From Mesorhizobium sp. M4B.F.Ca.ET.058.02.1.1 (GTDB taxonomy: Bacteria; Pseudomonadota; Alphaproteobacteria; Rhizobiales; Rhizobiaceae), in assembly GCF_003952505.1 (NCBI RefSeq), contig NZ_CP034450.1:5084001-5148000 (forward strand): DNA of 64,000 nt, in the 5' to 3' direction. The notes beneath the pieces are model-generated. The model was not told the origin of the DNA. It ran no database searches and worked only from the letters and a program-made list of their open reading frames with translations. Positions 1 to 64,000 of this stretch are shown here, piece by piece. How positions within the stretch are numbered: position 1 is the stretch's first letter; each line of letters opens with the position of its first letter. The translations under genes and the position numbers were made by a program.

Positions 1-738
1 GAGCCGCCAGTGGTCGAAGCGGCGCCGCCGCCGGTCGCCTACGAGCAGCCGGTCGAAGTCGGCGGCTGGTACATCCGCGGCGATATCGACTATCACTGGT
101 CGAATTTGGGTAGCATCGACTACATCACGTACGGGCCGCCGCCCGGCACCAACGATTTCGATTTCGGCGACCTAAAGGGCGGGTTCTCGCTCGGCGGCGG
201 CGTCGGTTATAAGGTCAATGACTACTTCCGCACTGATCTAACTGCCGATTACTGGTTCAAGTCAGACTTCAACGGCCAGACCTCGGATCTCGTCACGACA
301 TCGACCGAGGTTTCGAAGATGAGCGCCTTCCTTCTGCTGGCTAACGCGTATGCCGATCTCGGCACCTATCACGGGATCACGCCTTATGTCGGCGCCGGCA
401 TCGGCGGCGCGCGTATCAAGTGGGACACGGTCCGCGATCCGAACACCACCGAGACCAACCCCGGGTCGACCAACTGGCGTTTTGCCTACGCGCTCATGGC
501 GGGCGCTTCCTATTGCTTGACCGACAAGATCATCTTTGACGCGGGCTACCGCTTCAGCCACATCCAGGGCGGCCGCATGTTCGAGTTTGATACGACTAGC
601 TCGGGTCCTGGCTTCGACCACGGCATAAGCACGCACGAGGTACGCGGCGGTCTGCGCTATCAGTTCGGCGGCAACAATGGGTGCGCAGCGCCGGTAGTGG
701 CCTATCAGCCTGAGCCGGAGCCGATCTACACCAAATAA
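1..738 (+). CDS. Outer membrane beta-barrel protein, 5' end outside window
   Basis: The reading frame is open to the left edge, so the N-terminus and signal peptide are missing. At least 245 residues remain. The visible part starts with a Pro/Val-rich linker (VEAAPPPVAYEQP) followed by a barrel whose strands alternate aromatic and polar residues (GGWYIRGDIDYHW, LRYQFGG). It ends in a short proline-rich tail. It is a paralogue of the next gene: both share GWY(I/L)RGDI, a (V/N)DYFR block and ADLGTY..(I/F)TPY(V/L)G. The family is a rhizobial surface-exposed 8-strand-type porin-like barrel (Omp25/RopB-like fold). The substrate, if any, is unknown. A strong terminator follows. Confidence 0.8.
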   Translation, partial: EPPVVEAAPPPVAYEQPVEVGGWYIRGDIDYHWSNLGSIDYITYGPPPGTNDFDFGDLKGGFSLGGGVGYKVNDYFRTDLTADYWFKSDFNGQTSDLVTTSTEVSKMSAFLLLANAYADLGTYHGITPYVGAGIGGARIKWDTVRDPNTTETNPGSTNWRFAYALMAGASYCLTDKIIFDAGYRFSHIQGGRMFEFDTTSSGPGFDHGISTHEVRGGLRYQFGGNNGCAAPVVAYQPEPEPIYTK

Positions 739-763
739 GCTCTTCGAGATCCGAGAGTTCCTC

Positions 764-790
764 AACCGCCCGGCTTTTCGCCGGGCGGTT
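764..790 (+). terminator. Rho-independent terminator after first OMP gene
   Basis: A 10-bp GC-rich stem (AACCGCCCGG at 764-773 pairing with 781-790) closes a short CTTTTCG loop and is followed by TTCTG. It lies 26 bases after the stop codon. Confidence 0.85.
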
Positions 791-855
791 TTCTGTTTGA
801 GCTATTTGCCCGAACGAAAACTCTTCGCGATCAATTCGCTAACCGTCTGTTATCC

Positions 856-883
856 TTAACCGGCACTTAACCACTATGGTTAA
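856..883 (+). promoter_or_regulatory. CtrA-type binding site with overlapping palindrome upstream of OMP gene
   Basis: TTAA at 856-859 and TTAA at 867-870 are separated by exactly 7 bases, giving the alphaproteobacterial CtrA consensus TTAA-N7-TTAA. The second half-site is also the left arm of a perfect palindrome (TTAACCA, CTA, TGGTTAA, 867-883). The site is 60-90 bp upstream of the OMP start at 944. The pattern is seen directly; cell-cycle control by CtrA is inferred. Confidence 0.55.
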
Positions 884-943
884 CAATGCTCCTTGAAAAA
901 CGGTGCTGCGCTGCGGCGCGCGCCAAGTTCGGGAGCCGGGGAC

Positions 944-1822
944 ATGGTATTCAAATCGCGTATAGCGCTGGCGCTGGCCGCCATCGTGCTGATGCCGGTG
1001 ACGCAGGCGCTGCCGGCCGACTACGATCCGCCGATCTATGTCGACCAGGCGCCGGACTACGTGCCGGTCGAGGTCGGCTCGGGATGGTACCTGCGCGGCG
1101 ATATCGGCTACGCCTTCAACAAGCCCTACGACTTCTCGGAGTCGCCAACCGGCGTCATCACCGATGTCAGCGCGCTGTCCGCATCCGTCGGCATGGGTTA
1201 CCACTTCAACGACTACTTCCGCGGCGAGCTGAATTTTGGCCTGCTGCCGACGAGCAAGTTCGACAACCAGTATGTCACCACCTGCGAGGGCACCGAGACG
1301 ACGACCGTGACCGACAACACTTCGGGCACCATCGTCAGCCAGGTGTCTGGGCCCAGCACCCGGTCCTGTAACGGCTCGGACTATACGCGCAACAAGGCCT
1401 ATGACGTCATGGCCAGCGCCTTCGTCGATCTCGGCACCTATGTCGGCTTCACCCCTTATCTCGGCGGTGGCGTGGGGCTGGCCTACAGCACCTACACGCT
1501 GGCCCAGGGCGCCAGGGACTGCGAGAACGACTCGACCTCGGTTGTTGGCGGCGGCAACACTACGACGACCAGCTTCAGCTGCTTTGATTCGAGCGTCTAT
1601 GACGGCACGGTCACGCGCGAAAGGCAGTTCAACATGGCCTATATGCTTGGCGCCGGCTTCGCCTACCAGGTCAGCAAGAATGTCGCGCTCGATTTCGGCT
1701 ACGAATATGTATCGGTGCCGGGGCTGAAGTACGCGACCATCGACAACGTCGGCACGCCGACGATCCACAAGGGCATCGACTATCAGCAGGTCAAGGTCGG
1801 GCTGCGTTACGATCTCTGGTGA
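944..1822 (+). CDS. Outer membrane beta-barrel protein
   Basis: 292 residues. The start at 944 is preferred over an in-frame ATG at 893 because it begins a clean Sec signal peptide (MVFKSRIALALAAIVLMPV, cleavage near TQA/LP). The mature part opens with a short Asp/Pro-rich linker (ADYDPPIYVDQAPDYVPVEV), then GWYLRGDIGYAFNK and alternating barrel strands ending in LRYDLW, whose terminal aromatic residue is typical for BAM-dependent barrels. Two long Thr/Ser/Asn-rich loops each carry a Cys pair, which could form extracellular loop disulfides. It is a tandem paralogue of the preceding gene, with its own promoter region carrying the CtrA-like site. Role inferred: outer-membrane surface protein. 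Confidence 0.85.
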   Translation: MVFKSRIALALAAIVLMPVTQALPADYDPPIYVDQAPDYVPVEVGSGWYLRGDIGYAFNKPYDFSESPTGVITDVSALSASVGMGYHFNDYFRGELNFGLLPTSKFDNQYVTTCEGTETTTVTDNTSGTIVSQVSGPSTRSCNGSDYTRNKAYDVMASAFVDLGTYVGFTPYLGGGVGLAYSTYTLAQGARDCENDSTSVVGGGNTTTTSFSCFDSSVYDGTVTRERQFNMAYMLGAGFAYQVSKNVALDFGYEYVSVPGLKYATIDNVGTPTIHKGIDYQQVKVGLRYDLW

Positions 1823-1959
1823 GGTTCGCATCAGCAAGGACAAGCGCCATGGCGGGTCATGTGATCCGCCATTTGCTTTTGCCATCACCACCGGCCGCTG
1901 CGATGCGAATATCCCGTCAGCGACAAAAACTTTGCTCTTGACGCCGGAAGCCTGAACGC

Positions 1960-2022
1960 ATATCGCCGTCCGTGGGCCACCCCTCCCCAACGAGGGGCCA
2001 CTATCTGGAAGGATAGACCACG
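1960..2022 (+). ncRNA. serC-type leader RNA (putative serC motif)
   Basis: Two adjacent hairpins sit directly in front of serC. The first has an outer stem GTGG/CCAC (1972-1975 with 1998-2001) and an inner stem CCCCTC/GAGGGG (1980-1985 with 1992-1997). The second is CTATC/GATAG (2001-2005 with 2012-2016), and its loop and 3' arm hold the Shine-Dalgarno sequence GGAAGG, so folding would sequester the ribosome-binding site. The serC RNA motif is a known conserved alphaproteobacterial structure upstream of serC-serA operons. The match is made by position and architecture, not by a covariance search. Its ligand, if any, is unknown to me. Confidence 0.65.
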
Positions 2023-3198
2023 ATGACGACGCTTACGAAGCCCGGACTCCGTCCGGCAAACCCCAATTTCTCCTCAGGTCCTTGCGCAAAACGCCCCGGC
2101 TGGTCGGTCGAGGCGCTGACCAAGGCTCCGCTCGGACGCTCGCATCGCGCCAAGATCGGCAAGAGCAAGCTCGAGCAGGCGATCGAGCTGACGCGCGAGA
2201 TCCTCAAGGTTCCCACCGGCTACCGCATCGGCATCGTGCCGGCGTCCGACACCGGCGCGGTCGAGATGGCGCTGTGGTCGCTGCTCGGCGAGCGCGGCGT
2301 CGACATGGTCGCCTGGGAGAGCTTCGGCTCCGGCTGGGTGACCGATGTGGTCAAGCAGCTGAAGCTCGCCGACGTGCGCAGGTTCGAGGCCAGCTATGGC
2401 GCGCTTCCGGATCTGGCCAAGGTCGATTTCGACCGCGACGTCGTCTTCACCTGGAACGGCACCACATCGGGCGTGCGGGTTCCGAACGGCGATTTCATTC
2501 CTGCCGACCGGAAGGGCCTGACGATATGTGACGCGACGTCGGCCGCCTTCGCGCAAAGGCTCGACTTCGAAAAACTCGATGTCGTCACCTTCTCCTGGCA
2601 GAAGGTGCTGGGCGGCGAGGGCGCGCATGGCATGCTGATTCTGTCGCCGCGCGCCGTCGAGCGGCTGGAGACATACAAGCCTGCATGGCCGCTGCCGAAA
2701 ATTTTCCGCCTCACCTCGGGCGGCAAGCTGATCGAAGGCATCTTCAAGGGCGAGACGATCAACACGCCGTCGATGCTGTGCGTCGAGGACTATCTCGACG
2801 CGCTTCATTGGGCGAAGTCGATCGGCGGCCTTGACGCCCTGATCGCCCGCGCCGACGCCAATGCGGCGGTGCTCGACCGTTTCGTCGCCACCTCGTCATG
2901 GCTTGGCCATCTCGCCGCCGATCCGGCGACGCGCTCGAACACATCGGTCTGCCTGTCCTTCACCGATCCGCAAGTCGCGGCGCTCGACGCCGACGGGCAG
3001 GCGGCTTTCGCCAAGGCGCTGGTCTCGGCGCTCGACAAGGAAGGTGTGGCCTACGACATCGGCGCCTACCGCGACGCACCGCCCGGCCTGCGCATCTGGT
3101 GCGGCGCGACTGTCGAGACCTCCGATCTCGAGGCGCTGCTGCCCTGGCTCGACTGGGCTTTTGCCGCGCAAAAGGCGTCGCTGAAGGCAGCTGCCTGA
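2023..3198 (+). CDS. serC: Phosphoserine aminotransferase
   Basis: 391 residues. It converts 3-phosphohydroxypyruvate and glutamate to phosphoserine and 2-oxoglutarate (serine and PLP synthesis). It is a fold-type I PLP enzyme: the Schiff-base lysine is K194 in [13 protein letters not shown], with the pyridine-nitrogen aspartate D170 in ICDATSAAF. The length and the [15 protein letters not shown] opening match the alphaproteobacterial SerC class. The start has GGAAGG 9-14 bases upstream, inside the second hairpin of the leader RNA. serA follows 67 bases downstream on the same strand, so the two likely form one operon covering the first two serine-biosynthesis steps. Confidence 0.96.
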
Positions 3199-3265
3199 GT
3201 TTCCCGTGGCGGCCATCGGGGCCGCCCATTTCCAAACGGATCAATCCCTTTCGAAGGAGGCCGCC

Positions 3266-4867
3266 ATGGCGCCCCGCGTTCTCGTCTCAGACAAACTTTC
3301 CACCACTGCTGTGCAGATCTTCAAAGACCGCGGCATCGAGGTCGACTATCTGCCCGACCTCGGCAAGGACAAGGAAAAGCTGCTCGAAGTCATTGGCCAG
3401 TATGACGGCCTCGCCATCCGCTCGGCCACCAAGGTCACCGAAAAGCTGATCAACGCCGCCACCAGGCTCAAGGTTGTCGGCCGCGCTGGCATCGGCGTCG
3501 ATAATGTCGACATCCCGGCGGCAAGCCGCAAGGGCATCATCGTGATGAACACGCCCTTCGGCAATTCGATCACCACCGCCGAGCATGCTGTCGCCATGAT
3601 CTTCGCCCTTGCCCGCCAGATTCCGGAAGCGAACGCCTCGACGCATGCCGGCAAGTGGGAAAAGAACCGCTTCATGGGCATCGAGATCACCAGCAAGACG
3701 CTCGGTGTCATCGGCTGCGGCAATATCGGTTCGATCGTCGCCACCCGCGGCGTCGGGCTCAAGATGCATGTTATCGCCTTCGACCCGTTCCTGTCTGACA
3801 GCCGCGCCGAGGAGCTCGGCGTCGAGAAGGTCGAGCTCGACGAGCTCTTCGCCCGCGCCGATTTCATCACGTTGCACACGCCGCTGACCGACAAGACGCG
3901 CAACATCATCGACGCCGCCGCGATCGCCAAGATGAAGACAGGCGTACGCATCATCAACTGCGCGCGCGGCGGGCTGATCGTCGAGGCCGATCTGGTCGCG
4001 GCACTGAAGAGCGGCAAGGTGGCGGGCGCCGGCATCGACGTGTTCGAGGTCGAACCGGCGGAGAACAACGAACTGTTCGGGATGGAGAATGTCGTGGCGA
4101 CGCCGCATCTCGGCGCCTCCACCGCCGAGGCACAGGAGAATGTGGCGCTGCAGGTGGCAGAGCAGATGTCCGACTACCTGCTCAAGGGCGCCGTCTCCAA
4201 CGCCATCAACATGCCCTCGATCACCGCCGAGGAGGCGCCGCGGCTGAAGCCCTTCGTCAAGCTCGCCGAAGTGCTCGGCGCCTTCGTCGGCCAGGTCACC
4301 GAGGATCCGATCAAGGAGGTCGAGATCCTGTTCGACGGCTCGACCGCGACCATGAACACGCGTGCCCTGATCAGCGCGACCCTTGCCGGTCTGATCCGGC
4401 CGCAGGTCTCCGACGTCAACATGGTGTCGGCGCCGATCATGGTGAAGGAACGCGGCATCATCGTCGCCGAGGTCAAGCGCGACAAGTCTGGCGTGTTCGA
4501 CGGCTACATCAAGCTGACGGTCACCACCGAGCACAGGACGCGCTCGATCGCCGGCACCTGCTTTTCGGACGGCAAGCCGCGCTTCATCCAGATCAAAGGC
4601 ATCAATCTCGACGCCGAAGTCGGCCAGCACATGCTTTATACGACCAACGCCGACGCGCCCGGCATCATCGGCCTGCTCGGCACCGTCTGCGGCGAGAACG
4701 GCGTCAACATCGCCAACTTCCAGCTCGGCCGCAACCGGCCGGGTGGCGATGCCATCGCGCTGCTCTATCTCGACGCGCCGTTCCCCGAAAATGTGCTCGA
4801 TCAGCTGCGGGCGCACAAGTCGATCGACTCGGCCAAGCCGCTGCACTTCGACGTCGGCGTAGCCTGA
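3266..4867 (+). CDS. serA: D-3-phosphoglycerate dehydrogenase
   Basis: 533 residues. It oxidises 3-phosphoglycerate to 3-phosphohydroxypyruvate with NAD, the committed step of serine synthesis. The start at 3266 has a strong GAAGGAGG ribosome-binding site 5 bases upstream; an in-frame ATG at 3206 has none. Domains in order: substrate-binding domain (1-95), Rossmann NAD domain with VIGCGNIG (about 148-155), catalytic Arg/Glu/His region ending in HLGAST (about 277-282), then the long intervening domain and a C-terminal ACT domain (about 455-533). This is the long, ACT-containing form. It lies downstream of serC and ends in a 16-bp terminator-like hairpin. Confidence 0.97.
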   Translation: MAPRVLVSDKLSTTAVQIFKDRGIEVDYLPDLGKDKEKLLEVIGQYDGLAIRSATKVTEKLINAATRLKVVGRAGIGVDNVDIPAASRKGIIVMNTPFGNSITTAEHAVAMIFALARQIPEANASTHAGKWEKNRFMGIEITSKTLGVIGCGNIGSIVATRGVGLKMHVIAFDPFLSDSRAEELGVEKVELDELFARADFITLHTPLTDKTRNIIDAAAIAKMKTGVRIINCARGGLIVEADLVAALKSGKVAGAGIDVFEVEPAENNELFGMENVVATPHLGASTAEAQENVALQVAEQMSDYLLKGAVSNAINMPSITAEEAPRLKPFVKLAEVLGAFVGQVTEDPIKEVEILFDGSTATMNTRALISATLAGLIRPQVSDVNMVSAPIMVKERGIIVAEVKRDKSGVFDGYIKLTVTTEHRTRSIAGTCFSDGKPRFIQIKGINLDAEVGQHMLYTTNADAPGIIGLLGTVCGENGVNIANFQLGRNRPGGDAIALLYLDAPFPENVLDQLRAHKSIDSAKPLHFDVGVA

Positions 4868-4887
4868 AGCCCGTCCTGCCGATTTGC

Positions 4888-4928
4888 ATGACAGCGCCGC
4901 GCGTGCGATAGCCGCGCGGCGCTGTCAT
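4888..4928 (+). terminator. Long hairpin after serA
   Basis: A perfect 16-bp inverted repeat (4888-4903 with 4913-4928) closes a 9-base loop, 20 bases after the serA stop. No T-run follows, so it may act as an mRNA 3'-end stabiliser or a Rho-assisted terminator rather than a classic intrinsic one. Confidence 0.6.
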
Positions 4929-5135
4929 TCGTGCCAGGCGTCGGCGCCGGAAAGTGCCTGGGAGGAATGCCGGCGTAATCGCGCCCTGCTCGCCTCGGCA
5001 AATCGCGCGAAAGGCGAAAAATGTTATGCCCCGGGCGGCGTTCGGCGGCAAAGAATGGTCGCGTCGGTCCGCTCTTGACGCTATAGAGGCCTGTCGTTTT
5101 CAAGCCGCCAGTCGGCATTTCAAGGGAAAAGCAAC

Positions 5136-6434
<1,299 letters not shown>

Positions 6435-6508
6435 TTTCTCAGCCTTTCCGGGCTCAGCGGCTGATTTGCGGGGGCCGGCCCAGGAACAAAATGCGGGTCC
6501 ACTGAAGC

Positions 6509-8182
6509 ATGGCAGATTTCATCACCGTTCTGAAAAAGACGATCGACGGTCTCAGCGAAAACACGCCCGAGATGCGCTCGAAAGTCTATGACAAGGCGCG
6601 GGCGACAATCGCCAAGAAGCTTGCGGATCACGTCCCGCCTTTGGCGCCGTCGGTTGCCGATCAGCAGAAGCGCACGCTGGAGGATGCGATTTCCAACGTC
6701 GAGCGTGGTTATGCCAAAAGCCAGCCGGCGGTCGATCCGCTGGCCGAGCTGGAGCACATCTTCTCCTCGATCGATCGCAACAAGAACCAGCCGAGCCATG
6801 TGCGGCAGCCTGTCGTTGCCAAAGCCGAGCCTGCCAGGCCTGAGCCCGCCAAGCCGGAGCCTTTCCGGCCGGCTGCGCCAGTCGCCAAGGCGGAGCCAAG
6901 CTGGCAGAAGGCGCCGCAAACGCCTCCGCCATTCGAGACCGATGCCCGCCTGCCGGGCATGGACGCCTCGATGCCGAACGACCAGAATGACGTCTTTGTC
7001 AGTGAGGAAGAACCGGCGGCGGCCGACACGTTCCAGCGGCTGCGCCCTGCGGTGCGCAAACGCAGCTATGGCGGGCTGATCGCCGCTGCCGCCGCCGTCC
7101 TGGTGATCGGCGGTGGCGGCTATGGCATCTGGCTGAACAAGGACGCGTTCGGCTCCATGCTCGGCCTTGGCGGGAGCAAGACCGTCACCACGGAGCCGCT
7201 GGTGAAGCCGGCTCCGGCCAAGCCGGCGGCCGACGTCGCGGCAACACCGCCGGCGGCGGCCACCGGCGAAACGGCCGAAGCGACCAAATTCACCCAGCGC
7301 CTGACGCCGGAGGGCAAGGAGACCGATCCCGGCCCCGCCGGCGGGCAAAGCGGCATTGGCGAAGGCGAATCCGTCGCCGCGCTGACGACGCCGCCACCGG
7401 CTGCGCCCGTGGTGCCGGCGCCGACCAGCCCGCCGGCGGCGGCAACCGGCGCTCCCGCAGCTCCCGCGCCCGGGGCGGCAACACCGCCGGCAGATGGCGC
7501 CACACCCGCAACGCCGGCAGATGCGGCCGCGACGCCGCCGGTACCGCCCGCTGGCGCACAGCCAGCCGCGCCGGCCACCGGCGCCGCACCGTCGACACCG
7601 GCGGCAGCGCCGGTTGAAACCGCGCTGCCGGTCGGCCAGAAGGCGATCTTCTACGAGGAACGCACCAGCACCCAGCAGGGCTCGGCCGAGCCGGGCAACA
7701 TCGTCTGGTCGCTGGTGCAGGAATCGCCGGGCGGCGATCTGCCGCCGGAACCGGCGATCCGCGCCGAGGCGACGATACCGGGCAAGGACATCCAGCTGCG
7801 CATGACGATCAGGCGCAACACAGACCAGACGCTGCCGGCCAGCCACATCATCGAGATGATCTTCCTCACGCCGGAAGGATTTGACGGCGGCGGCGTCGAC
7901 AACATCCTGCGCATCGCCATGAAGAGTTCCGAACAGGATGCCGGCAGCCCGCTGATCGGCATCCCGGCCAAGATCGCCGACGGCTTTTTCCTCGTCGCGC
8001 TCAACGACACCAAGGCCGATGAGGACGCCAATCTGACGCTGCTCAGGGGCCAGGACTGGATCGATGTGCCGGTCGTCTACAAGACCGGGCGGCGCGCCCT
8101 GCTCACCATGGAAAAGGGCATCCCCGGCGAGAAGGTGTTCGACGAGGCGCTGAAGGCCTGGCAGGCGAAGACGTCTGGTTGA
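6509..8182 (+). CDS. Uncharacterised Pro/Ala-rich membrane protein
   Basis: 557 residues, family not recognised. Four regions can be seen. A charged N-terminal part (1-100, helical, beginning with a VLKKTIDGL segment) is followed by a Pro/Ala/Lys linker (100-150). A single transmembrane helix lies near 188-208 (GLIAAAAAVLVIGGGGYGIW), preceded by basic residues, so the N-terminus is predicted cytoplasmic. A long Ala/Pro/Thr low-complexity stretch (about 215-370) then leads to a folded C-terminal domain (375-557) with alternating beta-like pattern (AIFYEERT, GNIVWSLVQESPGG). That domain is therefore predicted periplasmic. The architecture suggests a cell-wall-spanning linker carrying a periplasmic domain. 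It starts 75 bases after purA on the same strand. Confidence 0.75.
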   Translation: MADFITVLKKTIDGLSENTPEMRSKVYDKARATIAKKLADHVPPLAPSVADQQKRTLEDAISNVERGYAKSQPAVDPLAELEHIFSSIDRNKNQPSHVRQPVVAKAEPARPEPAKPEPFRPAAPVAKAEPSWQKAPQTPPPFETDARLPGMDASMPNDQNDVFVSEEEPAAADTFQRLRPAVRKRSYGGLIAAAAAVLVIGGGGYGIWLNKDAFGSMLGLGGSKTVTTEPLVKPAPAKPAADVAATPPAAATGETAEATKFTQRLTPEGKETDPGPAGGQSGIGEGESVAALTTPPPAAPVVPAPTSPPAAATGAPAAPAPGAATPPADGATPATPADAAATPPVPPAGAQPAAPATGAAPSTPAAAPVETALPVGQKAIFYEERTSTQQGSAEPGNIVWSLVQESPGGDLPPEPAIRAEATIPGKDIQLRMTIRRNTDQTLPASHIIEMIFLTPEGFDGGGVDNILRIAMKSSEQDAGSPLIGIPAKIADGFFLVALNDTKADEDANLTLLRGQDWIDVPVVYKTGRRALLTMEKGIPGEKVFDEALKAWQAKTSG

Positions 8183-8212
8183 CTCGCAGCGGTGGCTTGA
8201 GGCCCTCGCCGC

Positions 8213-8515
8213 TCAGAACCCCTGGAACGGCATGTCGAGCGCAGCGGCGATCTCGTCGTGAGGCCGCATCAGGTTCAGCCGGCTCGCGCCAAGTTCCGTC
8301 GTCGAAACCGTGGCGAGCAGATGGGTGGCCATCACCAGCTGCGTCCGTTGATCTCAAAGATCGGATGGAGCTTCCGCATTGCAGGCGGCGCCACCGAGAC
8401 GGGCAGAAGTGGGACCACCACCCGTGTCTTGAAGTGATCGAGCAGATCGGATTGAACGTCGAGAGGATAGCCGCCTTCGATGCCGTCTGGCGGCGAATAC
8501 GTCGTAGCGCGCCAT
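8213..8515 (-). pseudogene. ccdB: CcdB-family toxin remnant, two frameshifts
   Basis: Starting from an ATG at 8515 that overlaps the ccdA stop (ATGA), the three reading frames together spell a full-length CcdB. The order is MARYDVFA, then DGIEGGYPLDVQSDLLDHF with TRVVVPLLPVS and LHPIFEING in a second frame, then TQLVMATHLLATVST and a C-terminal ALDMPFQGF back in the original frame. One extra base near 8488-8494 and one missing base near 8344-8346 break the frame. The net length is still 303 bases (101 codons), the normal size for this gyrase-poisoning toxin. As written it cannot make functional toxin. Two sequencing errors are an alternative explanation. Confidence 0.7.
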
Positions 8516-8740
8516 CAGAACTGCCGGTGCTCCTTGAGCGGAACACCATGTGCTTCGACATAGCCGTTCCAGGCGTCCATCGTTGCGCGGTTCTCAAGCT
8601 TCCAGAGCCGCGTCTTTTCGGCTGCCACTGCTTCGGCTATCCCGGCTTCGGCGGCGCGCGAGACGTTCACGTTGAGCCCCTTTGCTTCCTTCATCAACTG
8701 TGAATGAGGCCTCCGCAACATGCGTATTCCATATGCGCAT
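8515..8740 (-). pseudogene. ccdA: CcdA-family antitoxin, probably damaged near the N-terminus
   Basis: The C-terminal two thirds read as a typical CcdA: LNVNVSRAAEAGI, then AEKTRLWKLENRATMDAWN and a terminal YVEAHGVPLKEHRQF. An open frame of 80 codons runs from 8757. Its first 20 residues do not look like the DNA-binding N-terminus, while the neighbouring frame from an ATG at 8740 gives EASFTVD, the expected strand. The change of frame falls at GTTGATG (8692-8698), as if a short deletion between direct repeats removed the joint. The ATGA overlap with ccdB is the usual arrangement. If the 8757 start were used, an intact but N-terminally altered protein is possible. Confidence 0.6.
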
Positions 8741-8840
8741 CCGGGGCACCGCCGCAACGGCTGGGCTGCGCGGGCGGCATGACGAAATTGATGCCATATG
8801 CTAATGTTCGCGAGATCGGTGGGCGAGATCGTGCACGGCG

Positions 8841-9779
8841 ATGACCAATGCGAAGATCAACCTTCGTGAGCTCGGCGAAACCATCCTTCTGACAGATGGC
8901 GGCCTCGAAACGTCGCTCGTCTTCCTGGAAGGGCTCGATCTGCCGTTCTTTGCCGCTTTCCCCCTGCTTGCGACCGATGAGGGCCGAGAGAGGCTCGGGC
9001 GCTATTTCCGTCAATATCTGGATATCGCCGAACAGCGCGGCGTCGGCTTTGTTCTCGACACGCCGACATGGCGCGCCAATCCCGACTGGGCCGGGAAACT
9101 CGGCTACTCGCGCAGTGAGCTGTCGGCCGCGAACCGGCGCGCGGTCACGTGGGCGCGTGCGCTGGCAGCGCCCTATGCGGCGCGTGGGATGCTTGTCCTC
9201 GTGAATGGGGTAGTCGGGCCGCGCGGCGACGGCTACCGGGTCGATGCAGCGATGACGACGGCCGAGGCCGAAACCTATCACAGCGACCAGATCAGAGCGT
9301 TCCGCGATGCCGGCGTCGATATGGTCAGCGCCGTCACCATGACCTATTCGCACGAGGCCGCCGGCATAGCTTGCGCGGCCATGGCATCGGGGCTCCAATC
9401 GGTGATTTCCTTCACCGTCGAGACGGATGGGCGCCTGCCTTCCGGCGAAAGCCTGAAAGACGCCATCGAAACCGTTGACGACGAGACTGACGGCGCCCCG
9501 GCCTATTTCATGATCAACTGCGCGCACCCCAGCCATTTCGATGCGGTTCTTGCCGCCGGCGAAGGCTGGATAGGTCGCATTCGCGGCGTGCGGGCCAACG
9601 CATCCGCCAAGAGCCATGCCGAGCTCGACGCAGCGACCGAACTCGACCCCGGCGATCCGGTCGATTTCGGTCGGCGCTATAGCGCGATGCGCGACCGCTT
9701 CGGTCACATCGCCGTGCTTGGCGGCTGCTGCGGCACGGACAGACGCCATATTGCCGCGATCTGCGACGCCTGTCTGTGA
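8841..9779 (+). CDS. Homocysteine S-methyltransferase family protein
   Basis: 312 residues. This is a (beta/alpha)8 zinc methyltransferase related to BHMT/MmuM, which moves a methyl group from a donor such as S-methylmethionine or betaine to a thiol acceptor. The N-terminal LTDGGLETSL glycine motif and the three zinc-ligand cysteines are present: C227 in INCAHP and C296-C297 in GGCCGT. The true methyl donor cannot be read from sequence. The gene stands alone, separated from the ccd remnants by a 100-base AT-richer gap, and ends 22 bases before the convergent ABC-F gene. Confidence 0.88.
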   Translation: MTNAKINLRELGETILLTDGGLETSLVFLEGLDLPFFAAFPLLATDEGRERLGRYFRQYLDIAEQRGVGFVLDTPTWRANPDWAGKLGYSRSELSAANRRAVTWARALAAPYAARGMLVLVNGVVGPRGDGYRVDAAMTTAEAETYHSDQIRAFRDAGVDMVSAVTMTYSHEAAGIACAAMASGLQSVISFTVETDGRLPSGESLKDAIETVDDETDGAPAYFMINCAHPSHFDAVLAAGEGWIGRIRGVRANASAKSHAELDAATELDPGDPVDFGRRYSAMRDRFGHIAVLGGCCGTDRRHIAAICDACL

Positions 9780-9801
9780 GGGCAGCTAGCGGGAGGAGGG
9801 A

Positions 9802-11622
9802 CTACCCCTCCATTTCCTCGCGCAGCATCTCCAGTTCCAGCCACTCTTCTTCCAGCGCGGCCAGCGTCGCGCGTTCCTTGTCGAGGGCGGCGATGGTCTT
9901 CTGGAACGAGGCCGGGTCGCGCTCGTAATAGGAGAGATCGGCGATGTTGTTCTCCAGCCTGGAGATCGACGCGGTCACCGCCTCGATCTTCCTGGGCAGG
10001 GATTCCAGCGCGAATTTCTGCTTGAACGACAGTTTCTTCGCTGGGACTTTCGGCGGCGCCGGCTCTGCCTTGCCGGTGGCCGCCTGTTCCGCCGTATCCG
10101 CTTTCGGCCTCGCCTTGCGATCCTCCAGCTTCGAGCCGCCGCGCTGCGCCAGCATATCGGAATAGCCGCCGGCATATTCGATCCAGCGGCCGGCGCCATC
10201 CGGCGCGATCACGCTGGTGACGGTGCGGTCGAGGAAATCGCGATCGTGGCTGACCAGGATGACCGTGCCGGCAAAGCTGGCGACCAGTTCCTGAAGCAGT
10301 TCCAGCGTCTCCATGTCGAGGTCGTTGGTCGGCTCGTCGAGCACCAGCAGGTTCGCGGGCCTGGCCAGCACGCGGGCGAGCAGCAGCCGCGCGCGTTCGC
10401 CGCCCGAAAGCTCGCGCACCGGCGTACGCGCCTGCTCCGGCTTGAACAGGAAGTCCTTCATGTAGGAAACGACATGGCGCTGCTCGCCATTGACGAGAAG
10501 GTTCTCGCCGCGCCCGTCGGTGAGGTAGTGCGCCAGCGTCTCGGCCGGATCGACGGCCTCGCGCTTCTGGTCGAGCGTGGCGATCTCGAGATTGACGCCG
10601 AGCCGCACAGTGCCGGCGTCAGGCGCCAGTTCACCGGTCAGCATCTTCAGCAGCGTCGTTTTTCCGGCGCCGTTCGGGCCGACCAAACCGACGCGGTCGC
10701 CGCGCTGGATGCGGCTCGAGAAGCCCTTGACCACGGTGAGGTCGCCGAAGCTCTTTTCGATGCTCTTGGCCTCGATCACCAGCTTGCCGGACTCGGCGGC
10801 GTCGCTGGCCACCAGGGTGGCCGTGCCCTCGGCGCCGCGATGGCTGCGGAAACGCTGGCGCATGGTCTGCAGTTCGCCGAGCCGTCGCATGTTGCGCTTG
10901 CGCCGTGCGGTCACGCCGTAGCGCAGCCAGTGCTCCTCGCGCACGATCTGGCGGCCGAGCTTGTGCTGCTCGCGCTCTTCCTCTTCCAGCACCTGGTCGC
11001 GCCATTCCTCGAAATGGCCGAAACCCTTGTCCAGCCGTTTGGTCTGGCCGCGGTCGAGCCAGACAGTGGCGCGCGATACGCGCTCGAGAAAACGACGGTC
11101 GTGCGAAATCAGGATCACCGCAGAGGAGGTGCGGGCAAGCTCCTCTTCCAGCCATTCGATCACCGACAGGTCGAGATGGTTGGTCGGCTCGTCCAGCAGC
11201 AGAATGTCGGGCTCCGGCGCCATGACGCGGGCAAGGGCCGCGCGGCGCGCCTCGCCGCCGGAAAGGTCGTTTGGCCGCTCCTCGCCGGTCAGGCCAAGAT
11301 GCTCCATCAGATAGGTGGCGCGGTAGGGATCGTCGGCCGGTCCGAGCCCTGCCTCGACATAGGCGCGCACATTGGCGAAGCCATCCATGTCGGGCATTTG
11401 CGGCAGGTAACGCACCGTCGCCGAAGGCTGGCGGAACACCTCGCCATCCTGTGGTTCGATCATGCCGGCGGCGATCTTGAGCAGCGTCGACTTGCCGGAG
11501 CCGTTGCGGCCGACCAGCGCGATCTTGTCGCCGGCGGACGCGCTGAGCGCCGCGCCATCGAGCAGCGGCGTGCCGCCGAAGGTCAGTCTTATCCCGTCGA
11601 GATTGAGAAGAGGCGGGGCCAT
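9802..11622 (-). CDS. ABC-F family ATPase (Uup-like)
   Basis: 606 residues from the start MAPPLLNLDG at 11622. A longer frame reaches 11691 but overlaps the upstream gene. There are two ABC domains: Walker A GRNGSGKST with signature LSGGEARRAAL and Walker B DILLLDEPTNHLDL, then GPNGAGKTT with LSGGERARLLLARVL and LLVLDEPTNDLDM. They are joined by the family's charged linker. No membrane segments are present. A Lys/Pro/Ala region leads to a C-terminal coiled coil (about 520-606) like Uup. ABC-F proteins act on ribosomes or DNA-repair intermediates rather than as transporters. The start lies 1 base after the thiamine pyrophosphokinase stop, so the two are likely cotranscribed. Confidence 0.9.
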   Translation of the reverse strand: MAPPLLNLDGIRLTFGGTPLLDGAALSASAGDKIALVGRNGSGKSTLLKIAAGMIEPQDGEVFRQPSATVRYLPQMPDMDGFANVRAYVEAGLGPADDPYRATYLMEHLGLTGEERPNDLSGGEARRAALARVMAPEPDILLLDEPTNHLDLSVIEWLEEELARTSSAVILISHDRRFLERVSRATVWLDRGQTKRLDKGFGHFEEWRDQVLEEEEREQHKLGRQIVREEHWLRYGVTARRKRNMRRLGELQTMRQRFRSHRGAEGTATLVASDAAESGKLVIEAKSIEKSFGDLTVVKGFSSRIQRGDRVGLVGPNGAGKTTLLKMLTGELAPDAGTVRLGVNLEIATLDQKREAVDPAETLAHYLTDGRGENLLVNGEQRHVVSYMKDFLFKPEQARTPVRELSGGERARLLLARVLARPANLLVLDEPTNDLDMETLELLQELVASFAGTVILVSHDRDFLDRTVTSVIAPDGAGRWIEYAGGYSDMLAQRGGSKLEDRKARPKADTAEQAATGKAEPAPPKVPAKKLSFKQKFALESLPRKIEAVTASISRLENNIADLSYYERDPASFQKTIAALDKERATLAALEEEWLELEMLREEMEG

Positions 11623-11623
11623 G

Positions 11624-12268
11624 TCAGCTTTCAGGAAGGGGATAGGGGTGAGCGAGCAGCAACGCGCGCCCGTGGCCGAGCGCGATCTCAAGCCGCCCCT
11701 TGACCTCGTTTGATATAGTCAGCGACGAGCCGAACGTCACCTCGACGTGATCGAGCGGCCATTTGGCGCCGGCGACGCTCAGGCCGGAAAGGTCGGAGAA
11801 GCCGAGCACCGAAAACAGCGTGCCGTCGGCATAGTCGAAGCCGGCCTTGCCAGGCAAAAGCGGAATGCCTTCCTGCGCGCCGCTGGTCATAACCACGCTC
11901 ATGCCGGCCTCGGCCAGGCGAACCGCGAGTGCCAGATGCAGGAAGGCGTGGTCAGCGCGCTTGCCGCCGAAGGCGCCGGCCAGCACGAGGCCGGTGGCGC
12001 CGCGCTCGAGGGCGGCGGCGATCGCCAACTCGCCGTCCGTCTTGTCCTTCTCGGCCGGAAACACCTGGCGTGGCACGGCGGCCAGATCATCCGGCAAATC
12101 CGGCGGCACGGAATCGAAATCGCCGACCCAGAGCTCAGGCGTCAGGCCCAGCATGCGGGCATGGCCGATGCCGCCATCGGCGGCGATGACGCGCGCGCCG
12201 GCCAGCTGGCTGTCGAGCCGCGGCGTGCGGACGAGGTCGCCGCCAAGCAGGATGGTGAATGTGCCCAT
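11624..12268 (-). CDS. thiN: Thiamine pyrophosphokinase
   Basis: 214 residues from ATG 12268 (MGTFTILLGG). It transfers pyrophosphate from ATP to thiamine, giving TPP. Family motifs: AADGG near 31-35, WVGDFDS (about 47-53), the catalytic EKDKTDGELA (about 71-80) and GAFGGKRADH (about 97-106), then a C-terminal beta-sandwich. The gene stands divergent from the TPP-riboswitch thiBPQ operon, so imported thiamine and its activating kinase are encoded back to back. It is not itself on the riboswitch transcript. The frame is open to 12322 but the extra residues look non-homologous. Confidence 0.92.
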   Translation of the reverse strand: MGTFTILLGGDLVRTPRLDSQLAGARVIAADGGIGHARMLGLTPELWVGDFDSVPPDLPDDLAAVPRQVFPAEKDKTDGELAIAAALERGATGLVLAGAFGGKRADHAFLHLALAVRLAEAGMSVVMTSGAQEGIPLLPGKAGFDYADGTLFSVLGFSDLSGLSVAGAKWPLDHVEVTFGSSLTISNEVKGRLEIALGHGRALLLAHPYPLPES

Positions 12269-12375
12269 GGGCGTCGCCCTTACCAGCCCCGCCCGAGAAA
12301 CGGAAGCCGGGGGTGCAGGCACCCGGCAAACTTCCGCTTGCGCGGTGCCGTGCCCGGGCCTATGTGTCGAAACGC

Positions 12376-12472
12376 TCTAACGGGGTGCCGGACGCGGGTT
12401 TTCGCGGACCGGCTGAGAGGCAACCGCCAACCCGCTGAACCTGATCCGGTTTGTACCGGCGGAGGGATTAGA
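12376..12472 (+). promoter_or_regulatory. TPP riboswitch (THI box)
   Basis: This is the standard TPP aptamer. It has GGGGTGCC near 12382, the CTGAGAG core at 12413-12419, ACCCGCTGAACCTGATC at 12430-12446 and the GGAGGG 3' side of P2 at 12460-12465. P1 is formed by TCTAA (12376-12380) and TTAGA (12468-12472). It is followed after about 40 bases by the GAAGGAGG ribosome-binding site of thiB. TPP binding is expected to lower expression of the thiamine uptake operon when TPP is plentiful. Confidence 0.96.
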
Positions 12473-12527
12473 CGTCTCGGACCATCCGGCGCCTCAATTC
12501 CTTTCAATACCAACGAAGGAGGCGCCG

Positions 12528-13532
12528 ATGCGCACGCTCTTGTCCCACCTTGTTCTGGCAACCGGCCTGGTTTCGCTTCTGGCGGGTCCGGCGGCCGCGA
12601 AGGACAAGCTCACCGTCTATACCTATGAGAGCTTCACCGCCGACTGGGGTCCCGGCCCGGCGGTAAAGAAGGAATTCGAGGCCGAATGCGGCTGCGATCT
12701 CGAATTCGTCTCGGTCGCCGATGGCGTGGCGTTACTCAACCGCGTCAAGCTGGAGGGCGCGGCGACCAAGGCCGACATCGTGCTCGGCCTCGACACCAAC
12801 CTGACGGCCGAAGCCAAGGCGAGCGGCCTGTTCGCGCCGCATGGCGACGTGTCCGGCCTCAATGTCCCCGGCAACTGGAGCGACGACACATTCGTGCCGT
12901 TCGACTATGGCTATTTCGCCGTCGTCTACGACACCGAAAAGCTGAAAGTCCCGCCGAAGAGCCTGAAGGAACTGGTCGAGGGCAGCGCCACCGACAAGAT
13001 CGTCATCCAGGATCCACGCACCTCGACGCCCGGCCTCGGCCTGCTGCTCTGGGTCAAGTCGGTCTATGGCGACAAGGCGCCGGAAGCCTGGGCCAAGCTC
13101 AAGTCCAAGGTGCTGACGGTGACGCCGGGCTGGAGCGAGGCCTATGGCCTGTTTACCAAGGGCGAGGCGCCGATGGTGCTGTCCTACACCACCTCGCCGG
13201 CCTATCACATGGTCGCCGAGAAAACTGAACGCTACCAGGCCGCGTCCTTCGAGGAGGGCGAATATCTGCAGATCGAGGTTGCCGGCATCACCACGACAGG
13301 GGCGAAGAATCCGCTGGCGGAGAAGTTCATCGCCTTCATGACCGGCCCGAAATTCCAGGATGTCATCCCCGAGACCAACTGGATGTTCCCGGCCGGTAAG
13401 ACCGACAAGCCGCTCAATCCGGCCTTCGACAAATTGGTCAAGCCGACCAAGACCTTGCTGTTCAGCGCCGATGAGGTCGCCGCCAACCGCAAGGCCTGGG
13501 TGGACGAATGGCTGGCGGCGATGAGCAAGTAG
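12528..13532 (+). CDS. thiB: Thiamine ABC transporter, periplasmic binding protein
   Basis: 334 residues. A Sec signal peptide (residues 1-24, cleaved near GPAAA/KD) precedes a type II periplasmic binding fold ([10 protein letters not shown] opening). It binds thiamine or TPP and delivers it to ThiP-ThiQ. A strong RBS (GAAGGAGG) lies 7 bases upstream, downstream of the TPP riboswitch. thiP starts 225 bases later. The gap holds a large palindromic repeat element, which is unusual inside an operon. Confidence 0.94.
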
Positions 13533-13565
13533 GCTTTCGATCGCCTCGATGTCTGCGCCAAGCCA

Positions 13566-13716
13566 CCCCCTCTGTCCTGCCGGACATCTCCCCCTCAAGG
13601 GGGAGATTGGCTGTCACGGCGGTTTTCGCCAACCTTTGGCGGTGTGGGATGGAACGCGGCGTCGACGCTGCTGATCTCCCCCTAGAGGGGAGATGTCCGG
13701 CAGGACAGAGGGGGGG
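13566..13716. repeat. RIME-like palindromic element between thiB and thiP
   Basis: Two arms of about 42 bp (13566-13607 and 13674-13716) are near-perfect inverted copies, beginning CCCCCTCTGTCCTGCCGGAC and running into ATCTCCCCCT. They are separated by a 66-base spacer. Each arm also folds on itself (ATCTCCCCC with GGGGGAGAT). Such mosaic palindromes (RIME elements) are known from rhizobial intergenic regions. The family name is assigned by resemblance only. Confidence 0.75.
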
Positions 13717-13757
13717 CGAAGGAACGCGGCTTTCGCTAAGTTCCGCCAGGGTGCAGC

Positions 13758-15368
13758 GTGCAGCTCGCGCCTCGCTCTGACCCCCGCATCACCGCCGGCA
13801 TCGCCGCGCTAGGCGCCATCACCTTGCTGATCGGCGGGGCGTTCGCCGGCCTCGTCCTTGAAGGCGCGCATGATTTCTCCGGCGCCGCCTCGGCCTTCGA
13901 TCCCTATATCCTGCGCGTCGTCCGCTTCACACTCTGGCAGGCGCTGTTGTCGACCCTGCTTTCCGTTGTGCCGGCGCTGTTCGTCGCGCGCGCGCTCTCC
14001 CGGCATCCGCTTTTTCCGGGCCGCGGGCTGATCCTGCAGCTCTTCGCCCTGCCGCTGGCGCTGCCGGCCATTGTCGCGGCGCTCGGCATCCTGGCGCTCT
14101 ACGGCAATGCCGGCTATTTCGCCGGCCTGCTCGGCGGACGGAACTGGCCGGGCATCTACGGACTGTCCGGCATCCTCGTTGCCCATGTCTTCTTCAACTT
14201 GCCCCTGGCCACGCGGCTGTTCCTCGAGGCGCTGGGCACGGTGCCGGCCAATCACTGGCGATTGGCAAGCCAGCTCGGCATGGGCGGTCGGCCCGCCTTC
14301 CGGCTGATCGAATGGCCGGCGTTGCGGGCAGCGCTGCCCGGTGTCTCCGGGCTGGTCTTCATGCTTTGCATCACCTCCTTCACCATCGTGCTGACGCTCG
14401 GCGGCGGGCCGGCCGCCACGACGCTGGAGGTCGCCATCTACCAGGCGCTGCGCTTCGATTTCGATCCGGCGCGGGCGGTGACGCTGACGCTGCTGCAGAT
14501 CGCGCTGACCTTCGCCGTAGTGCTTGCACTGACGCGGCTCGGCGCCAACACCGTCGGCGACGCCAACCTGCCGGTGGCGCCGCGCCGGTACTTTTCGGCG
14601 AGCCCGGCGGAAACCTCGCTGAACGCGGCTCTGATCGTGCTCGCGCTGCTGTTCGTCGCCGGACCGATGGCGGCCACGGTCGCGGCGGGCCTCGGCGCCG
14701 ATCTCGGCCGGCTCGCCGGCGAGAGCGCGGTGCGGCAGGCGACGCAGACCAGCGTGGTGCTGGCCTTCCTGTCGGCGTCGCTCGCGGTGGCGATGTCGCT
14801 GGCGCTGATCGCGGCGCGCCGGGCGCTGGCCCTGAAGCGCTGTGCCGGCCGCAAGACATTGCTGGAGCACGCAACGGATACCGGTGCCGGGTTCGTCCTC
14901 GTCGTACCGCCCATCGTCGTCGGCGCCGGCTGGTTCCTGCTTTTGCGTACGGTCAGCGACGTCTTTGCCCTCGCCCCGGTGATGGTCGTCGCAGTCAACG
15001 CGGTGATGGCGATGCCCTTTGCCATCCGCGCGATCCGCCCCGCCTACGATGCAGCAAGCGAGCGCCACGAGAGGCTCTGCCTGCTGCTCGGCATATCAGG
15101 CTGGAACCGGCTCAGCCTGGTCGACTGGCCGTCGCTCAGGCGGCCGCTCGCAACCGGCTTCGCCTTCGCCATGGCCCTGTCGCTCGGCGATCTCGGCGTA
15201 ATCGCGCTGTTCGGCAGCGATTCCGTGCAGACCTTGCCCTATCTTCTGCTGGCGCGCATGGGCAGCTATCGCACCGCCGACGCCGCCGGCCTTGCCTTGC
15301 TGCTCGGTCTCGTCTGCCTGGCGCTGGTGCTTGCCGCCGATCGCCTCGGGCAAGGAGAGAAATCATGA
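13758..15368 (+). CDS. thiP: Thiamine ABC transporter permease
   Basis: 536 residues with a GTG start. It is an inner-membrane protein with about 12 hydrophobic helices in two homologous halves, each with an EAA-type loop that contacts the ATPase ([18 protein letters not shown] near 170-190 and [17 protein letters not shown] near 440-457). The fused two-domain permease is characteristic of ThiP. Its stop overlaps the thiQ start (ATGA), which indicates translational coupling. It sits downstream of the repeat element and of thiB in the TPP-controlled operon. Confidence 0.93.
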
Positions 15369-16123
15369 CGCCGGCGAAGGAAGTCGGGGCGAAAGGCGCG
15401 GCCGTCCGGCTCGAGGACGCTTCGTTCAGCTATGGCGAAGCGCCGTTCCGTTTCGACGTCGGGTTCGCCGCCTCGAAGATCACCGCCATCATGGGGCCGA
15501 GCGGTTCGGGAAAGTCGACGCTGCTCAACCTGGTGGCTGGTTTCGAGATGCCAGGATCCGGCCGCGTGCTGATCGACGGTGGCGATGTCAGCGCCGCGCC
15601 GCCTTCGGTGAGGCCGGTCTCGATGGTGTTCCAGGAGAACAATCTGTTCGCCCATCTTTCGGTGGAGCGGAATGTCGGGCTCGGCCGCTCGCCGTCGCTC
15701 AGCCTCACTGATGCCGACCATGCGGCAATTGCCGATGCGCTGGCGCGTGTCGGCCTTGCGGGCAAGGAGAGGCGCCTGCCACGCGAGCTTTCCGGCGGCG
15801 AGCGGCAGCGCGTCGCGCTGGCGCGCGTGCTGGTGCGCGACCGGCCGGTGCTCTTGCTCGACGAGCCGTTCGCCTCGCTCGGACCGGCGCTGCGCGACGA
15901 CATGCTCGATTTGCTGGCCAGTGTCCATACCGAACGGCAGATGACGGTGCTGTTCGTCACGCACCAGCCGGAGGACGCGCGCCGCATCGGCCAGGACATG
16001 GTCTTCCTTGACAACCACACGGTCGCCGCGACGGGGACGGCGGCCAACTTCTTCGACGCCTCTGGACCGGACGGCTTTCGGCGCTATGTCGGCATGGATC
16101 CAGCCAAGGGGCGTCGCGCCTGA
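15365..16123 (+). CDS. thiQ: Thiamine ABC transporter ATP-binding protein
   Basis: 252 residues from the ATG at 15365, which overlaps the thiP stop by 4 bases. A much longer in-frame opening upstream is antisense noise over thiP. It has Walker [10 protein letters not shown] (about 44-52), Q-loop VFQENNLF, signature [15 protein letters not shown], Walker [10 protein letters not shown] and switch His in FVTHQPED. It powers thiamine import with ThiB and ThiP. Confidence 0.94.
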
Positions 16124-16303
16124 ACGACCTCAAGGGATGCGCTTGGGTTCTGTTTTTGAGCAGGTCGTTGCCTCAAAACCACAGCACATTTCCAGGTGAC
16201 ATGCATTGCTGCCGGATCTCGGCATGTTGCCCGGAAGCGGACATAATTTACGCTCAAACCGGGTTCGGGTGATGCAGCGTTTGCTTGCCTTGACTGGAGG
16301 AGT

Positions 16304-17872
16304 ATGGCTAGGTCCGCCCATACTGGTCTGGCACAGGCCGTGATTTGCCCGCAAAGATTTGGAAAGGAAGCCGATCTGCCGACCGGCAAGCATAGATTGC
16401 TGACGAAGCCGCTGGCGCGACTGCTCGCGCTTGCCGGCCTTGCCGTGGCGCTGGCCAGCTGCCAGATGTTCACGCCGCCGGATGTGCAGGAGTCCGGTTT
16501 CCAGCCGTCCGACAAGCCGATCACCGTCGACAATGTTGTCGCCAACTCGAAGCTCGCCGAAATGGCGAAGGCGCAGCATCCGCGCATCCTCGCCACCTAT
16601 GGCGGCGAATATTCCGATCCCAAGCTCGAGCGCATGGTGGCCAAGGTCGTCGGCAACCTGACGGTGGTGTCGGCCAATCCGACCCAGACCTACCGCATCA
16701 CCATCCTCAATTCGCCCAACGTCAACGCCTTCGCGCTGCCCGGCGGCTATCTCTATGTAACGCGCGGCCTGCTGGCGCTGGCCAATGATTCGTCCGAGCT
16801 CGCCGCCGTCATCGCGCACGAGATGGGCCACGTCACCGCCAATCACGGCCTGCAGCGGCAGCAGCTGGAGGCCGAGGAAGGGCTGGCGACCAAGGTGGTG
16901 TCGGATGTGCTGGGCGACAGCCCGACAGCCAAGGCGGCGCTGATCCGCGGCAAGCTGAGGCTCGCGCAGTTCTCGCGCAACCAGGAACTGCAGGCCGACG
17001 CCATCGGCATCAAGTCGATCGGCGAGGCCGGCTATGATCCTTACGCCGCCGGCCGCTTCCTGCAGTCGATGTCGGCCTATACCGATTTCCGCTCAATCAG
17101 CGGCGCCACCGACGCCAGCCTGGACTTCCTGGCGACTCATCCCAACACGCCGCAGCGGATCGATCTTGCCCAGCGCCTTGCCCGCAACTTCGGCCCGCCG
17201 GGCATCGGCACGCGCGACCGCGACGCCTTCCTGGCCGGTATTGACGGGCTGCTCTACGGCGACACGCCGGAAGAGGGCTATGTGCGCGGCCAGACCTTCC
17301 TGCATCCGGGCCTCGGCGTGTCGTTCACCGTGCCCGACGGCTTCGTCATCGACAATTCGGCCGCGGCGGTGACGGCGACCGGCCCCGGCGACATGGCGAT
17401 CCGTTTCGACGGCGTTTCGATCGACAAGTCGCGGGCGCTGACCGACTACATCCGCAGCGGCTGGGTGGCCGGCCTCGATGACGCCAGCGTTCACCAGGAA
17501 ACCATCAACGGCAACGAGGCGGCGGTGGCGCGCGCCGGCGCCGACGGCTGGCAGTTCGACATCGCGGTCATCCGCGCCGGCGGCCAGGTCTACCGGCTGC
17601 TGACGGCGGCACCGGCGGCCAGCACTGCGCTTGAGCCGGTGGCGCGCTCGGTCAGCGGCTCGTTCCGCATCCTGAGCGCGGCCGAGAAGGCGGCGCTGAA
17701 GCCACTGCATATCCGCGTCGTCACCGTGCAGGCCGGGCAGACCATGGGCTCGCTCGCCGCTCAGATGGTCGGCGTCGACCGGAAGCTCGACCTGTTCAGG
17801 GTGCTCAACGCGCTGTCGCCCGGCGCCGCTGTTTCGACCGGCGACAAGGTCAAGATCGTCACTGATAGGTAA
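16304..17872 (+). CDS. M48-family zinc metalloprotease, lipoprotein
   Basis: 522 residues as called, with SD GGAGG only 3 bases before the ATG. The lipobox ALASC puts the modified cysteine at residue 53, which is long; a TTG at 16397 would give a normal 22-residue lipoprotein signal (LTKPLARLLALAGLAVALASC begins there). The peptidase domain carries HEMGH (about 173-177), with the third zinc ligand Glu in NQELQADAIGI. The C-terminal part (about 340-522) includes a MAIRFDGVSI domain and a LysM-like end (VQAGQTMGSLAAQM). It is related to BepA/LoiP-like periplasmic proteases for outer-membrane protein quality control. The final placement is inferred. Confidence 0.85.
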   Translation: MARSAHTGLAQAVICPQRFGKEADLPTGKHRLLTKPLARLLALAGLAVALASCQMFTPPDVQESGFQPSDKPITVDNVVANSKLAEMAKAQHPRILATYGGEYSDPKLERMVAKVVGNLTVVSANPTQTYRITILNSPNVNAFALPGGYLYVTRGLLALANDSSELAAVIAHEMGHVTANHGLQRQQLEAEEGLATKVVSDVLGDSPTAKAALIRGKLRLAQFSRNQELQADAIGIKSIGEAGYDPYAAGRFLQSMSAYTDFRSISGATDASLDFLATHPNTPQRIDLAQRLARNFGPPGIGTRDRDAFLAGIDGLLYGDTPEEGYVRGQTFLHPGLGVSFTVPDGFVIDNSAAAVTATGPGDMAIRFDGVSIDKSRALTDYIRSGWVAGLDDASVHQETINGNEAAVARAGADGWQFDIAVIRAGGQVYRLLTAAPAASTALEPVARSVSGSFRILSAAEKAALKPLHIRVVTVQAGQTMGSLAAQMVGVDRKLDLFRVLNALSPGAAVSTGDKVKIVTDR

Positions 17873-17889
17873 GCCTAGGCAGGCAGGAG

Positions 17890-18753
17890 TCAGGCGGCTG
17901 TCGCCAGGAATTCCGGGTTCTGCTCGACCAGCGCGACTTTCAGCTTTTCCATGGCGCGCGCCTCGATCTGGCGCACGCGTTCCTTGGAAATGCCGAGCGC
18001 CTCGCCGAGCGCTTCCAGTGTCGCGCCCTCGTCGGTCAGCCGGCGCTCCTCGATGATCCTCAGCTCGCGCGCATTGAGCGCGCCGAGCGCCGCCTTCAGC
18101 CACAGCGAGCGGCGCTCGATGTCGATCGTGTCGCCGACGACCTCGTCCGGCAGGGGATCGTCCGAGATCAGGAAATCCATGCGCTCGGCCGGGCCGGAAT
18201 CGTCGCCAAGCGGCGCATTGAGCGAGCTGTCGGGCGCGGAGAGGCGCGAATCCATCATCGCCACGTCGGCTTCGGGCACGCCGAGCGCCGCCGACACCTC
18301 GCGATAGAGCGAGGCGTTGGAGATCGGCTCGGCGCCATTCGCCAGCCGGGCGCGCAGGCGCCGGAGGTTGAAGAACAGCGCCTTTTGCGCCGAACTGGTG
18401 CCGCCGCGCACGATCGACCAGTTGCGCAGGATGTAATCCTGCATCGAGGCTCGGATCCACCAAGTGGCATAGGTCGAGAAACGCACCTCGCGCTCCGGTT
18501 CGAAGCGCGCGGCCGCCTCGAGCAGGCCGACATGGCCCTCCTGGATCAGGTCGCCGAGCGGCAGGCCGTAGTGGCGGAACCTCGAGGCCATGGAGATGAC
18601 CAGCCGCATATGGGCGACGGTGATGCGGTGCAGTGCCTGCTGGTCGTTATCCTCTTTCCAGCGCAAGGCCAGGAGATGCTCCTCCTCGCGCTCCAGATAG
18701 GGCGCCTTCATCGCCGCGCGGACCATCGTCCGTCCTGCCGTGTCCTCAATCAT
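17890..18753 (-). CDS. rpoH: RNA polymerase sigma-32 factor RpoH (RpoH2-like)
   Basis: 287 residues. Region 1.2/2 opens with EREEEHLLALRWKEDND. Region 2 holds GLPLGDLIQEGHVGLLEAAARFEPE and RFSTYATWWIRASMQDYILRN, split here only for reading. The RpoH box is QKALFFNLRRLR. Region 4 ends with a helix-turn-helix (LGISKERVRQIEARAMEKLK). The RpoH box distinguishes it from vegetative sigma. Rhizobia usually carry two or more RpoH; the promoter upstream suggests the RpoH2 type, which is controlled by the general stress sigma factor EcfG. It converges with the M48 protease gene. Confidence 0.9.
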   Translation of the reverse strand: MIEDTAGRTMVRAAMKAPYLEREEEHLLALRWKEDNDQQALHRITVAHMRLVISMASRFRHYGLPLGDLIQEGHVGLLEAAARFEPEREVRFSTYATWWIRASMQDYILRNWSIVRGGTSSAQKALFFNLRRLRARLANGAEPISNASLYREVSAALGVPEADVAMMDSRLSAPDSSLNAPLGDDSGPAERMDFLISDDPLPDEVVGDTIDIERRSLWLKAALGALNARELRIIEERRLTDEGATLEALGEALGISKERVRQIEARAMEKLKVALVEQNPEFLATAA

Positions 18754-19090
18754 GCCGCGCTCCCTTGTCCTGACGTCACGGACATTTCGGTGTCCGATCC
18801 CTTCAGCGGCGTCAGCAGCGGTTGAAATGGCGGCGCCGCGCCCTACAAAGCCAAGAACGTGCCATGCAGTGGAATGTTCCGCCGCGACGGCCGGACGGCC
18901 TTGTGTTGTCTTGGAGACGAGACAAATGGCCGGAGCGGGAGTTGTAGGCCGTTTCTGGTACGAGTTGGAGAATCTCGTTTCTGGAATGCCATATTTTTGA
19001 AATCTGGTTCCTTATGTCGCGCATCTCTATCTGTCAGTTTCCGGCTCTTACACCGCGCCGGGGCACCGGCCAAAACGGGATCACAGAAAA
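18754..19090. other. Intergenic region between divergent rpoH and ABC transporter
   Basis: 337 bases with no convincing coding sequence. It holds the EcfG-type promoter of rpoH (18856-18880, minus strand). The right half is AT-richer and presumably contains the promoter of the binding-protein gene. No strong hairpins beyond short ones were found. Confidence 0.6.
18856..18880 (-). promoter_or_regulatory. EcfG (RpoE2)-type general stress promoter of rpoH
   Basis: Read on the minus strand, GGAAC (18880-18876) is followed by exactly 16 bases and then CGTT (18859-18856), matching the alphaproteobacterial EcfG consensus GGAAC-N16/17-CGTT. It points at rpoH, about 100 bases from the start codon. 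In Sinorhizobium rpoH2 is known to be under RpoE2 control, which fits. Confidence 0.75.
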
Positions 19091-19864
19091 ATGAAATGGC
19101 TTAAATCGCTCATCATCGCCGGAACGCTGCAGGCTCTGGCGGTCACCGCCGGGCATGCCGGCGCCAATCTCGATCAGATCAAGCAGGCCGGCGTCATCAA
19201 GGTCGGCACGGAAGGCACCTATGCGCCCTTCACCTATCATGACGCCTCGGGCGCGCTGGTCGGCTTCGACGTCGAAATCGCCAAGGCGGTCGCGGACAAG
19301 CTCGGCGTGAAGGTGGAATTCCTCGAAGGCAAGTGGGATGGCCTGATCGCCGGCCTCGACGCCAACCGCTACGACGCCGTCATCAACGAGGTCGGCATCA
19401 CCGACGCGCGCAAGGCCAAATATGATTTCTCCGATCCCTACATCGCCTCCAAGGCGGTGCTGATCGTGCGCGGTGACGACACCGAGATCAAGACCTTCGC
19501 CGACCTCAAGGGCAAGAAGGCGGCGCAGTCGCTGACCTCCAATTACGGCAAGCTCGCCGAGATCAACGGCGCCGAGCTCGTCGGTACCGACGGCTTCGAC
19601 CAGTCGATCCAGCTTCTGCTCACCGGCCGCGCCGACGCCACCATCAACGACAGCCTGTCCTTCCTCGATTTCAAGAAGCACAAGCCCGACGCCAATGTGA
19701 AGATCGCCGCGCAGGAAGAGAACGCCGACTATTCCGGCGTCATCGTGCGCAAGGGCGATCCGGAACTGGTCGCCGCGATCAACAAGGCGCTGGCCGACAT
19801 CAAGGCGGACGGCACCTACAAGAAGATCGCCGACACCTATTTCGGCCAGGACGTTTCGCAGTAA
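19091..19864 (+). CDS. Polar amino acid (cystine-type) ABC transporter, binding protein
   Basis: 257 residues with a signal peptide (1-24, cleavage near GHAGA/NL). It is a family 3 periplasmic binding protein: IKVGTEGTYAPFTYHD, LVGFDVEIAKAVADKLG and FDQSIQLLLTGRADATIND. It resembles FliY/TcyJ-type L-cystine or other polar amino-acid receptors. The ligand is inferred from overall similarity only. A terminator-like hairpin follows before the permease, a common way to raise the binding protein level over the membrane parts. Confidence 0.87.
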   Translation: MKWLKSLIIAGTLQALAVTAGHAGANLDQIKQAGVIKVGTEGTYAPFTYHDASGALVGFDVEIAKAVADKLGVKVEFLEGKWDGLIAGLDANRYDAVINEVGITDARKAKYDFSDPYIASKAVLIVRGDDTEIKTFADLKGKKAAQSLTSNYGKLAEINGAELVGTDGFDQSIQLLLTGRADATINDSLSFLDFKKHKPDANVKIAAQEENADYSGVIVRKGDPELVAAINKALADIKADGTYKKIADTYFGQDVSQ

Positions 19865-19901
19865 ATCCGCCTGATCGGGCCGCGAATCGGCCCCAGGACA
19901 T

Positions 19902-19935
19902 CGGCGGGCCGTCTTTGACGGCTCGCCGATTTTCG
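19902..19935 (+). terminator. Hairpin after binding-protein gene
   Basis: A 12-bp stem with one mismatch (19902-19913 with 19917-19928) and a TTT loop is followed by ATTTTCG. It is probably a partial terminator between the binding protein and the downstream permease. Confidence 0.65.
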
Positions 19936-20030
19936 CGTGATATGCGCCCGCAGTCTTCGCCGCAGCCGCACGTCGCGACGCGGGCTCTACCGACGCCTGT
20001 TCAGGCTGCATCTGGCAAGGAGAGGGCCCC

Positions 20031-20711
20031 GTGCCGCACTGGCTGCAATTAATGCTGGAATCGCTGCCGACCCTGTTATGGGCGGCGCTGATCTTCACCG
20101 TGCCGCTGACGCTTTTGTCGTTCGCCTGCGGCCTCGCCGCCGGGCTGGCCACGGCGCTGCTCAGGCTGTTCGGCCCAAAGCCGCTGGCGGCCGTGGCCCG
20201 CTTCTATGTCTGGATATTCCGTGGCACACCGCTCCTGGTGCAGCTGTTCCTGATCTTCTACGGTCTGCCCTCGATCGGCATTCTGCTCGATGCCTTTCCC
20301 GCGGCGCTGATCGGCTTCACGCTCAACATCGGCGCCTACACGTCGGAGATCATCCGCGCCGTCATCGGCTCGGTGCCGAAAGGGCAGTGGGAGGCGTCCT
20401 ATTCGATCGGCATGACCTGGAGCCAGTCGATGCGGCGCACGATTCTGCCGCAAGCAGGGCGCGTCGCCGTGCCGCCGCTTTCCAACACCTTCATCTCTCT
20501 GGTCAAGGACACCTCGCTGGCGGCCGCCATCACCGTGCCGGAGATGTTCCAGGCGGCGCAGCGCATCGTCGCCACCACCTACGAGCCGCTGATCCTCTAC
20601 ATCGAGGCGGCGGCGCTCTACCTAGTGATGAGCTCGGTGCTGTCGGTGCTGCAGGCGCGGCTGGAGGTACGCCTCAACCGCTACGGCGGCTTCCTGGAGG
20701 CGAATGCATGA
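20031..20711 (+). CDS. Polar amino acid ABC transporter permease
   Basis: 226 residues with a GTG start (SD AAGGAGAGG about 8 bases upstream). It has five or so membrane helices of the HisM/GlnP class, the conserved FRGTPLLVQLFLIFYGLP segment and an EAA loop (SYSIGMTWSQSMRRTILPQAGR). It forms the inner-membrane channel of the cystine-like importer. Its stop overlaps the ATPase start (ATGA), so translation is coupled. Only one permease gene is present, so it probably works as a homodimer. Confidence 0.9.
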   Translation: MPHWLQLMLESLPTLLWAALIFTVPLTLLSFACGLAAGLATALLRLFGPKPLAAVARFYVWIFRGTPLLVQLFLIFYGLPSIGILLDAFPAALIGFTLNIGAYTSEIIRAVIGSVPKGQWEASYSIGMTWSQSMRRTILPQAGRVAVPPLSNTFISLVKDTSLAAAITVPEMFQAAQRIVATTYEPLILYIEAAALYLVMSSVLSVLQARLEVRLNRYGGFLEANA

Positions 20712-21478
20712 TCGGCCTCGACAACATCGAGAAGCGGTTCGGCGACAATCTCGTCCTGAAGGGTGTCACCGTCAGCATCGAGGAAGGTAGCGTGACGGCG
20801 CTTGTCGGCCCCTCTGGGGGCGGAAAAAGCACTCTTCTGCGCTGCATCAATCTGTTGGAGATTCCAAGCTCGGGCACGCTGCGCATCGGTGAGGAGACGC
20901 TGCAGTTCCGTCCGGGGGTCAAGGTACCCGCCAGGGACATCCAGCGCATTCGCCTGCAGACAGGCATGGTGTTCCAGAACTTCCAGCTGTTCCCGCATCG
21001 CACCGCGATCGAGAACGTCATGGAAGGGCTGGTGACGGTGCTGAGATGGACGGCCGGCAGAGCCCGCGAACGGGCAATGGCCCTGCTCGAGAAGGTCGGC
21101 ATGGCGCACAAGGCCGATGCCTGGCCGGCGACGCTGTCAGGCGGCCAGCAGCAGCGTGTTGCGATCGCCCGGGCGCTGGCGCCGTCGCCGCGTGTGCTGC
21201 TGTGCGACGAGCCGACCTCGGCGCTCGACCCGGAGCTCGCGCAGGAAGTGGTCGACGTGCTCGGCCAGCTCGCCCGGGAAGGCACGACCATGGTGATGGC
21301 CACGCACGATCTGAGGCTCGCCTCCAAGATCGCGCAGGAGGTGGTGTTCCTCGATGCCGGCGTCGTCGTCGAGAAAGGCCCGGCCTCGGTCGTGTTCGAC
21401 AGGCCGGAGCGCGAGCGGACGAAACGCTTCATTGCCTCGCTGAGGCAGGAATCGCACAGGGAAACTGGCGGCGAGTAG
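20708..21478 (+). CDS. Polar amino acid ABC transporter ATP-binding protein
   Basis: 256 residues from ATG 20708. Walker A GPSGGGKST (about 34-42), Q-loop VFQNFQLFPH, signature LSGGQQQRVAIARAL, Walker B VLLCDEPTSALD and switch His MATHD. It belongs to the PAAT (GlnQ/TcyN) subfamily and completes the importer encoded by the two upstream genes. It is followed by a symmetrical terminator shared with the convergent carD gene. Confidence 0.92.
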   Translation: MIGLDNIEKRFGDNLVLKGVTVSIEEGSVTALVGPSGGGKSTLLRCINLLEIPSSGTLRIGEETLQFRPGVKVPARDIQRIRLQTGMVFQNFQLFPHRTAIENVMEGLVTVLRWTAGRARERAMALLEKVGMAHKADAWPATLSGGQQQRVAIARALAPSPRVLLCDEPTSALDPELAQEVVDVLGQLAREGTTMVMATHDLRLASKIAQEVVFLDAGVVVEKGPASVVFDRPERERTKRFIASLRQESHRETGGE

Positions 21479-21491
21479 CCTTCCGAAACAA

Positions 21492-21516
21492 AAAACCCGG
21501 CACGAGGCCGGGTTTT
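21492..21516. terminator. Bidirectional terminator
   Basis: AAAACCCGG (21492-21500) and CCGGGTTTT (21508-21516) form a 9-bp stem with an A-run before and a T-run after. It therefore serves both the ATPase gene (plus) and carD (minus). Confidence 0.9.
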
Positions 21517-21539
21517 CTGAATTCGCGAAGGAAAAAAGC

Positions 21540-22121
21540 TCAGGCAGCTTCTTCCTGTTCGGCTTCCTCATTGTCGGCCTTGGCGCCGCGCTTCGGGCCC
21601 TTGTTGAGGTTGACCTCGATAAGGCGCACGGCCTCGGTCTCCGACATGCGGTTGACGGCAGCGATCTCGCGGGCCATGCGATCGAGCGCGGCCTCGTAAA
21701 GCTGGCGCTCGGAATAGGACTGCTCCGGCTGGTTGTCGGCGCGGTAGAGGTCGCGCACGACTTCCGAGATCGAGATCAGGTCGCCCGAGTTGATCTTGGC
21801 ATCATATTCCTGGGCGCGGCGCGACCACATGGTGCGCTTGATGCGGGCACGGCCCTGCACAACCTTAAGCGCGCGGTCGACATAATCCTCTTCCGACAGC
21901 TTGCGCATGCCGATGGAGGTCGCCTTGGCGACCGGCACCTTGAGGCGCATCTTGTCCTTCTGGAAGTCGATGACGAACAGTTCCAGCTTGTGGCCGGCGA
22001 CTTCCTGCTCGTCGATCGAGACGATCTGGCCGACGCCGTGCGCCGGATAGACGATGAACTCGCCGGTCTTGAAACCGTGACGCGCTGCGTTGGACTTCTT
22101 CTGCGGGGTGATCGTTGCCAT
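21540..22121 (-). CDS. carD: CarD family transcriptional regulator
   Basis: 193 residues from ATG 22121 (SD AAGGAG about 10 bases upstream); the frame continues to 22244 without homology. An N-terminal CarD/TRCF RNA-polymerase-interacting Tudor-like domain (residues 10-70: FKTGEFIVYPAHGVGQI and LELFVIDF) is followed by a helical DNA-binding domain. The C-terminal tail is acidic (DNEEAEQEEAA). CarD binds the RNA polymerase beta subunit and stabilises open complexes. It ends the minus-strand series helicase, Hsp15, fdxA, carD. Confidence 0.92.
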   Translation of the reverse strand: MATITPQKKSNAARHGFKTGEFIVYPAHGVGQIVSIDEQEVAGHKLELFVIDFQKDKMRLKVPVAKATSIGMRKLSEEDYVDRALKVVQGRARIKRTMWSRRAQEYDAKINSGDLISISEVVRDLYRADNQPEQSYSERQLYEAALDRMAREIAAVNRMSETEAVRLIEVNLNKGPKRGAKADNEEAEQEEAA

Positions 22122-22504
22122 TACGCCCTGAACTCCTTGTTGTAGCGCCGGCATGGCGGCGCCGGCTGAACTCGCGCGATCGGGATCGCCGACCGTTAGC
22201 CGCACAACAGATGAGCCCATCCGGAAAAGCCAGGGCAAGCACACCGCATAATTGCGACCGCCTGCCCCAGATCGCTCTGGTCCGGATTGAGAAGCTCACC
22301 TTTCAGTGATTTGGGGCGTTTGCGCCATAAATCGACGTTGTGTCACCGGCATGTTTGGCTGATGTAGCACAAAAAGTCGGAAGAATCAAGGTTTTGCTGC
22401 ATTCGCGAAGGCCAAGCGCCGCCGCTGCCTGTCAAGGCAGTTCCTGTTTCATGCCCGTTACGTTACGTCACGCCGGCCGGACCGGCACCGTCACTTTTGA
22501 TTTT
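22122..22504. other. Upstream region of carD
   Basis: About 380 bases with no supported gene. It should hold the carD promoter (minus strand) and borders the palindromic repeat at 22505-22552. Small open frames here lack start signals and similarity. Confidence 0.4.
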
Positions 22505-22552
22505 GCGCATGATCCTTTCCGAAAATCGGAACCGATTTTCGGGGTCATGCGC
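22505..22552. repeat. Palindromic intergenic repeat next to fdxA stop
   Basis: A 48-bp imperfect palindrome with terminal GCGCATGA / TCATGCGC and an inner CGAAAATCGG / CCGATTTTCG stem. It touches the fdxA stop codon by one base. It resembles a repeat family abundant in Rhizobiales intergenic regions (from memory) and shares end sequence (CATGCGCT) with the element at 51995-52040. Confidence 0.8.
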
Positions 22553-22890
22553 TAGTCGCCTTCGCCGGGCTCGGCCGAGAAATATTTCTCGAACTTGCCG
22601 GTCTCGCCGTCGAAGTTTTTCGCGTCGGCCGGCGGTTCCTTCTTGGCGGTGATGTTCGGCCACTTCTCGGCATATTCGGTGTTGATCTGCAGCCATTTCT
22701 CAAGCCCCGGCTCGGTATCCGGCTTGATCGCGTCGGCCGGGCATTCCGGCTCGCAGACGCCGCAGTCGATGCACTCGTCCGGATGGATGACGAGCATGTT
22801 CTCGCCTTCGTAGAAACAGTCGACCGGACAGACCTCGATGCAGTCCATGTATTTGCATTTTATGCAATTGTCGGTCACGACATAGGTCAT
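22552..22890 (-). CDS. fdxA: 7Fe ferredoxin
   Basis: 112 residues from ATG 22890. It has a 3Fe-4S plus 4Fe-4S pattern: C9, C17, C21 in [18 protein letters not shown] and C40, C43, C46, C50 in [12 protein letters not shown]. The C-terminal extension (55-112) is typical of the FdxA/Azotobacter FdI class. It acts as a cytoplasmic electron carrier. It lies 148 bases downstream of the Hsp15-like gene on the same strand. Confidence 0.95.
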
Positions 22891-23038
22891 CGCAGGCTCC
22901 GGGACGTCCCATTTCTGCTGGGTTTTTTGGTGAGGTAACGCCTTTGCCGGTCGCTGGCAAGGGCGGCCATTCCTGACGGTGCCGTCGCGCCCGGAATGGA
23001 GTTGCAGAACCTCGATGCGGTTGAGATCGTTCCCGCCC

Positions 23039-23425
23039 TCAATCCTCGCCGAGCAGCCGGTCGGTTTCCCGCCTTTCTTTCTTGGTCGGGCGGCCGCTGC
23101 CGGCCTCGCGTAAAGCCGGAAGAGCGTCCGGAACGGCCTCGTCCTTCGGCGTGGGTTGCGGCGACATATCCTCATAGAGCAGGCGTGCCTCCTCGGCGGG
23201 GCCGCGCCTGGCGCCGGCGCCGAGCACTTTCCAGACCAGGATGCGCCGGTCCAGCGTGATGGTCAGCACGTCGCCGGGCCGGACAATGTCGGAGGCCTGC
23301 GCTGCTTTGTCGCGATTGATGCGCACGCGGCCAGCGACCACGAGCTTCGCCGCCAGCGAGCGCGATTTCACCGCGCGCGAGAAGAACAGCCATTTGTCGA
23401 TGCGCTGGCGGGCATCGGTGACCAT
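23039..23425 (-). CDS. S4-domain RNA-binding protein (Hsp15-like)
   Basis: 128 residues. The S4 domain occupies residues 6-65 ([39 protein letters not shown]). A basic C-terminal tail ([15 protein letters not shown]) follows. Hsp15/HslR-type proteins bind 50S subunits carrying stalled nascent chains after heat shock. It starts 12 bases after the helicase stop, so the two are probably cotranscribed. Confidence 0.88.
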
Positions 23426-23437
23426 CGGACCCGCGGG

Positions 23438-26400
23438 CTACTTCTTCAGCTGGTCGCGCAAGGCGGCGAGCTTGGCGAAGGGCGAGTCCGGGTCGAAGCG
23501 CGCCGGCCGTTCGTCGCGCGGCTTGGCCTGGAAGGCAGGCTTGCCGGCTTGCGCGCCGCCCTTGCCATCCTGCCGGCCGCCTTTCCAGTCGGGCCTGCCG
23601 TCGCGGCGGTCGGGACGCTCGCCTTGCGGCCTGCCTTCGCGCCGCTCGCCAGCCTCGCCTGGCGGCCTCGGCTTGAACTTGGAGCGGTCGAAGCGCGGCT
23701 TGCCGGCACCGTCGCGCTGGTCGCGGCGCCCGTCATTCGGGCGTCCGCCCGGCTGGCCGGCCGCTTCGCCAGTTGCGTCGGACCGGCCGCCCTGCGCGGC
23801 CGGTCCGTTGCGCGGGCGATTGTCGCGGCGGTTGTCGTGCCGGTGGCGTGGGCGCTGCTCGAAACGACCCTGACGCCACAACAGGATAGGCTTCGGCTCC
23901 TCGGCCTCGGATGCCGTCTCGCCGGCTTCCGCAGTCGCGGCAGGCTGGGTGGACCCGTCGGCCGCCGCCGGCGAGTCCTCGGCCACCGGCTCTCCCGCTA
24001 CGACGTCGACTTCCGCAGTCTGGGCTTCTGCCTCCGCCTCGGCTGCCGGAGCAGCGTCAGCTGGTTCTTCGGCGACGGCTTCCACCACCACCGGGGCCTC
24101 GTGCGTGGCTTGGGCTGGAGCCTCAAGCGGCTCTTCAGCGACCAGTCCGGTGACGGGTTCGGCCGAAACGTCGACCGTGGCTTCCGGCGCGACAGCGGCG
24201 TCCGGCCCAGGTCCAGAACCCTCGGCCGGTGTTTCGGCACCGGCTTCCGCAGCCGTGGCTGCGGCCGCTGCACCCATCTCGGCCTTTGCCGCCTCTTCCG
24301 CCGCAAGCTTGGCGGCGGCCGCCTCGCGCGCGGCACTGTCTTGCGCCTCGAGCCGCGCCTTGACCTCGGCTGCCGGCTTCGGCTCGGCGCGATAGCCGAG
24401 ACCTTTGAGGATCTCTTCCATGTCGTCGGCGGTAGCGCCGAGGATCGACATCATCGGCGGCGTCACCATGAAGGCGTGGCCGTCATAGGCGCCGTCGGGA
24501 CGCTGGCCCAGCTCCGGCTTCCAGTTGGTCGCGGGGCGGATCAGGTCGGCCAGCCGCTCGAGGATATCGACGCGCACCGCGCGGCGACCGAGATTGCGGT
24601 AGCCGGCGAGCTTGTAGAAGCTCTTGTCGAAGGCGGGATCGATGACCACCGAGGTGCGGCCCGACGCCAGCGCATGCACCACGTCGCCAAAGCCGGGCTT
24701 GTCCTTGCCGTCATTCTTCAGCGCCCAGAGAAGCGTCACCAGCCCGGCCGGCGCCGGCTTGACCAGCGCCGGCACGAAGACGTGGTAGGCGCCGAAGCGC
24801 ACGCCCAGCCGGCGCAGCGCCGCGCGGCCCTCCTGGTCGAGCGACTTCATCTCCTCGGTGATGTCGCGGCGGTTTATGAGGCCGAAATGCTCGACGAGCT
24901 GGAAGGCGATGCCGCGACCGATGCCGGTGAGCTGCTCGGCATTCTTCAGGTCGACCAACGGCTTCAGCAGCGACTCGATCTGGAAATTGACAAAGCGCTC
25001 GGCGCGCGCCGCCACCTTGTCGCGGGCCGGGCCGGTGAGCTGCTCGTCGGCCAGCAGCACGAGGCGCGGCTTCAGCGGCTCATCGCCGGCAACCAGCGTG
25101 CCGATCGGCGCGCCGATCCAGCGCAGCGTTCCGTCGGAGCCGAGCGCGAGATCGCCATTGGCGCAGGCGCCGAAGCGTTCGGCGCGCGTTTCGAACTCGG
25201 CGGCAAGCGCCTTTTGGGCAGCCGTGCGTACGGCCTTGGCATCCTCGCCGCCGGCGCTCTGGTCGGCGGTGAAGCGGAACCCCTGCAACTCGCCGACATG
25301 ATGGCCTTCGACGAGGACGGTTCCGGTAGGGCTTATTTCGGCTTCAGGCATTGTATTTTCTCTAAGGCGCCGCATGAGGACGGAAGTCCTGCGGTCTACG
25401 AAGCGTTTCGTCAACCGCTCATGCAGCGCATCCGACAATCTGTCTTCGATTTCGCGCGTCTTTTCCTGCCAGTGTGCCTGATCGGCCAGCCAGCCAGGCC
25501 GGTTGGAGACAAAGGTCCAAGTACGAATCTGGGCGATGCGGTGCGAGAGCGTGTCGATATCGCCATCGGTCGTGTCGGCGCGGCGGACCTGCTCGGCCAT
25601 GTAGTTCTCATCGACATGGCCGCGCCTGGCGAGGTCCATGTAGATCGACGCGATCAGGTCGGCATGCTGGGCCGGTGCGATCTTGCGGTAGTCGGGCAGG
25701 GCACAGGCTTCCCAGAGCAGCGCGACGCGCCTGGCATCGGTGGCGAGCGAGCGGATCTCCTCGTCGCGCGACAGATGCTCCAGCGCCTGCGCATCGACCG
25801 CCGGCAGGGCGCGTGTCAGGCCCTCCACCGGAGCGTTGGTCTCGATCGAGCGCTTCAGCGCGTCGAGGCTGGAGAAATCGAAATCGGCGGTGCGCCATTG
25901 CAGGACCTTCACCGGATCGAAGTCATGGCCCTCGATCTTCTGGACCAGTTCCTCGTCCAGCGGATCGACCTGGCCGGTGACGCCGAACGTGCCGTCGCGC
26001 AGGTGGCGGCCGGCGCGGCCGGCGATCTGGCCGAGCTCGGCCGCGGTCAGGTTGCGGTATTGGTAGCCATCGAACTTGCGGTTCTGGGCGAAGGCGACGT
26101 GGTCGAGGTCGAGGTTGAGCCCCATGCCGATGGCGTCGGTGGCGACAAGGTAGTCGACGTCGCCCGACTGGAACAGCGCCACCTGCGCGTTGCGGGTGCG
26201 TGGCGAGAGCGCGCCGAGCACGACGGCGGCACCGCCCTGCTGGCGGCGGATCAGCTCGGCGATGGCGTAGACCTCGTCGGCTGAGAAGGCGACGATCGCG
26301 GTGCGCCGCGGCAGGCGGGTCAATTTCTTCGAGCCGGCATAGGCCAGGTGCGACAGCCTGGGCCGCGTCACCACCGAGATGCCCTTCAGGAGGCGCTGCA

Positions 26401-26830
26401 GGATGCCGTGCATGGTGGCCGCGCCGAGCAGCAGCGTTTCCTGGCGGCCGCGCAGATGCAGGATACGGTCGGTGAAGATGTGGCCACGCTCGAGGTCGCC
26501 GGCAAGCTGCACCTCGTCGATGGCGACGAAGGCCGCATCGGTCTCGCGCGGCATCGCCTCCACCGTGCAGACCGAATATCTGGCGCCCGCCGGTTGGATC
26601 TTCTCCTCGCCGGTGATCAGCGCCACCTTGTGGACGCCGACCTTCTCGCAGACGCGCGCATAGACCTCGCGCGCCAGGAGCCTGAGCGGCAGGCCGATGA
26701 CGCCGCTCTCATGCGCCACCATGCGCTCGATGGCGAGGTGGGTCTTGCCGGTGTTGGTGGGTCCAAGCACGGCCGTCACGTCGCGGCCGGAAAGGATCAA
26801 CGGCTGGGGGTGTTTCGGCTGGACGTTCAT
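23438..26830 (-). CDS. Suv3-type DEAD/DEAH-box RNA helicase with long disordered tail
   Basis: 1130 residues from ATG 26830 (MNVQPKHPQPLILSGRDVTA); an in-frame ATG at 26902 would add 24 residues of unclear homology. Helicase core: Walker A GPTNTGKTH, motif II IDEVQ (the DEVQ form typical of mitochondrial Suv3), GAATMHG, and motif VI GRAGRH. A middle alpha-helical region follows. The last third (about 830-1130) is Ala/Glu/Pro-rich, then Arg/Gly/Asp-rich and basic, likely an RNA-binding disordered tail. It ends with a conserved-looking DSPFAKLAALRDQLKK. It is cotranscribed with the Hsp15-like gene, suggesting an RNA or ribosome-linked role. Confidence 0.88.
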   Translation of the reverse strand: MNVQPKHPQPLILSGRDVTAVLGPTNTGKTHLAIERMVAHESGVIGLPLRLLAREVYARVCEKVGVHKVALITGEEKIQPAGARYSVCTVEAMPRETDAAFVAIDEVQLAGDLERGHIFTDRILHLRGRQETLLLGAATMHGILQRLLKGISVVTRPRLSHLAYAGSKKLTRLPRRTAIVAFSADEVYAIAELIRRQQGGAAVVLGALSPRTRNAQVALFQSGDVDYLVATDAIGMGLNLDLDHVAFAQNRKFDGYQYRNLTAAELGQIAGRAGRHLRDGTFGVTGQVDPLDEELVQKIEGHDFDPVKVLQWRTADFDFSSLDALKRSIETNAPVEGLTRALPAVDAQALEHLSRDEEIRSLATDARRVALLWEACALPDYRKIAPAQHADLIASIYMDLARRGHVDENYMAEQVRRADTTDGDIDTLSHRIAQIRTWTFVSNRPGWLADQAHWQEKTREIEDRLSDALHERLTKRFVDRRTSVLMRRLRENTMPEAEISPTGTVLVEGHHVGELQGFRFTADQSAGGEDAKAVRTAAQKALAAEFETRAERFGACANGDLALGSDGTLRWIGAPIGTLVAGDEPLKPRLVLLADEQLTGPARDKVAARAERFVNFQIESLLKPLVDLKNAEQLTGIGRGIAFQLVEHFGLINRRDITEEMKSLDQEGRAALRRLGVRFGAYHVFVPALVKPAPAGLVTLLWALKNDGKDKPGFGDVVHALASGRTSVVIDPAFDKSFYKLAGYRNLGRRAVRVDILERLADLIRPATNWKPELGQRPDGAYDGHAFMVTPPMMSILGATADDMEEILKGLGYRAEPKPAAEVKARLEAQDSAAREAAAAKLAAEEAAKAEMGAAAAATAAEAGAETPAEGSGPGPDAAVAPEATVDVSAEPVTGLVAEEPLEAPAQATHEAPVVVEAVAEEPADAAPAAEAEAEAQTAEVDVVAGEPVAEDSPAAADGSTQPAATAEAGETASEAEEPKPILLWRQGRFEQRPRHRHDNRRDNRPRNGPAAQGGRSDATGEAAGQPGGRPNDGRRDQRDGAGKPRFDRSKFKPRPPGEAGERREGRPQGERPDRRDGRPDWKGGRQDGKGGAQAGKPAFQAKPRDERPARFDPDSPFAKLAALRDQLKK

Positions 26831-26902
26831 CGGCCCGGAAATAGACTTTCTGCCGCTCGTAGTCGGGGGCGCGCCGGCGATGGCGCGTGTGACAGCCGAC
26901 AC

Positions 26903-27498
26903 ATAGGGATTTCGAGCGCGAAGCGAAAGCGGAATGTTCCGCCGTCGGTCTCCATGGGTCGCGTGGGGGGGCGAAATCCGCTCCCGATTAACGGTTGGAA
27001 CGAGTCTGGAACGAATCGGCGACGAATCGCTGACTCGCCGAAGTTCATGGTTTGTTCATGGCTACATGTGGATTTTTTGACGATGAGTCTCACCATATGC
27101 TGAATCGCTTGATTGGCCCGTTTCATGCAGGACGAACGCGAGTCGCGCGTCGCCGTTAACCTTTGCCGATGAACGACCGACGTTGTTCGTCTGGCCTCGG
27201 CCAAGATTATGAAATTCTTGACGTTTCCTAACGGGCCTTAATCTTTCGGGTACGTTTCTCGGCCCTCGGCGTTAACGTTCCGGCCCAAAGCCGGAACGAA
27301 TCGGCGACGAATCAGCGATGTCGGGATTTTCTTGGTTTGTTCACCCCAACATGTTGTGTCGCAGGGAGGTTTTCCACCGAGAATCCACAGGTTGGGCACA
27401 TGCTTTTGCACAGGCCGCGCGCGAGCCATTAACCTTTGCGTGCCGGAGCGGGGCAAAGGCGTCGCGCGAGGGGCCCGCACAGCGGAGAGGTGACAAAC
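26903..27498. other. GANTC-rich, tandemly duplicated intergenic region
   Basis: About 600 bases without a supported gene, lying upstream of the helicase and downstream of phaB. Two related segments about 285 bases apart share the 21-base block starting at 27008 and 27293 (GGAACGAATCGGCGACGAAT plus C), TGGTTTGTTCA (27048 and 27333) and TTAACCTTTGC (27156 and 27429). Ten GANTC sites fall in 27002-27385: at 27002, 27013, 27024, 27032, 27085, 27102, 27140, 27298, 27309 and 27381. DnaA-box-like TGTGGATTT and AATCCACAG are also present. GANTC is the CcrM methylation target in alphaproteobacteria. Confidence 0.8.
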
Positions 27499-27527
27499 AA
27501 AACGGGCCGGTTTCCCGGCCCGTTTTT
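27499..27527 (-). terminator. Terminator of phaB
   Basis: AACGGGCCGG (27501-27510) pairs with CCGGCCCGTT (27515-27524) around a TTTC loop, with A and T runs outside. It sits about 30 bases past the phaB stop. Confidence 0.88.
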
Positions 27528-27555
27528 GTCGATGTCTATTTCTCGGCGCGGGGCG

Positions 27556-28281
27556 TCAAACGAAGTACTGGCCGCCATTCGCGGTGATGGTCGAGCCGGT
27601 GATGAAGCCGGCCTCGTCGGAAGCGAGGAAGACGACGCAGCGCGCGACTTCTTCCGGCTCGCCGAGCCGGCCCACCGGGATCTGCGGGATGATGCGCTCG
27701 TTGAGCACCTTCTCGTCGATTGCCCTGACCATCTCGGTGGCGATGTAGCCGGGGCATATGACGTTGACGGTGATGCCGGCGCGGGCGCCCTCTTGAGCCA
27801 GCGCCTTCGAGAAGCCGATGTCGCCGGCCTTGGCGGCGGAATAGTTGACCTGGCCGGCCTGGCCCTTCTGGCCGTTGATCGAGGAGATGGTGATGACGCG
27901 GCCGAACTTGCGGTCGCGCATGCCGCCCCACAGCGGATGCGTCATATTGAAGACGCCGGACAGGTTGGTGTCGATGACCTCTTTCCACTGCTCGCGGGTC
28001 AGCTTGTGGAACATGGCGTCGCGAGTGATGCCGGCATTGTTGACGAGCACCGAAACCGGGCCGAGATCGGCCTCGACCTGCCTGATGCCGGCAGCGCAGG
28101 CGTCATAGTCGGCGACCGACCATTTGTAGACCGGGATGCCGGTCTCGGCCTTGAACTTCGCGGCCGCCTCGTCATTGCCGGCATAGTTCGCCGCAACCGA
28201 ATAGCCGGCCTTCTTCAAAGCGATCGATATCGCCGCGCCGATACCGCGCGATCCGCCCGTGACGATTGCTACCTTACTCAT
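27556..28281 (-). CDS. phaB: Acetoacetyl-CoA reductase
   Basis: 241 residues. It reduces acetoacetyl-CoA with NADPH to (R)-3-hydroxybutyryl-CoA for polyhydroxybutyrate (PHB) synthesis. It is a short-chain dehydrogenase with N-terminal VTGGSRGIGAA (residues 7-17), NNAG, catalytic Ser in VITISSINGQKGQ and YSAAKAG (Tyr/Lys). The C-terminus TITANGGQYFV is typical for PhaB. It follows phaA on the same strand, with an inverted heptamer-repeat element in the 118-base gap. Confidence 0.95.
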   Translation of the reverse strand: MSKVAIVTGGSRGIGAAISIALKKAGYSVAANYAGNDEAAAKFKAETGIPVYKWSVADYDACAAGIRQVEADLGPVSVLVNNAGITRDAMFHKLTREQWKEVIDTNLSGVFNMTHPLWGGMRDRKFGRVITISSINGQKGQAGQVNYSAAKAGDIGFSKALAQEGARAGITVNVICPGYIATEMVRAIDEKVLNERIIPQIPVGRLGEPEEVARCVVFLASDEAGFITGSTITANGGQYFV

Positions 28282-28306
28282 GCAGTTCCTCCCTTTGGTC
28301 GGAAGA

Positions 28307-28394
28307 GCGAATAGGGAGTAGCGAATAGCGAGTAGGGATCTGATATCCCGTCACGTCATTCTACCCTATTAGCCACTCCCTATTCGCTATTCGC
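28307..28394. repeat. Inverted array of heptamer repeats between phaA and phaB
   Basis: The left arm 28307-28337 is four 7-base units (GCGAATA, GGGAGTA, GCGAATA, GCGAGTA) plus GGG. The right arm 28364-28394, read on the other strand, is GCGAATA, GCGAATA, GGGAGTG, GCTAATA plus GGG. The unit consensus is GSGARTA. The arms pair across a 26-base spacer. It lies within the phaA-phaB transcript and was not recognised as a named family. Confidence 0.8.
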
Positions 28395-28399
28395 TAAGT

Positions 28400-29584
28400 T
28401 CAGAGCGCTTCCACGCACATGGCGACGCCCATGCCGCCGCCGATGCAAAGCGTGGCAAGACCCTTCTTGACGCCGCGGCGGCGCATCTCGAAGACCAGCG
28501 TGTTGAAGACGCGGGCGCCGGAGGCGCCGATCGGATGGCCGATGGCAATGGCGCCGCCATTGACGTTGACGATCGACGGATCCCAGCCCATGCCCTTGTT
28601 GACGGCGCAGGCTTGTGCGGCGAAGGCCTCATTGGCCTCCACCAGGTCCAGGTCCTTGACCGACCAACCGGCCTTATCCAGCGCCCGCTTCGAGGCCGGA
28701 ATCGGGCCGGTGCCCATGATCGCCGGATCGACGCCGGCGGTCGCCCAGGAAGCGATGCGGACCAGCGGGGTGATGCCGCGCCGGGCGGCTTCGGCCTCGC
28801 TCATCAGCAGCGCGCCGGCCGCGCCGTCATTGATGCCGGAGGCATTGGCGGCGGTGACCGTGCCGTCCTTGTCGAAAGCGGGCCTAAGTTTGGTCATGGC
28901 GTCGAGCGTCGCGCCGTGGCGGATATATTCGTCCTGGTCGACGATCGTATCGCCCTTCTTGCCCTTGATGGTGAAGGCGACGATCTCGTCCTTGAACTTG
29001 CCGGCCTTCTGCGCGGCCTCGGCCTTGTTCTGCGAAGCCAGCGCGAACTGGTCCTGGTCGTCACGGGTGATCTGGAACTGGCGCGCGACATTCTCGGCGG
29101 TATTGCCCATGTGATAGCCGTTGAAGGCATCCCACAGCCCGTCCTTGATCATGGTGTCGATCATCTTGTAGTCGCCCATCTTGACGCCGGCGCGCAGATG
29201 CTGGGCATGCGCCGAGAGCGACATCGATTCCTGGCCGCCGGCGACGATCACCTTGGCATCGCCGGTGGCGATCTGCTGCATGCCGAGCGCGATCGCGCGC
29301 AGGCCCGAGCCGCAGACCTGGTTGAGGCCCCAGGCGGTGGTCTCCTTGGGCAGGCCGGCGTTGATCGAAGCCTGGCGGGCAGGGTTCTGGCCCTGGGCGG
29401 CGGTCAGAACCTGGCCGAGGATCACCTCGTCGACTTCCGAGGGCTCGACGTTGGCCCGCGCGAGCAATTCCCTGATGACGACCGCGCCGAGTTCATGTGC
29501 CGGGGTGGCGGCGAAGCTGCCGTTGAAGGAGCCGACTGCCGTGCGCGCGGCGCTGGCGACAACTATGCCATTGGATGCGGACAT
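28400..29584 (-). CDS. phaA: Acetyl-CoA C-acetyltransferase (beta-ketothiolase)
   Basis: 394 residues. It condenses two acetyl-CoA to acetoacetyl-CoA, the first step of PHB synthesis. Active-site cysteine in NQVCGSGLRAIALG (about 88-92), substrate His in GHPIGASGARV and second Cys in TLCIGGGMGVAM near the C-terminus. The length matches the biosynthetic thiolase. It is the first gene of phaA-phaB, divergent from the repressor phaR. Confidence 0.96.
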   Translation of the reverse strand: MSASNGIVVASAARTAVGSFNGSFAATPAHELGAVVIRELLARANVEPSEVDEVILGQVLTAAQGQNPARQASINAGLPKETTAWGLNQVCGSGLRAIALGMQQIATGDAKVIVAGGQESMSLSAHAQHLRAGVKMGDYKMIDTMIKDGLWDAFNGYHMGNTAENVARQFQITRDDQDQFALASQNKAEAAQKAGKFKDEIVAFTIKGKKGDTIVDQDEYIRHGATLDAMTKLRPAFDKDGTVTAANASGINDGAAGALLMSEAEAARRGITPLVRIASWATAGVDPAIMGTGPIPASKRALDKAGWSVKDLDLVEANEAFAAQACAVNKGMGWDPSIVNVNGGAIAIGHPIGASGARVFNTLVFEMRRRGVKKGLATLCIGGGMGVAMCVEAL

Positions 29585-29885
29585 TTTCTTCTCCAGACTT
29601 CGAGGTGTCGTGTTTTAGGCTATCGTTGAGGAACTTTCTTGCCCTTTCCCGGTGCCAAGTCAAACCGGAAATGGGCATGCCGGCCATGCGCCGCAAGCAG
29701 GCCTGCGCTGGCCAGGGCTGCAGTCCCCGCTTCGCTGCGCAGCATATTCCGGCCGCCATGCAGCATTAATCGATCTTGCACTGCACAAACCACTTGGAAT
29801 TGTGACGCTTTTGCGCATATCCTTGACAGGGCGCAATCGTTACCGGCTGCTTACTCAAATGCGCCGGTGTCCGGGGAGGATACTG
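29585..29885. promoter_or_regulatory. phaA / phaR divergent control region
   Basis: 301 bases between divergent start codons. TTGCACTGCACAA at 29776-29788 is a near-palindrome (TGCA, C, TGCA) and a plausible PhaR site, since PhaR proteins bind TGC-rich dyads. A second TGC-rich dyad (GCTGCGCAGCA) is at 29735-29745. The assignment is inferred. Confidence 0.4.
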
Positions 29886-30497
29886 ATGGCCGCGAAAGAC
29901 GACCCGATCGTCATCAAGAAATATGCCAACCGCCGACTCTACAACACCGGCACCAGCACCTATGTGACGCTGGAAGACCTCGCCGACATGGTCAAGAAGG
30001 GCGAGGAATTCACCGTCCAGGATGCCAAGACCGGCGACGACATAACGCATCCAGTGCTGACCCAGATCATTTTCGAGCTGGAGAACAAGGATGGGCAGAA
30101 CATGCTGCCGATCCCGTTCCTGCGCCAGCTGATCGCCTTCTACGGCGACCAGATGCAGATGATCGTGCCCAGCTTCCTCGAGCAGTCGATGATCGCCTTC
30201 TCCAAGGAGCAGGAACGTTTTCGCGAACAGATGAAGGGCGCGTTCGGCAAGTCGCCGATGGACATGATGAAGATGTCGACGCCGATGAAGGCGCTGGAGG
30301 AGCAGACGCGCCGCAACATGGAGATGTTCCAGAACGCCATGCGCATGTTCACGCCGTTTCCGTCGGCGACGGCGAACGGGGCTTCGCCGACCCCAGCCGA
30401 GCCTGCGAAAAAGGAAGTGCCGGAAAAGTCCGATGATCTCCAGGAGCTGAAGGAACAGATCGCGGCCATGCAGCGCAAGCTCGACACGATGTCGTGA
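29886..30497 (+). CDS. phaR: Polyhydroxyalkanoate synthesis repressor
   Basis: 203 residues from ATG 29886 with [11 protein letters not shown]-terminal PHB/PHA accumulation-regulator DNA-binding domain (IVIKKYANRRLYNTGTST, about 8-25, and YVTLEDLADMVK), a second repeat-like domain (LTQIIFELENK, FLRQLIAFYG) and a C-terminal coiled coil (DDLQELKEQIAAMQRKL). PhaR binds PHB granules and its operators, and represses phasin and carbon-flow genes when no PHB is present. It is divergent from phaA-phaB. Confidence 0.95.
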   Translation: MAAKDDPIVIKKYANRRLYNTGTSTYVTLEDLADMVKKGEEFTVQDAKTGDDITHPVLTQIIFELENKDGQNMLPIPFLRQLIAFYGDQMQMIVPSFLEQSMIAFSKEQERFREQMKGAFGKSPMDMMKMSTPMKALEEQTRRNMEMFQNAMRMFTPFPSATANGASPTPAEPAKKEVPEKSDDLQELKEQIAAMQRKLDTMS

Positions 30498-30544
30498 CGG
30501 GCACGTTGCCATACAGGTGAAGCCGGCCTGACCTGAATCTCAAC

Positions 30545-30573
30545 AAGCCCTGGAGCGACGCGCCCCAGGGCTT
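30545..30573. terminator. Hairpin between phaR and convergent citrate synthase
   Basis: AAGCCCTGG (30545-30553) pairs with CCAGGGCTT (30565-30573). It sits between two convergent stop codons and could serve both. The T-run is short. Confidence 0.65.
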
Positions 30574-30596
30574 GGCTTTGATAAGCACCAGTTCCG

Positions 30597-31751
30597 CTAA
30601 ATCCCGACGGGCCCGTCGTAGCGGGCGCGGGGCCTGATCAGGCGGTTGCTCATGACCTGCTCGACGGCATGCGCGGCCGAGCCGACGCTGCGCCCGAGCG
30701 CGAACAGCCGGAACGGCGCATCGGGCGGCAGGCGCAACTGACGCGTCAGCGCGGCCAACGCGAAGTCAATGTTCGGGCGCGCCCCCGTCGCGCCGAGAAC
30801 GGCATCGCCGAGGCATGACATACAGCCATCGATCTCGACATCGGACAACAACGCCTCCGCCCTTGGGTCGCCCTCCGGATAGAGTGGATGGCCAAAGCCG
30901 GGCAGCGGCCGGTCGTGGCCAAGCCAGCGCTCGACCGCCGCATCGGCTCCCAGCCTTTCGGCGTCCTCGACGAGATTGAGCAAGGCCTCGCCGGCGCCGC
31001 CATGGCGCGGTCCGGACAGTGTGGCAAGACCGGCAAGCAGGCAGGCGGCAACCGACGCGCCGGTGGACGCGGCGACCCGCGTGGCGAAGGTCGAGGCGTT
31101 CAACTCGTGATCGGCGAGCAGCACCAATGCCCTGCGTATCAAATTGGCGCCGGCAGTGCCGACCGACCAGCCGCGCGCCAATCGCTCATGCACGGCGCCG
31201 TTTCCCGCAGCCGCGCCGAGCGCCTCGGCCAGGGCCGCGATGGCGTCGGCAGCATCGCGGTAGAGCGTGGCTGGCCCGCGTCCCAGCGAAGGCCGGCCTT
31301 CGGCAGCCAGTTCAGCCAGCGTCGCGAATGCCGCGCCGCGACCGCTCTCGCGCGCGTCATGGCGGCCGGGCGAGGCAAACGACACCGGGACGTCCGCTGC
31401 CCAGAGCAGGCTTGCCGTCTCCTCCAGCGTGGCCGCGCCGGAGAGCGCCACAGCATCCTTGCCGCGATAGAAAAGGCCGCCATGCTGGATGGTCGAGATC
31501 GTGGTGGCAAAAGCCGGCTCGCCCCAGTCGATGGCGCTTTCTGCGATCGCTCGCGGGCTTCGGCCGCGCGCGCGGCGCGTGGCGAGGGCGGCGATGTCGT
31601 CGGCGCGATACTGGCTGCGGCGCGGATCGGCTGCGTCCGGACGCATGCCGATACGGCCACGGCTGACATAGGCATAGAGCGTCTGCGGCCGCACCTTGAG
31701 CCGTTCCAGCGCCTCCTCACGCGTCAGCCATTCGGTCATGTTGTTTGTCAT
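30597..31751 (-). CDS. Citrate synthase paralogue with N-terminal helix-turn-helix
   Basis: 384 residues from ATG 31751 (380 from 31739; neither start has a strong SD). The N-terminal 60 residues form an excisionase/MerR-like helix-turn-helix (WLTREEALERLKVRPQTLYAYVSRGRI). The rest is a citrate synthase fold with GPRHGGAGEAL (active-site His) and LPGFGHPLYPEGDPRA (second His), plus Asp in PNIDFALAAL. It condenses oxaloacetate or a related keto acid with an acyl-CoA. The substrate cannot be read out, and 2-methylcitrate synthase is an alternative. It is divergent from a second citrate synthase. The DNA-binding part could make it a dual enzyme-regulator, which is inferred. Confidence 0.85.
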   Translation of the reverse strand: MTNNMTEWLTREEALERLKVRPQTLYAYVSRGRIGMRPDAADPRRSQYRADDIAALATRRARGRSPRAIAESAIDWGEPAFATTISTIQHGGLFYRGKDAVALSGAATLEETASLLWAADVPVSFASPGRHDARESGRGAAFATLAELAAEGRPSLGRGPATLYRDAADAIAALAEALGAAAGNGAVHERLARGWSVGTAGANLIRRALVLLADHELNASTFATRVAASTGASVAACLLAGLATLSGPRHGGAGEALLNLVEDAERLGADAAVERWLGHDRPLPGFGHPLYPEGDPRAEALLSDVEIDGCMSCLGDAVLGATGARPNIDFALAALTRQLRLPPDAPFRLFALGRSVGSAAHAVEQVMSNRLIRPRARYDGPVGI

Positions 31752-31848
31752 GCAGCCGATTGCTTGGACATATTGATTCACTTGATCAAGATTGATGCCT
31801 CGAACTTGTACCATTAATTCAAGTCCGTAAATGGCGAAGGAGACGGAC

Positions 31849-32952
31849 ATGGCAAACGGGCTCGATGATGTGGTGGCGGCGGAAACCGTGCTTTCCGATG
31901 TCGACGGCCTCGGCGGCCGGCTGACGATCCGTGGCCATTCGCTGCCGGAACTGGCCGGCCGTTGGCGCTATCCGCAGGTGGCGCGCCTGTTGCTCGACGG
32001 CTTCTTCGACGACCTTCCCGGCGATGCTGAACTGGCCGAGGCGATCGGCCGGGCGCGGGTCGAGGTGTTCCTGCGGCTCCAGCCGATTTTTCCGACGCTG
32101 GCCGCGCTCGATGTCTACAGCGGCATGCGGGCCGGCATCGCCCTTTTGCCGGACGGCGGGACGTTGACGGATGCGCTGCGGCTGATCGCGGCGCCGGCGG
32201 TGCTGACTCCGGCCTTGCTGCGGGCGGGACGCGGGGACCAGCCGGTCGCACCAAACAAGGATGCCGATCATGCCGCCGACATGCTGCGCATGCTTGGTGG
32301 CAGCGCGGCCTCGCCCGATCTGGCCAAAGCGCTCGACACCTATCTCGTCACTGTCTGCGACCATGGTCTCAACGCCTCGACCTTCGCCACCCGCGTCGTC
32401 GCCTCGACTCAAGCCGGGCTGACCTCGGCGATTCTGGCTGGCCTAGGCGCGCTCAAGGGGCCGCTGCATGGCGGCGCGCCCGGACCGGTCATCGAGATGC
32501 TGGACGCGATCGAGGCGTGCGGCGACGGCGCCGGCTGGCTGCGCGACGAGATCGCGCAAGGCGAGCGCATCATGGGTTTCGGCCACCGCATCTACCGGGT
32601 GCGCGATCCGCGCGCCGACGTGCTGAAAGCGGTGGTGCGGCAACTGGCCACCCGCAAGGGGCCAGGTAGCGGGAAGATGGGCAGCCGGCTGGCTTTTGCC
32701 GAGACGGTGGAGCAGGCGGCGCTCGACGTGCTTCGGGTCGCCAAGCCGCAGCGTTCGATCCAGACCAATGTCGAGTTCTACACTGCGCTCCTGCTGGAAG
32801 CGGCAGGCTTCCCAAAGGACGCATTCACCAACGTCTTCGCCGCCGGCCGCATCTCGGGCTGGATCGCCCATGCGCGCGAGCAGCAGACGACAGGACGGTT
32901 GATCCGGCCGCAGTCGCGCTATGTCGGGCCGGTGCCGGATCTCGTCGCCTAA
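31849..32952 (+). CDS. Citrate synthase paralogue without DNA-binding domain
   Basis: 367 residues from ATG 31849 (SD GAAGGAGA 6-13 bases upstream; an ATG at 31831 lacks one). It is a compact citrate synthase: LKGPLHGGAPGPV (His), MGFGHRIYRVRDPRAD (His) and TNVEFYTALLL, with Glu at the usual catalytic Asp position, as in some short-type citrate synthases. The C-terminus GRLIRPQSRYVGP resembles that of the divergent neighbour (NRLIRPRARYDGP), so the two are related. They share a 97-base divergent promoter region. Confidence 0.88.
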   Translation: MANGLDDVVAAETVLSDVDGLGGRLTIRGHSLPELAGRWRYPQVARLLLDGFFDDLPGDAELAEAIGRARVEVFLRLQPIFPTLAALDVYSGMRAGIALLPDGGTLTDALRLIAAPAVLTPALLRAGRGDQPVAPNKDADHAADMLRMLGGSAASPDLAKALDTYLVTVCDHGLNASTFATRVVASTQAGLTSAILAGLGALKGPLHGGAPGPVIEMLDAIEACGDGAGWLRDEIAQGERIMGFGHRIYRVRDPRADVLKAVVRQLATRKGPGSGKMGSRLAFAETVEQAALDVLRVAKPQRSIQTNVEFYTALLLEAAGFPKDAFTNVFAAGRISGWIAHAREQQTTGRLIRPQSRYVGPVPDLVA

Positions 32953-32979
32953 GGCGGCCAGCCCATCTTGATGAATGTC

Positions 32980-33005
32980 GCCTCTCCGCCAAAAGGCGGT
33001 GAGGC
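32980..33005 (+). terminator. Terminator of plus-strand citrate synthase
   Basis: GCCTCTCCGCC (32980-32990) pairs with GGCGGTGAGGC (32995-33005), one mismatch, with an AAAA loop and TCTTCTTC downstream. Confidence 0.75.
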
Positions 33006-33160
33006 TCTTCTTCATGACCGAAATTTCATGTGATCACGCGACCGTGTTCGTGTTCTTGCCTTGGTCAGGACTTATATGCTGCACTGCAACATAGGTCCGC
33101 TGCCGGCGCGTCGCCCGATTCCGGGCAGGACGAGGCCGGCCATTCAACGACAGGAACGCC

Positions 33161-34291
33161 ATGACGACCAACGGCAAGGCGGAGGAAAAGAAGAAGATCA
33201 ACATCGCGCTTCAGGGGGGCGGCTCGCACGGCGCCTTTTCCTGGGGCGTTCTCGACAGGCTGCTGGAGGATGGAAGGCTAGAGATTTCAGCCGTTTCCGG
33301 CACCAGCGCCGGCGCGATGAACGCGGTGGCGCTGGCCGACGGCTTTGTCCGTGGCGGCGTCGAGGGAGCACGCAAGAAGCTCGACGATTTCTGGCGCGCG
33401 GTGGCGCGGAAAGGCCGCTTCAGCCCGGTGCAGCGCATGCCGTGGGATGTCGCCTGGGGCAACTGGTCGATCGAGAACACGCCGGGCTATGTCTTCTTCG
33501 ACACCATGTCGCGGGTGTTCTCGCCCTATGTCGCCAATCCGCTCGGCCTCAATCCGCTGCGCGACGTGGTCAAGCAGGAGATCAACTTCTCCAATGTGCG
33601 CGCCTGCAAGTCGGTGGAGCTGTTCATCTCGGCGACCAATGTCGAGACCGGACAGCTGCGCGTCTTCTCCGACGGCGAGATCGACCTCGACACGGTGATG
33701 GCCTCGGCCTGCCTGCCGCAACTGTTCCGCGCCGTCGAAATCAAGGGCGTGCCCTACTGGGATGGCGGCTATGGCGGCAATCCGGCGCTCTATCCGTTCT
33801 TCAAGACGACTGCCACCGAGGACGTGCTCCTAGTCCAGATCAATCCGGTGGTGCGCGATGGCACGCCAAAGAGCGCCAACGAGATCCAGAACCGCATCGA
33901 CGAGATCACCTTCAATGCCGGACTCCTGCGCGAATTCCGCTCGATCGCCTTCGTCAAGGAACTGATCGCCGCCGGCCGGCTGCCGCATGGCGAGTACCGC
34001 GACATTCGCATGCACCGCATCGATGCCGACGAGGCTTTCAAGGACCTGTCGGCATCGTCCAAGGTCAACGCCGAATGGGCCTTCCTCGCCTATCTGCGCG
34101 ATCTTGGCCGCAGCGCCGCCAGCGACTGGCTGGAGGAGAATTATGACGCCGTCGGCAAGCGGCCGACGCTCGATCTCTCCGGCGAACTCGACGACGGCTT
34201 CAAGCCGATGCGCGGCCCGGCGCCGGGCCGGCGGGTAAAGGAGTTCCTCGCGGCGCGCAGGAAGCCCGAGCAAGCGCGGCGCCAAGCCTAG
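33161..34291 (+). CDS. Patatin-like phospholipase
   Basis: 376 residues. It carries a Ser-Asp dyad hydrolase fold: oxyanion loop GGGSHGAFSWG (about 20-30), nucleophile Ser in SGTSAGAMNA (about 47-56) and the catalytic Asp in WDGGYGGNP. No signal peptide is present, so it is cytoplasmic or membrane-peripheral. The family deacylates phospholipids or storage lipids; in bacteria with PHB a depolymerase-like role has also been noted. The C-terminus is Arg/Lys-rich. It ends 27 bases before the convergent TetR gene. Confidence 0.88.
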   Translation: MTTNGKAEEKKKINIALQGGGSHGAFSWGVLDRLLEDGRLEISAVSGTSAGAMNAVALADGFVRGGVEGARKKLDDFWRAVARKGRFSPVQRMPWDVAWGNWSIENTPGYVFFDTMSRVFSPYVANPLGLNPLRDVVKQEINFSNVRACKSVELFISATNVETGQLRVFSDGEIDLDTVMASACLPQLFRAVEIKGVPYWDGGYGGNPALYPFFKTTATEDVLLVQINPVVRDGTPKSANEIQNRIDEITFNAGLLREFRSIAFVKELIAAGRLPHGEYRDIRMHRIDADEAFKDLSASSKVNAEWAFLAYLRDLGRSAASDWLEENYDAVGKRPTLDLSGELDDGFKPMRGPAPGRRVKEFLAARRKPEQARRQA

Positions 34292-34318
34292 CTCGACCGG
34301 GGGCGCCGACCGCCGACG

Positions 34319-34915
34319 TCATCCTTTCCGCAGCGCCAGGTCGATCAGCCTGATCAGCGCGGCGGCGGCCCGTCGCTGCTCGTCCGGATTGCTGATGCGC
34401 ATCTTCATGCCTTCCAGCCCGTCGAGCAGCATGTCGGCCAGCAGCCGCGCCGAAAGCCCCTTGGCGGCGAGGTCGACGCCGTTCCGTTTCACTTCGCCCT
34501 CGACCGCGCTGGCGATGTGCTCGACAAGGCCGTCGCGCCAGCAGCCGACGAGGTCGGCGACGCTCGACTTCAAGTCGAGCAGTTCGGCGCCGTGCGGGGA
34601 AGCACGGACAGCGCCGATCATCGAGATCAGCGCTGCGTCGACGGCGCGCATCGTGCGTTCGGCGAAGGTGCCGCCGCCTTCGAGCTCGCTCTTCGCCTGC
34701 TCGATGGAGCGACCGAGCAGCATCAGGGCGATGGCGCGGAAAATGTCGGTCTTGTTCTTGAACAGCAGATAGAGCGCCGGCCGCGACATGTCGGCGGCGC
34801 GCGCGATGTCGTCCATGGTGGTGCGCGTAAAGCCATAGGCGAGGAACACCTTCATCGCGCCTTCCAAAATGCGGGCGCGCTTGGGGTCGGCGGCGATGTC
34901 CTCGGCTTCGATCAT
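34319..34915 (-). CDS. TetR family transcriptional repressor
   Basis: 198 residues from ATG 34915. The N-terminal helix-turn-helix (RILEGAMKVFLAYGFTRTTM, MSRPALYLLFKNKTDIFRAI) is followed by an all-helical ligand domain. It is divergent from the molybdenum hydroxylase operon. A perfect palindrome lies 30 bases upstream of its start, in the shared promoter, which fits autoregulation and repression of the operon. The inducer is unknown. Confidence 0.9.
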   Translation of the reverse strand: MIEAEDIAADPKRARILEGAMKVFLAYGFTRTTMDDIARAADMSRPALYLLFKNKTDIFRAIALMLLGRSIEQAKSELEGGGTFAERTMRAVDAALISMIGAVRASPHGAELLDLKSSVADLVGCWRDGLVEHIASAVEGEVKRNGVDLAAKGLSARLLADMLLDGLEGMKMRISNPDEQRRAAAALIRLIDLALRKG

Positions 34916-34944
34916 GGCGAACAGTCTACCCTGTGCAAACTCTA

Positions 34945-34969
34945 TTGACAAAATGACGGATTTTGTCAA
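34945..34969. promoter_or_regulatory. Perfect palindromic operator in TetR / Mo-hydroxylase promoter
   Basis: TTGACAAAAT (34945-34954), 5-base spacer, ATTTTGTCAA (34960-34969): a perfect 10-bp inverted repeat. The TTGACA of the left arm could double as a -35 hexamer for the plus-strand operon. It is the likely TetR binding site. Confidence 0.8.
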
Positions 34970-35039
34970 GGTGTATGAAGACGAAATGGCCGCCTTGCCA
35001 TTTCGCTTCTGGTTATAGACGACAACGAAGGATATCCCC

Positions 35040-35501
35040 ATGCGCCTCACCGTCGACGGGCAATCATTCGACATCGATGCCGATCCGGGAATGCCGCTGC
35101 TGTGGGCGCTGCGCGATCTGATCGGCAAGACGGGCCCGAAATTCGGCTGCGGCATCGCCGCCTGCGGTGCCTGCACGGTGCATGTCGACGGCCTGCCGGT
35201 TCGCTCCTGCTCGCTGCCGGTCGGGGAAGTCAGCGGCGCAGTCACCACCATCGAGGGCATCGGCACCGGCGGCAAGCTGCATCCGGTGCAGCAGGCCTGG
35301 CTGGAAGAGCAGGTGGCGCAATGCGGCTACTGCCAGGCCGGCCAGATCATGAGCGCGGTGGCATTGCTCGAGGAGGTGGCGGACCCGAGCGACGACGACA
35401 TCGACAACGCCATGGGCGGCAACCTCTGCCGCTGCGGCACCTATCCGAAGATCCGCGCGGCGATCAAGAAAGCCGCGGCGCTGAAGACGGCGGGGCTCTG
35501 A
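35040..35501 (+). CDS. Molybdenum hydroxylase small subunit, 2Fe-2S (IorA-like)
   Basis: 153 residues. The N-terminal plant-type [2Fe-2S] domain has Cys in [15 protein letters not shown] and a fourth at PVRSC. The C-terminal helical [2Fe-2S] domain has CGYCQAGQ and GNLCRCGTY. It is full length for isoquinoline 1-oxidoreductase alpha subunits. It passes electrons from the Mo site in the next gene's product to the cytochrome. SD GAAGGA lies 8-13 bases upstream. The next gene starts 2 bases after its stop. Confidence 0.93.
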
Positions 35502-35503
35502 TC

Positions 35504-37777
35504 ATGGCCAGCATCGGAAAGATCGCCCGCCGCACCTTCCTCATCGGCGCCGCCGCTGTCGCCGGCGGTGTCGCCGTTGGCTACTATTACTACCGCAAGC
35601 CCTTCGCCAACCCGCTCGAGGCCGATCTCGGCAAGGGCGAGGCAACCTTCAATCCCTATGTGAAGATCGGCGCCGACAACACCATCACCATCGTCGCGCC
35701 GCGCGCCGAGATGGGGCAAGGCGTGTCGACGACGCTTGCCGCCATGGTCGCCGAGGAACTCGACGTCGGCCTCGATCAGGTCAAGGTCGAGCACGGCCCG
35801 GCTTCCTATGCCTATTACAACGCGGCGATACTCCAGGAGGGCGGTCCGTTCCCCTTCTTCGACGAGAGCATGACGGCGGAAGCGGTGCGATCCGGACTCG
35901 GCGTCGTCGGAAAGCTGCTCGCCCTGCAGGGCACCGGCGGCTCGTCCTCGATGCGCGACGGGTTCGACAAGATGCGGCAGGCGGGCGCGGCCGCCAGGCA
36001 GATGCTGATCTCGGCGGCGGCGCAGAAGCTCGGCGTTTCCGCCGGCGAACTGGAAACCGCCAACGGCGCGGTCCTGCATAAGGCGTCGGGCAAATCGGTC
36101 ACCTATGGTGAAGTCGCCGCCTCAGCCAGCGCCATGCCGCCGCCGGCCGAGGTCAGGCTCAAGGACAAGGCCGACTGGAAGCTGCTCGGCAAGCCGCAAA
36201 AGCGCGTCGACATGCTGGCCAAGGTCACCGGCGCGCCGATCTTCGGCATCGATGTCAGGCTGCCGGAGATGCTCTACGGCACGGTGAAGATGAGCCCGCG
36301 CTTCTGGTCGAAGCCGGTGAGCGCCGACCTCTCCAAGGCCGCGAAGATGCCCGGCGTGGTCAAGATCGTGCCGATCGAGACCAGCTACGGTCACGGTTTC
36401 GGGGTCATCGCTGAAAACACCTGGGCGGCGTTCAGAGCCGCCGAGGCGATCGAGGCCAAATGGGCCGACCCCGAATATCCGCTGGACAGCGCCGCCATCG
36501 ACGAGGCGATGAAACAGGCGCTCACCACCAAGGGTTCGCCATTGCGCAACGACGGCGATGTCGACACCACTTTCGCCGACACGCCGCGCGAAAAAATCGT
36601 CGAGGCCGACTATGCAGTGCCGTACCTGGCGCACGCAACGATGGAGCCGATGAACGCCACGGCGCGGCTGAAGGACGGCGCCCTCGACATCTGGTGCGGC
36701 AACCAGGCGCCGACGCTGGTGCGGCAGCTGTGCGCCAACGCGGTCGGCATCGAGCAGGACAAGGTCGCGGTGCACACCACCTTCCTCGGCGGCGGCTTCG
36801 GCCGGCGCGTCGAGATGGATTATGCACTGTGCGCGGCGCTGATGGCCAAGGAAGCCGGCGGCCGCCCGGTCAAGGTGACCTGGACGCGCGAAGAGGACAT
36901 GCGCCACGACGCCTACCGCCCCGCGGCAATCGGCAAGTTCCAGGCGCGGCTCGGCGACGATGGCCTGCCGGTCGCCGTCGAAATGAAGATATCGTCGCCA
37001 TCGATGATCGCCAGCACCTTGCGGAGGCTGTTTCCGTCGCTATCGGCAATGGGGCCGGACAAGACCATCGTCGACGGCGCGTACGACCAGCCCTACACGA
37101 TCCCGAACTACCGGGTGAGCGGCATCGCCGCGCCCGTCTCCATTCCCGTCGGTTCGTGGCGATCGGTCGGCAGCTCGATCAACGGCTTCTTCCATGAAGG
37201 CTTCATGGACGAGATCGCGGCCGCTGGGAAAACCGATCCGGTCGAATTGCGCAAGAAGCTGATGGCCGCTTATCCGTCGGCGGTGAAAGTGGTCGAGACC
37301 GTCGCCGGGATGGCGAAATGGGGCGAGGCGCTGCCGGCCGGCAAGGCGAAGGGCATGGCCTTCACGCTGTCCTTCGGCAGCTGGGTCGGCGAGATCGTAC
37401 AGGTCGCGGACACGCCGGCCGGCATCCGCATCGAGAAGGTGTGGATCGCTGCCGATGTTGGTACCGCGCTCGATCCCGACATCATCAAGGCGCAGCTCAT
37501 CTCCGCCGCCATCTACGGCCTGTCGGCGGCGATGGGCCAGGAAATCACCTTCGCCGACGGCATGGTCGAGCAGTCGAATTTCCACGATTTCGACGCCATG
37601 CGCATCTTCCAGTGTCCGGTGTTCGAGGTCGCGGTGCTGGAGAATTTCCACAAGATGGGCGGCGTCGGCGAGGTCGGCACGCCGCCGGCGGCGCCGGCGC
37701 TCGCCAATGCCATCTTCGCGCTGACCGGTAAGCGCATCCGTAGGTTGCCGTTGTCCAAAGCGGTGGCCTTCGCATGA
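35504..37777 (+). CDS. Molybdenum hydroxylase large subunit, molybdopterin-binding (IorB-like)
   Basis: 757 residues from ATG 35504. A twin-arginine signal (RRTFLIGAAAVAGG, residues 8-21) indicates folded export to the periplasm with the small subunit. It belongs to the xanthine dehydrogenase/isoquinoline oxidoreductase family: APRAEMGQGVSTT, YLAHATMEPMNATA and GGGFGRRVEMDYA (Moco contacts), and VGTPPAAPALANAIF near the C-terminus. The substrate is unknown; aldehydes or N-heterocycles are typical. Its stop overlaps the cytochrome gene start by 4 bases. Confidence 0.93.
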   Translation: MASIGKIARRTFLIGAAAVAGGVAVGYYYYRKPFANPLEADLGKGEATFNPYVKIGADNTITIVAPRAEMGQGVSTTLAAMVAEELDVGLDQVKVEHGPASYAYYNAAILQEGGPFPFFDESMTAEAVRSGLGVVGKLLALQGTGGSSSMRDGFDKMRQAGAAARQMLISAAAQKLGVSAGELETANGAVLHKASGKSVTYGEVAASASAMPPPAEVRLKDKADWKLLGKPQKRVDMLAKVTGAPIFGIDVRLPEMLYGTVKMSPRFWSKPVSADLSKAAKMPGVVKIVPIETSYGHGFGVIAENTWAAFRAAEAIEAKWADPEYPLDSAAIDEAMKQALTTKGSPLRNDGDVDTTFADTPREKIVEADYAVPYLAHATMEPMNATARLKDGALDIWCGNQAPTLVRQLCANAVGIEQDKVAVHTTFLGGGFGRRVEMDYALCAALMAKEAGGRPVKVTWTREEDMRHDAYRPAAIGKFQARLGDDGLPVAVEMKISSPSMIASTLRRLFPSLSAMGPDKTIVDGAYDQPYTIPNYRVSGIAAPVSIPVGSWRSVGSSINGFFHEGFMDEIAAAGKTDPVELRKKLMAAYPSAVKVVETVAGMAKWGEALPAGKAKGMAFTLSFGSWVGEIVQVADTPAGIRIEKVWIAADVGTALDPDIIKAQLISAAIYGLSAAMGQEITFADGMVEQSNFHDFDAMRIFQCPVFEVAVLENFHKMGGVGEVGTPPAAPALANAIFALTGKRIRRLPLSKAVAFA

Positions 37778-38382
37778 GGAAGCTTCATATCATGCTGACG
37801 CCTGCTGCCATCATGTTCTTGGCGGCACCTTTCGCAGCCGCTCAGGAGAGCCAATCGCCGGCGCCGGTGAAGGTCGATGCAGCCAGAGGGCTGCCCGAAT
37901 GGGACAAGGTCTATAAGGTATTCTCGCATCCGCGCTGCGCCGATTGCCATGTCGCCGATGACCGCCCGCGCTGGTCGGGCGCGCATTATGGCGGCACCCG
38001 CGTGCATGGCTTCAACGTTCAGCGCGGGAGCGACGGCTCCGGCTTCGGCAATCCGGGCCTGCGCTGCACGACCTGCCATTTCTCCAGTAATTCCAAGGCA
38101 TTGCACGGGCCGCCGGGAGCCGAGAACTGGCACCTGGCGCCGGCCGAGATGGTCTGGTTCGGAAAATCCTCGGCTGAAATCTGCGCCCAGATCAAGGACC
38201 CTGCCCGCAATGGCGGGCGCAGCCTGCAGGATGTGGCGCTGCATGTTCGCGACGACAAGCTGGTCGCCTGGGGCTGGGCGCCGGGGGCTGATCGAGAGCC
38301 GGCCCCAGGCTCGGCAAAGGAGACATACAATGCGATCGAGAACTGGATGGCGGCGGGCGCGCCCTGTCCGGCAGCGCAATGA
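37774..38382 (+). CDS. Periplasmic di-haem c-type cytochrome-like subunit
   Basis: 202 residues with a signal peptide (1-23, cleavage near AAA/QES). It has two CxxCH haem-binding motifs, CADCH (about 55-59) and CTTCH (about 95-99). Overlap with the large-subunit gene (ATGA) ties it to the hydroxylase, for which it likely accepts electrons and hands them to the respiratory chain. The rest of the protein is not strongly recognised. Confidence 0.82.
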   Translation: MRKLHIMLTPAAIMFLAAPFAAAQESQSPAPVKVDAARGLPEWDKVYKVFSHPRCADCHVADDRPRWSGAHYGGTRVHGFNVQRGSDGSGFGNPGLRCTTCHFSSNSKALHGPPGAENWHLAPAEMVWFGKSSAEICAQIKDPARNGGRSLQDVALHVRDDKLVAWGWAPGADREPAPGSAKETYNAIENWMAAGAPCPAAQ

Positions 38383-38540
38383 TCCATCAAACTTTCTGAC
38401 TATTTTGCGTTGCAACTTTGAGGTAGAAGCGGCGCTTCGCCGATCACGGCAAATTGAATAGGGCCTTGCGCGCACCCATATCGGCGACGCGCCCGCATTT
38501 AAAAAAGCGGCCTGGCCGAACCCCGCAGTGGAAAACGACG

Positions 38541-39716
38541 ATGCCGAAAATCAGGTTTCACAAGCTTGCAGCCATTGTTGTGCTCATTGGATTCGCAGCC
38601 TGGATGGGAACGGGAGAGTTTTCATCCGTGGGCAGCGCCGCCGCCGACAATCCGAAGGCGGGAGACGCCCCAAAGGCAACGCAGCCCGAGGTCGGAGCAC
38701 CGAAGACGGCTGACGCCGAGCCGAAGGCGCCGCTGCGCACCGTCGCGGTGGTGACGCCGCCGCGCAAGACCTATGCGCGGGCGATACGAATCTCGGGGCT
38801 GACGGAGGCCGACAAGCGGGCGGTGCTGGCGACGCGTGTCGCCGGTGTCATCGACCAGCTGCCGGTCAAGCAGGGCCAGCGCGTCAAGACCGGCGACCTG
38901 GTGCTGATGCTGGCGGCCGAGGAGAAGATCTCCAACGTCGACAACGCCAAGCAGCTTCTGGTGCAGCGCCAGGCCGAACTGGAAGCGGCCCTGCGGCTGA
39001 TGAAAACCGGCAATCTGCCCGCACTGCAGCTCGACACCGCGCGCTCGAACCTGACGTCCGCGCAATCCCAGCTGGAGACCGCGCAAGCCGAGCTCGACCG
39101 CAACGAGGTCAAGGCGCCGTTCGATGGCGTCATCGACCGCATTCCGGTGGAACTCGGCAGCTCGGTGATGCAGGGCGGCGAGGTGGCGACCATCCTCAAG
39201 CTCGACCCGGTGATCGCGCGCGGCGAGGTCAGCGAGCGCGACCTGCGTTACATCAAGATCGGCGACGAGGCCAATGTGCGCCTGGTCAACGACCAGAAGG
39301 TGACCGGCACGGTTCGCTACATCAGCCGCGACGCCTCATCGCAGACCCGAACCTTCCGCGTCGAGGTGGCGATCCCCAATGCCGATGGCGCCATCCCCGC
39401 CGGCATGACGGCCGAAATCACGCTCAGCGCGCAGCCGACCGATGCGGTCATGCTGCCGCGTTCGGTGGTGACGCTGGGCGACAAGGGCGACCTTGGCATC
39501 CGCGCCGTCGGCAAGGACAACAAGGTGGCGTTCTATCCGATCGATCTCGTCGACGACACGCCGAACGGGCTGGTGCTGGGCGGCATTCCGCAGGACGCCC
39601 GCATCATCGTCGCCGGCCAGGAGCTGGTAAAGGAAGGCGACGCGGTCAAGCCGGTCGAGGCCGACCAGGCAACAATCAACAAGCTGATCGGCGAAGCCAC
39701 CGCCGGCACGCAGTAG
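38541..39716 (+). CDS. RND efflux periplasmic adaptor (membrane fusion protein)
   Basis: 391 residues from ATG 38541. A single N-terminal helix (LAAIVVLIGFAAWMG) and a Pro/Lys/Ala linker precede the core. The lipoyl/barrel-sandwich halves surround a coiled-coil hairpin (NAKQLLVQRQAELEAALRLM and LDTARSNLTSAQSQLETAQ), followed by a beta-barrel (PFDGVIDRIPVELG) and a membrane-proximal domain. It connects the inner-membrane RND pump encoded next to an outer-membrane channel not present here. It starts 158 bases after the cytochrome gene, so cotranscription with the hydroxylase is possible but unproven. Confidence 0.92.
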   Translation: MPKIRFHKLAAIVVLIGFAAWMGTGEFSSVGSAAADNPKAGDAPKATQPEVGAPKTADAEPKAPLRTVAVVTPPRKTYARAIRISGLTEADKRAVLATRVAGVIDQLPVKQGQRVKTGDLVLMLAAEEKISNVDNAKQLLVQRQAELEAALRLMKTGNLPALQLDTARSNLTSAQSQLETAQAELDRNEVKAPFDGVIDRIPVELGSSVMQGGEVATILKLDPVIARGEVSERDLRYIKIGDEANVRLVNDQKVTGTVRYISRDASSQTRTFRVEVAIPNADGAIPAGMTAEITLSAQPTDAVMLPRSVVTLGDKGDLGIRAVGKDNKVAFYPIDLVDDTPNGLVLGGIPQDARIIVAGQELVKEGDAVKPVEADQATINKLIGEATAGTQ

Positions 39717-39789
39717 CGCGGCCAGGCGCCGGGCGCTGCCCGGCGACGGCTAGGTCGCTGCTCCTCGAAGACAACAGCAGGCATAAGTC

Positions 39790-42700
39790 ATGGATATCGT
39801 CAGACTCGCCATCCACAACGCCCGCCTCACAATATCCGCGCTGCTGTTCCTGCTCGTGGCGGGCTGGGTCGCCTATCAGTCGACGCCGAAGGAAGCGGAG
39901 CCCGACGTTCCGATTCCGATGATGTATATCAGCCTGATTTACCAGGGCATCTCGCCGGAGGATTCCGAGCGCCTTCTTCTGCGCCCGATGGAAAGCAAGC
40001 TGAAGAACCTCAAGGGCCTCAAGGAGATGCGTTCGGCCGCCTTCCAGGGCGGCGGCTACGTGCTCGTCGAGTTCCAGCCGCAAACCAATCTAGCGACCGC
40101 GCTGCAGGACACGCGCAGCAAGGTGCAGGACGCCAAGGCCGATCTGCCGCAGGCCGCCGAGGAACCGACGGTCAACGAGGTCAACGTTTCCGAATTTCCG
40201 GTTCTAGTCGTGACGCTTTCGGGCGACGTGCCGGAGCGCGTGCTGACGGCGGCGGCGCGCGAACTGCGCGACCGCATCGAGGAAGTGCCTGGCGTGCTGG
40301 AGGGTTCGCTGCAGGGCGCCCGCGACGATCTGGTCGAAGTGGTCATCGATCCGGTCAAGCTGTCGTCCTACGGGCTGCAGCTCGACCAGGTCATGCAAGG
40401 CGTCGGCGCCTCCAACAGCCTGGTCGCCGCCGGCAATCTCGAGGGCTCGGAAGGCAAATACGCCGTCAAGGTGCCGTCGCTGATCGAGACGCCTGAGGAC
40501 GTCGCCAACCTGCCGGTCGTCGCCACGCCAAATGCCGTGGTGCAGGCCAAGGACGTCGCCACCATCCGCTCCACCTTCAAGGATGCCGAGACGGTGACGC
40601 GCCTTGACGGCAAACCGGCGATCGCCATTGAGGTGAAGAAACGAATCGGCGCCAATCTGATCGACACGCTGAACCACGTCAGGGAAGTGTCCGACAGCTT
40701 CATCAAGACGATGCCGGAAGGCATGCACGTCACCTACACGCAGGATAAGTCGGTCTTCGTCAACCAGTTGCTCGGCGACCTGCAGAACCACGTGATGATC
40801 GCCGTCATCCTGGTGTTCATCGTCATCCTCTACGCTTTGTCAGGCCGCGCTTCCTTGCTGATTGGCCTCGCCATCCCGTCGTCCTTCCTGATCGGCATCC
40901 TTCTGCTCGCCATGATGGGCTACACGATCAACATGATCGTGCTGTTCAGCCTCATCCTGGCGGTCGGCATGCTGGTCGACGATGCCATCATCGTCACCGA
41001 ATTCGCGGAACGGCGCATGAGCGAGGGCATGCCGAAGGCGGATGCTTTCGCGCTGGCCGCAAGGCGCATGGCCGGCCCGGTCATCGCCGCGACGATGACG
41101 CGCATCGCCGCGTTCTCGCCGCTCTTGTTCTGGCCTGGCATCATCGGCGACTTCATGAAATACATGCCGATCACGCTGATCGTGACGCTGTCGGCCTCGA
41201 TGCTCTATGCGCTGGTGTTCGCGCCGACGCTGGGCGCCATCTTCGCCAAGGCGCCCAAGCATCACGAGGACGAGAACCGCGACGGCTGGTACATGGCGCT
41301 GGTCAAGCAGGCGGTGCGCTTCCCGATCACCGTCATCCTGCTCACCGTCGGCCTTTTGGTCGGCGTCGGCTTCGCCTACTCGAAATACGGCGCCGGCGTC
41401 GAGTTCTTCCCCAGCGTCGAGCCGGATTACGGCCTGCTCTACGTGCATGCGCGCGGCAATCTTTCGCTGGCCGAGATGGACGCCGCCACCAAGGAAGCGG
41501 AGAACCGGCTGCTCGGCTGGCCGGGCGTCAAGTCGGTCTACACGCGCGCCGGCAAGACGCAGGGCGGCGGCCAGGATATCCCCGAAGATGTCGTCGGCGT
41601 CATCCAGTACGAGTTCGTCGACTGGCGCGAGCGCAAGTCGGCCAACCAGATCCTCAGCGATCTGCGCGGCGTCATGGCAGGCATTCCCGGCGTCGATGTC
41701 GAAGTGCGTGTGCCGGAGGCAGGCCCGCCGACCGGCAAGCCGATCCAGATCAGGCTTTCGGCCGCCGACCCCAAGGGCCTCGACGACAAGGCACGCGCGG
41801 TGGCGGCGCGGATCGCCAAGATACCCAACGTCATCGACATTTCGGACGGCCTGCCGCCGCCCGGCGTCGACTGGGCGCTCGAGGTCGACCGCGCCAAGGC
41901 GGCGCAATACGGCATCAGCCCGACCTCGGTCGGAACGGTGGTGCAGCTGGTGACCAACGGCTTGAAGCTCTCGGAATACCGGCCCGCCGGGGCGGACGAC
42001 GCGGTCGACATCAGGCTGCGGCTACCCGAGGACCGGCGCACGCTGTCGACGCTCGATGAGTTGAGAGTGCAGACCTCGCAAGGGTCGGTGCCGATCTCGA
42101 ACTTCGTCGTGCGCAAGCCCGAGCCGACGGTCGGCATCCTCAACCGCATCGACGGCGCGCGAACAGTGGTGGTGCAAGCCAATGTCAGCGCCGGCGCGCA
42201 GGTCGCGGCGGTGCAGCAGGAGGTCACCAAGGCCGTCTCCGAGATGGATCTCGGCAGTGGCATCCGCTGGAAGCTCGCCGGCTCCAACGAGGACAGCGCC
42301 GAGGCCGGCGCCTTCCTCAGTAAGGCCTTCGGCGCGGCGATCTTCCTGATCTTCCTGGTGCTGCTCATGCAGTTCAACAAGTTCACCAGCGTCTGGCTGG
42401 TGCTGTCCTGCGTGGTCATGGCGACGGTCGGTGTGTTCCTCGGGCTGCTTCTGACGGGCGAGGCCTTCGGAATCGTCATGTCCGGCATCGGCGTCATCGC
42501 GCTGGCCGGCGTGGTGGTGAACAACAACATCGTGCTGATCGACACCTACGACCGGCTGCGCGAGGAAGGCTGGGACAAGATGGACGCGGTGCTGCAGACC
42601 TGCCGCGAGCGTGCCCGTCCGGTGGTGTTGACGGCGGTGTCGGCCATCCTCGGCGTGCTGCCGATCGCCTTCGGCCTTGGCCTCGAAATCTTCCATCACG

Positions 42701-42960
42701 AGACGACGATCAACGCGCCGTCGACGCAGTGGTGGATTTCGCTGTCGTCGGCGATCGTCTTCGGCCTCTCCTTCGCCACCTTGCTGACGCTGGTGGTGAC
42801 GCCGTCGATGCTGATGGTGTTCACGCGCAGCAAGGATAGCCGCTTCAACGCGTTTTTCGGGCGGCTGTTCCGGCGCGGCAAGGGCAAGGTTTCAACGACC
42901 GTTGCCGACCACAGTGCAGGCGCCGAGCCGGCAATCGCCTTCCAGAAAGCTGCCGAATAA
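39790..42960 (+). CDS. RND efflux transporter permease
   Basis: 1056 residues with twelve membrane helices and two large periplasmic loops. TM4 has the proton-relay pair in VGMLVDDAIIV (about 393-403). It belongs to the HAE1/AcrB superfamily and is closest in feel to the acriflavin-resistance type of rhizobia. Together with the adaptor 73 bases upstream it exports a hydrophobic or toxic compound. Its position after the Mo hydroxylase hints that substrate or product of that enzyme could be a cargo, which is inferred. Confidence 0.94.
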   Translation: MDIVRLAIHNARLTISALLFLLVAGWVAYQSTPKEAEPDVPIPMMYISLIYQGISPEDSERLLLRPMESKLKNLKGLKEMRSAAFQGGGYVLVEFQPQTNLATALQDTRSKVQDAKADLPQAAEEPTVNEVNVSEFPVLVVTLSGDVPERVLTAAARELRDRIEEVPGVLEGSLQGARDDLVEVVIDPVKLSSYGLQLDQVMQGVGASNSLVAAGNLEGSEGKYAVKVPSLIETPEDVANLPVVATPNAVVQAKDVATIRSTFKDAETVTRLDGKPAIAIEVKKRIGANLIDTLNHVREVSDSFIKTMPEGMHVTYTQDKSVFVNQLLGDLQNHVMIAVILVFIVILYALSGRASLLIGLAIPSSFLIGILLLAMMGYTINMIVLFSLILAVGMLVDDAIIVTEFAERRMSEGMPKADAFALAARRMAGPVIAATMTRIAAFSPLLFWPGIIGDFMKYMPITLIVTLSASMLYALVFAPTLGAIFAKAPKHHEDENRDGWYMALVKQAVRFPITVILLTVGLLVGVGFAYSKYGAGVEFFPSVEPDYGLLYVHARGNLSLAEMDAATKEAENRLLGWPGVKSVYTRAGKTQGGGQDIPEDVVGVIQYEFVDWRERKSANQILSDLRGVMAGIPGVDVEVRVPEAGPPTGKPIQIRLSAADPKGLDDKARAVAARIAKIPNVIDISDGLPPPGVDWALEVDRAKAAQYGISPTSVGTVVQLVTNGLKLSEYRPAGADDAVDIRLRLPEDRRTLSTLDELRVQTSQGSVPISNFVVRKPEPTVGILNRIDGARTVVVQANVSAGAQVAAVQQEVTKAVSEMDLGSGIRWKLAGSNEDSAEAGAFLSKAFGAAIFLIFLVLLMQFNKFTSVWLVLSCVVMATVGVFLGLLLTGEAFGIVMSGIGVIALAGVVVNNNIVLIDTYDRLREEGWDKMDAVLQTCRERARPVVLTAVSAILGVLPIAFGLGLEIFHHETTINAPSTQWWISLSSAIVFGLSFATLLTLVVTPSMLMVFTRSKDSRFNAFFGRLFRRGKGKVSTTVADHSAGAEPAIAFQKAAE

Positions 42961-42980
42961 GTCAACTCAACCAGCAAGAT

Positions 42981-43014
42981 AAAGGCCGCCCGGGGAACAA
43001 CCGGGCGGCCTTTT
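42981..43014 (+). terminator. Strong terminator after RND permease
   Basis: AAAGGCCGCCCGG (42981-42993) pairs with CCGGGCGGCCTTTT (43001-43014) around a GGAACAA loop and ends in a T-run. Confidence 0.92.
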
Positions 43015-43057
43015 GCATTGTTCCGGCATAACTTCACCTCACGGCGAGGGCTTTCTC

Positions 43058-43216
43058 ATGACGATCAGCACACTTCTCGTCATTATTCTCATCCTCATCC
43101 TGATCGGCGCCGTGCCGGCATGGCCGCATTCGCGCTCCTGGGGCTACGGCCCTTCGGGCATCGTCGGCGTCATCCTGGTGGTGCTTTTGATCCTGCTGCT
43201 GATGGGCAGGATCTGA
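43058..43216 (+). CDS. Small membrane protein, DUF3309
   Basis: 52 residues from ATG 43058; the longer frame from 43013 is spurious. Two hydrophobic segments (LLVIILILILIGAVPAW and IVGVILVVLLILLLMG) are linked by PHSRSWGYGPSG, the hallmark of DUF3309 proteins. Function is unknown; such small proteins are common in alphaproteobacteria. It is a lone gene with a terminator on either side. Confidence 0.85.
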   Translation: MTISTLLVIILILILIGAVPAWPHSRSWGYGPSGIVGVILVVLLILLLMGRI

Positions 43217-43224
43217 TCCTTATG

Positions 43225-43251
43225 CGACCGAGCCATGTCACGGCTCGGTCG
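43225..43251. terminator. Hairpin between DUF3309 gene and convergent epimerase gene
   Basis: CGACCGAGCC (43225-43234) pairs with GGCTCGGTCG (43242-43251). A short T-rich stretch follows. Probably bidirectional. Confidence 0.7.
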
Positions 43252-43264
43252 TTGTCAGCTCAAA

Positions 43265-44224
43265 TCAGGCGGCCGCGCGTGGGGCGGGCGCGACGGCAAT
43301 GCCGATGTCCCGCATGGCTTCCTTCACCGCCTGATCGAGCGGGGTGTGTGGGATTTCGCCAATGATCTTCTCCAGCCGTGTCGAGACCAGCCGGTGCTCC
43401 TCGAAACGAAGGTAGGACATCGAGACGATCTCACGCCACATCGCCACGAACGGGCTGCCAGCGCGTAGCACCCACCAGGGCATGAAGCCGAGCTTCAGCT
43501 TGCGCCCGAGCGGATTCTCGGCCGCTGCCTTGATATCGAGGTCGGTGACGGCATGGCCGGGGAAGTTGAGCGCCTCATAGAAGCCGAGCTTGTCCAGATT
43601 GCGCGCCAGGCCGACGAAGGCCACGGCGAAGTCGGGCAGATAGGCCCATTCATGGACGAGGTCGGCCGGGCCGGGCGCGGTGTAGATGCCCTTCTCCATC
43701 TTGGCGGCAACGACCAGGTCGAACCAGGAGCCGCTGCCGGTGCCGCCGAAGAAGTCGCCGGCCCTGAGCAGAATGGTGCGCACGCGGCCGGCCTCGGCCT
43801 CGCGGCGAAACAGATCCTCCATCGCGACGCGGATGCGGCCCTTCTCGGTCGTCGGCCGGAAAGGCGTGTCTTCCGTGATCACGCGAGGCATCGGCGAGCC
43901 GTAATTGTAGACGGTGCCGGGGAACAGATGAAGCGCGCCGTTAGCGCGGCAAGCGGCCGTGACGTTCTCGGCCATCGGCAGGCATTTGCCCCAGTCGGTG
44001 TAGATCGGGTTCAGGCCGTTGAAGATGATGTCGACGCCTTGCGTTGCGCGGATCAGCGAGTCTCGGTCGAGCGCATCACCGGCTATCGCTGTAGCGCCCT
44101 TAAGCTCGGCGGGCACCTTGCCGCTGCGGGTGACGGCGCGAACGTCGAAGCCGGCGTCGATGAAGGCTTTGCCTACGACGCGGCCGAGCCGGCCATTCGC
44201 GCCGAGGATTGCGATCTTGGTCAT
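43265..44224 (-). CDS. NAD(P)-binding epimerase/reductase-like protein
   Basis: 319 residues from ATG 44224 (MTKIAILGANGRLGRVVGKA). The Rossmann motif is GANGRLG, an extended short-chain dehydrogenase/NmrA-type fold. YNYGSPMPRV contains the YxxxP-like region rather than the classic YxxxK, so catalysis may differ. The C-terminal half is variable and basic. Substrate unknown. It is divergent from a LysR gene, which is likely its regulator. Confidence 0.82.
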   Translation of the reverse strand: MTKIAILGANGRLGRVVGKAFIDAGFDVRAVTRSGKVPAELKGATAIAGDALDRDSLIRATQGVDIIFNGLNPIYTDWGKCLPMAENVTAACRANGALHLFPGTVYNYGSPMPRVITEDTPFRPTTEKGRIRVAMEDLFRREAEAGRVRTILLRAGDFFGGTGSGSWFDLVVAAKMEKGIYTAPGPADLVHEWAYLPDFAVAFVGLARNLDKLGFYEALNFPGHAVTDLDIKAAAENPLGRKLKLGFMPWWVLRAGSPFVAMWREIVSMSYLRFEEHRLVSTRLEKIIGEIPHTPLDQAVKEAMRDIGIAVAPAPRAAA

Positions 44225-44318
44225 GTTTCGTCTCCGTGTCTGCGTTAGGCCACCAATTTGAGGTTTTCGCAAACGAATGGAAATTGACTGATTTTGGCGA
44301 TTTGATATTCATAAATGG

Positions 44319-45233
44319 ATGACGGAAATCGACTGGAACCTGATCAAGAGTTTCGTCACCGTGGCAGAGACCGGCAGCCTCTCCGGCGCCGCACGAAAGC
44401 TTGCGGCCAGCCAGCCGACGCTCGGCCGCCACATCGCCGAGCTGGAGCAGGCGATCGGCGTGACATTGTTCCGACGCGGGCGCAGCGGCTATGCGCTGAC
44501 CGAGGCTGGCAACGTGCTGTATGAGCGCGGCAAGGCCGTCAGCGAGCAAGCGAGCGCGTTCTCGCTGCTGGCCCTTGGATCGGTCGAGGCGATCGAGGGC
44601 ACCGTGCGCATCGCCGCCAGCGAGGTGGTGGCGGCCTATGTGCTACCGGATATCACCGCGCGGCTCGGCGTGGAGGAGCCGGGCATCGAGGTCGAGATCG
44701 TCGCTTCGAATCAGGTCGAGAACCTGTTGCGCAGGGATGCCGATATCGCCATCCGCATGGTCAAGCCGGCGCAGAACGAGCTGGTGGCGCGCAAGGTCGC
44801 CGACATTCCGCTGCGTTTCTGTGCGGCGAAGGCCTATCTCGACCGGCGCGGCCGGCCGAGCCGGCCCGGTGACCTCGCCGATCATACGCTGGTCGGCTTC
44901 GACCGCAGCGATGAGATCGTCCGCGGCCTCAATGCGTTCGGCATTCCCGTCAGCCGCGGCAGCTTTCGCTTCAGGACCGACAATCAAATCGTTCTTTGGG
45001 AAGCGGTGCGGACGGGAAATGGCATCGGCATCGGCCAGGAACCGCTGGCCGAACGCGATCCGTCGCTGGAGCTCCTGCTGCCCGGGCTGCCGTTGCCGTC
45101 GCTGCCGGTGTGGCTCGCCATGCATCGCGACGTGCGTAGCAGCTTGCGCATCCGCCGCGTCGCGGATTTCCTCCATGAGGAGCTGAAACGCTATTCGGCC
45201 GGCGCGGGCTCGGGGGAGAATTCGGCGCGGTGA
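44319..45233 (+). CDS. LysR family transcriptional regulator
   Basis: 304 residues. N-terminal winged helix (WNLIKSFVTVAETGSLSGAA, ASQPTLGRHIAELEQAIG, residues 5-50), then the periplasmic-binding-protein-like effector domain. It is divergent from the epimerase-like gene with a 94-base spacer, the usual position for a LysR target. Its last 43 bases overlap the 3' end of the convergent MFS gene. Confidence 0.9.
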   Translation: MTEIDWNLIKSFVTVAETGSLSGAARKLAASQPTLGRHIAELEQAIGVTLFRRGRSGYALTEAGNVLYERGKAVSEQASAFSLLALGSVEAIEGTVRIAASEVVAAYVLPDITARLGVEEPGIEVEIVASNQVENLLRRDADIAIRMVKPAQNELVARKVADIPLRFCAAKAYLDRRGRPSRPGDLADHTLVGFDRSDEIVRGLNAFGIPVSRGSFRFRTDNQIVLWEAVRTGNGIGIGQEPLAERDPSLELLLPGLPLPSLPVWLAMHRDVRSSLRIRRVADFLHEELKRYSAGAGSGENSAR

Positions 45234-46372
45234 GCAAGCCCGGCCATCAGAAGGACGACAACCAGCAGTCCCGACAGCGCGACGAAGATCGGGCCGAAGC
45301 TCGAATGCTCGGCGACGAAGCCGATCGCCAACGGCGCCACCAGTATGCCGGAATAGCCCATGGTGGTGACGACGCTCATGCCGGTGCCGGATGACATGCC
45401 TTCCTGGTTGCCGCCGGCCGAGAAGATGATCGGTACCATGTTGGCGATGCCGAAGCCGCAAAAGCCGAAGGCGGCAATCGCAAGCCATGGCGAGGGCGAC
45501 AGCCCGGCCACCAGCATGCCCGCCGCGGCGGCAAGAGCCGAACCGCGCAGCGTCGTCACCGCGCCGAAGCGGTCGCGCACACCGTCGCCGAGGAAGCGCA
45601 TGAGCGCCATGACGCCGGAAAAGGCGGCATAGGCAAGGCCGGCGAAGGCAAGGTCGGCGCCGAGCTCCTGCTGCAGGTAGAGCGCCGCCCAGTCGAGCAC
45701 CGCGCCCTCGGAGACCATGGTCAGCAAAGCCATCAACCCGACCAGATAGACCACGGGGTGGCCCGGCAGCGAGAATTTCTGGTGCTCTGTCTGCTGCGGC
45801 TTGTCCTCTGCGATCAGGTAGCCGATCGCAAAAGCGACAACCGCGAAGGCGAGCGCCGTAACCACGGTCGCATGGACGAGATGGCCGTAATTCTGGATGG
45901 CGAAGCCGCCGAGAGCGCCGCCAGCGAAACCGCCAAGGCTCCAGAAGCCGTGCGAGGACGACATGATGGCGCGGGCGAGCCTTCTTTCCACCGCCACCGC
46001 ATTGGCGTTCATGGCGACATCCATGCCGCCGATCGAGCCGCCGAAGATGAACATGGCGATGGCCGCCAGCGGTACGTTGGGGGCGAGCGCCACGGCCAGC
46101 AAACCGAAACTGCCGCACAGGCCGAACCAGCGCAGCACCGTGCGCGAGCCGTGCCTGGAGATCAAATGGCCGCACCAGGTCATCGCCGCCACGGCACCGG
46201 CGCCGAACAGGAGGATCAGCAGGCCGAGCGTGAATTTCGAGATATCCAGACGGGTCAGGAACACCGGGATCTGCGGCGCCCAGCTGCCGGTCAAAAAACC
46301 ATTGGCGAGGAAGATGCCGGCCACGGCCCAGCGTCCGCGAATGGCGGCCTCAATCGTGTTTTGCGCGCTCAT
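45191..46372 (-). CDS. MFS transporter
   Basis: 393 residues from ATG 46372 (MSAQNTIEAAIRGRW); the frame runs to 46420 without support. There are about 12 hydrophobic helices, with a FLTGSWAPQIP segment and FGAGAVAAM in the first half. The second half mirrors it. It belongs to the FucP/sugar-like or general MFS group; the substrate is unknown. The gene overlaps the convergent LysR gene tail-to-tail. Confidence 0.88.
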   Translation of the reverse strand: MSAQNTIEAAIRGRWAVAGIFLANGFLTGSWAPQIPVFLTRLDISKFTLGLLILLFGAGAVAAMTWCGHLISRHGSRTVLRWFGLCGSFGLLAVALAPNVPLAAIAMFIFGGSIGGMDVAMNANAVAVERRLARAIMSSSHGFWSLGGFAGGALGGFAIQNYGHLVHATVVTALAFAVVAFAIGYLIAEDKPQQTEHQKFSLPGHPVVYLVGLMALLTMVSEGAVLDWAALYLQQELGADLAFAGLAYAAFSGVMALMRFLGDGVRDRFGAVTTLRGSALAAAAGMLVAGLSPSPWLAIAAFGFCGFGIANMVPIIFSAGGNQEGMSSGTGMSVVTTMGYSGILVAPLAIGFVAEHSSFGPIFVALSGLLVVVLLMAGLAHRAEFSPEPAPAE

Positions 46373-46767
46373 GGTCTGTCCGCAATACGAATGGTTTGGG
46401 CGCAAGTTAGATCGATTCAATCGGCGGTCAAGAGCCGCATTAGGCGACGTGCTTGGACCAAAGGGCGACGGAGGACCGGTTTTCGTTCGTGGCAGGCTGC
46501 TGCCTTGGAGGTTGGCGAGAACGCTTCCCGTTCGTCATCCACGGGCGGAGCAAGGAGCGGAGCGACGCGCGCAGACCCGAGGATCCATGCCGTTACCTAA
46601 GAGCGCCGCTACCGTGCAGAACACTCCCTGGGTTGCCTCGTTACGATCTTATCCTGTATCGCCGTGCTCTTCGGCAGCCGTCACGGAATGGATTCTAGGG
46701 TCTGCGCGACGTCGCTTCGCGACTGCTTCGCCCTAGAATGACGAAGTCGCGAAGGCGCTCGGCGCCG
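46373..46767. other. Intergenic region with large inverted repeat
   Basis: 395 bases with no supported gene. Most of it is the inverted repeat element 46531-46744; the left part holds the MFS promoter (minus strand). Confidence 0.5.
46531..46744. repeat. Inverted repeat element, two diverged 65-bp arms
   Basis: The left arm (46531-46596) and the reverse complement of the right arm (46679-46744) both read TTCGTCAT, GGGCG, AGCA, AGCGACG, CGCGCAGACCC, ATCCAT, CCGT in order, with scattered differences. An 82-base spacer separates them. No transposase is visible. It resembles palindromic intergenic elements common in rhizobia. Confidence 0.8.
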
Positions 46768-47076
46768 CTAGTGATCCTTCGGGCGCCTTGCCTCGAACTC
46801 CGCCTTCTTCGCGTCGGAAGCCTCGGTCTGGTTCAGCGCCTGCCACTCGGCATAGGGCATGCCGTAGATGATCTCGCGCGACTCGTCCTTGGAGAGCGCG
46901 ACGCCGTCGACCTGCGCCGCCTCGCGATACCAGTTCGACAGGCAGTTGCGGCAGAAGCCGGCAAGGTTCATCAGATCGATGTTCTGCACGTCGCCGCGCT
47001 CGCGCAGGTGTTCGACCAGCCGGCGGAAGGCGGCGGCCTCGAAATCGCGCTTCTGCTCGTCGCTAAGCTCGGTCAT
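46768..47076 (-). CDS. DUF1244 domain protein
   Basis: 102 residues. It is the DUF1244/SMc04008-like family: QKRDFEAAAFRRLVEHLRER, the cysteine pair FCRNCLSNWYREA, and the conserved GMPYAEWQ. It is small, soluble and helical. Molecular function is unknown. It starts 22 bases after the N-formylglutamate amidohydrolase stop on the same strand, so likely cotranscribed. Confidence 0.88.
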   Translation of the reverse strand: MTELSDEQKRDFEAAAFRRLVEHLRERGDVQNIDLMNLAGFCRNCLSNWYREAAQVDGVALSKDESREIIYGMPYAEWQALNQTEASDAKKAEFEARRPKDH

Positions 47077-47098
47077 GTCATGCGCTCCTCAGGCCCTG

Positions 47099-47896
47099 TC
47101 ACACCGGCCCGGTGCGCGAGCCGAACTTCTTCACCTGGTGTATATCGGGACGGCGGTCGATCGCGTCAACGATCGGCGCCAGCTGCTCGGCCCAGGCGAG
47201 GGCGTCTTCGCGCCCGGCGATCAGGTCCTGGCGGATCTCGATCAGCGCATGGGCGAAGCCGTTGACGATGGCATGCCGGAACATGGTGTCGCCGCGCAGC
47301 GCCCCATCGTAAGGTTCGTTGTCGCCGACGACGAGGCTCTTGTCGGCGGCGAGCATGTCGATCAGCGGCCGCGCCACGCGGTCGTCCAGGTCCCACAATA
47401 TACCGACATGCCAGGGCCGCCGGATGCCCTGCATGACCGGTGTGAAGGAGTGGACCGAGAAGATGAAGGGCGCCTTGCCGGACGCCTCGGCCACCGAGGC
47501 GATCATGGCGCCGACGGCGTCGTGATAGGGCCGGTAGAAGCGGTCGAGCCGTCTTTCCCGCTCTTCCGCGGCCATGGGGTAGTTTCCCGGCACGATGGTG
47601 CCGTCATAGAGCTGGCGGATCAGCGTCGGGTCGTCCTCGCCGCGGTTGGGATCGATCAAAAGCCGCGAGAAGTTGGCGAGCACAGCCGGCACGCCGAGCG
47701 TCGCCGCCAGCTCGCGCGTCACCGTCTCGACGCCGATATCGTAGGCGATGTGCCGCTCGAACTCGCTCGCCGGCAGGCCGAGGCTGCCATACTCCTCAGG
47801 CAGGGCGCGGCGGGCATGATCGCCAAGCAGAACGATGCCTCGCTTGCGATCGCCTTCGACGATATCGAAAGGCGCGAAAACTGTGGATCGGGTCAT
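47099..47896 (-). CDS. N-formylglutamate amidohydrolase family protein
   Basis: 265 residues from ATG 47896 (MTRSTVFAPFDIVEG). It hydrolyses N-formyl-L-glutamate to formate and glutamate in histidine degradation (HutG type II), or a related N-acyl amino acid. Metal-site candidates: GDHARRALP (His), NFSRLLIDPNRGEDD and the HSFTPV His. No other hut genes are nearby, so the physiological substrate is uncertain. It precedes the DUF1244 gene in one apparent operon. Confidence 0.85.
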   Translation of the reverse strand: MTRSTVFAPFDIVEGDRKRGIVLLGDHARRALPEEYGSLGLPASEFERHIAYDIGVETVTRELAATLGVPAVLANFSRLLIDPNRGEDDPTLIRQLYDGTIVPGNYPMAAEERERRLDRFYRPYHDAVGAMIASVAEASGKAPFIFSVHSFTPVMQGIRRPWHVGILWDLDDRVARPLIDMLAADKSLVVGDNEPYDGALRGDTMFRHAIVNGFAHALIEIRQDLIAGREDALAWAEQLAPIVDAIDRRPDIHQVKKFGSRTGPV

Positions 47897-48110
47897 CGGC
47901 TGGAATTGGTCTGGTCGCTGGCTTCCCGGCAGGGTGGTAACGTCATTCCACGAAGAGGACGCTGGCGCAATGCCGTTGTTTGGCCACGGTTTCTGCGAAG
48001 AATCCAACGCATGGCGACAAATCGCGCCTGGGGCCTTCTAAATCGATTGGAATTGAACAAAACGGCGCGTTGACATGCGCCCGGAGTTTGCCGAAAAGGG
48101 GCGTCGAGAG

Positions 48111-48635
48111 ATGCAGATGTCGTTCTTGAGGGGTTTCAGGATGGGTTCCGCCGGCAGGTCGCGCATGCGCCGTGCCTTCGCCTTGCCGATCCTGACCGTC
48201 GCCGCCGGGCTCACAGCCATGGTCGCGGCGTCGCCCGCCCGGGCCGATTTCCGCGTCTGCAACGCCACACAGAACCTGGTCGGCGTCGGCATCGGCTATC
48301 GCGCCAAGGCCGGCTGGATCACCGAGGGCTGGTGGCACATCGAAGGGTCGAGCTGCAAGACGCTGATCGAGGGTCCGCTGTCATCAAGGTTTTACTATCT
48401 TTATGCAGAAGACGCCGAGCGCGGCGGGCGCTGGGATGGCCCGATCAACATGTGCGTGGCCGAAAAAGAGTTCAAGATTGCCGGCGTAACCGATTGCGTC
48501 GCCCGGGGCTTCCAACGCGCCGGATTCCAAGAATATGACACGGGCGAGCAGGCAAGCTGGATGGTCCAGCTGACCGACGAGCCCGCAACGGGAGGCGCAC
48601 CAGCGGCCCCCGCCCCGGGAACAAACAGTCAATGA
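48111..48635 (+). CDS. DUF1036 secreted protein
   Basis: 174 residues from ATG 48111; ATGs at 48075 and 48117 are alternatives. The signal peptide (RRAFALPILTVAAGLTAMV, cleavage near PARA/DF) precedes the DUF1036 domain: FRVCNATQNLVGVGIGY, WWHIEGSSCKTL, FYYLYAED and KEFKIAGVTDC. Function unknown; it is predicted periplasmic. Its stop overlaps the pyruvate kinase start (ATGA), so the two are translationally coupled, a linkage that fits no obvious pathway. Confidence 0.88.
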   Translation: MQMSFLRGFRMGSAGRSRMRRAFALPILTVAAGLTAMVAASPARADFRVCNATQNLVGVGIGYRAKAGWITEGWWHIEGSSCKTLIEGPLSSRFYYLYAEDAERGGRWDGPINMCVAEKEFKIAGVTDCVARGFQRAGFQEYDTGEQASWMVQLTDEPATGGAPAAPAPGTNSQ

Positions 48636-50074
48636 GACGTAACCGCAAGGTCAAGATCCTCGCCACCATCGGTCCGGCCTCCTCCTCCGAGGAGATGTTG
48701 AAGAAGCTTTTCGAAGCCGGCGCCGATGTCTTCCGCATCAATATGAGCCATACTGACCACGATCTGATGCGCACGCTGGTCGGGCGCATCCGCGCGGTCG
48801 AGGACGCGGTCGGCCGGCCGATCGGCATTCTCGCCGACCTGCAGGGTCCGAAGCTGCGCGTCGGCAAGTTCGCAAACGGCAAGGAGACGCTCAGCGTCGG
48901 CCAGACCTTCACGCTCGACAACAATCCGGAACCCGGCACCTCGAGCAGAGTCTACCTGCCCCATCCGGAAATCCTGAGCTCGGTCGAGGCCGGTCACCGG
49001 CTTTTGATTGATGACGGCAAGCTGGAGCTCAGGGCGGTGAAGAGCGACGGCAAGTCGATCATTTGCACGGTCGTCGCCGGCACCACGATCTCCGACAAGA
49101 AGGGCGTCAGCCTGCCCGACACCGACCTGCCGGTCGGCGCGCTGACCGAGAAGGACCGCGCCGATCTCGACGCGGTGCTGGCGGCCAGCGTCGACTGGGT
49201 GGCGCTGTCCTTCGTGCAGCGGCCGGAGGATCTCGCAGAAGCGCGCAAGATCGCGCGCGGCCGGGCACTGATCATGGCCAAGATCGAGAAGCCGCAAGCG
49301 GTGGCCCGTCTGCCTGAAATCATCGAGCTGTCGGACGCGCTGATGGTTGCGCGCGGCGATCTCGGCGTCGAAATGCCGCTGGAGGCGGTGCCCGGCATCC
49401 AGAAGCAGATCACGCGTGCCGCGCGCCGCGCTGGCAAACCGGTGGTAATCGCGACGCAGATGCTGGAATCGATGATCACCGCGCCGGTGCCGACGCGCGC
49501 CGAGGTCTCGGACGTGTCGATCGCCGTGTTCGAGGGCGCGGACGCCATCATGCTTTCCGCGGAGTCCGCGGCCGGCGCCTATCCGGTCGAGGCCGTCGCG
49601 ATGATGAACCGCATAGCCACCAAGGTCGAAGCCGATCCGACCTATGCCGGTATCATCAACGCGCAGCGCTCGGAGCCGGAAGCGACGGGCGCGGATGCCA
49701 TTTCGCTTGCCGCGCGCGAAATCGCCGAGACGCTGAAACTGTCGGCGATCGTCACCTATACGGCCTCCGGCACGACCGGCTTGCGCGCCGCGCGCGAGCG
49801 GCCGCAAGTGCCGATCGTGGCGCTGTCGCCGATCCTCAACACGGCGCGGCGGCTGTCGCTACTGTGGGGCACGCATTGCGTGGTGTCGCCCGATGCCATC
49901 GACCTCGACGACATGGTCGACCGCGCCTGCCGCATCGCAATCGACGAGGGCTTCGGCAAGCCGGGCGACCGCGTCATCATCACCGCGGGCGTGCCGCTCA
50001 GGACGCCTGGCTCGACCAACATGCTGCGCATTGCGTATGTCGGGTCTGAGACCCAAGGCAGCCGCCCGGCCTGA
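48632..50074 (+). CDS. pyk: Pyruvate kinase
   Basis: 480 residues. It converts phosphoenolpyruvate and ADP to pyruvate and ATP. N-terminal KVKILATIGPASSS (3-16), ILADLQGPKLRVG, the IMAKIEKPQAV signature with catalytic Lys, MVARGDLGVEMP, ATQMLESM, SDVSIAVFEGADAIMLSAESA, then the C-terminal regulatory domain. It is full length. It converges with the hydrolase gene with only 5 bases between. Confidence 0.96.
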   Translation: MRRNRKVKILATIGPASSSEEMLKKLFEAGADVFRINMSHTDHDLMRTLVGRIRAVEDAVGRPIGILADLQGPKLRVGKFANGKETLSVGQTFTLDNNPEPGTSSRVYLPHPEILSSVEAGHRLLIDDGKLELRAVKSDGKSIICTVVAGTTISDKKGVSLPDTDLPVGALTEKDRADLDAVLAASVDWVALSFVQRPEDLAEARKIARGRALIMAKIEKPQAVARLPEIIELSDALMVARGDLGVEMPLEAVPGIQKQITRAARRAGKPVVIATQMLESMITAPVPTRAEVSDVSIAVFEGADAIMLSAESAAGAYPVEAVAMMNRIATKVEADPTYAGIINAQRSEPEATGADAISLAAREIAETLKLSAIVTYTASGTTGLRAARERPQVPIVALSPILNTARRLSLLWGTHCVVSPDAIDLDDMVDRACRIAIDEGFGKPGDRVIITAGVPLRTPGSTNMLRIAYVGSETQGSRPA

Positions 50075-50079
50075 TCGTT

Positions 50080-51141
50080 TCAGGTCGGCGCCAGCTCGGC
50101 TTCCGGTGCCTTGAGGTCGGGACATGCGTCGGCGCCTTGCGCGTCGCCGGCGATGCGCGCTTCCACGGCCTTTGCCATCGACTGCAGGTCGATGGCCCTG
50201 CCGGCGGTCTTCTCGATGCCGCCGACGACCAGGTCAGCCGCGATCCAGTCAGGCTTGTGGCCGAGATTATGCACCCAGACTAGCTCAGCGCCGGGGATAT
50301 CGCGGGCAAGGCCGGTCGAATGGATGGTCGCGTAGACGACCTTATCGCGATCGCCGGAAATGATCACGGTCGGCGCCTTGATGTCGCGGTAGTGCGTCGA
50401 GGCATCGCGCGCGTAGCTGTAGAGCCCCGCCACGTCGGCGGCGTTGGCGCGAAAGGCGCCAGGCCGCAGAACAAGCGGGATCGAGGCGGCGGCGACGTAG
50501 CCGTCCGGCACCTTGTTGGGGGCAAAGACGCAGGCGGTGGCGGCATCGATGCGCAACGCTCCCGCTGGATAGGCCAGTGTCTCGGAAAACAGCGGACCGA
50601 TCAGGGGAATGGCTGTCAGATTGTAGTACCAGGCAGTCGCGCCGCCTGGCCAAGGATGGCTGGCCGGCGACAGGAAGACGAGGCCCTGCGTCTTGTCCGG
50701 ATGCTTGCGGGCAAAGGCGGTGGCGACCGCGCCGCCGAAGGAATGGCCGACGATGATCGCCGTCTTCATGCCAAGGCGATCCATCAGCGCAGCGATGGTG
50801 TTGGCCTGCGCGGGCAAGGTCTCATTGTCGCCGCGTCCGGACCAGCCGAATCCGGGCCGATCCAGGAACAGCATCTCGGCGCGGCCTTCGAGCAGCGGCC
50901 GCAGGGGCAGCATCTGATCCTTGAGATTGGCGCTGGCGCCGTGGAGGAAGACGATCGGCGGCAACTCCGGGTTCGCCGGCGCCGGGACATGGACATAGTG
51001 GATGCGCGCGCCGCCGATGTCGGCGAAGTCGCCGACAGGCAGATTGCGGCGCTCGATCAGCCAGTGACCTGCTCGGGTGACTCCGGCAAAGGCGAAGAGG
51101 AGCGCGAGGAAGAAGGCAAACACAGCGTAGACGAGGTTCAT
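50080..51141 (-). CDS. Alpha/beta hydrolase
   Basis: 353 residues from ATG 51141 (MNLVYAVFAFFLALLFAFAG). The frame continues upstream into a simple repeat and should not be used as coding. The N-terminal hydrophobic helix anchors it in the membrane. Oxyanion HGASANL, nucleophile Ser in GHSFGGAVA and catalytic His in NLGHKPDW are all present. It belongs to the general alpha/beta hydrolase family; substrate unknown. A tandem octamer repeat lies 33 bases upstream. Confidence 0.85.
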   Translation of the reverse strand: MNLVYAVFAFFLALLFAFAGVTRAGHWLIERRNLPVGDFADIGGARIHYVHVPAPANPELPPIVFLHGASANLKDQMLPLRPLLEGRAEMLFLDRPGFGWSGRGDNETLPAQANTIAALMDRLGMKTAIIVGHSFGGAVATAFARKHPDKTQGLVFLSPASHPWPGGATAWYYNLTAIPLIGPLFSETLAYPAGALRIDAATACVFAPNKVPDGYVAAASIPLVLRPGAFRANAADVAGLYSYARDASTHYRDIKAPTVIISGDRDKVVYATIHSTGLARDIPGAELVWVHNLGHKPDWIAADLVVGGIEKTAGRAIDLQSMAKAVEARIAGDAQGADACPDLKAPEAELAPT

Positions 51142-51173
51142 AATGGAGAATACGGAACGGAGCGGAAATAGTT

Positions 51174-51281
51174 CTAGGGTAGGGCAGTAGGGCAGTAGGG
51201 CAGTAGGGCAGTAGGGCAGTAGGGCAGTAGGGCGAGCCACTCGAGGCACTTCACATATTGCCCTACTGCCTTATTCCCCTA
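51174..51281. repeat. Octamer tandem array with inverted counterpart
   Basis: Six perfect AGGGCAGT units (51181-51228), flanked by partial units, are followed by an inverted block (51256-51281). On the other strand the block reads GGGGAATA, AGGCAGTA, GGGCAATA. The unit consensus GGGSARTA resembles the heptamers GSGARTA of the element at 28307-28394. It lies between two minus-strand genes. Confidence 0.85.
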
Positions 51282-51283
51282 AA

Positions 51284-51895
51284 TCAAATGCCTTCGCCGG
51301 CAAGCTCCTCCGACAGCGTCGAGACCTGGTCCTGGGCGCTGCGCATCATCGGGTAGATGGCGAGCACCTTCTGCCAGGCTTCAAGGGCCGACTGCTTGTG
51401 GCCGGTCTCGGCCATGATCTGCGCCAGGCCGGACAGAGCGCCGAAATGGCGCGGCTCAAGGTGCAGCGTGTGGTCGATGTCCGACATCGACTTACCGTAG
51501 TTCTTCATCATGAAATGCACAGTGGCGCGGCGGTTCCAGCCTTCAGCATACGTCGGCTGCAAGGTCACCACCTGGTCGAGGAAATCGAGCGCGACGTCGT
51601 ATTTCTGGTTTTCCATCGCCTTTTGCGACCATTGCATCATCAGGTCGATCGAGGCGCTGCCGGACTGGGCCCATTCGCTCCAGATACGCTGGGCTATGCG
51701 CGTCGCGGCCTTTTCGTTGCGCTCGCGCTTCAGGTCGGTGAATAGCTGGTCGAGGCGGGCCTGGCTGGTCGTGGCGACGGGGGGAGCGACCGGATCATCC
51801 GCCCAGGCCAGCAAGACAGTGAGCGGCAAGAGGGCGGCCGGCAGGACCGCGCCGGACAGGCAAAGGGTCGCGAGAAAAGCAAGACGAATCCGCAT
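51284..51895 (-). CDS. Tetratricopeptide repeat protein, exported
   Basis: 203 residues with a signal peptide (MRIRLAFLATLCLSGAVLPA, 1-20 region). At least two TPR-like helix pairs are visible: VALDFLDQVVTLQPTYAEGW and MSDIDHTLHLEPRHFGALSG, then SALEAWQKVLAIYP. TPR repeats act as protein-interaction scaffolds. The partner is unknown. It ends 3 bases after the octamer element. Confidence 0.85.
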   Translation of the reverse strand: MRIRLAFLATLCLSGAVLPAALLPLTVLLAWADDPVAPPVATTSQARLDQLFTDLKRERNEKAATRIAQRIWSEWAQSGSASIDLMMQWSQKAMENQKYDVALDFLDQVVTLQPTYAEGWNRRATVHFMMKNYGKSMSDIDHTLHLEPRHFGALSGLAQIMAETGHKQSALEAWQKVLAIYPMMRSAQDQVSTLSEELAGEGI

Positions 51896-51994
51896 CGCCG
51901 GAATCTAGTCCCGGTCGGCGGATCGTCAAAGTGATTTTAGCGTGAAGGAGCCGGCAGGCCGGCGACAAACATCGGGCGCGGTGTGGTCTCTTTT

Positions 51995-52040
51995 GCATGT
52001 CGTTGTCCCAAAACCGCTTCGGCACTTTTGGGCGACATGC
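51995..52040. repeat. Palindromic intergenic repeat upstream of TPR gene
   Basis: 46-bp palindrome: GCATGTCG at 51995 and CGACATGC at 52033-52040, with an inner CCCAAAA / TTTTGGG stem. The core AAAACCGCTTCGGCACTTTT matches the core of the repeat at 56262-56304 and its ends match that at 22505-22552. Confidence 0.8.
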
Positions 52041-52059
52041 GCTGAGCCGCGCACAAGGC

Positions 52060-52185
52060 TCAGCCCTGACGCGCCTTGTAACGCGGGGCGGTCTTGTTGA
52101 TGATGTAGATGCGGCCCTTGCGACGAACCAGTCGGTTGTCACGGTGACGGGCCTTCAGCGCCTTGAGCGAATTCTTGATCTTCAT
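52060..52185 (-). CDS. rpmJ: 50S ribosomal protein L36
   Basis: 41 residues, start ATG 52185. It begins [18 protein letters not shown] and ends [10 protein letters not shown]. It lacks the zinc-binding cysteines of the C+ form, as is usual for alphaproteobacterial L36. It is part of the large-subunit peptidyl-transferase region. A promoter and a hairpin-containing leader lie upstream. Confidence 0.97.
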
Positions 52186-52228
52186 GGTCTTGCCTGTTCG
52201 GTCAGGGCCCGCTGCCGGGCCGAATTTT

Positions 52229-52298
52229 AAAGGCGCGCCCGAAAAAGCGCGCCTTTGAACTTGCGTGGCTCATAAACGAGGAGGCTTGCCCGTGTCAA
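52229..52298 (-). promoter_or_regulatory. rpmJ promoter and leader hairpin
   Basis: On the minus strand, TTGACA (52298-52293) and TTATGA (52275-52270) are 17 bases apart, a good vegetative promoter. The transcript leader then contains a terminator-like hairpin (GCGCGCCTTT at 52247-52256 with AAAGGCGCGC at 52229-52238) followed by TTTAAAATT, and a second GC hairpin, before the rpmJ start at 52185. This could be an attenuator. Confidence 0.55.
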
Positions 52299-52320
52299 CC
52301 GCAAGCATGCTTTATGGCGT

Positions 52321-52373
52321 GCGCAAATGCCTGGCAATCAAATGTTCGCCATCTCCGCTCTGTGGCATTGCGC
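52321..52373. other. Unassigned stem-loop upstream of LprI-like gene
   Basis: GCGCAAATGCC (52321-52331) pairs with GGCATTGCGC (52364-52373) with one bulge, in the 5' region of the LprI-like gene. Two shorter hairpins precede it. It could be a leader structure or a small RNA. No known family was recognised. Confidence 0.3.
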
Positions 52374-52429
52374 GGCCGGGATCGGGCTGGAATGGTGCCG
52401 TCGGCCCGCGAGATGATTTGGAGACGCTG

Positions 52430-52852
52430 ATGCGCCCGATGTTTCTGTTCGCCTGTCTTGCCGTGCTGGCGGCGGCCCCGGCCGCGCGGGCGCAGGAATG
52501 CGACCGCAACGACGACAGCCAGCAGATGATGAATATCTGCGCCGATGCCGACTACCAGGCCGCCGACGCCAAGCTCAATGCAACCTACAAGGGTCTTGTC
52601 GGCGATGGCGACGAGAAGTCCAACAAAATGCTGCAGGCGGCGCAGCGCGCCTGGATCACGTTCCGCGACGCGGAATGCGCCTATTCCGCGGCGGACAGCG
52701 AGGGCGGCTCCATCCATCCGATGGAGGTCTCGCAGTGCCTGACGGAGCTGACCAACGAGCGCGTCAAACAGCTCACTTCCGGCCGCAACTGCCAGGAAGG
52801 CGATGCAAGCTGCGCCAGCCCAGACGAGGACGAAGATCAGGATATGCAGTAA
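52430..52852 (+). CDS. Lysozyme-inhibitor LprI-like protein (DUF1311)
   Basis: 140 residues from ATG 52430; the frame upstream to 52265 is not supported. Signal peptide (MFLFACLAVLAAAPAARA, cleaved before QE). The DUF1311/LprI core follows: ECDRNDDSQQMMNICA, DAKLNATYKGL and RAWITFRDAECAY, with paired cysteines. LprI of mycobacteria inhibits lysozyme; whether this homologue does is unknown. The C-terminus is an acidic DEDEDQDMQ tail. Convergent to purK with a small hairpin between. Confidence 0.82.
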   Translation: MRPMFLFACLAVLAAAPAARAQECDRNDDSQQMMNICADADYQAADAKLNATYKGLVGDGDEKSNKMLQAAQRAWITFRDAECAYSAADSEGGSIHPMEVSQCLTELTNERVKQLTSGRNCQEGDASCASPDEDEDQDMQ

Positions 52853-52877
52853 GCCGGCCGTTGTCGGCAACCGGCTT
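52851..52877. terminator. Hairpin between LprI-like gene and purK
   Basis: AAGCCGG (52851-52857) pairs with CCGGCTT (52871-52877); additional partial pairing lies inside. It overlaps the stop codon of the plus-strand gene. Confidence 0.55.
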
Positions 52878-52888
52878 CCAGATCATGC

Positions 52889-53965
52889 TCAACTTCGACG
52901 GCTGACGCAGGTGAAATGACCCATCTTGCGGCCGGGGCGCGATTCGGCCTTGCCGTAGAGATGCAACATCAGGTCGGGCTCGGCGAGCAGGGCCGGAACG
53001 CGTTTGATGTCGTCGCCGATCAGGTTTTCCATCACGCAGTCCGAGTGGCGGCCGGGCGTGCCCAGCGGCAGGCCGGCGACGGCGCGGATATGCTGCTCGA
53101 ACTGGGAGACCGTCGCGGCGGCCTCCGTCCAGTGGCCGGAATTATGGACGCGCGGCGCCATCTCGTTGGCGAGCAGCGAGCCGTCGGCAAGTACGAAGAA
53201 CTCGACGCCGATGACGCCGACATAATCGAGCGCGGCCAATATCTTTGCCGCCGCGGCCTGCGCCGCCGCCGCCGTCTGATGGCTGATTCTTGCCGGTAGG
53301 GTCGACGTGTGCAGGATGCCGTCGCGATGGACATTCTCGGCCGGATCGAAGGCGGCGATGCTCCCGTCAGGACCACGCGCGGCGATCACCGAGATCTCGC
53401 GCTCGAAGGCGACGAAGGATTCGAGGATCAGCGGCACGTTGCCCATCGCCTCGCAGGTGCCGGAAAAGCCACCGGTGTCCATATTGCGGAAGACGCGCTG
53501 GCCCTTGCCGTCATAGCCCAGGCGCCTGGTCTTCAGGATGCCGCTGCCGCCGAATTCCTTCAGCGCCGCCGTCAGTTCGGCGTCATTGTCGATTGCGCGA
53601 AACTCGGCCGTGGCAATGCCGATGCCGTTAAGGAATTTTTTCTCGGCCAGCCGGTCCTGCGCCACTTCGAGGGCGCGCGCCGGCGGGTAGACCGGCACCT
53701 TGGCGGCCAGCGTGCTGGCGGCGGCCACCGGCACGTTCTCGAATTCGTAGGTGACGACGGCGCTGGCCGCGGCGAGTTCGGCGAGGGCCGCGGCATCGTC
53801 ATAGGCGGCTGTTATCTGGCGGTTGGCGACCTGGGCCGCCGGGCAATCGGCCTGCGGTTCGAGCACCGCCGTACGATAGCCGAGACGGGCCGCGGCCATC
53901 GCCAGCATGCGGCCGAGCTGGCCGCCGCCGATGATGCCGATGGTCGATCCCGCCGGCAGGCTCAT
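52889..53965 (-). CDS. purK: N5-carboxyaminoimidazole ribonucleotide synthase
   Basis: 358 residues. It carboxylates AIR with bicarbonate and ATP to N5-CAIR in purine synthesis. It has an ATP-grasp fold: N-terminal [21 protein letters not shown] (8-28, given in part), [16 protein letters not shown], and the C-terminal [14 protein letters not shown]. Start overlaps the purE stop (ATGA), so purE-purK are coupled. Confidence 0.95.
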
Positions 53966-54480
53966 GGCGCGTCCGTCGGTTCGGCGGCAACCTTGGCGGT
54001 CTGGGCGGCGCGCCAGGCGTCCAGCCGGGCGGCCAGCCGGTCGTCGTTTAGCGCCAGCACGGCGGCGGCCAGCAGCGCCGCGTTCGCGGCACCCGCCTTG
54101 CCGATGGCCAGCGTGCCGACCGGAATGCCGGCCGGCATCTGGACGATGGAGAGCAGCGAATCCTGGCCCGACAGCGCCTTCGATTCCACCGGCACGCCGA
54201 AGACCGGAAGCGGCGTCATCGCCGCCGTCATGCCGGGCAGGTGCGCGGCGCCGCCGGCGCCGGCGATGATAACCTTGTAGCCGGCCGCCTTGGCGCTCTT
54301 GGCGAAATCATAGAGCCGGTCGGGGGTGCGGTGGGCCGAGACGATCAGCCGCTTGTGCGGGATGCCCAGCGCGTCCAGTGTTTCCGCTGCATGACGCATC
54401 GTCGCCCAGTCGGACTGGCTGCCCATGATGATGGCGACGTCGGCACGCTGATCGGTCAAAGTTTTCGCTCCCGGCGGCAA
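53962..54480 (-). CDS. purE: N5-carboxyaminoimidazole ribonucleotide mutase
   Basis: 172 residues. It converts N5-CAIR to CAIR, the step after PurK. Class I Pur[13 protein letters not shown] (18-29), SAHRTPDRL with the catalytic His, [12 protein letters not shown], and [19 protein letters not shown]. The C-terminus is Ala-rich. A start at 54480 ([11 protein letters not shown]) is used; the first 10 residues are not diagnostic. It is separated by 71 bases from the PLP-enzyme gene, which reads in the same direction but belongs to another cluster. Confidence 0.95.
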
Positions 54481-54551
54481 AGGCGCGCCTTAGCGGAATT
54501 CGCCAATCGCCGCAAGGATTGTCGCCGCAGCAAGGCCGCGGCCACGGGAGC

Positions 54552-55742
54552 CTAGTCCGGCCAGCGCAGCGATCCGGCTGAATCCTTGCGCGCCGCTTTC
54601 ATCGCGTCGGCCGGGCGGTCATTCGCGGCCAGCACGGCGCGCAGGCGCTCGGCGACGATCTCGGCCTCGCCGGGATGGAGATTGCACGGATCGAGGAAGA
54701 AGTGGCCGCGCTCGACCTCGTGGTTGCGCACGATGATCGGCGGCAAGCCGGCGGCCAGCGCCGAGGCGAGGCCGGCGGCGGTGAAGCGGCTTTCGGGCGC
54801 GACGAATATTTGCAGGCGGTCGAGCGGATTGGCAGTCGGATCGGGAATGATGCGCGCGGCGATGCCGGGTAGACCCTGCAGCGCGTCCTTCCACAGATTG
54901 AGCGCCGCTTCCTCGCGCCGACGTATGCCGGCATGGTCGCGCTTCTCCCAGGCTTCCAGCGCCGCCATCGTGCCGGCGATGCTCTCCTTGCCGACCTTCA
55001 TGGCTCGCGCAACACCGCGGTTCTGCAAATAGGCCGTGCGCACCAGATTCTTGCGGCCGGTGACGATGCCGCTGGTCGGGCCCGAGAGGAATTTGTGACC
55101 GCTGTAAACGACGATGTCGGCGCCACGCGCCAGGAAGCTGCGCAGATCGTATTCGGAAGCGGCGTCCACGATCACCGGCACGCCCTTGGCGTGGCAGATA
55201 TCGCAGAACTCCTCCAGCGACAGCATGCCGTACTGCACGGTGTGATGGGCGACGACGTAGAGGGCGGCCGCCGTGCGCTCGTTGATCGCCTCGCGCACAT
55301 GATAGTCCTGCGTGACGCTGACGGTGCCCGCCGGGACGACCCTTGCGCCGGCCACCCGGATCGACTGGTCGATCGGCGCGCCGTAGTTGACGATGTGGCC
55401 GAGCTGGATAACGACCTCCGACTTGAGGCCCTCGGTGTCGTCGGGCAGCCGCTCGATCGCCAGAAGGTTGGTGCCGGTCATCGCGCCGGCGATCGCCATT
55501 GTGATGCCTGAGGCGCAGCAGGCGGTGATGAAGCCGGCTTCGCCGCCGGTCAGCCGCGTGATGACCGTGCTGGCAGCGCGCTGCAGGTCGTCCATCTCCA
55601 CCCATTGCGAGGCGATCTCGGCCATCGCGGCGATCGCTTCCGGAACGATGATCGAGGCGCCGAGCGTCGTCATCGTGCCGGAGACGTTGATGATCGGGCG
55701 CAGGCCGAGACGTTCGCGGATTGTCATGTTGGAGATCGTCAT
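54552..55742 (-). CDS. SelA/DgaE-like PLP-dependent enzyme
   Basis: 396 residues (or 391 from the second Met). Fold-type I PLP enzyme: Schiff-base lysine K217 in [10 protein letters not shown], Asp193 in [11 protein letters not shown] and phosphate contacts in [10 protein letters not shown]. The opening [18 protein letters not shown] is typical of the selenocysteine-synthase-related group that includes D-glucosaminate-6-phosphate ammonia-lyase (DgaE). Selenocysteine synthesis is unlikely, since no selB/selD are nearby. The cluster with RidA, an amino-acid importer and an IclR regulator suggests elimination/deamination of an imported amino acid or amino sugar acid, with RidA clearing the enamine/imine. 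Confidence 0.82.
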
Positions 55743-55768
55743 CTCTGGAATCCCATCTTGAAAAGACC

Positions 55769-56230
55769 TCAGGCGGCGATTTCGACCACCGCCTCGATTT
55801 CGACCGTGATGTTGCCCGGCAGCGAGCCGACGCCGATCGCCGAGCGCGCGTGCCCGCCGATCCTATCAAAGACGTTGGCGAAAAGATCGGAGCAGCCATT
55901 CACCACCTTCGGGTGGTCGCTAAAGGTCGGCGTGGCGTTGACGAAGCCGAGCAGCTTGACGACGCGCACGATGCGGCCGAGGTCGCCGGCGGCCGCATGC
56001 ATGACAGCCAGCAGGTTAAGCCCGGTGAGGCGGGCATGCTGATAGGCCTCCTCGACGGTGACATCCTCGCCGACCTTGCCGGTGCAGAGCGTACCGTCGG
56101 ACCGCAGGGGCCCCTGTCCGGAAAGGAAGATCAGCCGGCCGGCCTCGGCATGGGTGACGAAGTTGGCGATGGGCGTCGGCGGCTCGGGCAGCTGGAGGCC
56201 GAGTTCGGCGAGCCGGATGTAAGGCGTCAT
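55769..56230 (-). CDS. RidA family enamine/imine deaminase
   Basis: 153 residues. RidA/YjgF/UK114 fold with [12 protein letters not shown] (about 31-42) and [12 protein letters not shown] at the C-terminus. RidA proteins hydrolyse reactive enamine/imine intermediates made by PLP-dependent lyases. Here the gene lies 26 bases upstream of such a lyase in the same direction, a direct functional pairing. It belongs to the longer subfamily, so the exact substrate is open. Confidence 0.88.
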
Positions 56231-56261
56231 GTATTCTCCTTGCGGCGGCTCTTTGTTCTAC

Positions 56262-56304
56262 GCAACTCCAGACGGAAAACCGCTTACACTTTTCCTGGAG
56301 TTGC
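56262..56304. repeat. Palindromic intergenic repeat between ATPase and RidA genes
   Basis: GCAACTCCAG (56262-56271) and CTGGAGTTGC (56295-56304) are perfect inverted arms around a core containing GGAAAACCGCTTACACTTTT. It is related in core to the repeat at 51995-52040. Located inside an apparent operon. Confidence 0.8.
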
Positions 56305-56323
56305 TTTGGGTCGCTGCCCGATG

Positions 56324-57121
56324 TCAGAACTGCGAGGCGCGGAAGCGCGCCAGGAAGCTGCGGAGGCGCTCGTTGGAGGTCTCCGCCGCCAGGATCTCCT
56401 TCGGCGGGCCAACGGCGCTGACACCGCCATCGGCCATGAAGACGATGCGGCTCGAAGCGTCGCGGGCGAAGGCCATCTCATGCGTCACCATCAGCATGGT
56501 CATGCCGTCCTCGGCGAGCCTGCGCACGACGGCCAGCACTTCGCCGACCAGCTCCGGATCGAGCGCCGAGGTGATCTCGTCGAGAAGCAGGATCTTCGGA
56601 TCCATCGCCACGGCGCGCGCAATGCCAACGCGCTGCTGCTGGCCGCCGGACAGTTCGGCCGGCAGGCTGTCGGCCTTGTGGGCGAGACCGACGCGGCCGA
56701 GCCAGTGCTCGGCAATGGTGCGCGCCTCGGCTTCGCTCTTCTTCCGCACTTTGGTGAGGCCGAGCATGATGTTGCCGGCCGCCGTCAGATGCGGGAACAG
56801 GTTGAAGCTCTGGAACACCATGCCGGTCTCGGCGCGCATGGCGGCGAGATCGCGCTCGCCGCGGCGCTGGCGCGTTCCAGTTTCGCGGTAGCCAACCTCT
56901 CTGCCGTCAATACGGATCGAGCCGCTGTCGTAGCTTTCGAGGAAGTTGACGCAGCGCAGCAGAGTGGTCTTGCCGCTGCCGGAGGGCCCGACGATGGTCA
57001 CCACTTCGCCGCGCGCGACCTCGAGGCTGACGGAGCGGAGCACTTCGACGGGACCGAAGGCCTTGGAGACATCGCGGACTTCGAGCAGCGCGGGACTGGC
57101 GTTCGAGGCGTCGGACATCAT
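56324..57121 (-). CDS. Amino acid ABC transporter ATP-binding protein
   Basis: 265 residues from ATG 57121, one base after the permease stop. Walker A GPSGSGKTT, Q-loop VFQSFNLFPH, signature LSGGQQQRVGIARAV, Walker B ILLLDEITSALD (Glu then Ile instead of the usual Pro after DE) and switch His VTHEMAFA. PAAT subfamily. It drives the importer encoded by the three genes upstream. Confidence 0.92.
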   Translation of the reverse strand: MMSDASNASPALLEVRDVSKAFGPVEVLRSVSLEVARGEVVTIVGPSGSGKTTLLRCVNFLESYDSGSIRIDGREVGYRETGTRQRRGERDLAAMRAETGMVFQSFNLFPHLTAAGNIMLGLTKVRKKSEAEARTIAEHWLGRVGLAHKADSLPAELSGGQQQRVGIARAVAMDPKILLLDEITSALDPELVGEVLAVVRRLAEDGMTMLMVTHEMAFARDASSRIVFMADGGVSAVGPPKEILAAETSNERLRSFLARFRASQF

Positions 57122-57122
57122 G

Positions 57123-57773
57123 CTATTCCCTAATGAAGGAGAAGCGCCGTTCCAGCCGCCGGCTGGCGAGCGAAAGGGCGTAGTTGACCGCGAAGTAGAC
57201 CAGCGCGCCGAGGATATAGAGCGGCATCGCTTCATAGGTGCGGCCGATGACCTGGTTGATCGCCTGCATCAGGTCGGTGATGCCGAGCAGCGAGACCAGC
57301 GCGCTGCCCTTGACCGCGTCGGTGACGCCATTGATCCAGGGCGGCAGGAAGCGCCTGAAGGCCTGCGGAAAGATGACGTAGGTCAGCTGCTGGCGGAAGG
57401 TCAGCCCGATCGCCATCGCCGCTTCGGACTGGCCCTTGGGGATTGAGGCGACGGCGCCGCGCAGATATTCGACGACCTGCGCCGTCTTGAACAGCGTGAG
57501 CGCCAGCACCGCGGCCCAGAAGGACTGCAGGTGAAGCCCGATCGCGGGCAGGCCGTAATAGACAAAGAACATCAACACCAAAATCGGGATGCCGCGGATG
57601 GTGTCGCTGAAGATGCGCACCGCCCAGCGCAGCGGGGCGGGGCCATAGACCAGGCCGACGCCGAGCGCGACACCGGCGATAAGCGAAAGCACCACGACCA
57701 GCAGCGACACCCACAGGGTGATGGCGAAGCCCTGGGCGAGGAACGGCACGGCGTAGAGGATCTGGCTCAGCAT
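57123..57773 (-). CDS. Amino acid ABC transporter permease
   Basis: 216 residues from ATG 57773. HisM/GlnP-type inner-membrane permease, about five helices: FAITLWVSLLVVVLSLIAG, SDTIRGIPILVLMFFVYYG and EAA loop AMAIGLTFRQQLTYVIFPQAF. It pairs with the second permease encoded directly upstream (one base apart), forming a heterodimer. The frame to 57830 overlaps the neighbour and is not used. Confidence 0.92.
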   Translation of the reverse strand: MLSQILYAVPFLAQGFAITLWVSLLVVVLSLIAGVALGVGLVYGPAPLRWAVRIFSDTIRGIPILVLMFFVYYGLPAIGLHLQSFWAAVLALTLFKTAQVVEYLRGAVASIPKGQSEAAMAIGLTFRQQLTYVIFPQAFRRFLPPWINGVTDAVKGSALVSLLGITDLMQAINQVIGRTYEAMPLYILGALVYFAVNYALSLASRRLERRFSFIRE

Positions 57774-57774
57774 G

Positions 57775-58440
57775 TCAGCGTGCCGCCCTGAACCGGCGCT
57801 CGACGAGCCTGAGCGCGAAAAGCAGCGCATAGCCGGTCACCAGATACATGGCCGTGGTGACCAGGTAGACCTCGACGATGCGGAAGGTGTTGAAGTTGAT
57901 CCACTGGGCGCCGTAGGTGAGCTCGGGCACCGAGATGACCGAGGCGATCGAGGTGTCCTTGAACAGCGAGATGAAGGTGTTGGAGAGCGCCGGCAGCGTG
58001 ATGCGCAGCATCGTCGGCAGACGCACATGCAGCAGCCGCTGCCATGGGGTCAGGCCGATCGCCTTGCCGGCATCGAGTTGGCCGCGCGGCACGGCCTCGA
58101 GGCCGGAACGGAAGACTTCGACCAGGTAGGCGCCGCTATAGACCGACAGTGTCAGGACAAACGAGGTCGGCGCGCTGTAGGCGATATCGATCACAGTCGG
58201 CAGACCGTAGAAGACCAGATAGACCAGCAGGATCAGCGGCACGTTGCGGATGAACTCGACATAGGCGGCGATGATCGCCCGCACCGTGCGTCCGGCCGAA
58301 ACGTACCAGACCGCCAGCACCAGCCCGATGACGATGCCGATGGCGATCGAGATGACGGCAAGCTCGAGACTGAGCAGCAGCCCGCCCCACAGCTTGTCGA
58401 AATGGCGCCAGATCAGGTTGAAATTGAGCGCGTAGCCCAT
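57775..58440 (-). CDS. Amino acid ABC transporter permease
   Basis: 221 residues from ATG 58440 (MGYALNFNLIWRHF). Same family as the next gene: EFIRNVPLILLVYLVFYGLP and EAA loop AGKAIGLTPWQRLLHVRLP. A 98-base gap with a GC-rich hairpin (58463-58486) separates it from the binding-protein gene, likely setting a higher level of the binding protein. Confidence 0.92.
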   Translation of the reverse strand: MGYALNFNLIWRHFDKLWGGLLLSLELAVISIAIGIVIGLVLAVWYVSAGRTVRAIIAAYVEFIRNVPLILLVYLVFYGLPTVIDIAYSAPTSFVLTLSVYSGAYLVEVFRSGLEAVPRGQLDAGKAIGLTPWQRLLHVRLPTMLRITLPALSNTFISLFKDTSIASVISVPELTYGAQWINFNTFRIVEVYLVTTAMYLVTGYALLFALRLVERRFRAAR

Positions 58441-58462
58441 ATGCGTTGGCCTCAAAATATCC

Positions 58463-58486
58463 GGCGCGGCGCGAAGAGGCCGCGCC
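58463..58486 (-). terminator. Intercistronic hairpin after binding-protein gene
   Basis: GGCGCGGC (58463-58470) pairs with GCCGCGCC (58479-58486). It lacks a T-run, so more likely mRNA protection or partial termination than full stop. Confidence 0.55.
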
Positions 58487-58537
58487 GCGCTGGGAGGGGA
58501 TGGAAGGGTGCCGGAAACACCCTTTCCCCGAACGGCA

Positions 58538-59419
58538 TCAGATGACCGGGAAGCCCGGATGACGCGCCGGCGGCTCCAGCCCGAAATAGTCCTTGAAGGC
58601 GGCGTCGTAGAGCGCCGTTTCGTGGCCGAACATGGCGATGGTGAAGGTCTGGTTGACAAAGGTCAGCCAGTCGAGATCGCCCTGCCGAAGCGCGGCGCCG
58701 TAGAGCATCGAGTACCAGCTCTTGCCGGCGTCGAAGTATTTGTCGGGATTGCGCGAGGCGAGCCAGCGCACAGTCGAGAGATCGACGGCGGCGGCGTCGA
58801 CGCGCTTGGATTCCAGCGCCTGCAGCACGTTGGCCTGAGTGTCGATCTGCATCACCTGAGCCTGCGGCAGGGCGAAACGGACCGAGGTTTCGGCATCGAC
58901 GTTCTGCAGGATCGAGACGCGGGTCGCCGAACCGGCGGCAAGCAATTTGTCGAAGGTCTTGTTTTCGGCTCCCGGCAAGGTCAGCAGGGCGACGCCTTCG
59001 ACATAGTAGGGCCGCGAGAAGTTGATCAACTGCGAACGCTGGGCCGTCATGGTCATGAACTGGATGGTGATGTCCACCTTGTTGGTGGTAACGTTCGGAA
59101 TGCGCTGCGCCGGGTCCTGCATGACGAACTCGACCTTGGTCGGATCGTCGAACAGGCCCTTGGCCAGGATCCGGCCCATGGTGATGTCCATGCCGACAAG
59201 CTCGCCGGCATCGTTCTCGAAATGCCAGGGCGCGTTGGTGCTGCCGGTGCCGACGATCAGCTTGCCGCGATCGAGCACCGTACGCAGCAAGCTGTCCGGC
59301 GCTGCCTGCGCGGCCGCCTTTTTCGCATCGACCGTCGCCGCCACGCTCATCACGCCGGCCGTTGCCAGTCCAGCCATTCCCAGTTTCAGAAATTCACGCC
59401 TTTTGGATGTGTCGTTCAC
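58538..59419 (-). CDS. Amino acid ABC transporter, periplasmic binding protein
   Basis: 293 residues with a twin-arginine-like signal (SKRREFLKLGMAGLATAG, residues 5-22), unusual for a family 3 binding protein, which are mostly Sec-exported. Binding domain: LIVGTGSTNAPWHFENDAG, ELVGMDITMGRILAKGLF, RVSILQNVDAETSV. First gene of the six-gene cluster; expression probably controlled from the 115-base gap shared with the IclR gene. Confidence 0.88.
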   Translation of the reverse strand: MNDTSKRREFLKLGMAGLATAGVMSVAATVDAKKAAAQAAPDSLLRTVLDRGKLIVGTGSTNAPWHFENDAGELVGMDITMGRILAKGLFDDPTKVEFVMQDPAQRIPNVTTNKVDITIQFMTMTAQRSQLINFSRPYYVEGVALLTLPGAENKTFDKLLAAGSATRVSILQNVDAETSVRFALPQAQVMQIDTQANVLQALESKRVDAAAVDLSTVRWLASRNPDKYFDAGKSWYSMLYGAALRQGDLDWLTFVNQTFTIAMFGHETALYDAAFKDYFGLEPPARHPGFPVI

Positions 59420-59450
59420 GGCGACCTCCTTTCGTGTGTTCCCCTTTGCA

Positions 59451-59509
59451 GATACACGTGCATTCGATTTGATTGTCTCTTACAAAAGACACGTGTATCT
59501 TGTACAAGA
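59451..59509. promoter_or_regulatory. Operator-like repeats between binding-protein and IclR genes
   Basis: GATACACGTG (59451-59460) and CACGTGTATC (59490-59499) are perfect inverted arms 29 bases apart. TCTTGTACAAGA (59498-59509) is a perfect 12-bp palindrome next to the second arm. These are good candidates for IclR binding. Confidence 0.65.
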
Positions 59510-59534
59510 CAGATACTAGCACCGGAAATCAGCA

Positions 59535-60326
59535 ATGCAAGATGGCAATGACGTCATGGATCGGCAGAGTCCGAACGAGGACAAGGTCTCACGCGAGAAA
59601 GGCCTCAACCGGGTGCTGGAGATCCTGGAGTACCTGCACACGACACAGCGCGCGATCGGCATCGGCGATCTCGCCAAGGGCGTGAACGCGCCGCGTTCGA
59701 CCACCTATACGCTGGTGCGCTCGCTGGTCGACGCGGGGCTCCTGGAAATGGCCGGTGACGGCAACCGCGTCTATTTCGGCAAGAAGCTCTATCTCTATGG
59801 AATGGACTATGTGCGCGGCAACGACCTGCTGCGGAGGGGCCGCCAGGAGGTCGACAACCTGTCACAGGAGACGGGCGAGACATCCGAATTGTGCATGCTG
59901 CAGAGCGGCCGCTACACGATCATCCATTCCAGTCCCGGCACGAGGCCGTTCCGCATCAGCTCGGCCACCGGCCTGCAGATACCGCTCCCCTGGACCGCTT
60001 CCGGCAGGCTGCTGCTTGCGGGCTTCGAACGGGGCCGGATCGAAGCCATGATTACCGAGGGCGACCTCATTCTGCCGGACGGCCGCAAGCTCGAACTCGA
60101 CGATTTCATCGACGACATCGGCAAGGCACGGGCCACGGGCTATTGCGTGACCTCAGGGCTCGTCGACGCCTACACCAAATGCCTGGCCGCGCCGGTTTTT
60201 TCGGCGCCGGGCAAGGTCGAGGCAACGATGTGCCTGGTCGTTCCGATAGACACATCCGAGGAGCGGACAGGCGAACTCATCGCCCTTCTGCGTGAGCGCG
60301 CGGCACGGCTGTCGATCGCGGCGTGA
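59535..60326 (+). CDS. IclR family transcriptional regulator
   Basis: 263 residues. N-terminal winged helix (GLNRVLEILEYLHTTQRAIG, DLAKGVNAPRSTTYTLVRSL, residues 20-65) and the IclR effector domain (RISSATGLQIPLPWTASGR, TSGLVDAYTKCLAAPVFS). Divergent from the transporter-RidA-PLP cluster and hence its likely regulator. The inducing ligand is presumably a substrate or intermediate of that pathway. Confidence 0.92.
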   Translation: MQDGNDVMDRQSPNEDKVSREKGLNRVLEILEYLHTTQRAIGIGDLAKGVNAPRSTTYTLVRSLVDAGLLEMAGDGNRVYFGKKLYLYGMDYVRGNDLLRRGRQEVDNLSQETGETSELCMLQSGRYTIIHSSPGTRPFRISSATGLQIPLPWTASGRLLLAGFERGRIEAMITEGDLILPDGRKLELDDFIDDIGKARATGYCVTSGLVDAYTKCLAAPVFSAPGKVEATMCLVVPIDTSEERTGELIALLRERAARLSIAA

Positions 60327-60356
60327 GCCGATCGGGCCGCGAGGCCCGGCCATCGG

Positions 60357-60560
60357 TCAGGCGATGATGTCGGGGATGATGCGATCTTCCAGCGCCATCA
60401 GCCGGTCCTTGAGGAAGAGTTTCTTCTTCTTCATGCGCTGAATCTGCAGGGGGTCGCAGCCGGTTGCGATCATCGCATTGATGGCGGCGTCGAAATCGGC
60501 GTGTTCCTGCTTCAGGCGGGAAAATTCGAGCCGGATCTCGGCCTGTTCCTGTTCGGACAT
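60357..60560 (-). CDS. DUF465 (YdcH-like) small protein
   Basis: 67 residues, helical and charged: EIRLEFSRLKQEHADFDAAI and the MKKKKLFLKDRLMALED motif that defines the YdcH family. Function unknown. A second family member is encoded 240 bases away on the other strand. Confidence 0.9.
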   Translation of the reverse strand: MSEQEQAEIRLEFSRLKQEHADFDAAINAMIATGCDPLQIQRMKKKKLFLKDRLMALEDRIIPDIIA

Positions 60561-60801
60561 TCTCTACCGTCTGCACGTCTGCGGCGCCCAAGAGATGGGC
60601 CTGATTGGGCGGGGCCGGTGGGGTTTTGCAACCGGCGCGCCGCTCATATCACATTTCACATTGTCGTGGAATGCTACCACAGGGTATTCGACATCGGGAT
60701 TGGTTGGTGGCAAAGTGTCATCGTGCTGTCACAGATGCGGACTGGCGGTGGGCGCATTTTGGCGGCTGCAATCGAGGAAACCATGAAAGGGAGAACCAAT
60801 C

Positions 60802-60981
60802 ATGTCTCTTGCATCCCATCTTGATGAGTTGCAGCGGAAACACGGTGACATCGAACGCGAGCTCACCGATGCGATGAACCATCCATCGGTCGACGACCTC
60901 GAAATCGTGAATCTCAAGCGGCGCAAGCTGGCAATCAAGGACGAGATTGAAAAGCTGAAGGCGAAACCGACGACGCACTGA
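60802..60981 (+). CDS. DUF465 (YdcH-like) small protein
   Basis: 59 residues from ATG 60802, SD AAAGGGAGA 10 to 18 bases upstream. Starts MSLASHLDELQRKHGDIERE and carries the family motif LKRRKLAIKDEIEKLK. Divergent paralogue of the gene at 60357-60560. Function unknown. Confidence 0.9.
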   Translation: MSLASHLDELQRKHGDIERELTDAMNHPSVDDLEIVNLKRRKLAIKDEIEKLKAKPTTH

Positions 60982-61316
60982 CGCTCCTCTAACAAAAGCC
61001 GCGCCGCCTTCGGCGCGCGATCATCTTTCCGGTGGCAGTCCTGTCACCGGAGATGTTCTGTTTTTTGTCCCGACAGACGATCCGGTCGCTTCAGGCATGC
61101 GAATTGCGTGCATCGGGCGCCGTCTAGACTGCTCCCGCCATTCATCTCGACATGTGAATTGGCTCAGCAGTCGGCCACGGCGGTGCGCAACGGTCGCATC
61201 GCCGCCGCGCCGATTGCGGCTTTTCGCCCACCCATTGCCATTGACAAGCCATCTTTGCTCCTCCACCTCATGCCCGGACCCTTGAGCACGCTATGCTCTG
61301 AGCAAAAGGTGCCGGC
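60982..61316. other. Intergenic region before ispG
   Basis: 335 bases. Two hairpins close the small gene: CGCGCCG/CGGCGCG at 61000-61017, and TCCGGTG/CACCGGA at 61028-61051 with a T6 run at 61061-61066, the likely terminator. The remainder presumably holds the ispG promoter; no gene seen. Confidence 0.5.
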
Positions 61317-62567
61317 ATGACCGGATATTTTTCTTCCCCCTTCCCGCGCCGCGCATCGGTCGGCGTCGACGTTGGCGGCGTGATCGTCGGCGGCGGCGCG
61401 CCTGTCGTCGTGCAGTCGATGACCAACACCGACACTGCCGATGTCGATCAGACGGTCGCCCAGGTCGCGGCGCTGCACCGCGCCGGCTCCGAGATCGTGC
61501 GTATCACCGTCGACCGTGACGAAAGCGCCGCCGCCGTACCCGCCATCCGCGACCGGTTGGCGCGGCTCGGCATCAATGTGCCGCTGGTCGGCGATTTCCA
61601 CTATATCGGCCACAAGCTGCTTGCTGACCATCCGGCCTGCGCCGAGGCGCTGGCGAAATACCGCATCAATCCCGGCAATGTCGGCTTCAAGGACAAGAAG
61701 GACCGGCAGTTCGCCGCGATCGTCGAGATGGCGATCAAATACGACAAGCCGGTGCGCATCGGCGTCAACTGGGGCTCGCTCGACCAGGAACTGCTGACGC
61801 GGCTGATGGACGAGAACCAGGCGCAAGGCTTTCCGCTCACCGCGCAGGAGGTCACCCGCGAGGCGATCGTGCAGTCGGCGATCCTGTCGGCAGAGATGGC
61901 CGAAGAGATTGGCCTTGGCCGCGACAAGATCATCCTGTCGGCCAAGGTGAGCGGCGTACAGGACCTGATCGCCGTCTACACCGAGCTCGCCACCCGCTCC
62001 AACCATGCGCTGCATCTCGGCCTCACCGAGGCCGGCATGGGCACGAAGGGCATCGTCGCCTCGTCCGCTGCCATGGGCATCCTGCTGCAGCAAGGCATCG
62101 GCGACACGATCCGCATCTCGCTGACGCCGGAGCCGAACGGCGACCGCACGCGCGAGGTGCAGGTGTCGCAGGAACTGCTGCAGACGATGGGCTTCCGCCA
62201 GTTCGTGCCGATCGTCGCGGCTTGCCCCGGCTGCGGCCGCACCACCTCGACGGTATTCCAGGAACTCGCCCAGAACATCCAGGCCGATCTCCGCAAGAAC
62301 ATGCCGGTGTGGCGCGAGAAGTATCCAGGGGTCGAGAACCTCAAGGTCGCGGTGATGGGCTGCATCGTCAACGGTCCCGGCGAATCCAAGCATGCCGATA
62401 TCGGCATATCGCTGCCCGGCACCGGCGAGACGCCGACGGCGCCGGTGTTCGTCGACGGCAAAAAGGCGGCGACCCTGCGCGGTCCTTCGATCGCCCAGGA
62501 TTTCGAGAAGATGGTCGCCGACTATATCGAGCAGCGCTACGGACGCGGCAAAGCCGCTGCGGAGTAG
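61317..62567 (+). CDS. ispG: 4-hydroxy-3-methylbut-2-enyl-diphosphate synthase
   Basis: 416 residues. MEP isoprenoid pathway: reduces MEcPP to HMBPP using a [4Fe-4S] cluster. N-terminal TIM-barrel part ([29 protein letters not shown]), C-terminal iron-sulfur domain with CPGCGRT (two Cys) and [10 protein letters not shown] (third Cys). Full length for the short bacterial form. Confidence 0.96.
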
Positions 62568-62572
62568 ACCTG

Positions 62573-63427
62573 ATGCGGCGTTTCCTGAGGGCGACGCTGA
62601 TCCTGTTTTGCGTGGCGGGCTGGGCTGCAACAGCACAAGCCGATCCGCCGCCGTCCGCCAAGCAGCGGCTCATCGGCAAGGTCTGCAATCTGATCGAGGC
62701 GCACGCCGTCGGCAACGGCCTGCCTAAGGATTTCTTCGCCCGGCTGATCTGGAAGGAGAGCCGGTTCGATCCCAATGCGGTGAGCCCCGTTGGCGCCGAA
62801 GGCATTGCCCAGTTCATGCCGGGTACGGCAAAGATGCGGGGATTGGCCAACCCTTTCGACATCGAGCAGGCTATTCCCGCCTCGGCGAAATACCTTGCCG
62901 AAATGAAGGTTAGCTACGGCAATCTCGGCCTGGCGGCCGCCGCCTACAACGCCGGCGAGAACCGCGTGTCGCGCTGGCTCGGCTCCGGCGGCTTCCTGCC
63001 GATGGAGACCGAGAGCTACGTCTTCGACGTCATGGGCGAGCCGGTCGACAAATTCTCGGATGCCTCCTATGCCGGCAAGATCGAGCCGCTCGATGCCAAC
63101 GCAAGCTTCGCCGCCGCCTGCCGCAAGCTGCCGGTGATCATGTCGCAAACCGTTGCCATGGCCTCGATCAACGTCAAGCCCTGGGGCGTGCAGGTGGCCG
63201 GCAATTTCCGCCGCAGCGCCGCGGTCAGCCAGTGGCTGAGGGTCAGGAGCCGCTTCCCGGCGCTGCTTTCCAATCACGATCCGGTGGTCAGCCGTGTGCG
63301 CACGCCGATCGGCCGGCGCGGCATCTATGCGGTTCGAATCGGCGCCGACAGCCGCGGCGAGGCCAATGGCATCTGCCAGAAACTGCACGGCGTCGGCGGC
63401 GCTTGCCTGGTGGTGCGCAACCGTTGA
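62573..63427 (+). CDS. Lytic transglycosylase, SLT domain
   Basis: 284 residues from ATG 62573, 5 bases after ispG. Signal peptide (MRRFLRATLILFCVAGWAAT, cleaved near AQA/DP). The SLT domain (residues 40-150) has the catalytic Glu in LIWKESRFDPNAVSP, AEGIAQFMPGTA and AAAYNAGENRV. The C-terminal part (about 200-284) looks like a SPOR-type fold (GIYAVRIGADSRGEANGIC). It cleaves peptidoglycan glycan strands in the periplasm. Confidence 0.92.
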   Translation: MRRFLRATLILFCVAGWAATAQADPPPSAKQRLIGKVCNLIEAHAVGNGLPKDFFARLIWKESRFDPNAVSPVGAEGIAQFMPGTAKMRGLANPFDIEQAIPASAKYLAEMKVSYGNLGLAAAAYNAGENRVSRWLGSGGFLPMETESYVFDVMGEPVDKFSDASYAGKIEPLDANASFAAACRKLPVIMSQTVAMASINVKPWGVQVAGNFRRSAAVSQWLRVRSRFPALLSNHDPVVSRVRTPIGRRGIYAVRIGADSRGEANGICQKLHGVGGACLVVRNR

Positions 63428-63453
63428 CGGGATGGCGGGAGGGCGTTCGCAGA

Positions 63454-63707
63454 TGACAGCCAGGATCGTCCCGCTGAATGAGGTCGGCAGCGCCGGCAAG
63501 AGCTCGATCGCCAGGGCATTGCAGGCGACAACGGCCAAGCCCTTCCTGCATGTGCCGATGGACGCCTTCCTGGAAATGCTGCCCGAGGCGCTGCAGGATC
63601 ATGCGCAAGGCTTCTCCTTCGAGACCAGCTGGCAGGACGGCAAGCCGTCCGTCGCCATCAAGGCCGGCCCATGCGCCGAGCGGACAAAAGCCAAGTTCCA
63701 GTTGTAG
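63454..63707 (+). pseudogene. Chloramphenicol phosphotransferase-like protein, C-terminally truncated
   Basis: 84 residues from ATG 63454 (ATG 63432 is an alternative). It matches the N-terminal part of the chloramphenicol 3-O-phosphotransferase-like kinases: P-loop VGSAGKSSIARAL (about 11-23), KPFLHVPMDAFLEMLP, DGKPSVAIK. The family is about 180-200 residues; here the frame ends soon after GPCAERTK, so the lid and C-terminal half are lost. Probably a remnant, although a short expressed protein is possible. Confidence 0.65.
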
Positions 63708-63728
63708 GACAACGGGCTCGGTCGCGCC

Positions 63729-64000
63729 TCACGCTGTCTTCACCGCGACCGTCTCGCTGAGCCAGGTGCCGATCTTGCTGCCAAGGCGGTCGGGCGAGAT
63801 CGGCTTCGCCAGATAATCGTCCATGCCGGCCTCGATGCATTTCTCGCGGTCGCCCTTCAGCGCGTGGGCGGTGACGCCGATGATCGGCGTGTGGCTGCCG
63901 TTCTGCCGTTCGATCTGACGGATGGCGCCGGTCGCCTCGTAGCCGTTCATCTCTGGCATCGAGACATCCATCAGGATCAGCCTTGGCCGCAGCGCCCTGT
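63729..64000 (-). CDS. Response regulator receiver domain, 5' part outside window
   Basis: The frame is open to the right edge, so only the C-terminal 90 residues are seen. CheY-like: phosphoacceptor Asp in LILMDVSMPEMNGYEA, Thr in IIGVTAHALKGD, Lys in YLAKPI. The MDVSMPEMNG and AHALKG style is common to hybrid histidine kinase C-terminal receivers, so the full gene is likely a hybrid sensor kinase or a stand-alone regulator. Confidence 0.85.
   Translation of the reverse strand, partial: RALRPRLILMDVSMPEMNGYEATGAIRQIERQNGSHTPIIGVTAHALKGDREKCIEAGMDDYLAKPISPDRLGSKIGTWLSETVAVKTA

Follow-up and report, generated by a model that had tools for sequence, protein, structure and literature searches.

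A conserved DNA element, tied by position and orientation to the gene of a Suv3-family helicase, was observed in the window (the whole stretch of 64,000 bp that was analysed). It can be read, with a probability of about 0.68, as a composite control region mainly for this helicase gene, which would respond to CcrM/GcrA, LexA and DnaA; the control could perhaps extend to the S4-domain, fdxA and carD-like genes, which stand behind the helicase on the same strand. We infer the role of each of the four proteins, LexA, CcrM, GcrA and DnaA, from its motifs. A switch that couples the helicase to DNA damage and replication is the most likely role, ahead of a replication origin. An earlier note on this DNA had offered both a control region before the helicase and a replication-associated site; the first is strengthened by the linkage to the helicase in 57 of 57 loci and by the conserved GANTC sites, and the origin alternative found no support.

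Genomic context

The source genome, Mesorhizobium-like by its named relatives, consisted of 6.46 Mb in one contig. The flagged block was located in a gap of 725 bp between phaB (acetoacetyl-CoA reductase, TIGR01829, 27556..28281), the far-side neighbour, and the gene of a Suv3-family DEXQ-box helicase of 1130 aa (23438..26830; Pfam DEXQc_Suv3 and Helicase_C), both on the minus strand. By sequence, the nearest solved structures of the helicase were Suv3 6f4a and SUPV3L1. A putative sigma-70-type promoter of the helicase was chosen by eye at 26902..26930 on the minus strand (CTTTCG or GCTTTC, 16-17 bp, CCTATG). Pairwise identity among 30 loci reached 0.925 at 26896-26935, against 0.757 and 0.769 at the 4-fold sites of the helicase and phaB genes, which serve as reference; a consensus promoter scan of 26700-27700 returned zero promoter-like sites, so the promoter call is tentative.

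A perfect 12-bp inverted repeat (27499..27526), assigned to neither strand, is probably the transcription terminator of phaB. It was absent from the output of the terminator scan, and the fold of 27425-27545 was conserved, with z of -6.3 on the minus strand and -2.7 on the plus strand. As the gap is long, conserved and includes a hairpin of the terminator type, a structured leader or small RNA could also be thought of in place of a DNA-binding region, which is very improbable: no Rfam match at gathering score was found in the region (the best sub-threshold hit had 22.1 bits against a cut-off of 50), and RNAalifold did no better than column shuffles on both strands for four of five stretches (z from -1.5 to 0.6), the fifth being the phaB terminator hairpin itself. 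The small RNA EcpR1 was rejected as a candidate, being located elsewhere, at divK-pleD/rpmG, according to the available text of PMC4414408. A protein-coding reading of the core was set aside by eye alone. Elsewhere in the window, a serC leader (1970-2021) and a TPP riboswitch (12371-12484) were present.

The GANTC cluster

Ten GANTC sites, starting at 27002, 27013, 27024, 27032, 27085, 27102, 27140, 27298, 27309 and 27381, were contained in 384 bp (27002-27385), with four of them in 35 bp, as reported before. The depletion of GANTC that had been presumed was confirmed in the window, where 91 sites were observed and 100 dinucleotide shuffles gave 312 on average. The random expectation of about 1.5 given earlier was too high, the local expectation being about 0.55 per 384 bp; because GANTC is depleted in the window, the ten sites are more striking than was first thought. 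The Poisson tail for ten sites in 384 bp was about 4e-10, computed for one place alone. The block was the densest 400-bp stretch for GANTC in the window and in a sample of 60 stretches of 20 kb from this genome, the runner-up having nine. A second dense cluster, with nine GANTC in 400 bp (L086:7900-8245, about 5,803,900-5,804,245), was located upstream of a TMEM43-family ORF. Across 53 loci, GANTC density was 16.15/kb beside the element and 1.16/kb in coding controls, where the search behind most of these loci demands two GAATC per locus.

The block was indeed built of two copies 285 bp apart, which were identical at 21 of 21 bases at 27008/27293 and at 81% at 27044/27329, and the GCCNTTAACCTTTGC pair was present at the 273-bp spacing. 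The first copy holds the core GANTC array (27002..27036, plus strand), with sites at 27002, 27013, 27024 and 27032 spaced by 11, 11 and 8 bp; the GANTC sites of the core thus stand about one helical turn apart. All the following parts are also given on the plus strand. The core is followed by a conserved block with TTTGTTCA and ACATGTGG (27045..27080, pairwise identity 0.872), by another with ACCATATGCTGAATC and the GANTC sites 27085 and 27102 (27085..27124, with an identity of 0.879 at 27091-27124), and by the first copy of TTAACCTTTGC, which resembles a CtrA half-site (27156..27166; 0.912 at 27155-27168). The second module (GAACGAATCGGCGACGAATC ... TTGTTCAC, 27285..27345, 0.832) contains the GANTC sites 27298 and 27309 and is without the distal GAAC described below, and the second copy of TTAACCTTTGC stands at 27429..27439 (0.851 at 27425-27440).

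Conservation within the genus

With a wider query of 1801 bp, a match was obtained in 61 of 61 genomes searched, some of the matches breaking inside the gap. Thirty loci were aligned, namely that of the window and the 29 best-scoring of 60 other genomes. In these same-genus loci the GANTC sites 27002, 27013, 27024, 27032 and 27102 were each kept in 29-30 of 30 (27102 in all 30), followed by 27298 (26/30), 27309 (25/30), 27085 (23/30), 27381 (15/30) and 27140 (1/30). The comparison across relatives that the earlier note had named therefore came out in its favour, with most sites kept; neither a duplicate missing from relatives nor unconserved GANTC sites, which it had listed among the grounds for giving up its reading, was encountered.

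The core had a pairwise identity of 0.942; the other conserved blocks ranged over 0.78-0.91, a DnaA-like array had 0.746, and four spacers had 0.34-0.48. Since the core clearly exceeds the 4-fold sites, it must be under strong constraint as DNA. The letters of the DnaA-like array were conserved no better than 4-fold sites, and its case therefore rests on its phase and its recurrence across genera.

The probable SOS box in the core

The consensus order of the core was GAAC-N7-GAAC, GAATC, N5, CGAATC, then usually GCTGACTC, GATTC and TTTGTTCAC, with a TGAATC block further out. GAAC-N7-GAAC, found here at 26998..27012 on the plus strand by motif and conservation, matches the SOS (LexA) box of Alphaproteobacteria, GTTC-N7-GTTC or GAAC-N7-GAAC in the available text of PMC3091678, PMC6237742 and PMC7987155, and shares bases with the GANTC site 27002. 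A box of the SOS type is thus present upstream of the gene. The available text of PMC7987155 also describes the ready overlap of this box with GANTC at SOS genes.

GAAC-N7-GAAC was present in 23 of 24 loci found by BLASTN (L220-L243), which form the sample free of selection for the motif, as L244 and L246-L276 were fetched by patterns that contain it. For the alignment in register, 68 sequences were given and 13 without an anchor dropped; in the remaining 55, the distal GAAC was found in 51 and the proximal one in 54, with 15 spacer types among the 51. For three of the four sequences without the distal GAAC (L260-L262), the reading register was shifted. The spacer had no GANTC in L227-L230 and L242, yet both GAAC were retained. 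The two GAAC thus outlast the GANTC of the spacer, and the half-sites are therefore constrained on their own. A second box, GTTC-N7-GTTC at 27043-27057, had its first G in fewer than 3 of 30 rows and is almost confined to this genome; L220 and L221 have GATTC at this place.

These findings could be explained by a plain SOS (LexA) promoter, in which GANTC would be kept merely as the contents of GAAC/GTTC half-sites and of other binding sites. Incidental GANTC of this kind is proposed for other SOS genes in the available text of PMC7987155, and the box outliving the GANTC of its spacer fits such a promoter. This explanation is unlikely, as the sites 27024, 27032 and 27102 stand outside the box and are nevertheless kept in 29-30 of 30 loci, and further GANTC sites were observed at other places in other families, for example in the GAGTC-rich stretches of L222-L225. 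Conserved GANTC sites upstream of the gene, as expected for control by CcrM/GcrA, were found together with the SOS box. Among the points against the composite control region is its length of about 600 bp, more than an ordinary promoter needs. Another is that about 70 bp separate the SOS box of this genome from the putative helicase promoter, which stands on the gene side, so that simple operator overlap is not evident here.

Distribution and linkage to the helicase gene

DNA similarity alone sufficed to find the core across many families of the order. BLASTN with a 641-bp query from the region gave matches in 80 of 297 genomes of the order (38 of 122 genera); by the author's judgement of the rows, 76 of the 80 match in the element proper and the other four (G152, G154, G192 and G330) in other parts of the query alone. 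A looser pattern, with at most two mismatches, was found in 290 of 394 genomes of the family (84 of 109 genera), and the reversed-pattern control in two genomes. A stricter pattern applied to the whole class was found in 3 of 385 genomes, all of the same order (three of the five order members sampled) and in none of the 380 outside it; this pattern missed the worn core of L343. Two to four GAACGAATC modules in one orientation, spread over up to about 3.2 kb, were seen in some genomes, namely at L226, L227 and L229 and, among the matches listed, in G894, G952, G958, G1013 and G1049.

The helicase gene was located downstream, in the same relative orientation, in all 57 loci L220-L276, which comprise 24 of the 30 loci fetched by BLASTN, all three strict-pattern loci and the best 30 of the looser-pattern matches. 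All were found by BLASTN or pattern and never by the helicase protein; L245 is the window's own locus, and L220 and L221 are of the same genus. The distance to the helicase was 71-199 bp in 42 of the 57 and greater in the other 15, up to 1219 bp. On the far side, phaB occurred within the fetched stretch in 20 of the 57 loci.

Loss of the element was checked in 20 pattern-negative genomes of the family, one per genus, and in 10 genomes of the class outside the order. The helicase was present in 19 of the 20, the remaining one being a genome of 1.5 Mb. Two of these 19 (L324 and L325) have a worn core with GAAC-N7-GAAC kept, and in the other 17 the element was untraceable over some 1.46 kb of upstream sequence, where the best places had 6-8 mismatches and at most two GANTC per 400 bp; in three of the 17, a lone GAAC/GTTC-N7 pair occurred elsewhere. 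The element must therefore be dispensable in these 17 genomes, which counts against the composite control region. Nine of the 10 genomes outside the order were without the core. In the tenth, L343, a worn copy of the core stands 873 bp before the helicase start; it has two mismatches and reads GAAC-N7-GAACGAAC, CGAATC and TTTGTTC, with TTATCCACC some 120-140 bp beyond it. The core possibly predates the order, a single case being too few to say.

The DnaA-like array

Two DnaA-like words had been pointed out before; TGTGGATTT proved a poor match, and AATCCACAG part of an array of four DnaA-box-like 9-mers on the same strand. Only part of one such array had been noticed then; the phased array as a whole and the conserved GAAC-N7-GAAC core had been missed. 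The four DnaA-box-like 9-mers start at 27370, 27381, 27392 and 27404 (27370..27412, plus strand), in a phase of 11, 11 and 12 bp. A cluster of candidate DnaA boxes, such as is looked for at oriC and at datA/DARS loci, is thus present. The array is degenerate in this genome and scored 34.2, where the next independent best in 60 sampled 20-kb stretches and the window was 26.7. The score was designed after the array had been noticed, and controls in relatives and on spacing were added for that reason.

The core was present in 165 of 167 loci, many of them from close relatives or the same species, and an array scoring at least 30 was found on the same strand in 83, on the other strand in none and in flanking controls in none. 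Among 41 representative loci, a score of at least 30 was reached by 13 at the 11/12-bp spacing, 9 at 10/11 and 1 at 21/22, and by none at 9/10, 12/13, 13/14 or 15/16, with the reversed consensus, or on the opposite strand at any spacing tried. Such arrays were distributed in Mesorhizobium, Aminobacter and the genera g441, g452 and g488, as well as g443, which is perhaps Aminobacter itself. A score of 30 was not reached at any of the loci L222-L243 from distant families, and several genera of the family were also without the phased array. The missing array in distant families, the identity of 0.746 and the post hoc score were all counted against the composite control region.

The phased array could also belong to a locus controlling DnaA activity in the manner of datA/DARS, whose boxes would load DnaA soon after replication; hemimethylated GANTC would mark DNA as replicated, and the helicase link would be of secondary importance. 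Apart from the array itself, the position of hemE is in keeping with this, at 0.42-0.99 Mb from the element in 17 Mesorhizobium genomes and, for 22 of a further 30 genomes compared, at 37-484 kb (in two more genomes, hemE was on another contig); in the other eight of the 30, from three families, the distance was 0.58 to about 2.3 Mb, which speaks against it. Adjacency and orientation to one gene were fixed in 57 of 57 loci, and distant families keep the GANTC core without the array, so that a DnaA-control locus appears improbable.

Proposed mechanism and comparison with known systems

As a composite control region, the element would work as follows. LexA would occupy GAAC-N7-GAAC and repress the helicase until DNA damage occurs. 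CcrM would methylate the GANTC array, and the hemimethylated state after fork passage would be read, probably by GcrA together with RNA polymerase; in part of the family, DnaA at the phased array would add replication timing. The helicase would then be produced upon fork passage or DNA damage. At the GANTC site 27002, which overlaps the SOS box, methylation and LexA would compete. For CtrA, which may take part as well, the one pointer in the sequence is the conserved TTAACC half-sites. GANTC was enriched 4.4-4.7-fold in the GcrA ChIP-seq peaks of B. abortus, lexA and uvrA being among them, according to the available text of PMC6813329.

A wider and rather doubtful reading is an ancient alphaproteobacterial checkpoint, where LexA and the state of CcrM methylation would meet on one nucleoprotein surface, joined in some of the Rhizobiaceae (in the GTDB sense) by a helically phased DnaA filament, acting as a datA/DARS-like regulator of DnaA or tying the helicase to fork passage and damage. 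If true, a presumed RNA-decay helicase would be part of replication and repair.

In E. coli, datA and DARS are non-coding loci with clustered DnaA boxes outside oriC. The element is like them in being non-coding, with clustered candidate boxes away from oriC, and unlike them in being fixed beside one gene, with GANTC and an SOS box, and in the tandem boxes at 11-12 bp. The alphaproteobacterial oriC at hemE, as in Caulobacter and Sinorhizobium, is intergenic and contains DnaA boxes and GANTC; the element shares these traits and differs in that the same genome has a separate origin candidate at hemE. CcrM promoters of Caulobacter have one or a few GANTC each, while the element has five or more that hardly vary, of which three follow one another at 11 bp, and is kept across families. 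It resembles the promoters of ctrA, ftsZ and mipZ in the available text of PMC3973325 in having conserved upstream GANTC in GANTC-poor sequence. As in alphaproteobacterial SOS promoters, GAAC-N7-GAAC survives spacer change and overlaps GANTC (available text of PMC7987155); unlike them, the element adds an ordered GANTC array and, in part of the family, the DnaA-like array, and its target is a Suv3-type helicase. No such helicase is named as an SOS gene in the available text of the literature searched, a body to which the main regulon paper (Erill 2004) does not belong, and no name for the element occurs in the available listings and text, supplements being outside this scope. The main text of PMC5596092 does not include the flanking genes of the element.

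The gene of a bacterial relative of mitochondrial Suv3 is thus preceded by a GANTC array that is dense, phased and conserved to great depth, combined with an SOS box and, in some members of the family, with a DnaA-like array. To our knowledge, Alphaproteobacteria have CcrM but few known sites where clustered methylation cooperates, unlike Dam/SeqA in E. coli. The region offers a compact place for studying how methylation, damage and initiation signals could be combined, and suggests that Suv3-type helicases have a part in DNA as well as RNA metabolism.

The replication origin

A chromosomal or secondary replication origin at the element would be in accordance with the phased DnaA-like boxes, with the GC content of the gap (0.58 against about 0.65 in the surroundings), with a cumulative GC skew that is lowest at about 20-26 kb of the window, and with the stretches sampled from about 5.11 Mb onwards until about 1.0 Mb having mostly positive skew. 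It is nonetheless highly unlikely, as features expected of an origin were found at hemE, 0.42-0.99 Mb away in 17 genomes (0.99 Mb in this genome, with hemE at 4.12 Mb). The densest cluster of TTATCCACA-type boxes in the sampled 1.26 Mb was located upstream of hemE, where two or more boxes of this type occurred in 16 of 16 aligned genomes and an AT-rich tract was conserved, the 17th genome having been dropped because it was cut by a contig end. In each of the 17 genomes, every match to a parS-like pattern with one mismatch allowed lay no more than 10 kb from hemE, while the reversed pattern also gave 1-2 matches in 8 of the 17. An oriC would stand at the replichore switch, near hemE and parS, and the element does not have this position.

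The two most skewed octamers, chosen unsupervised, flip at about 0.76-0.86 Mb, the antipode of which is about 4.0-4.1 Mb, near hemE. They flip also at 4.4-4.6 Mb, and lower-ranked octamers break elsewhere. As a dif pattern was matched in 0 of 17 genomes, the terminus rests on the octamers. In the genome G027, the octamers fail to separate the two loci, and skew rises from about 0.70 Mb, ahead of hemE at 0.78. The main result opposing hemE as the origin is that GC skew alone points to about 5.11 Mb in this genome. The chromosomal origin is more likely to be at hemE, to judge from its motifs, although GC skew disagrees. The hemE locus is reportedly the proven origin in Sinorhizobium.

The candidate oriC upstream of hemE spans 4,117,980-4,118,400 (L092, L293), with conserved DnaA boxes and the AT-rich tract, and this tract carries three GANTC sites that were largely kept in the 16-row alignment. 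The strand-biased octamers GGGCAGGG and GGCGAGGG, which are KOPS/AIMS-like, flip sharply at 0.76-0.86 Mb. Between hemE and the window, a stretch of about 0.45 Mb with low GC (0.59-0.60) was observed at about 4.54-4.99 Mb, which is perhaps a symbiosis island or another large island.
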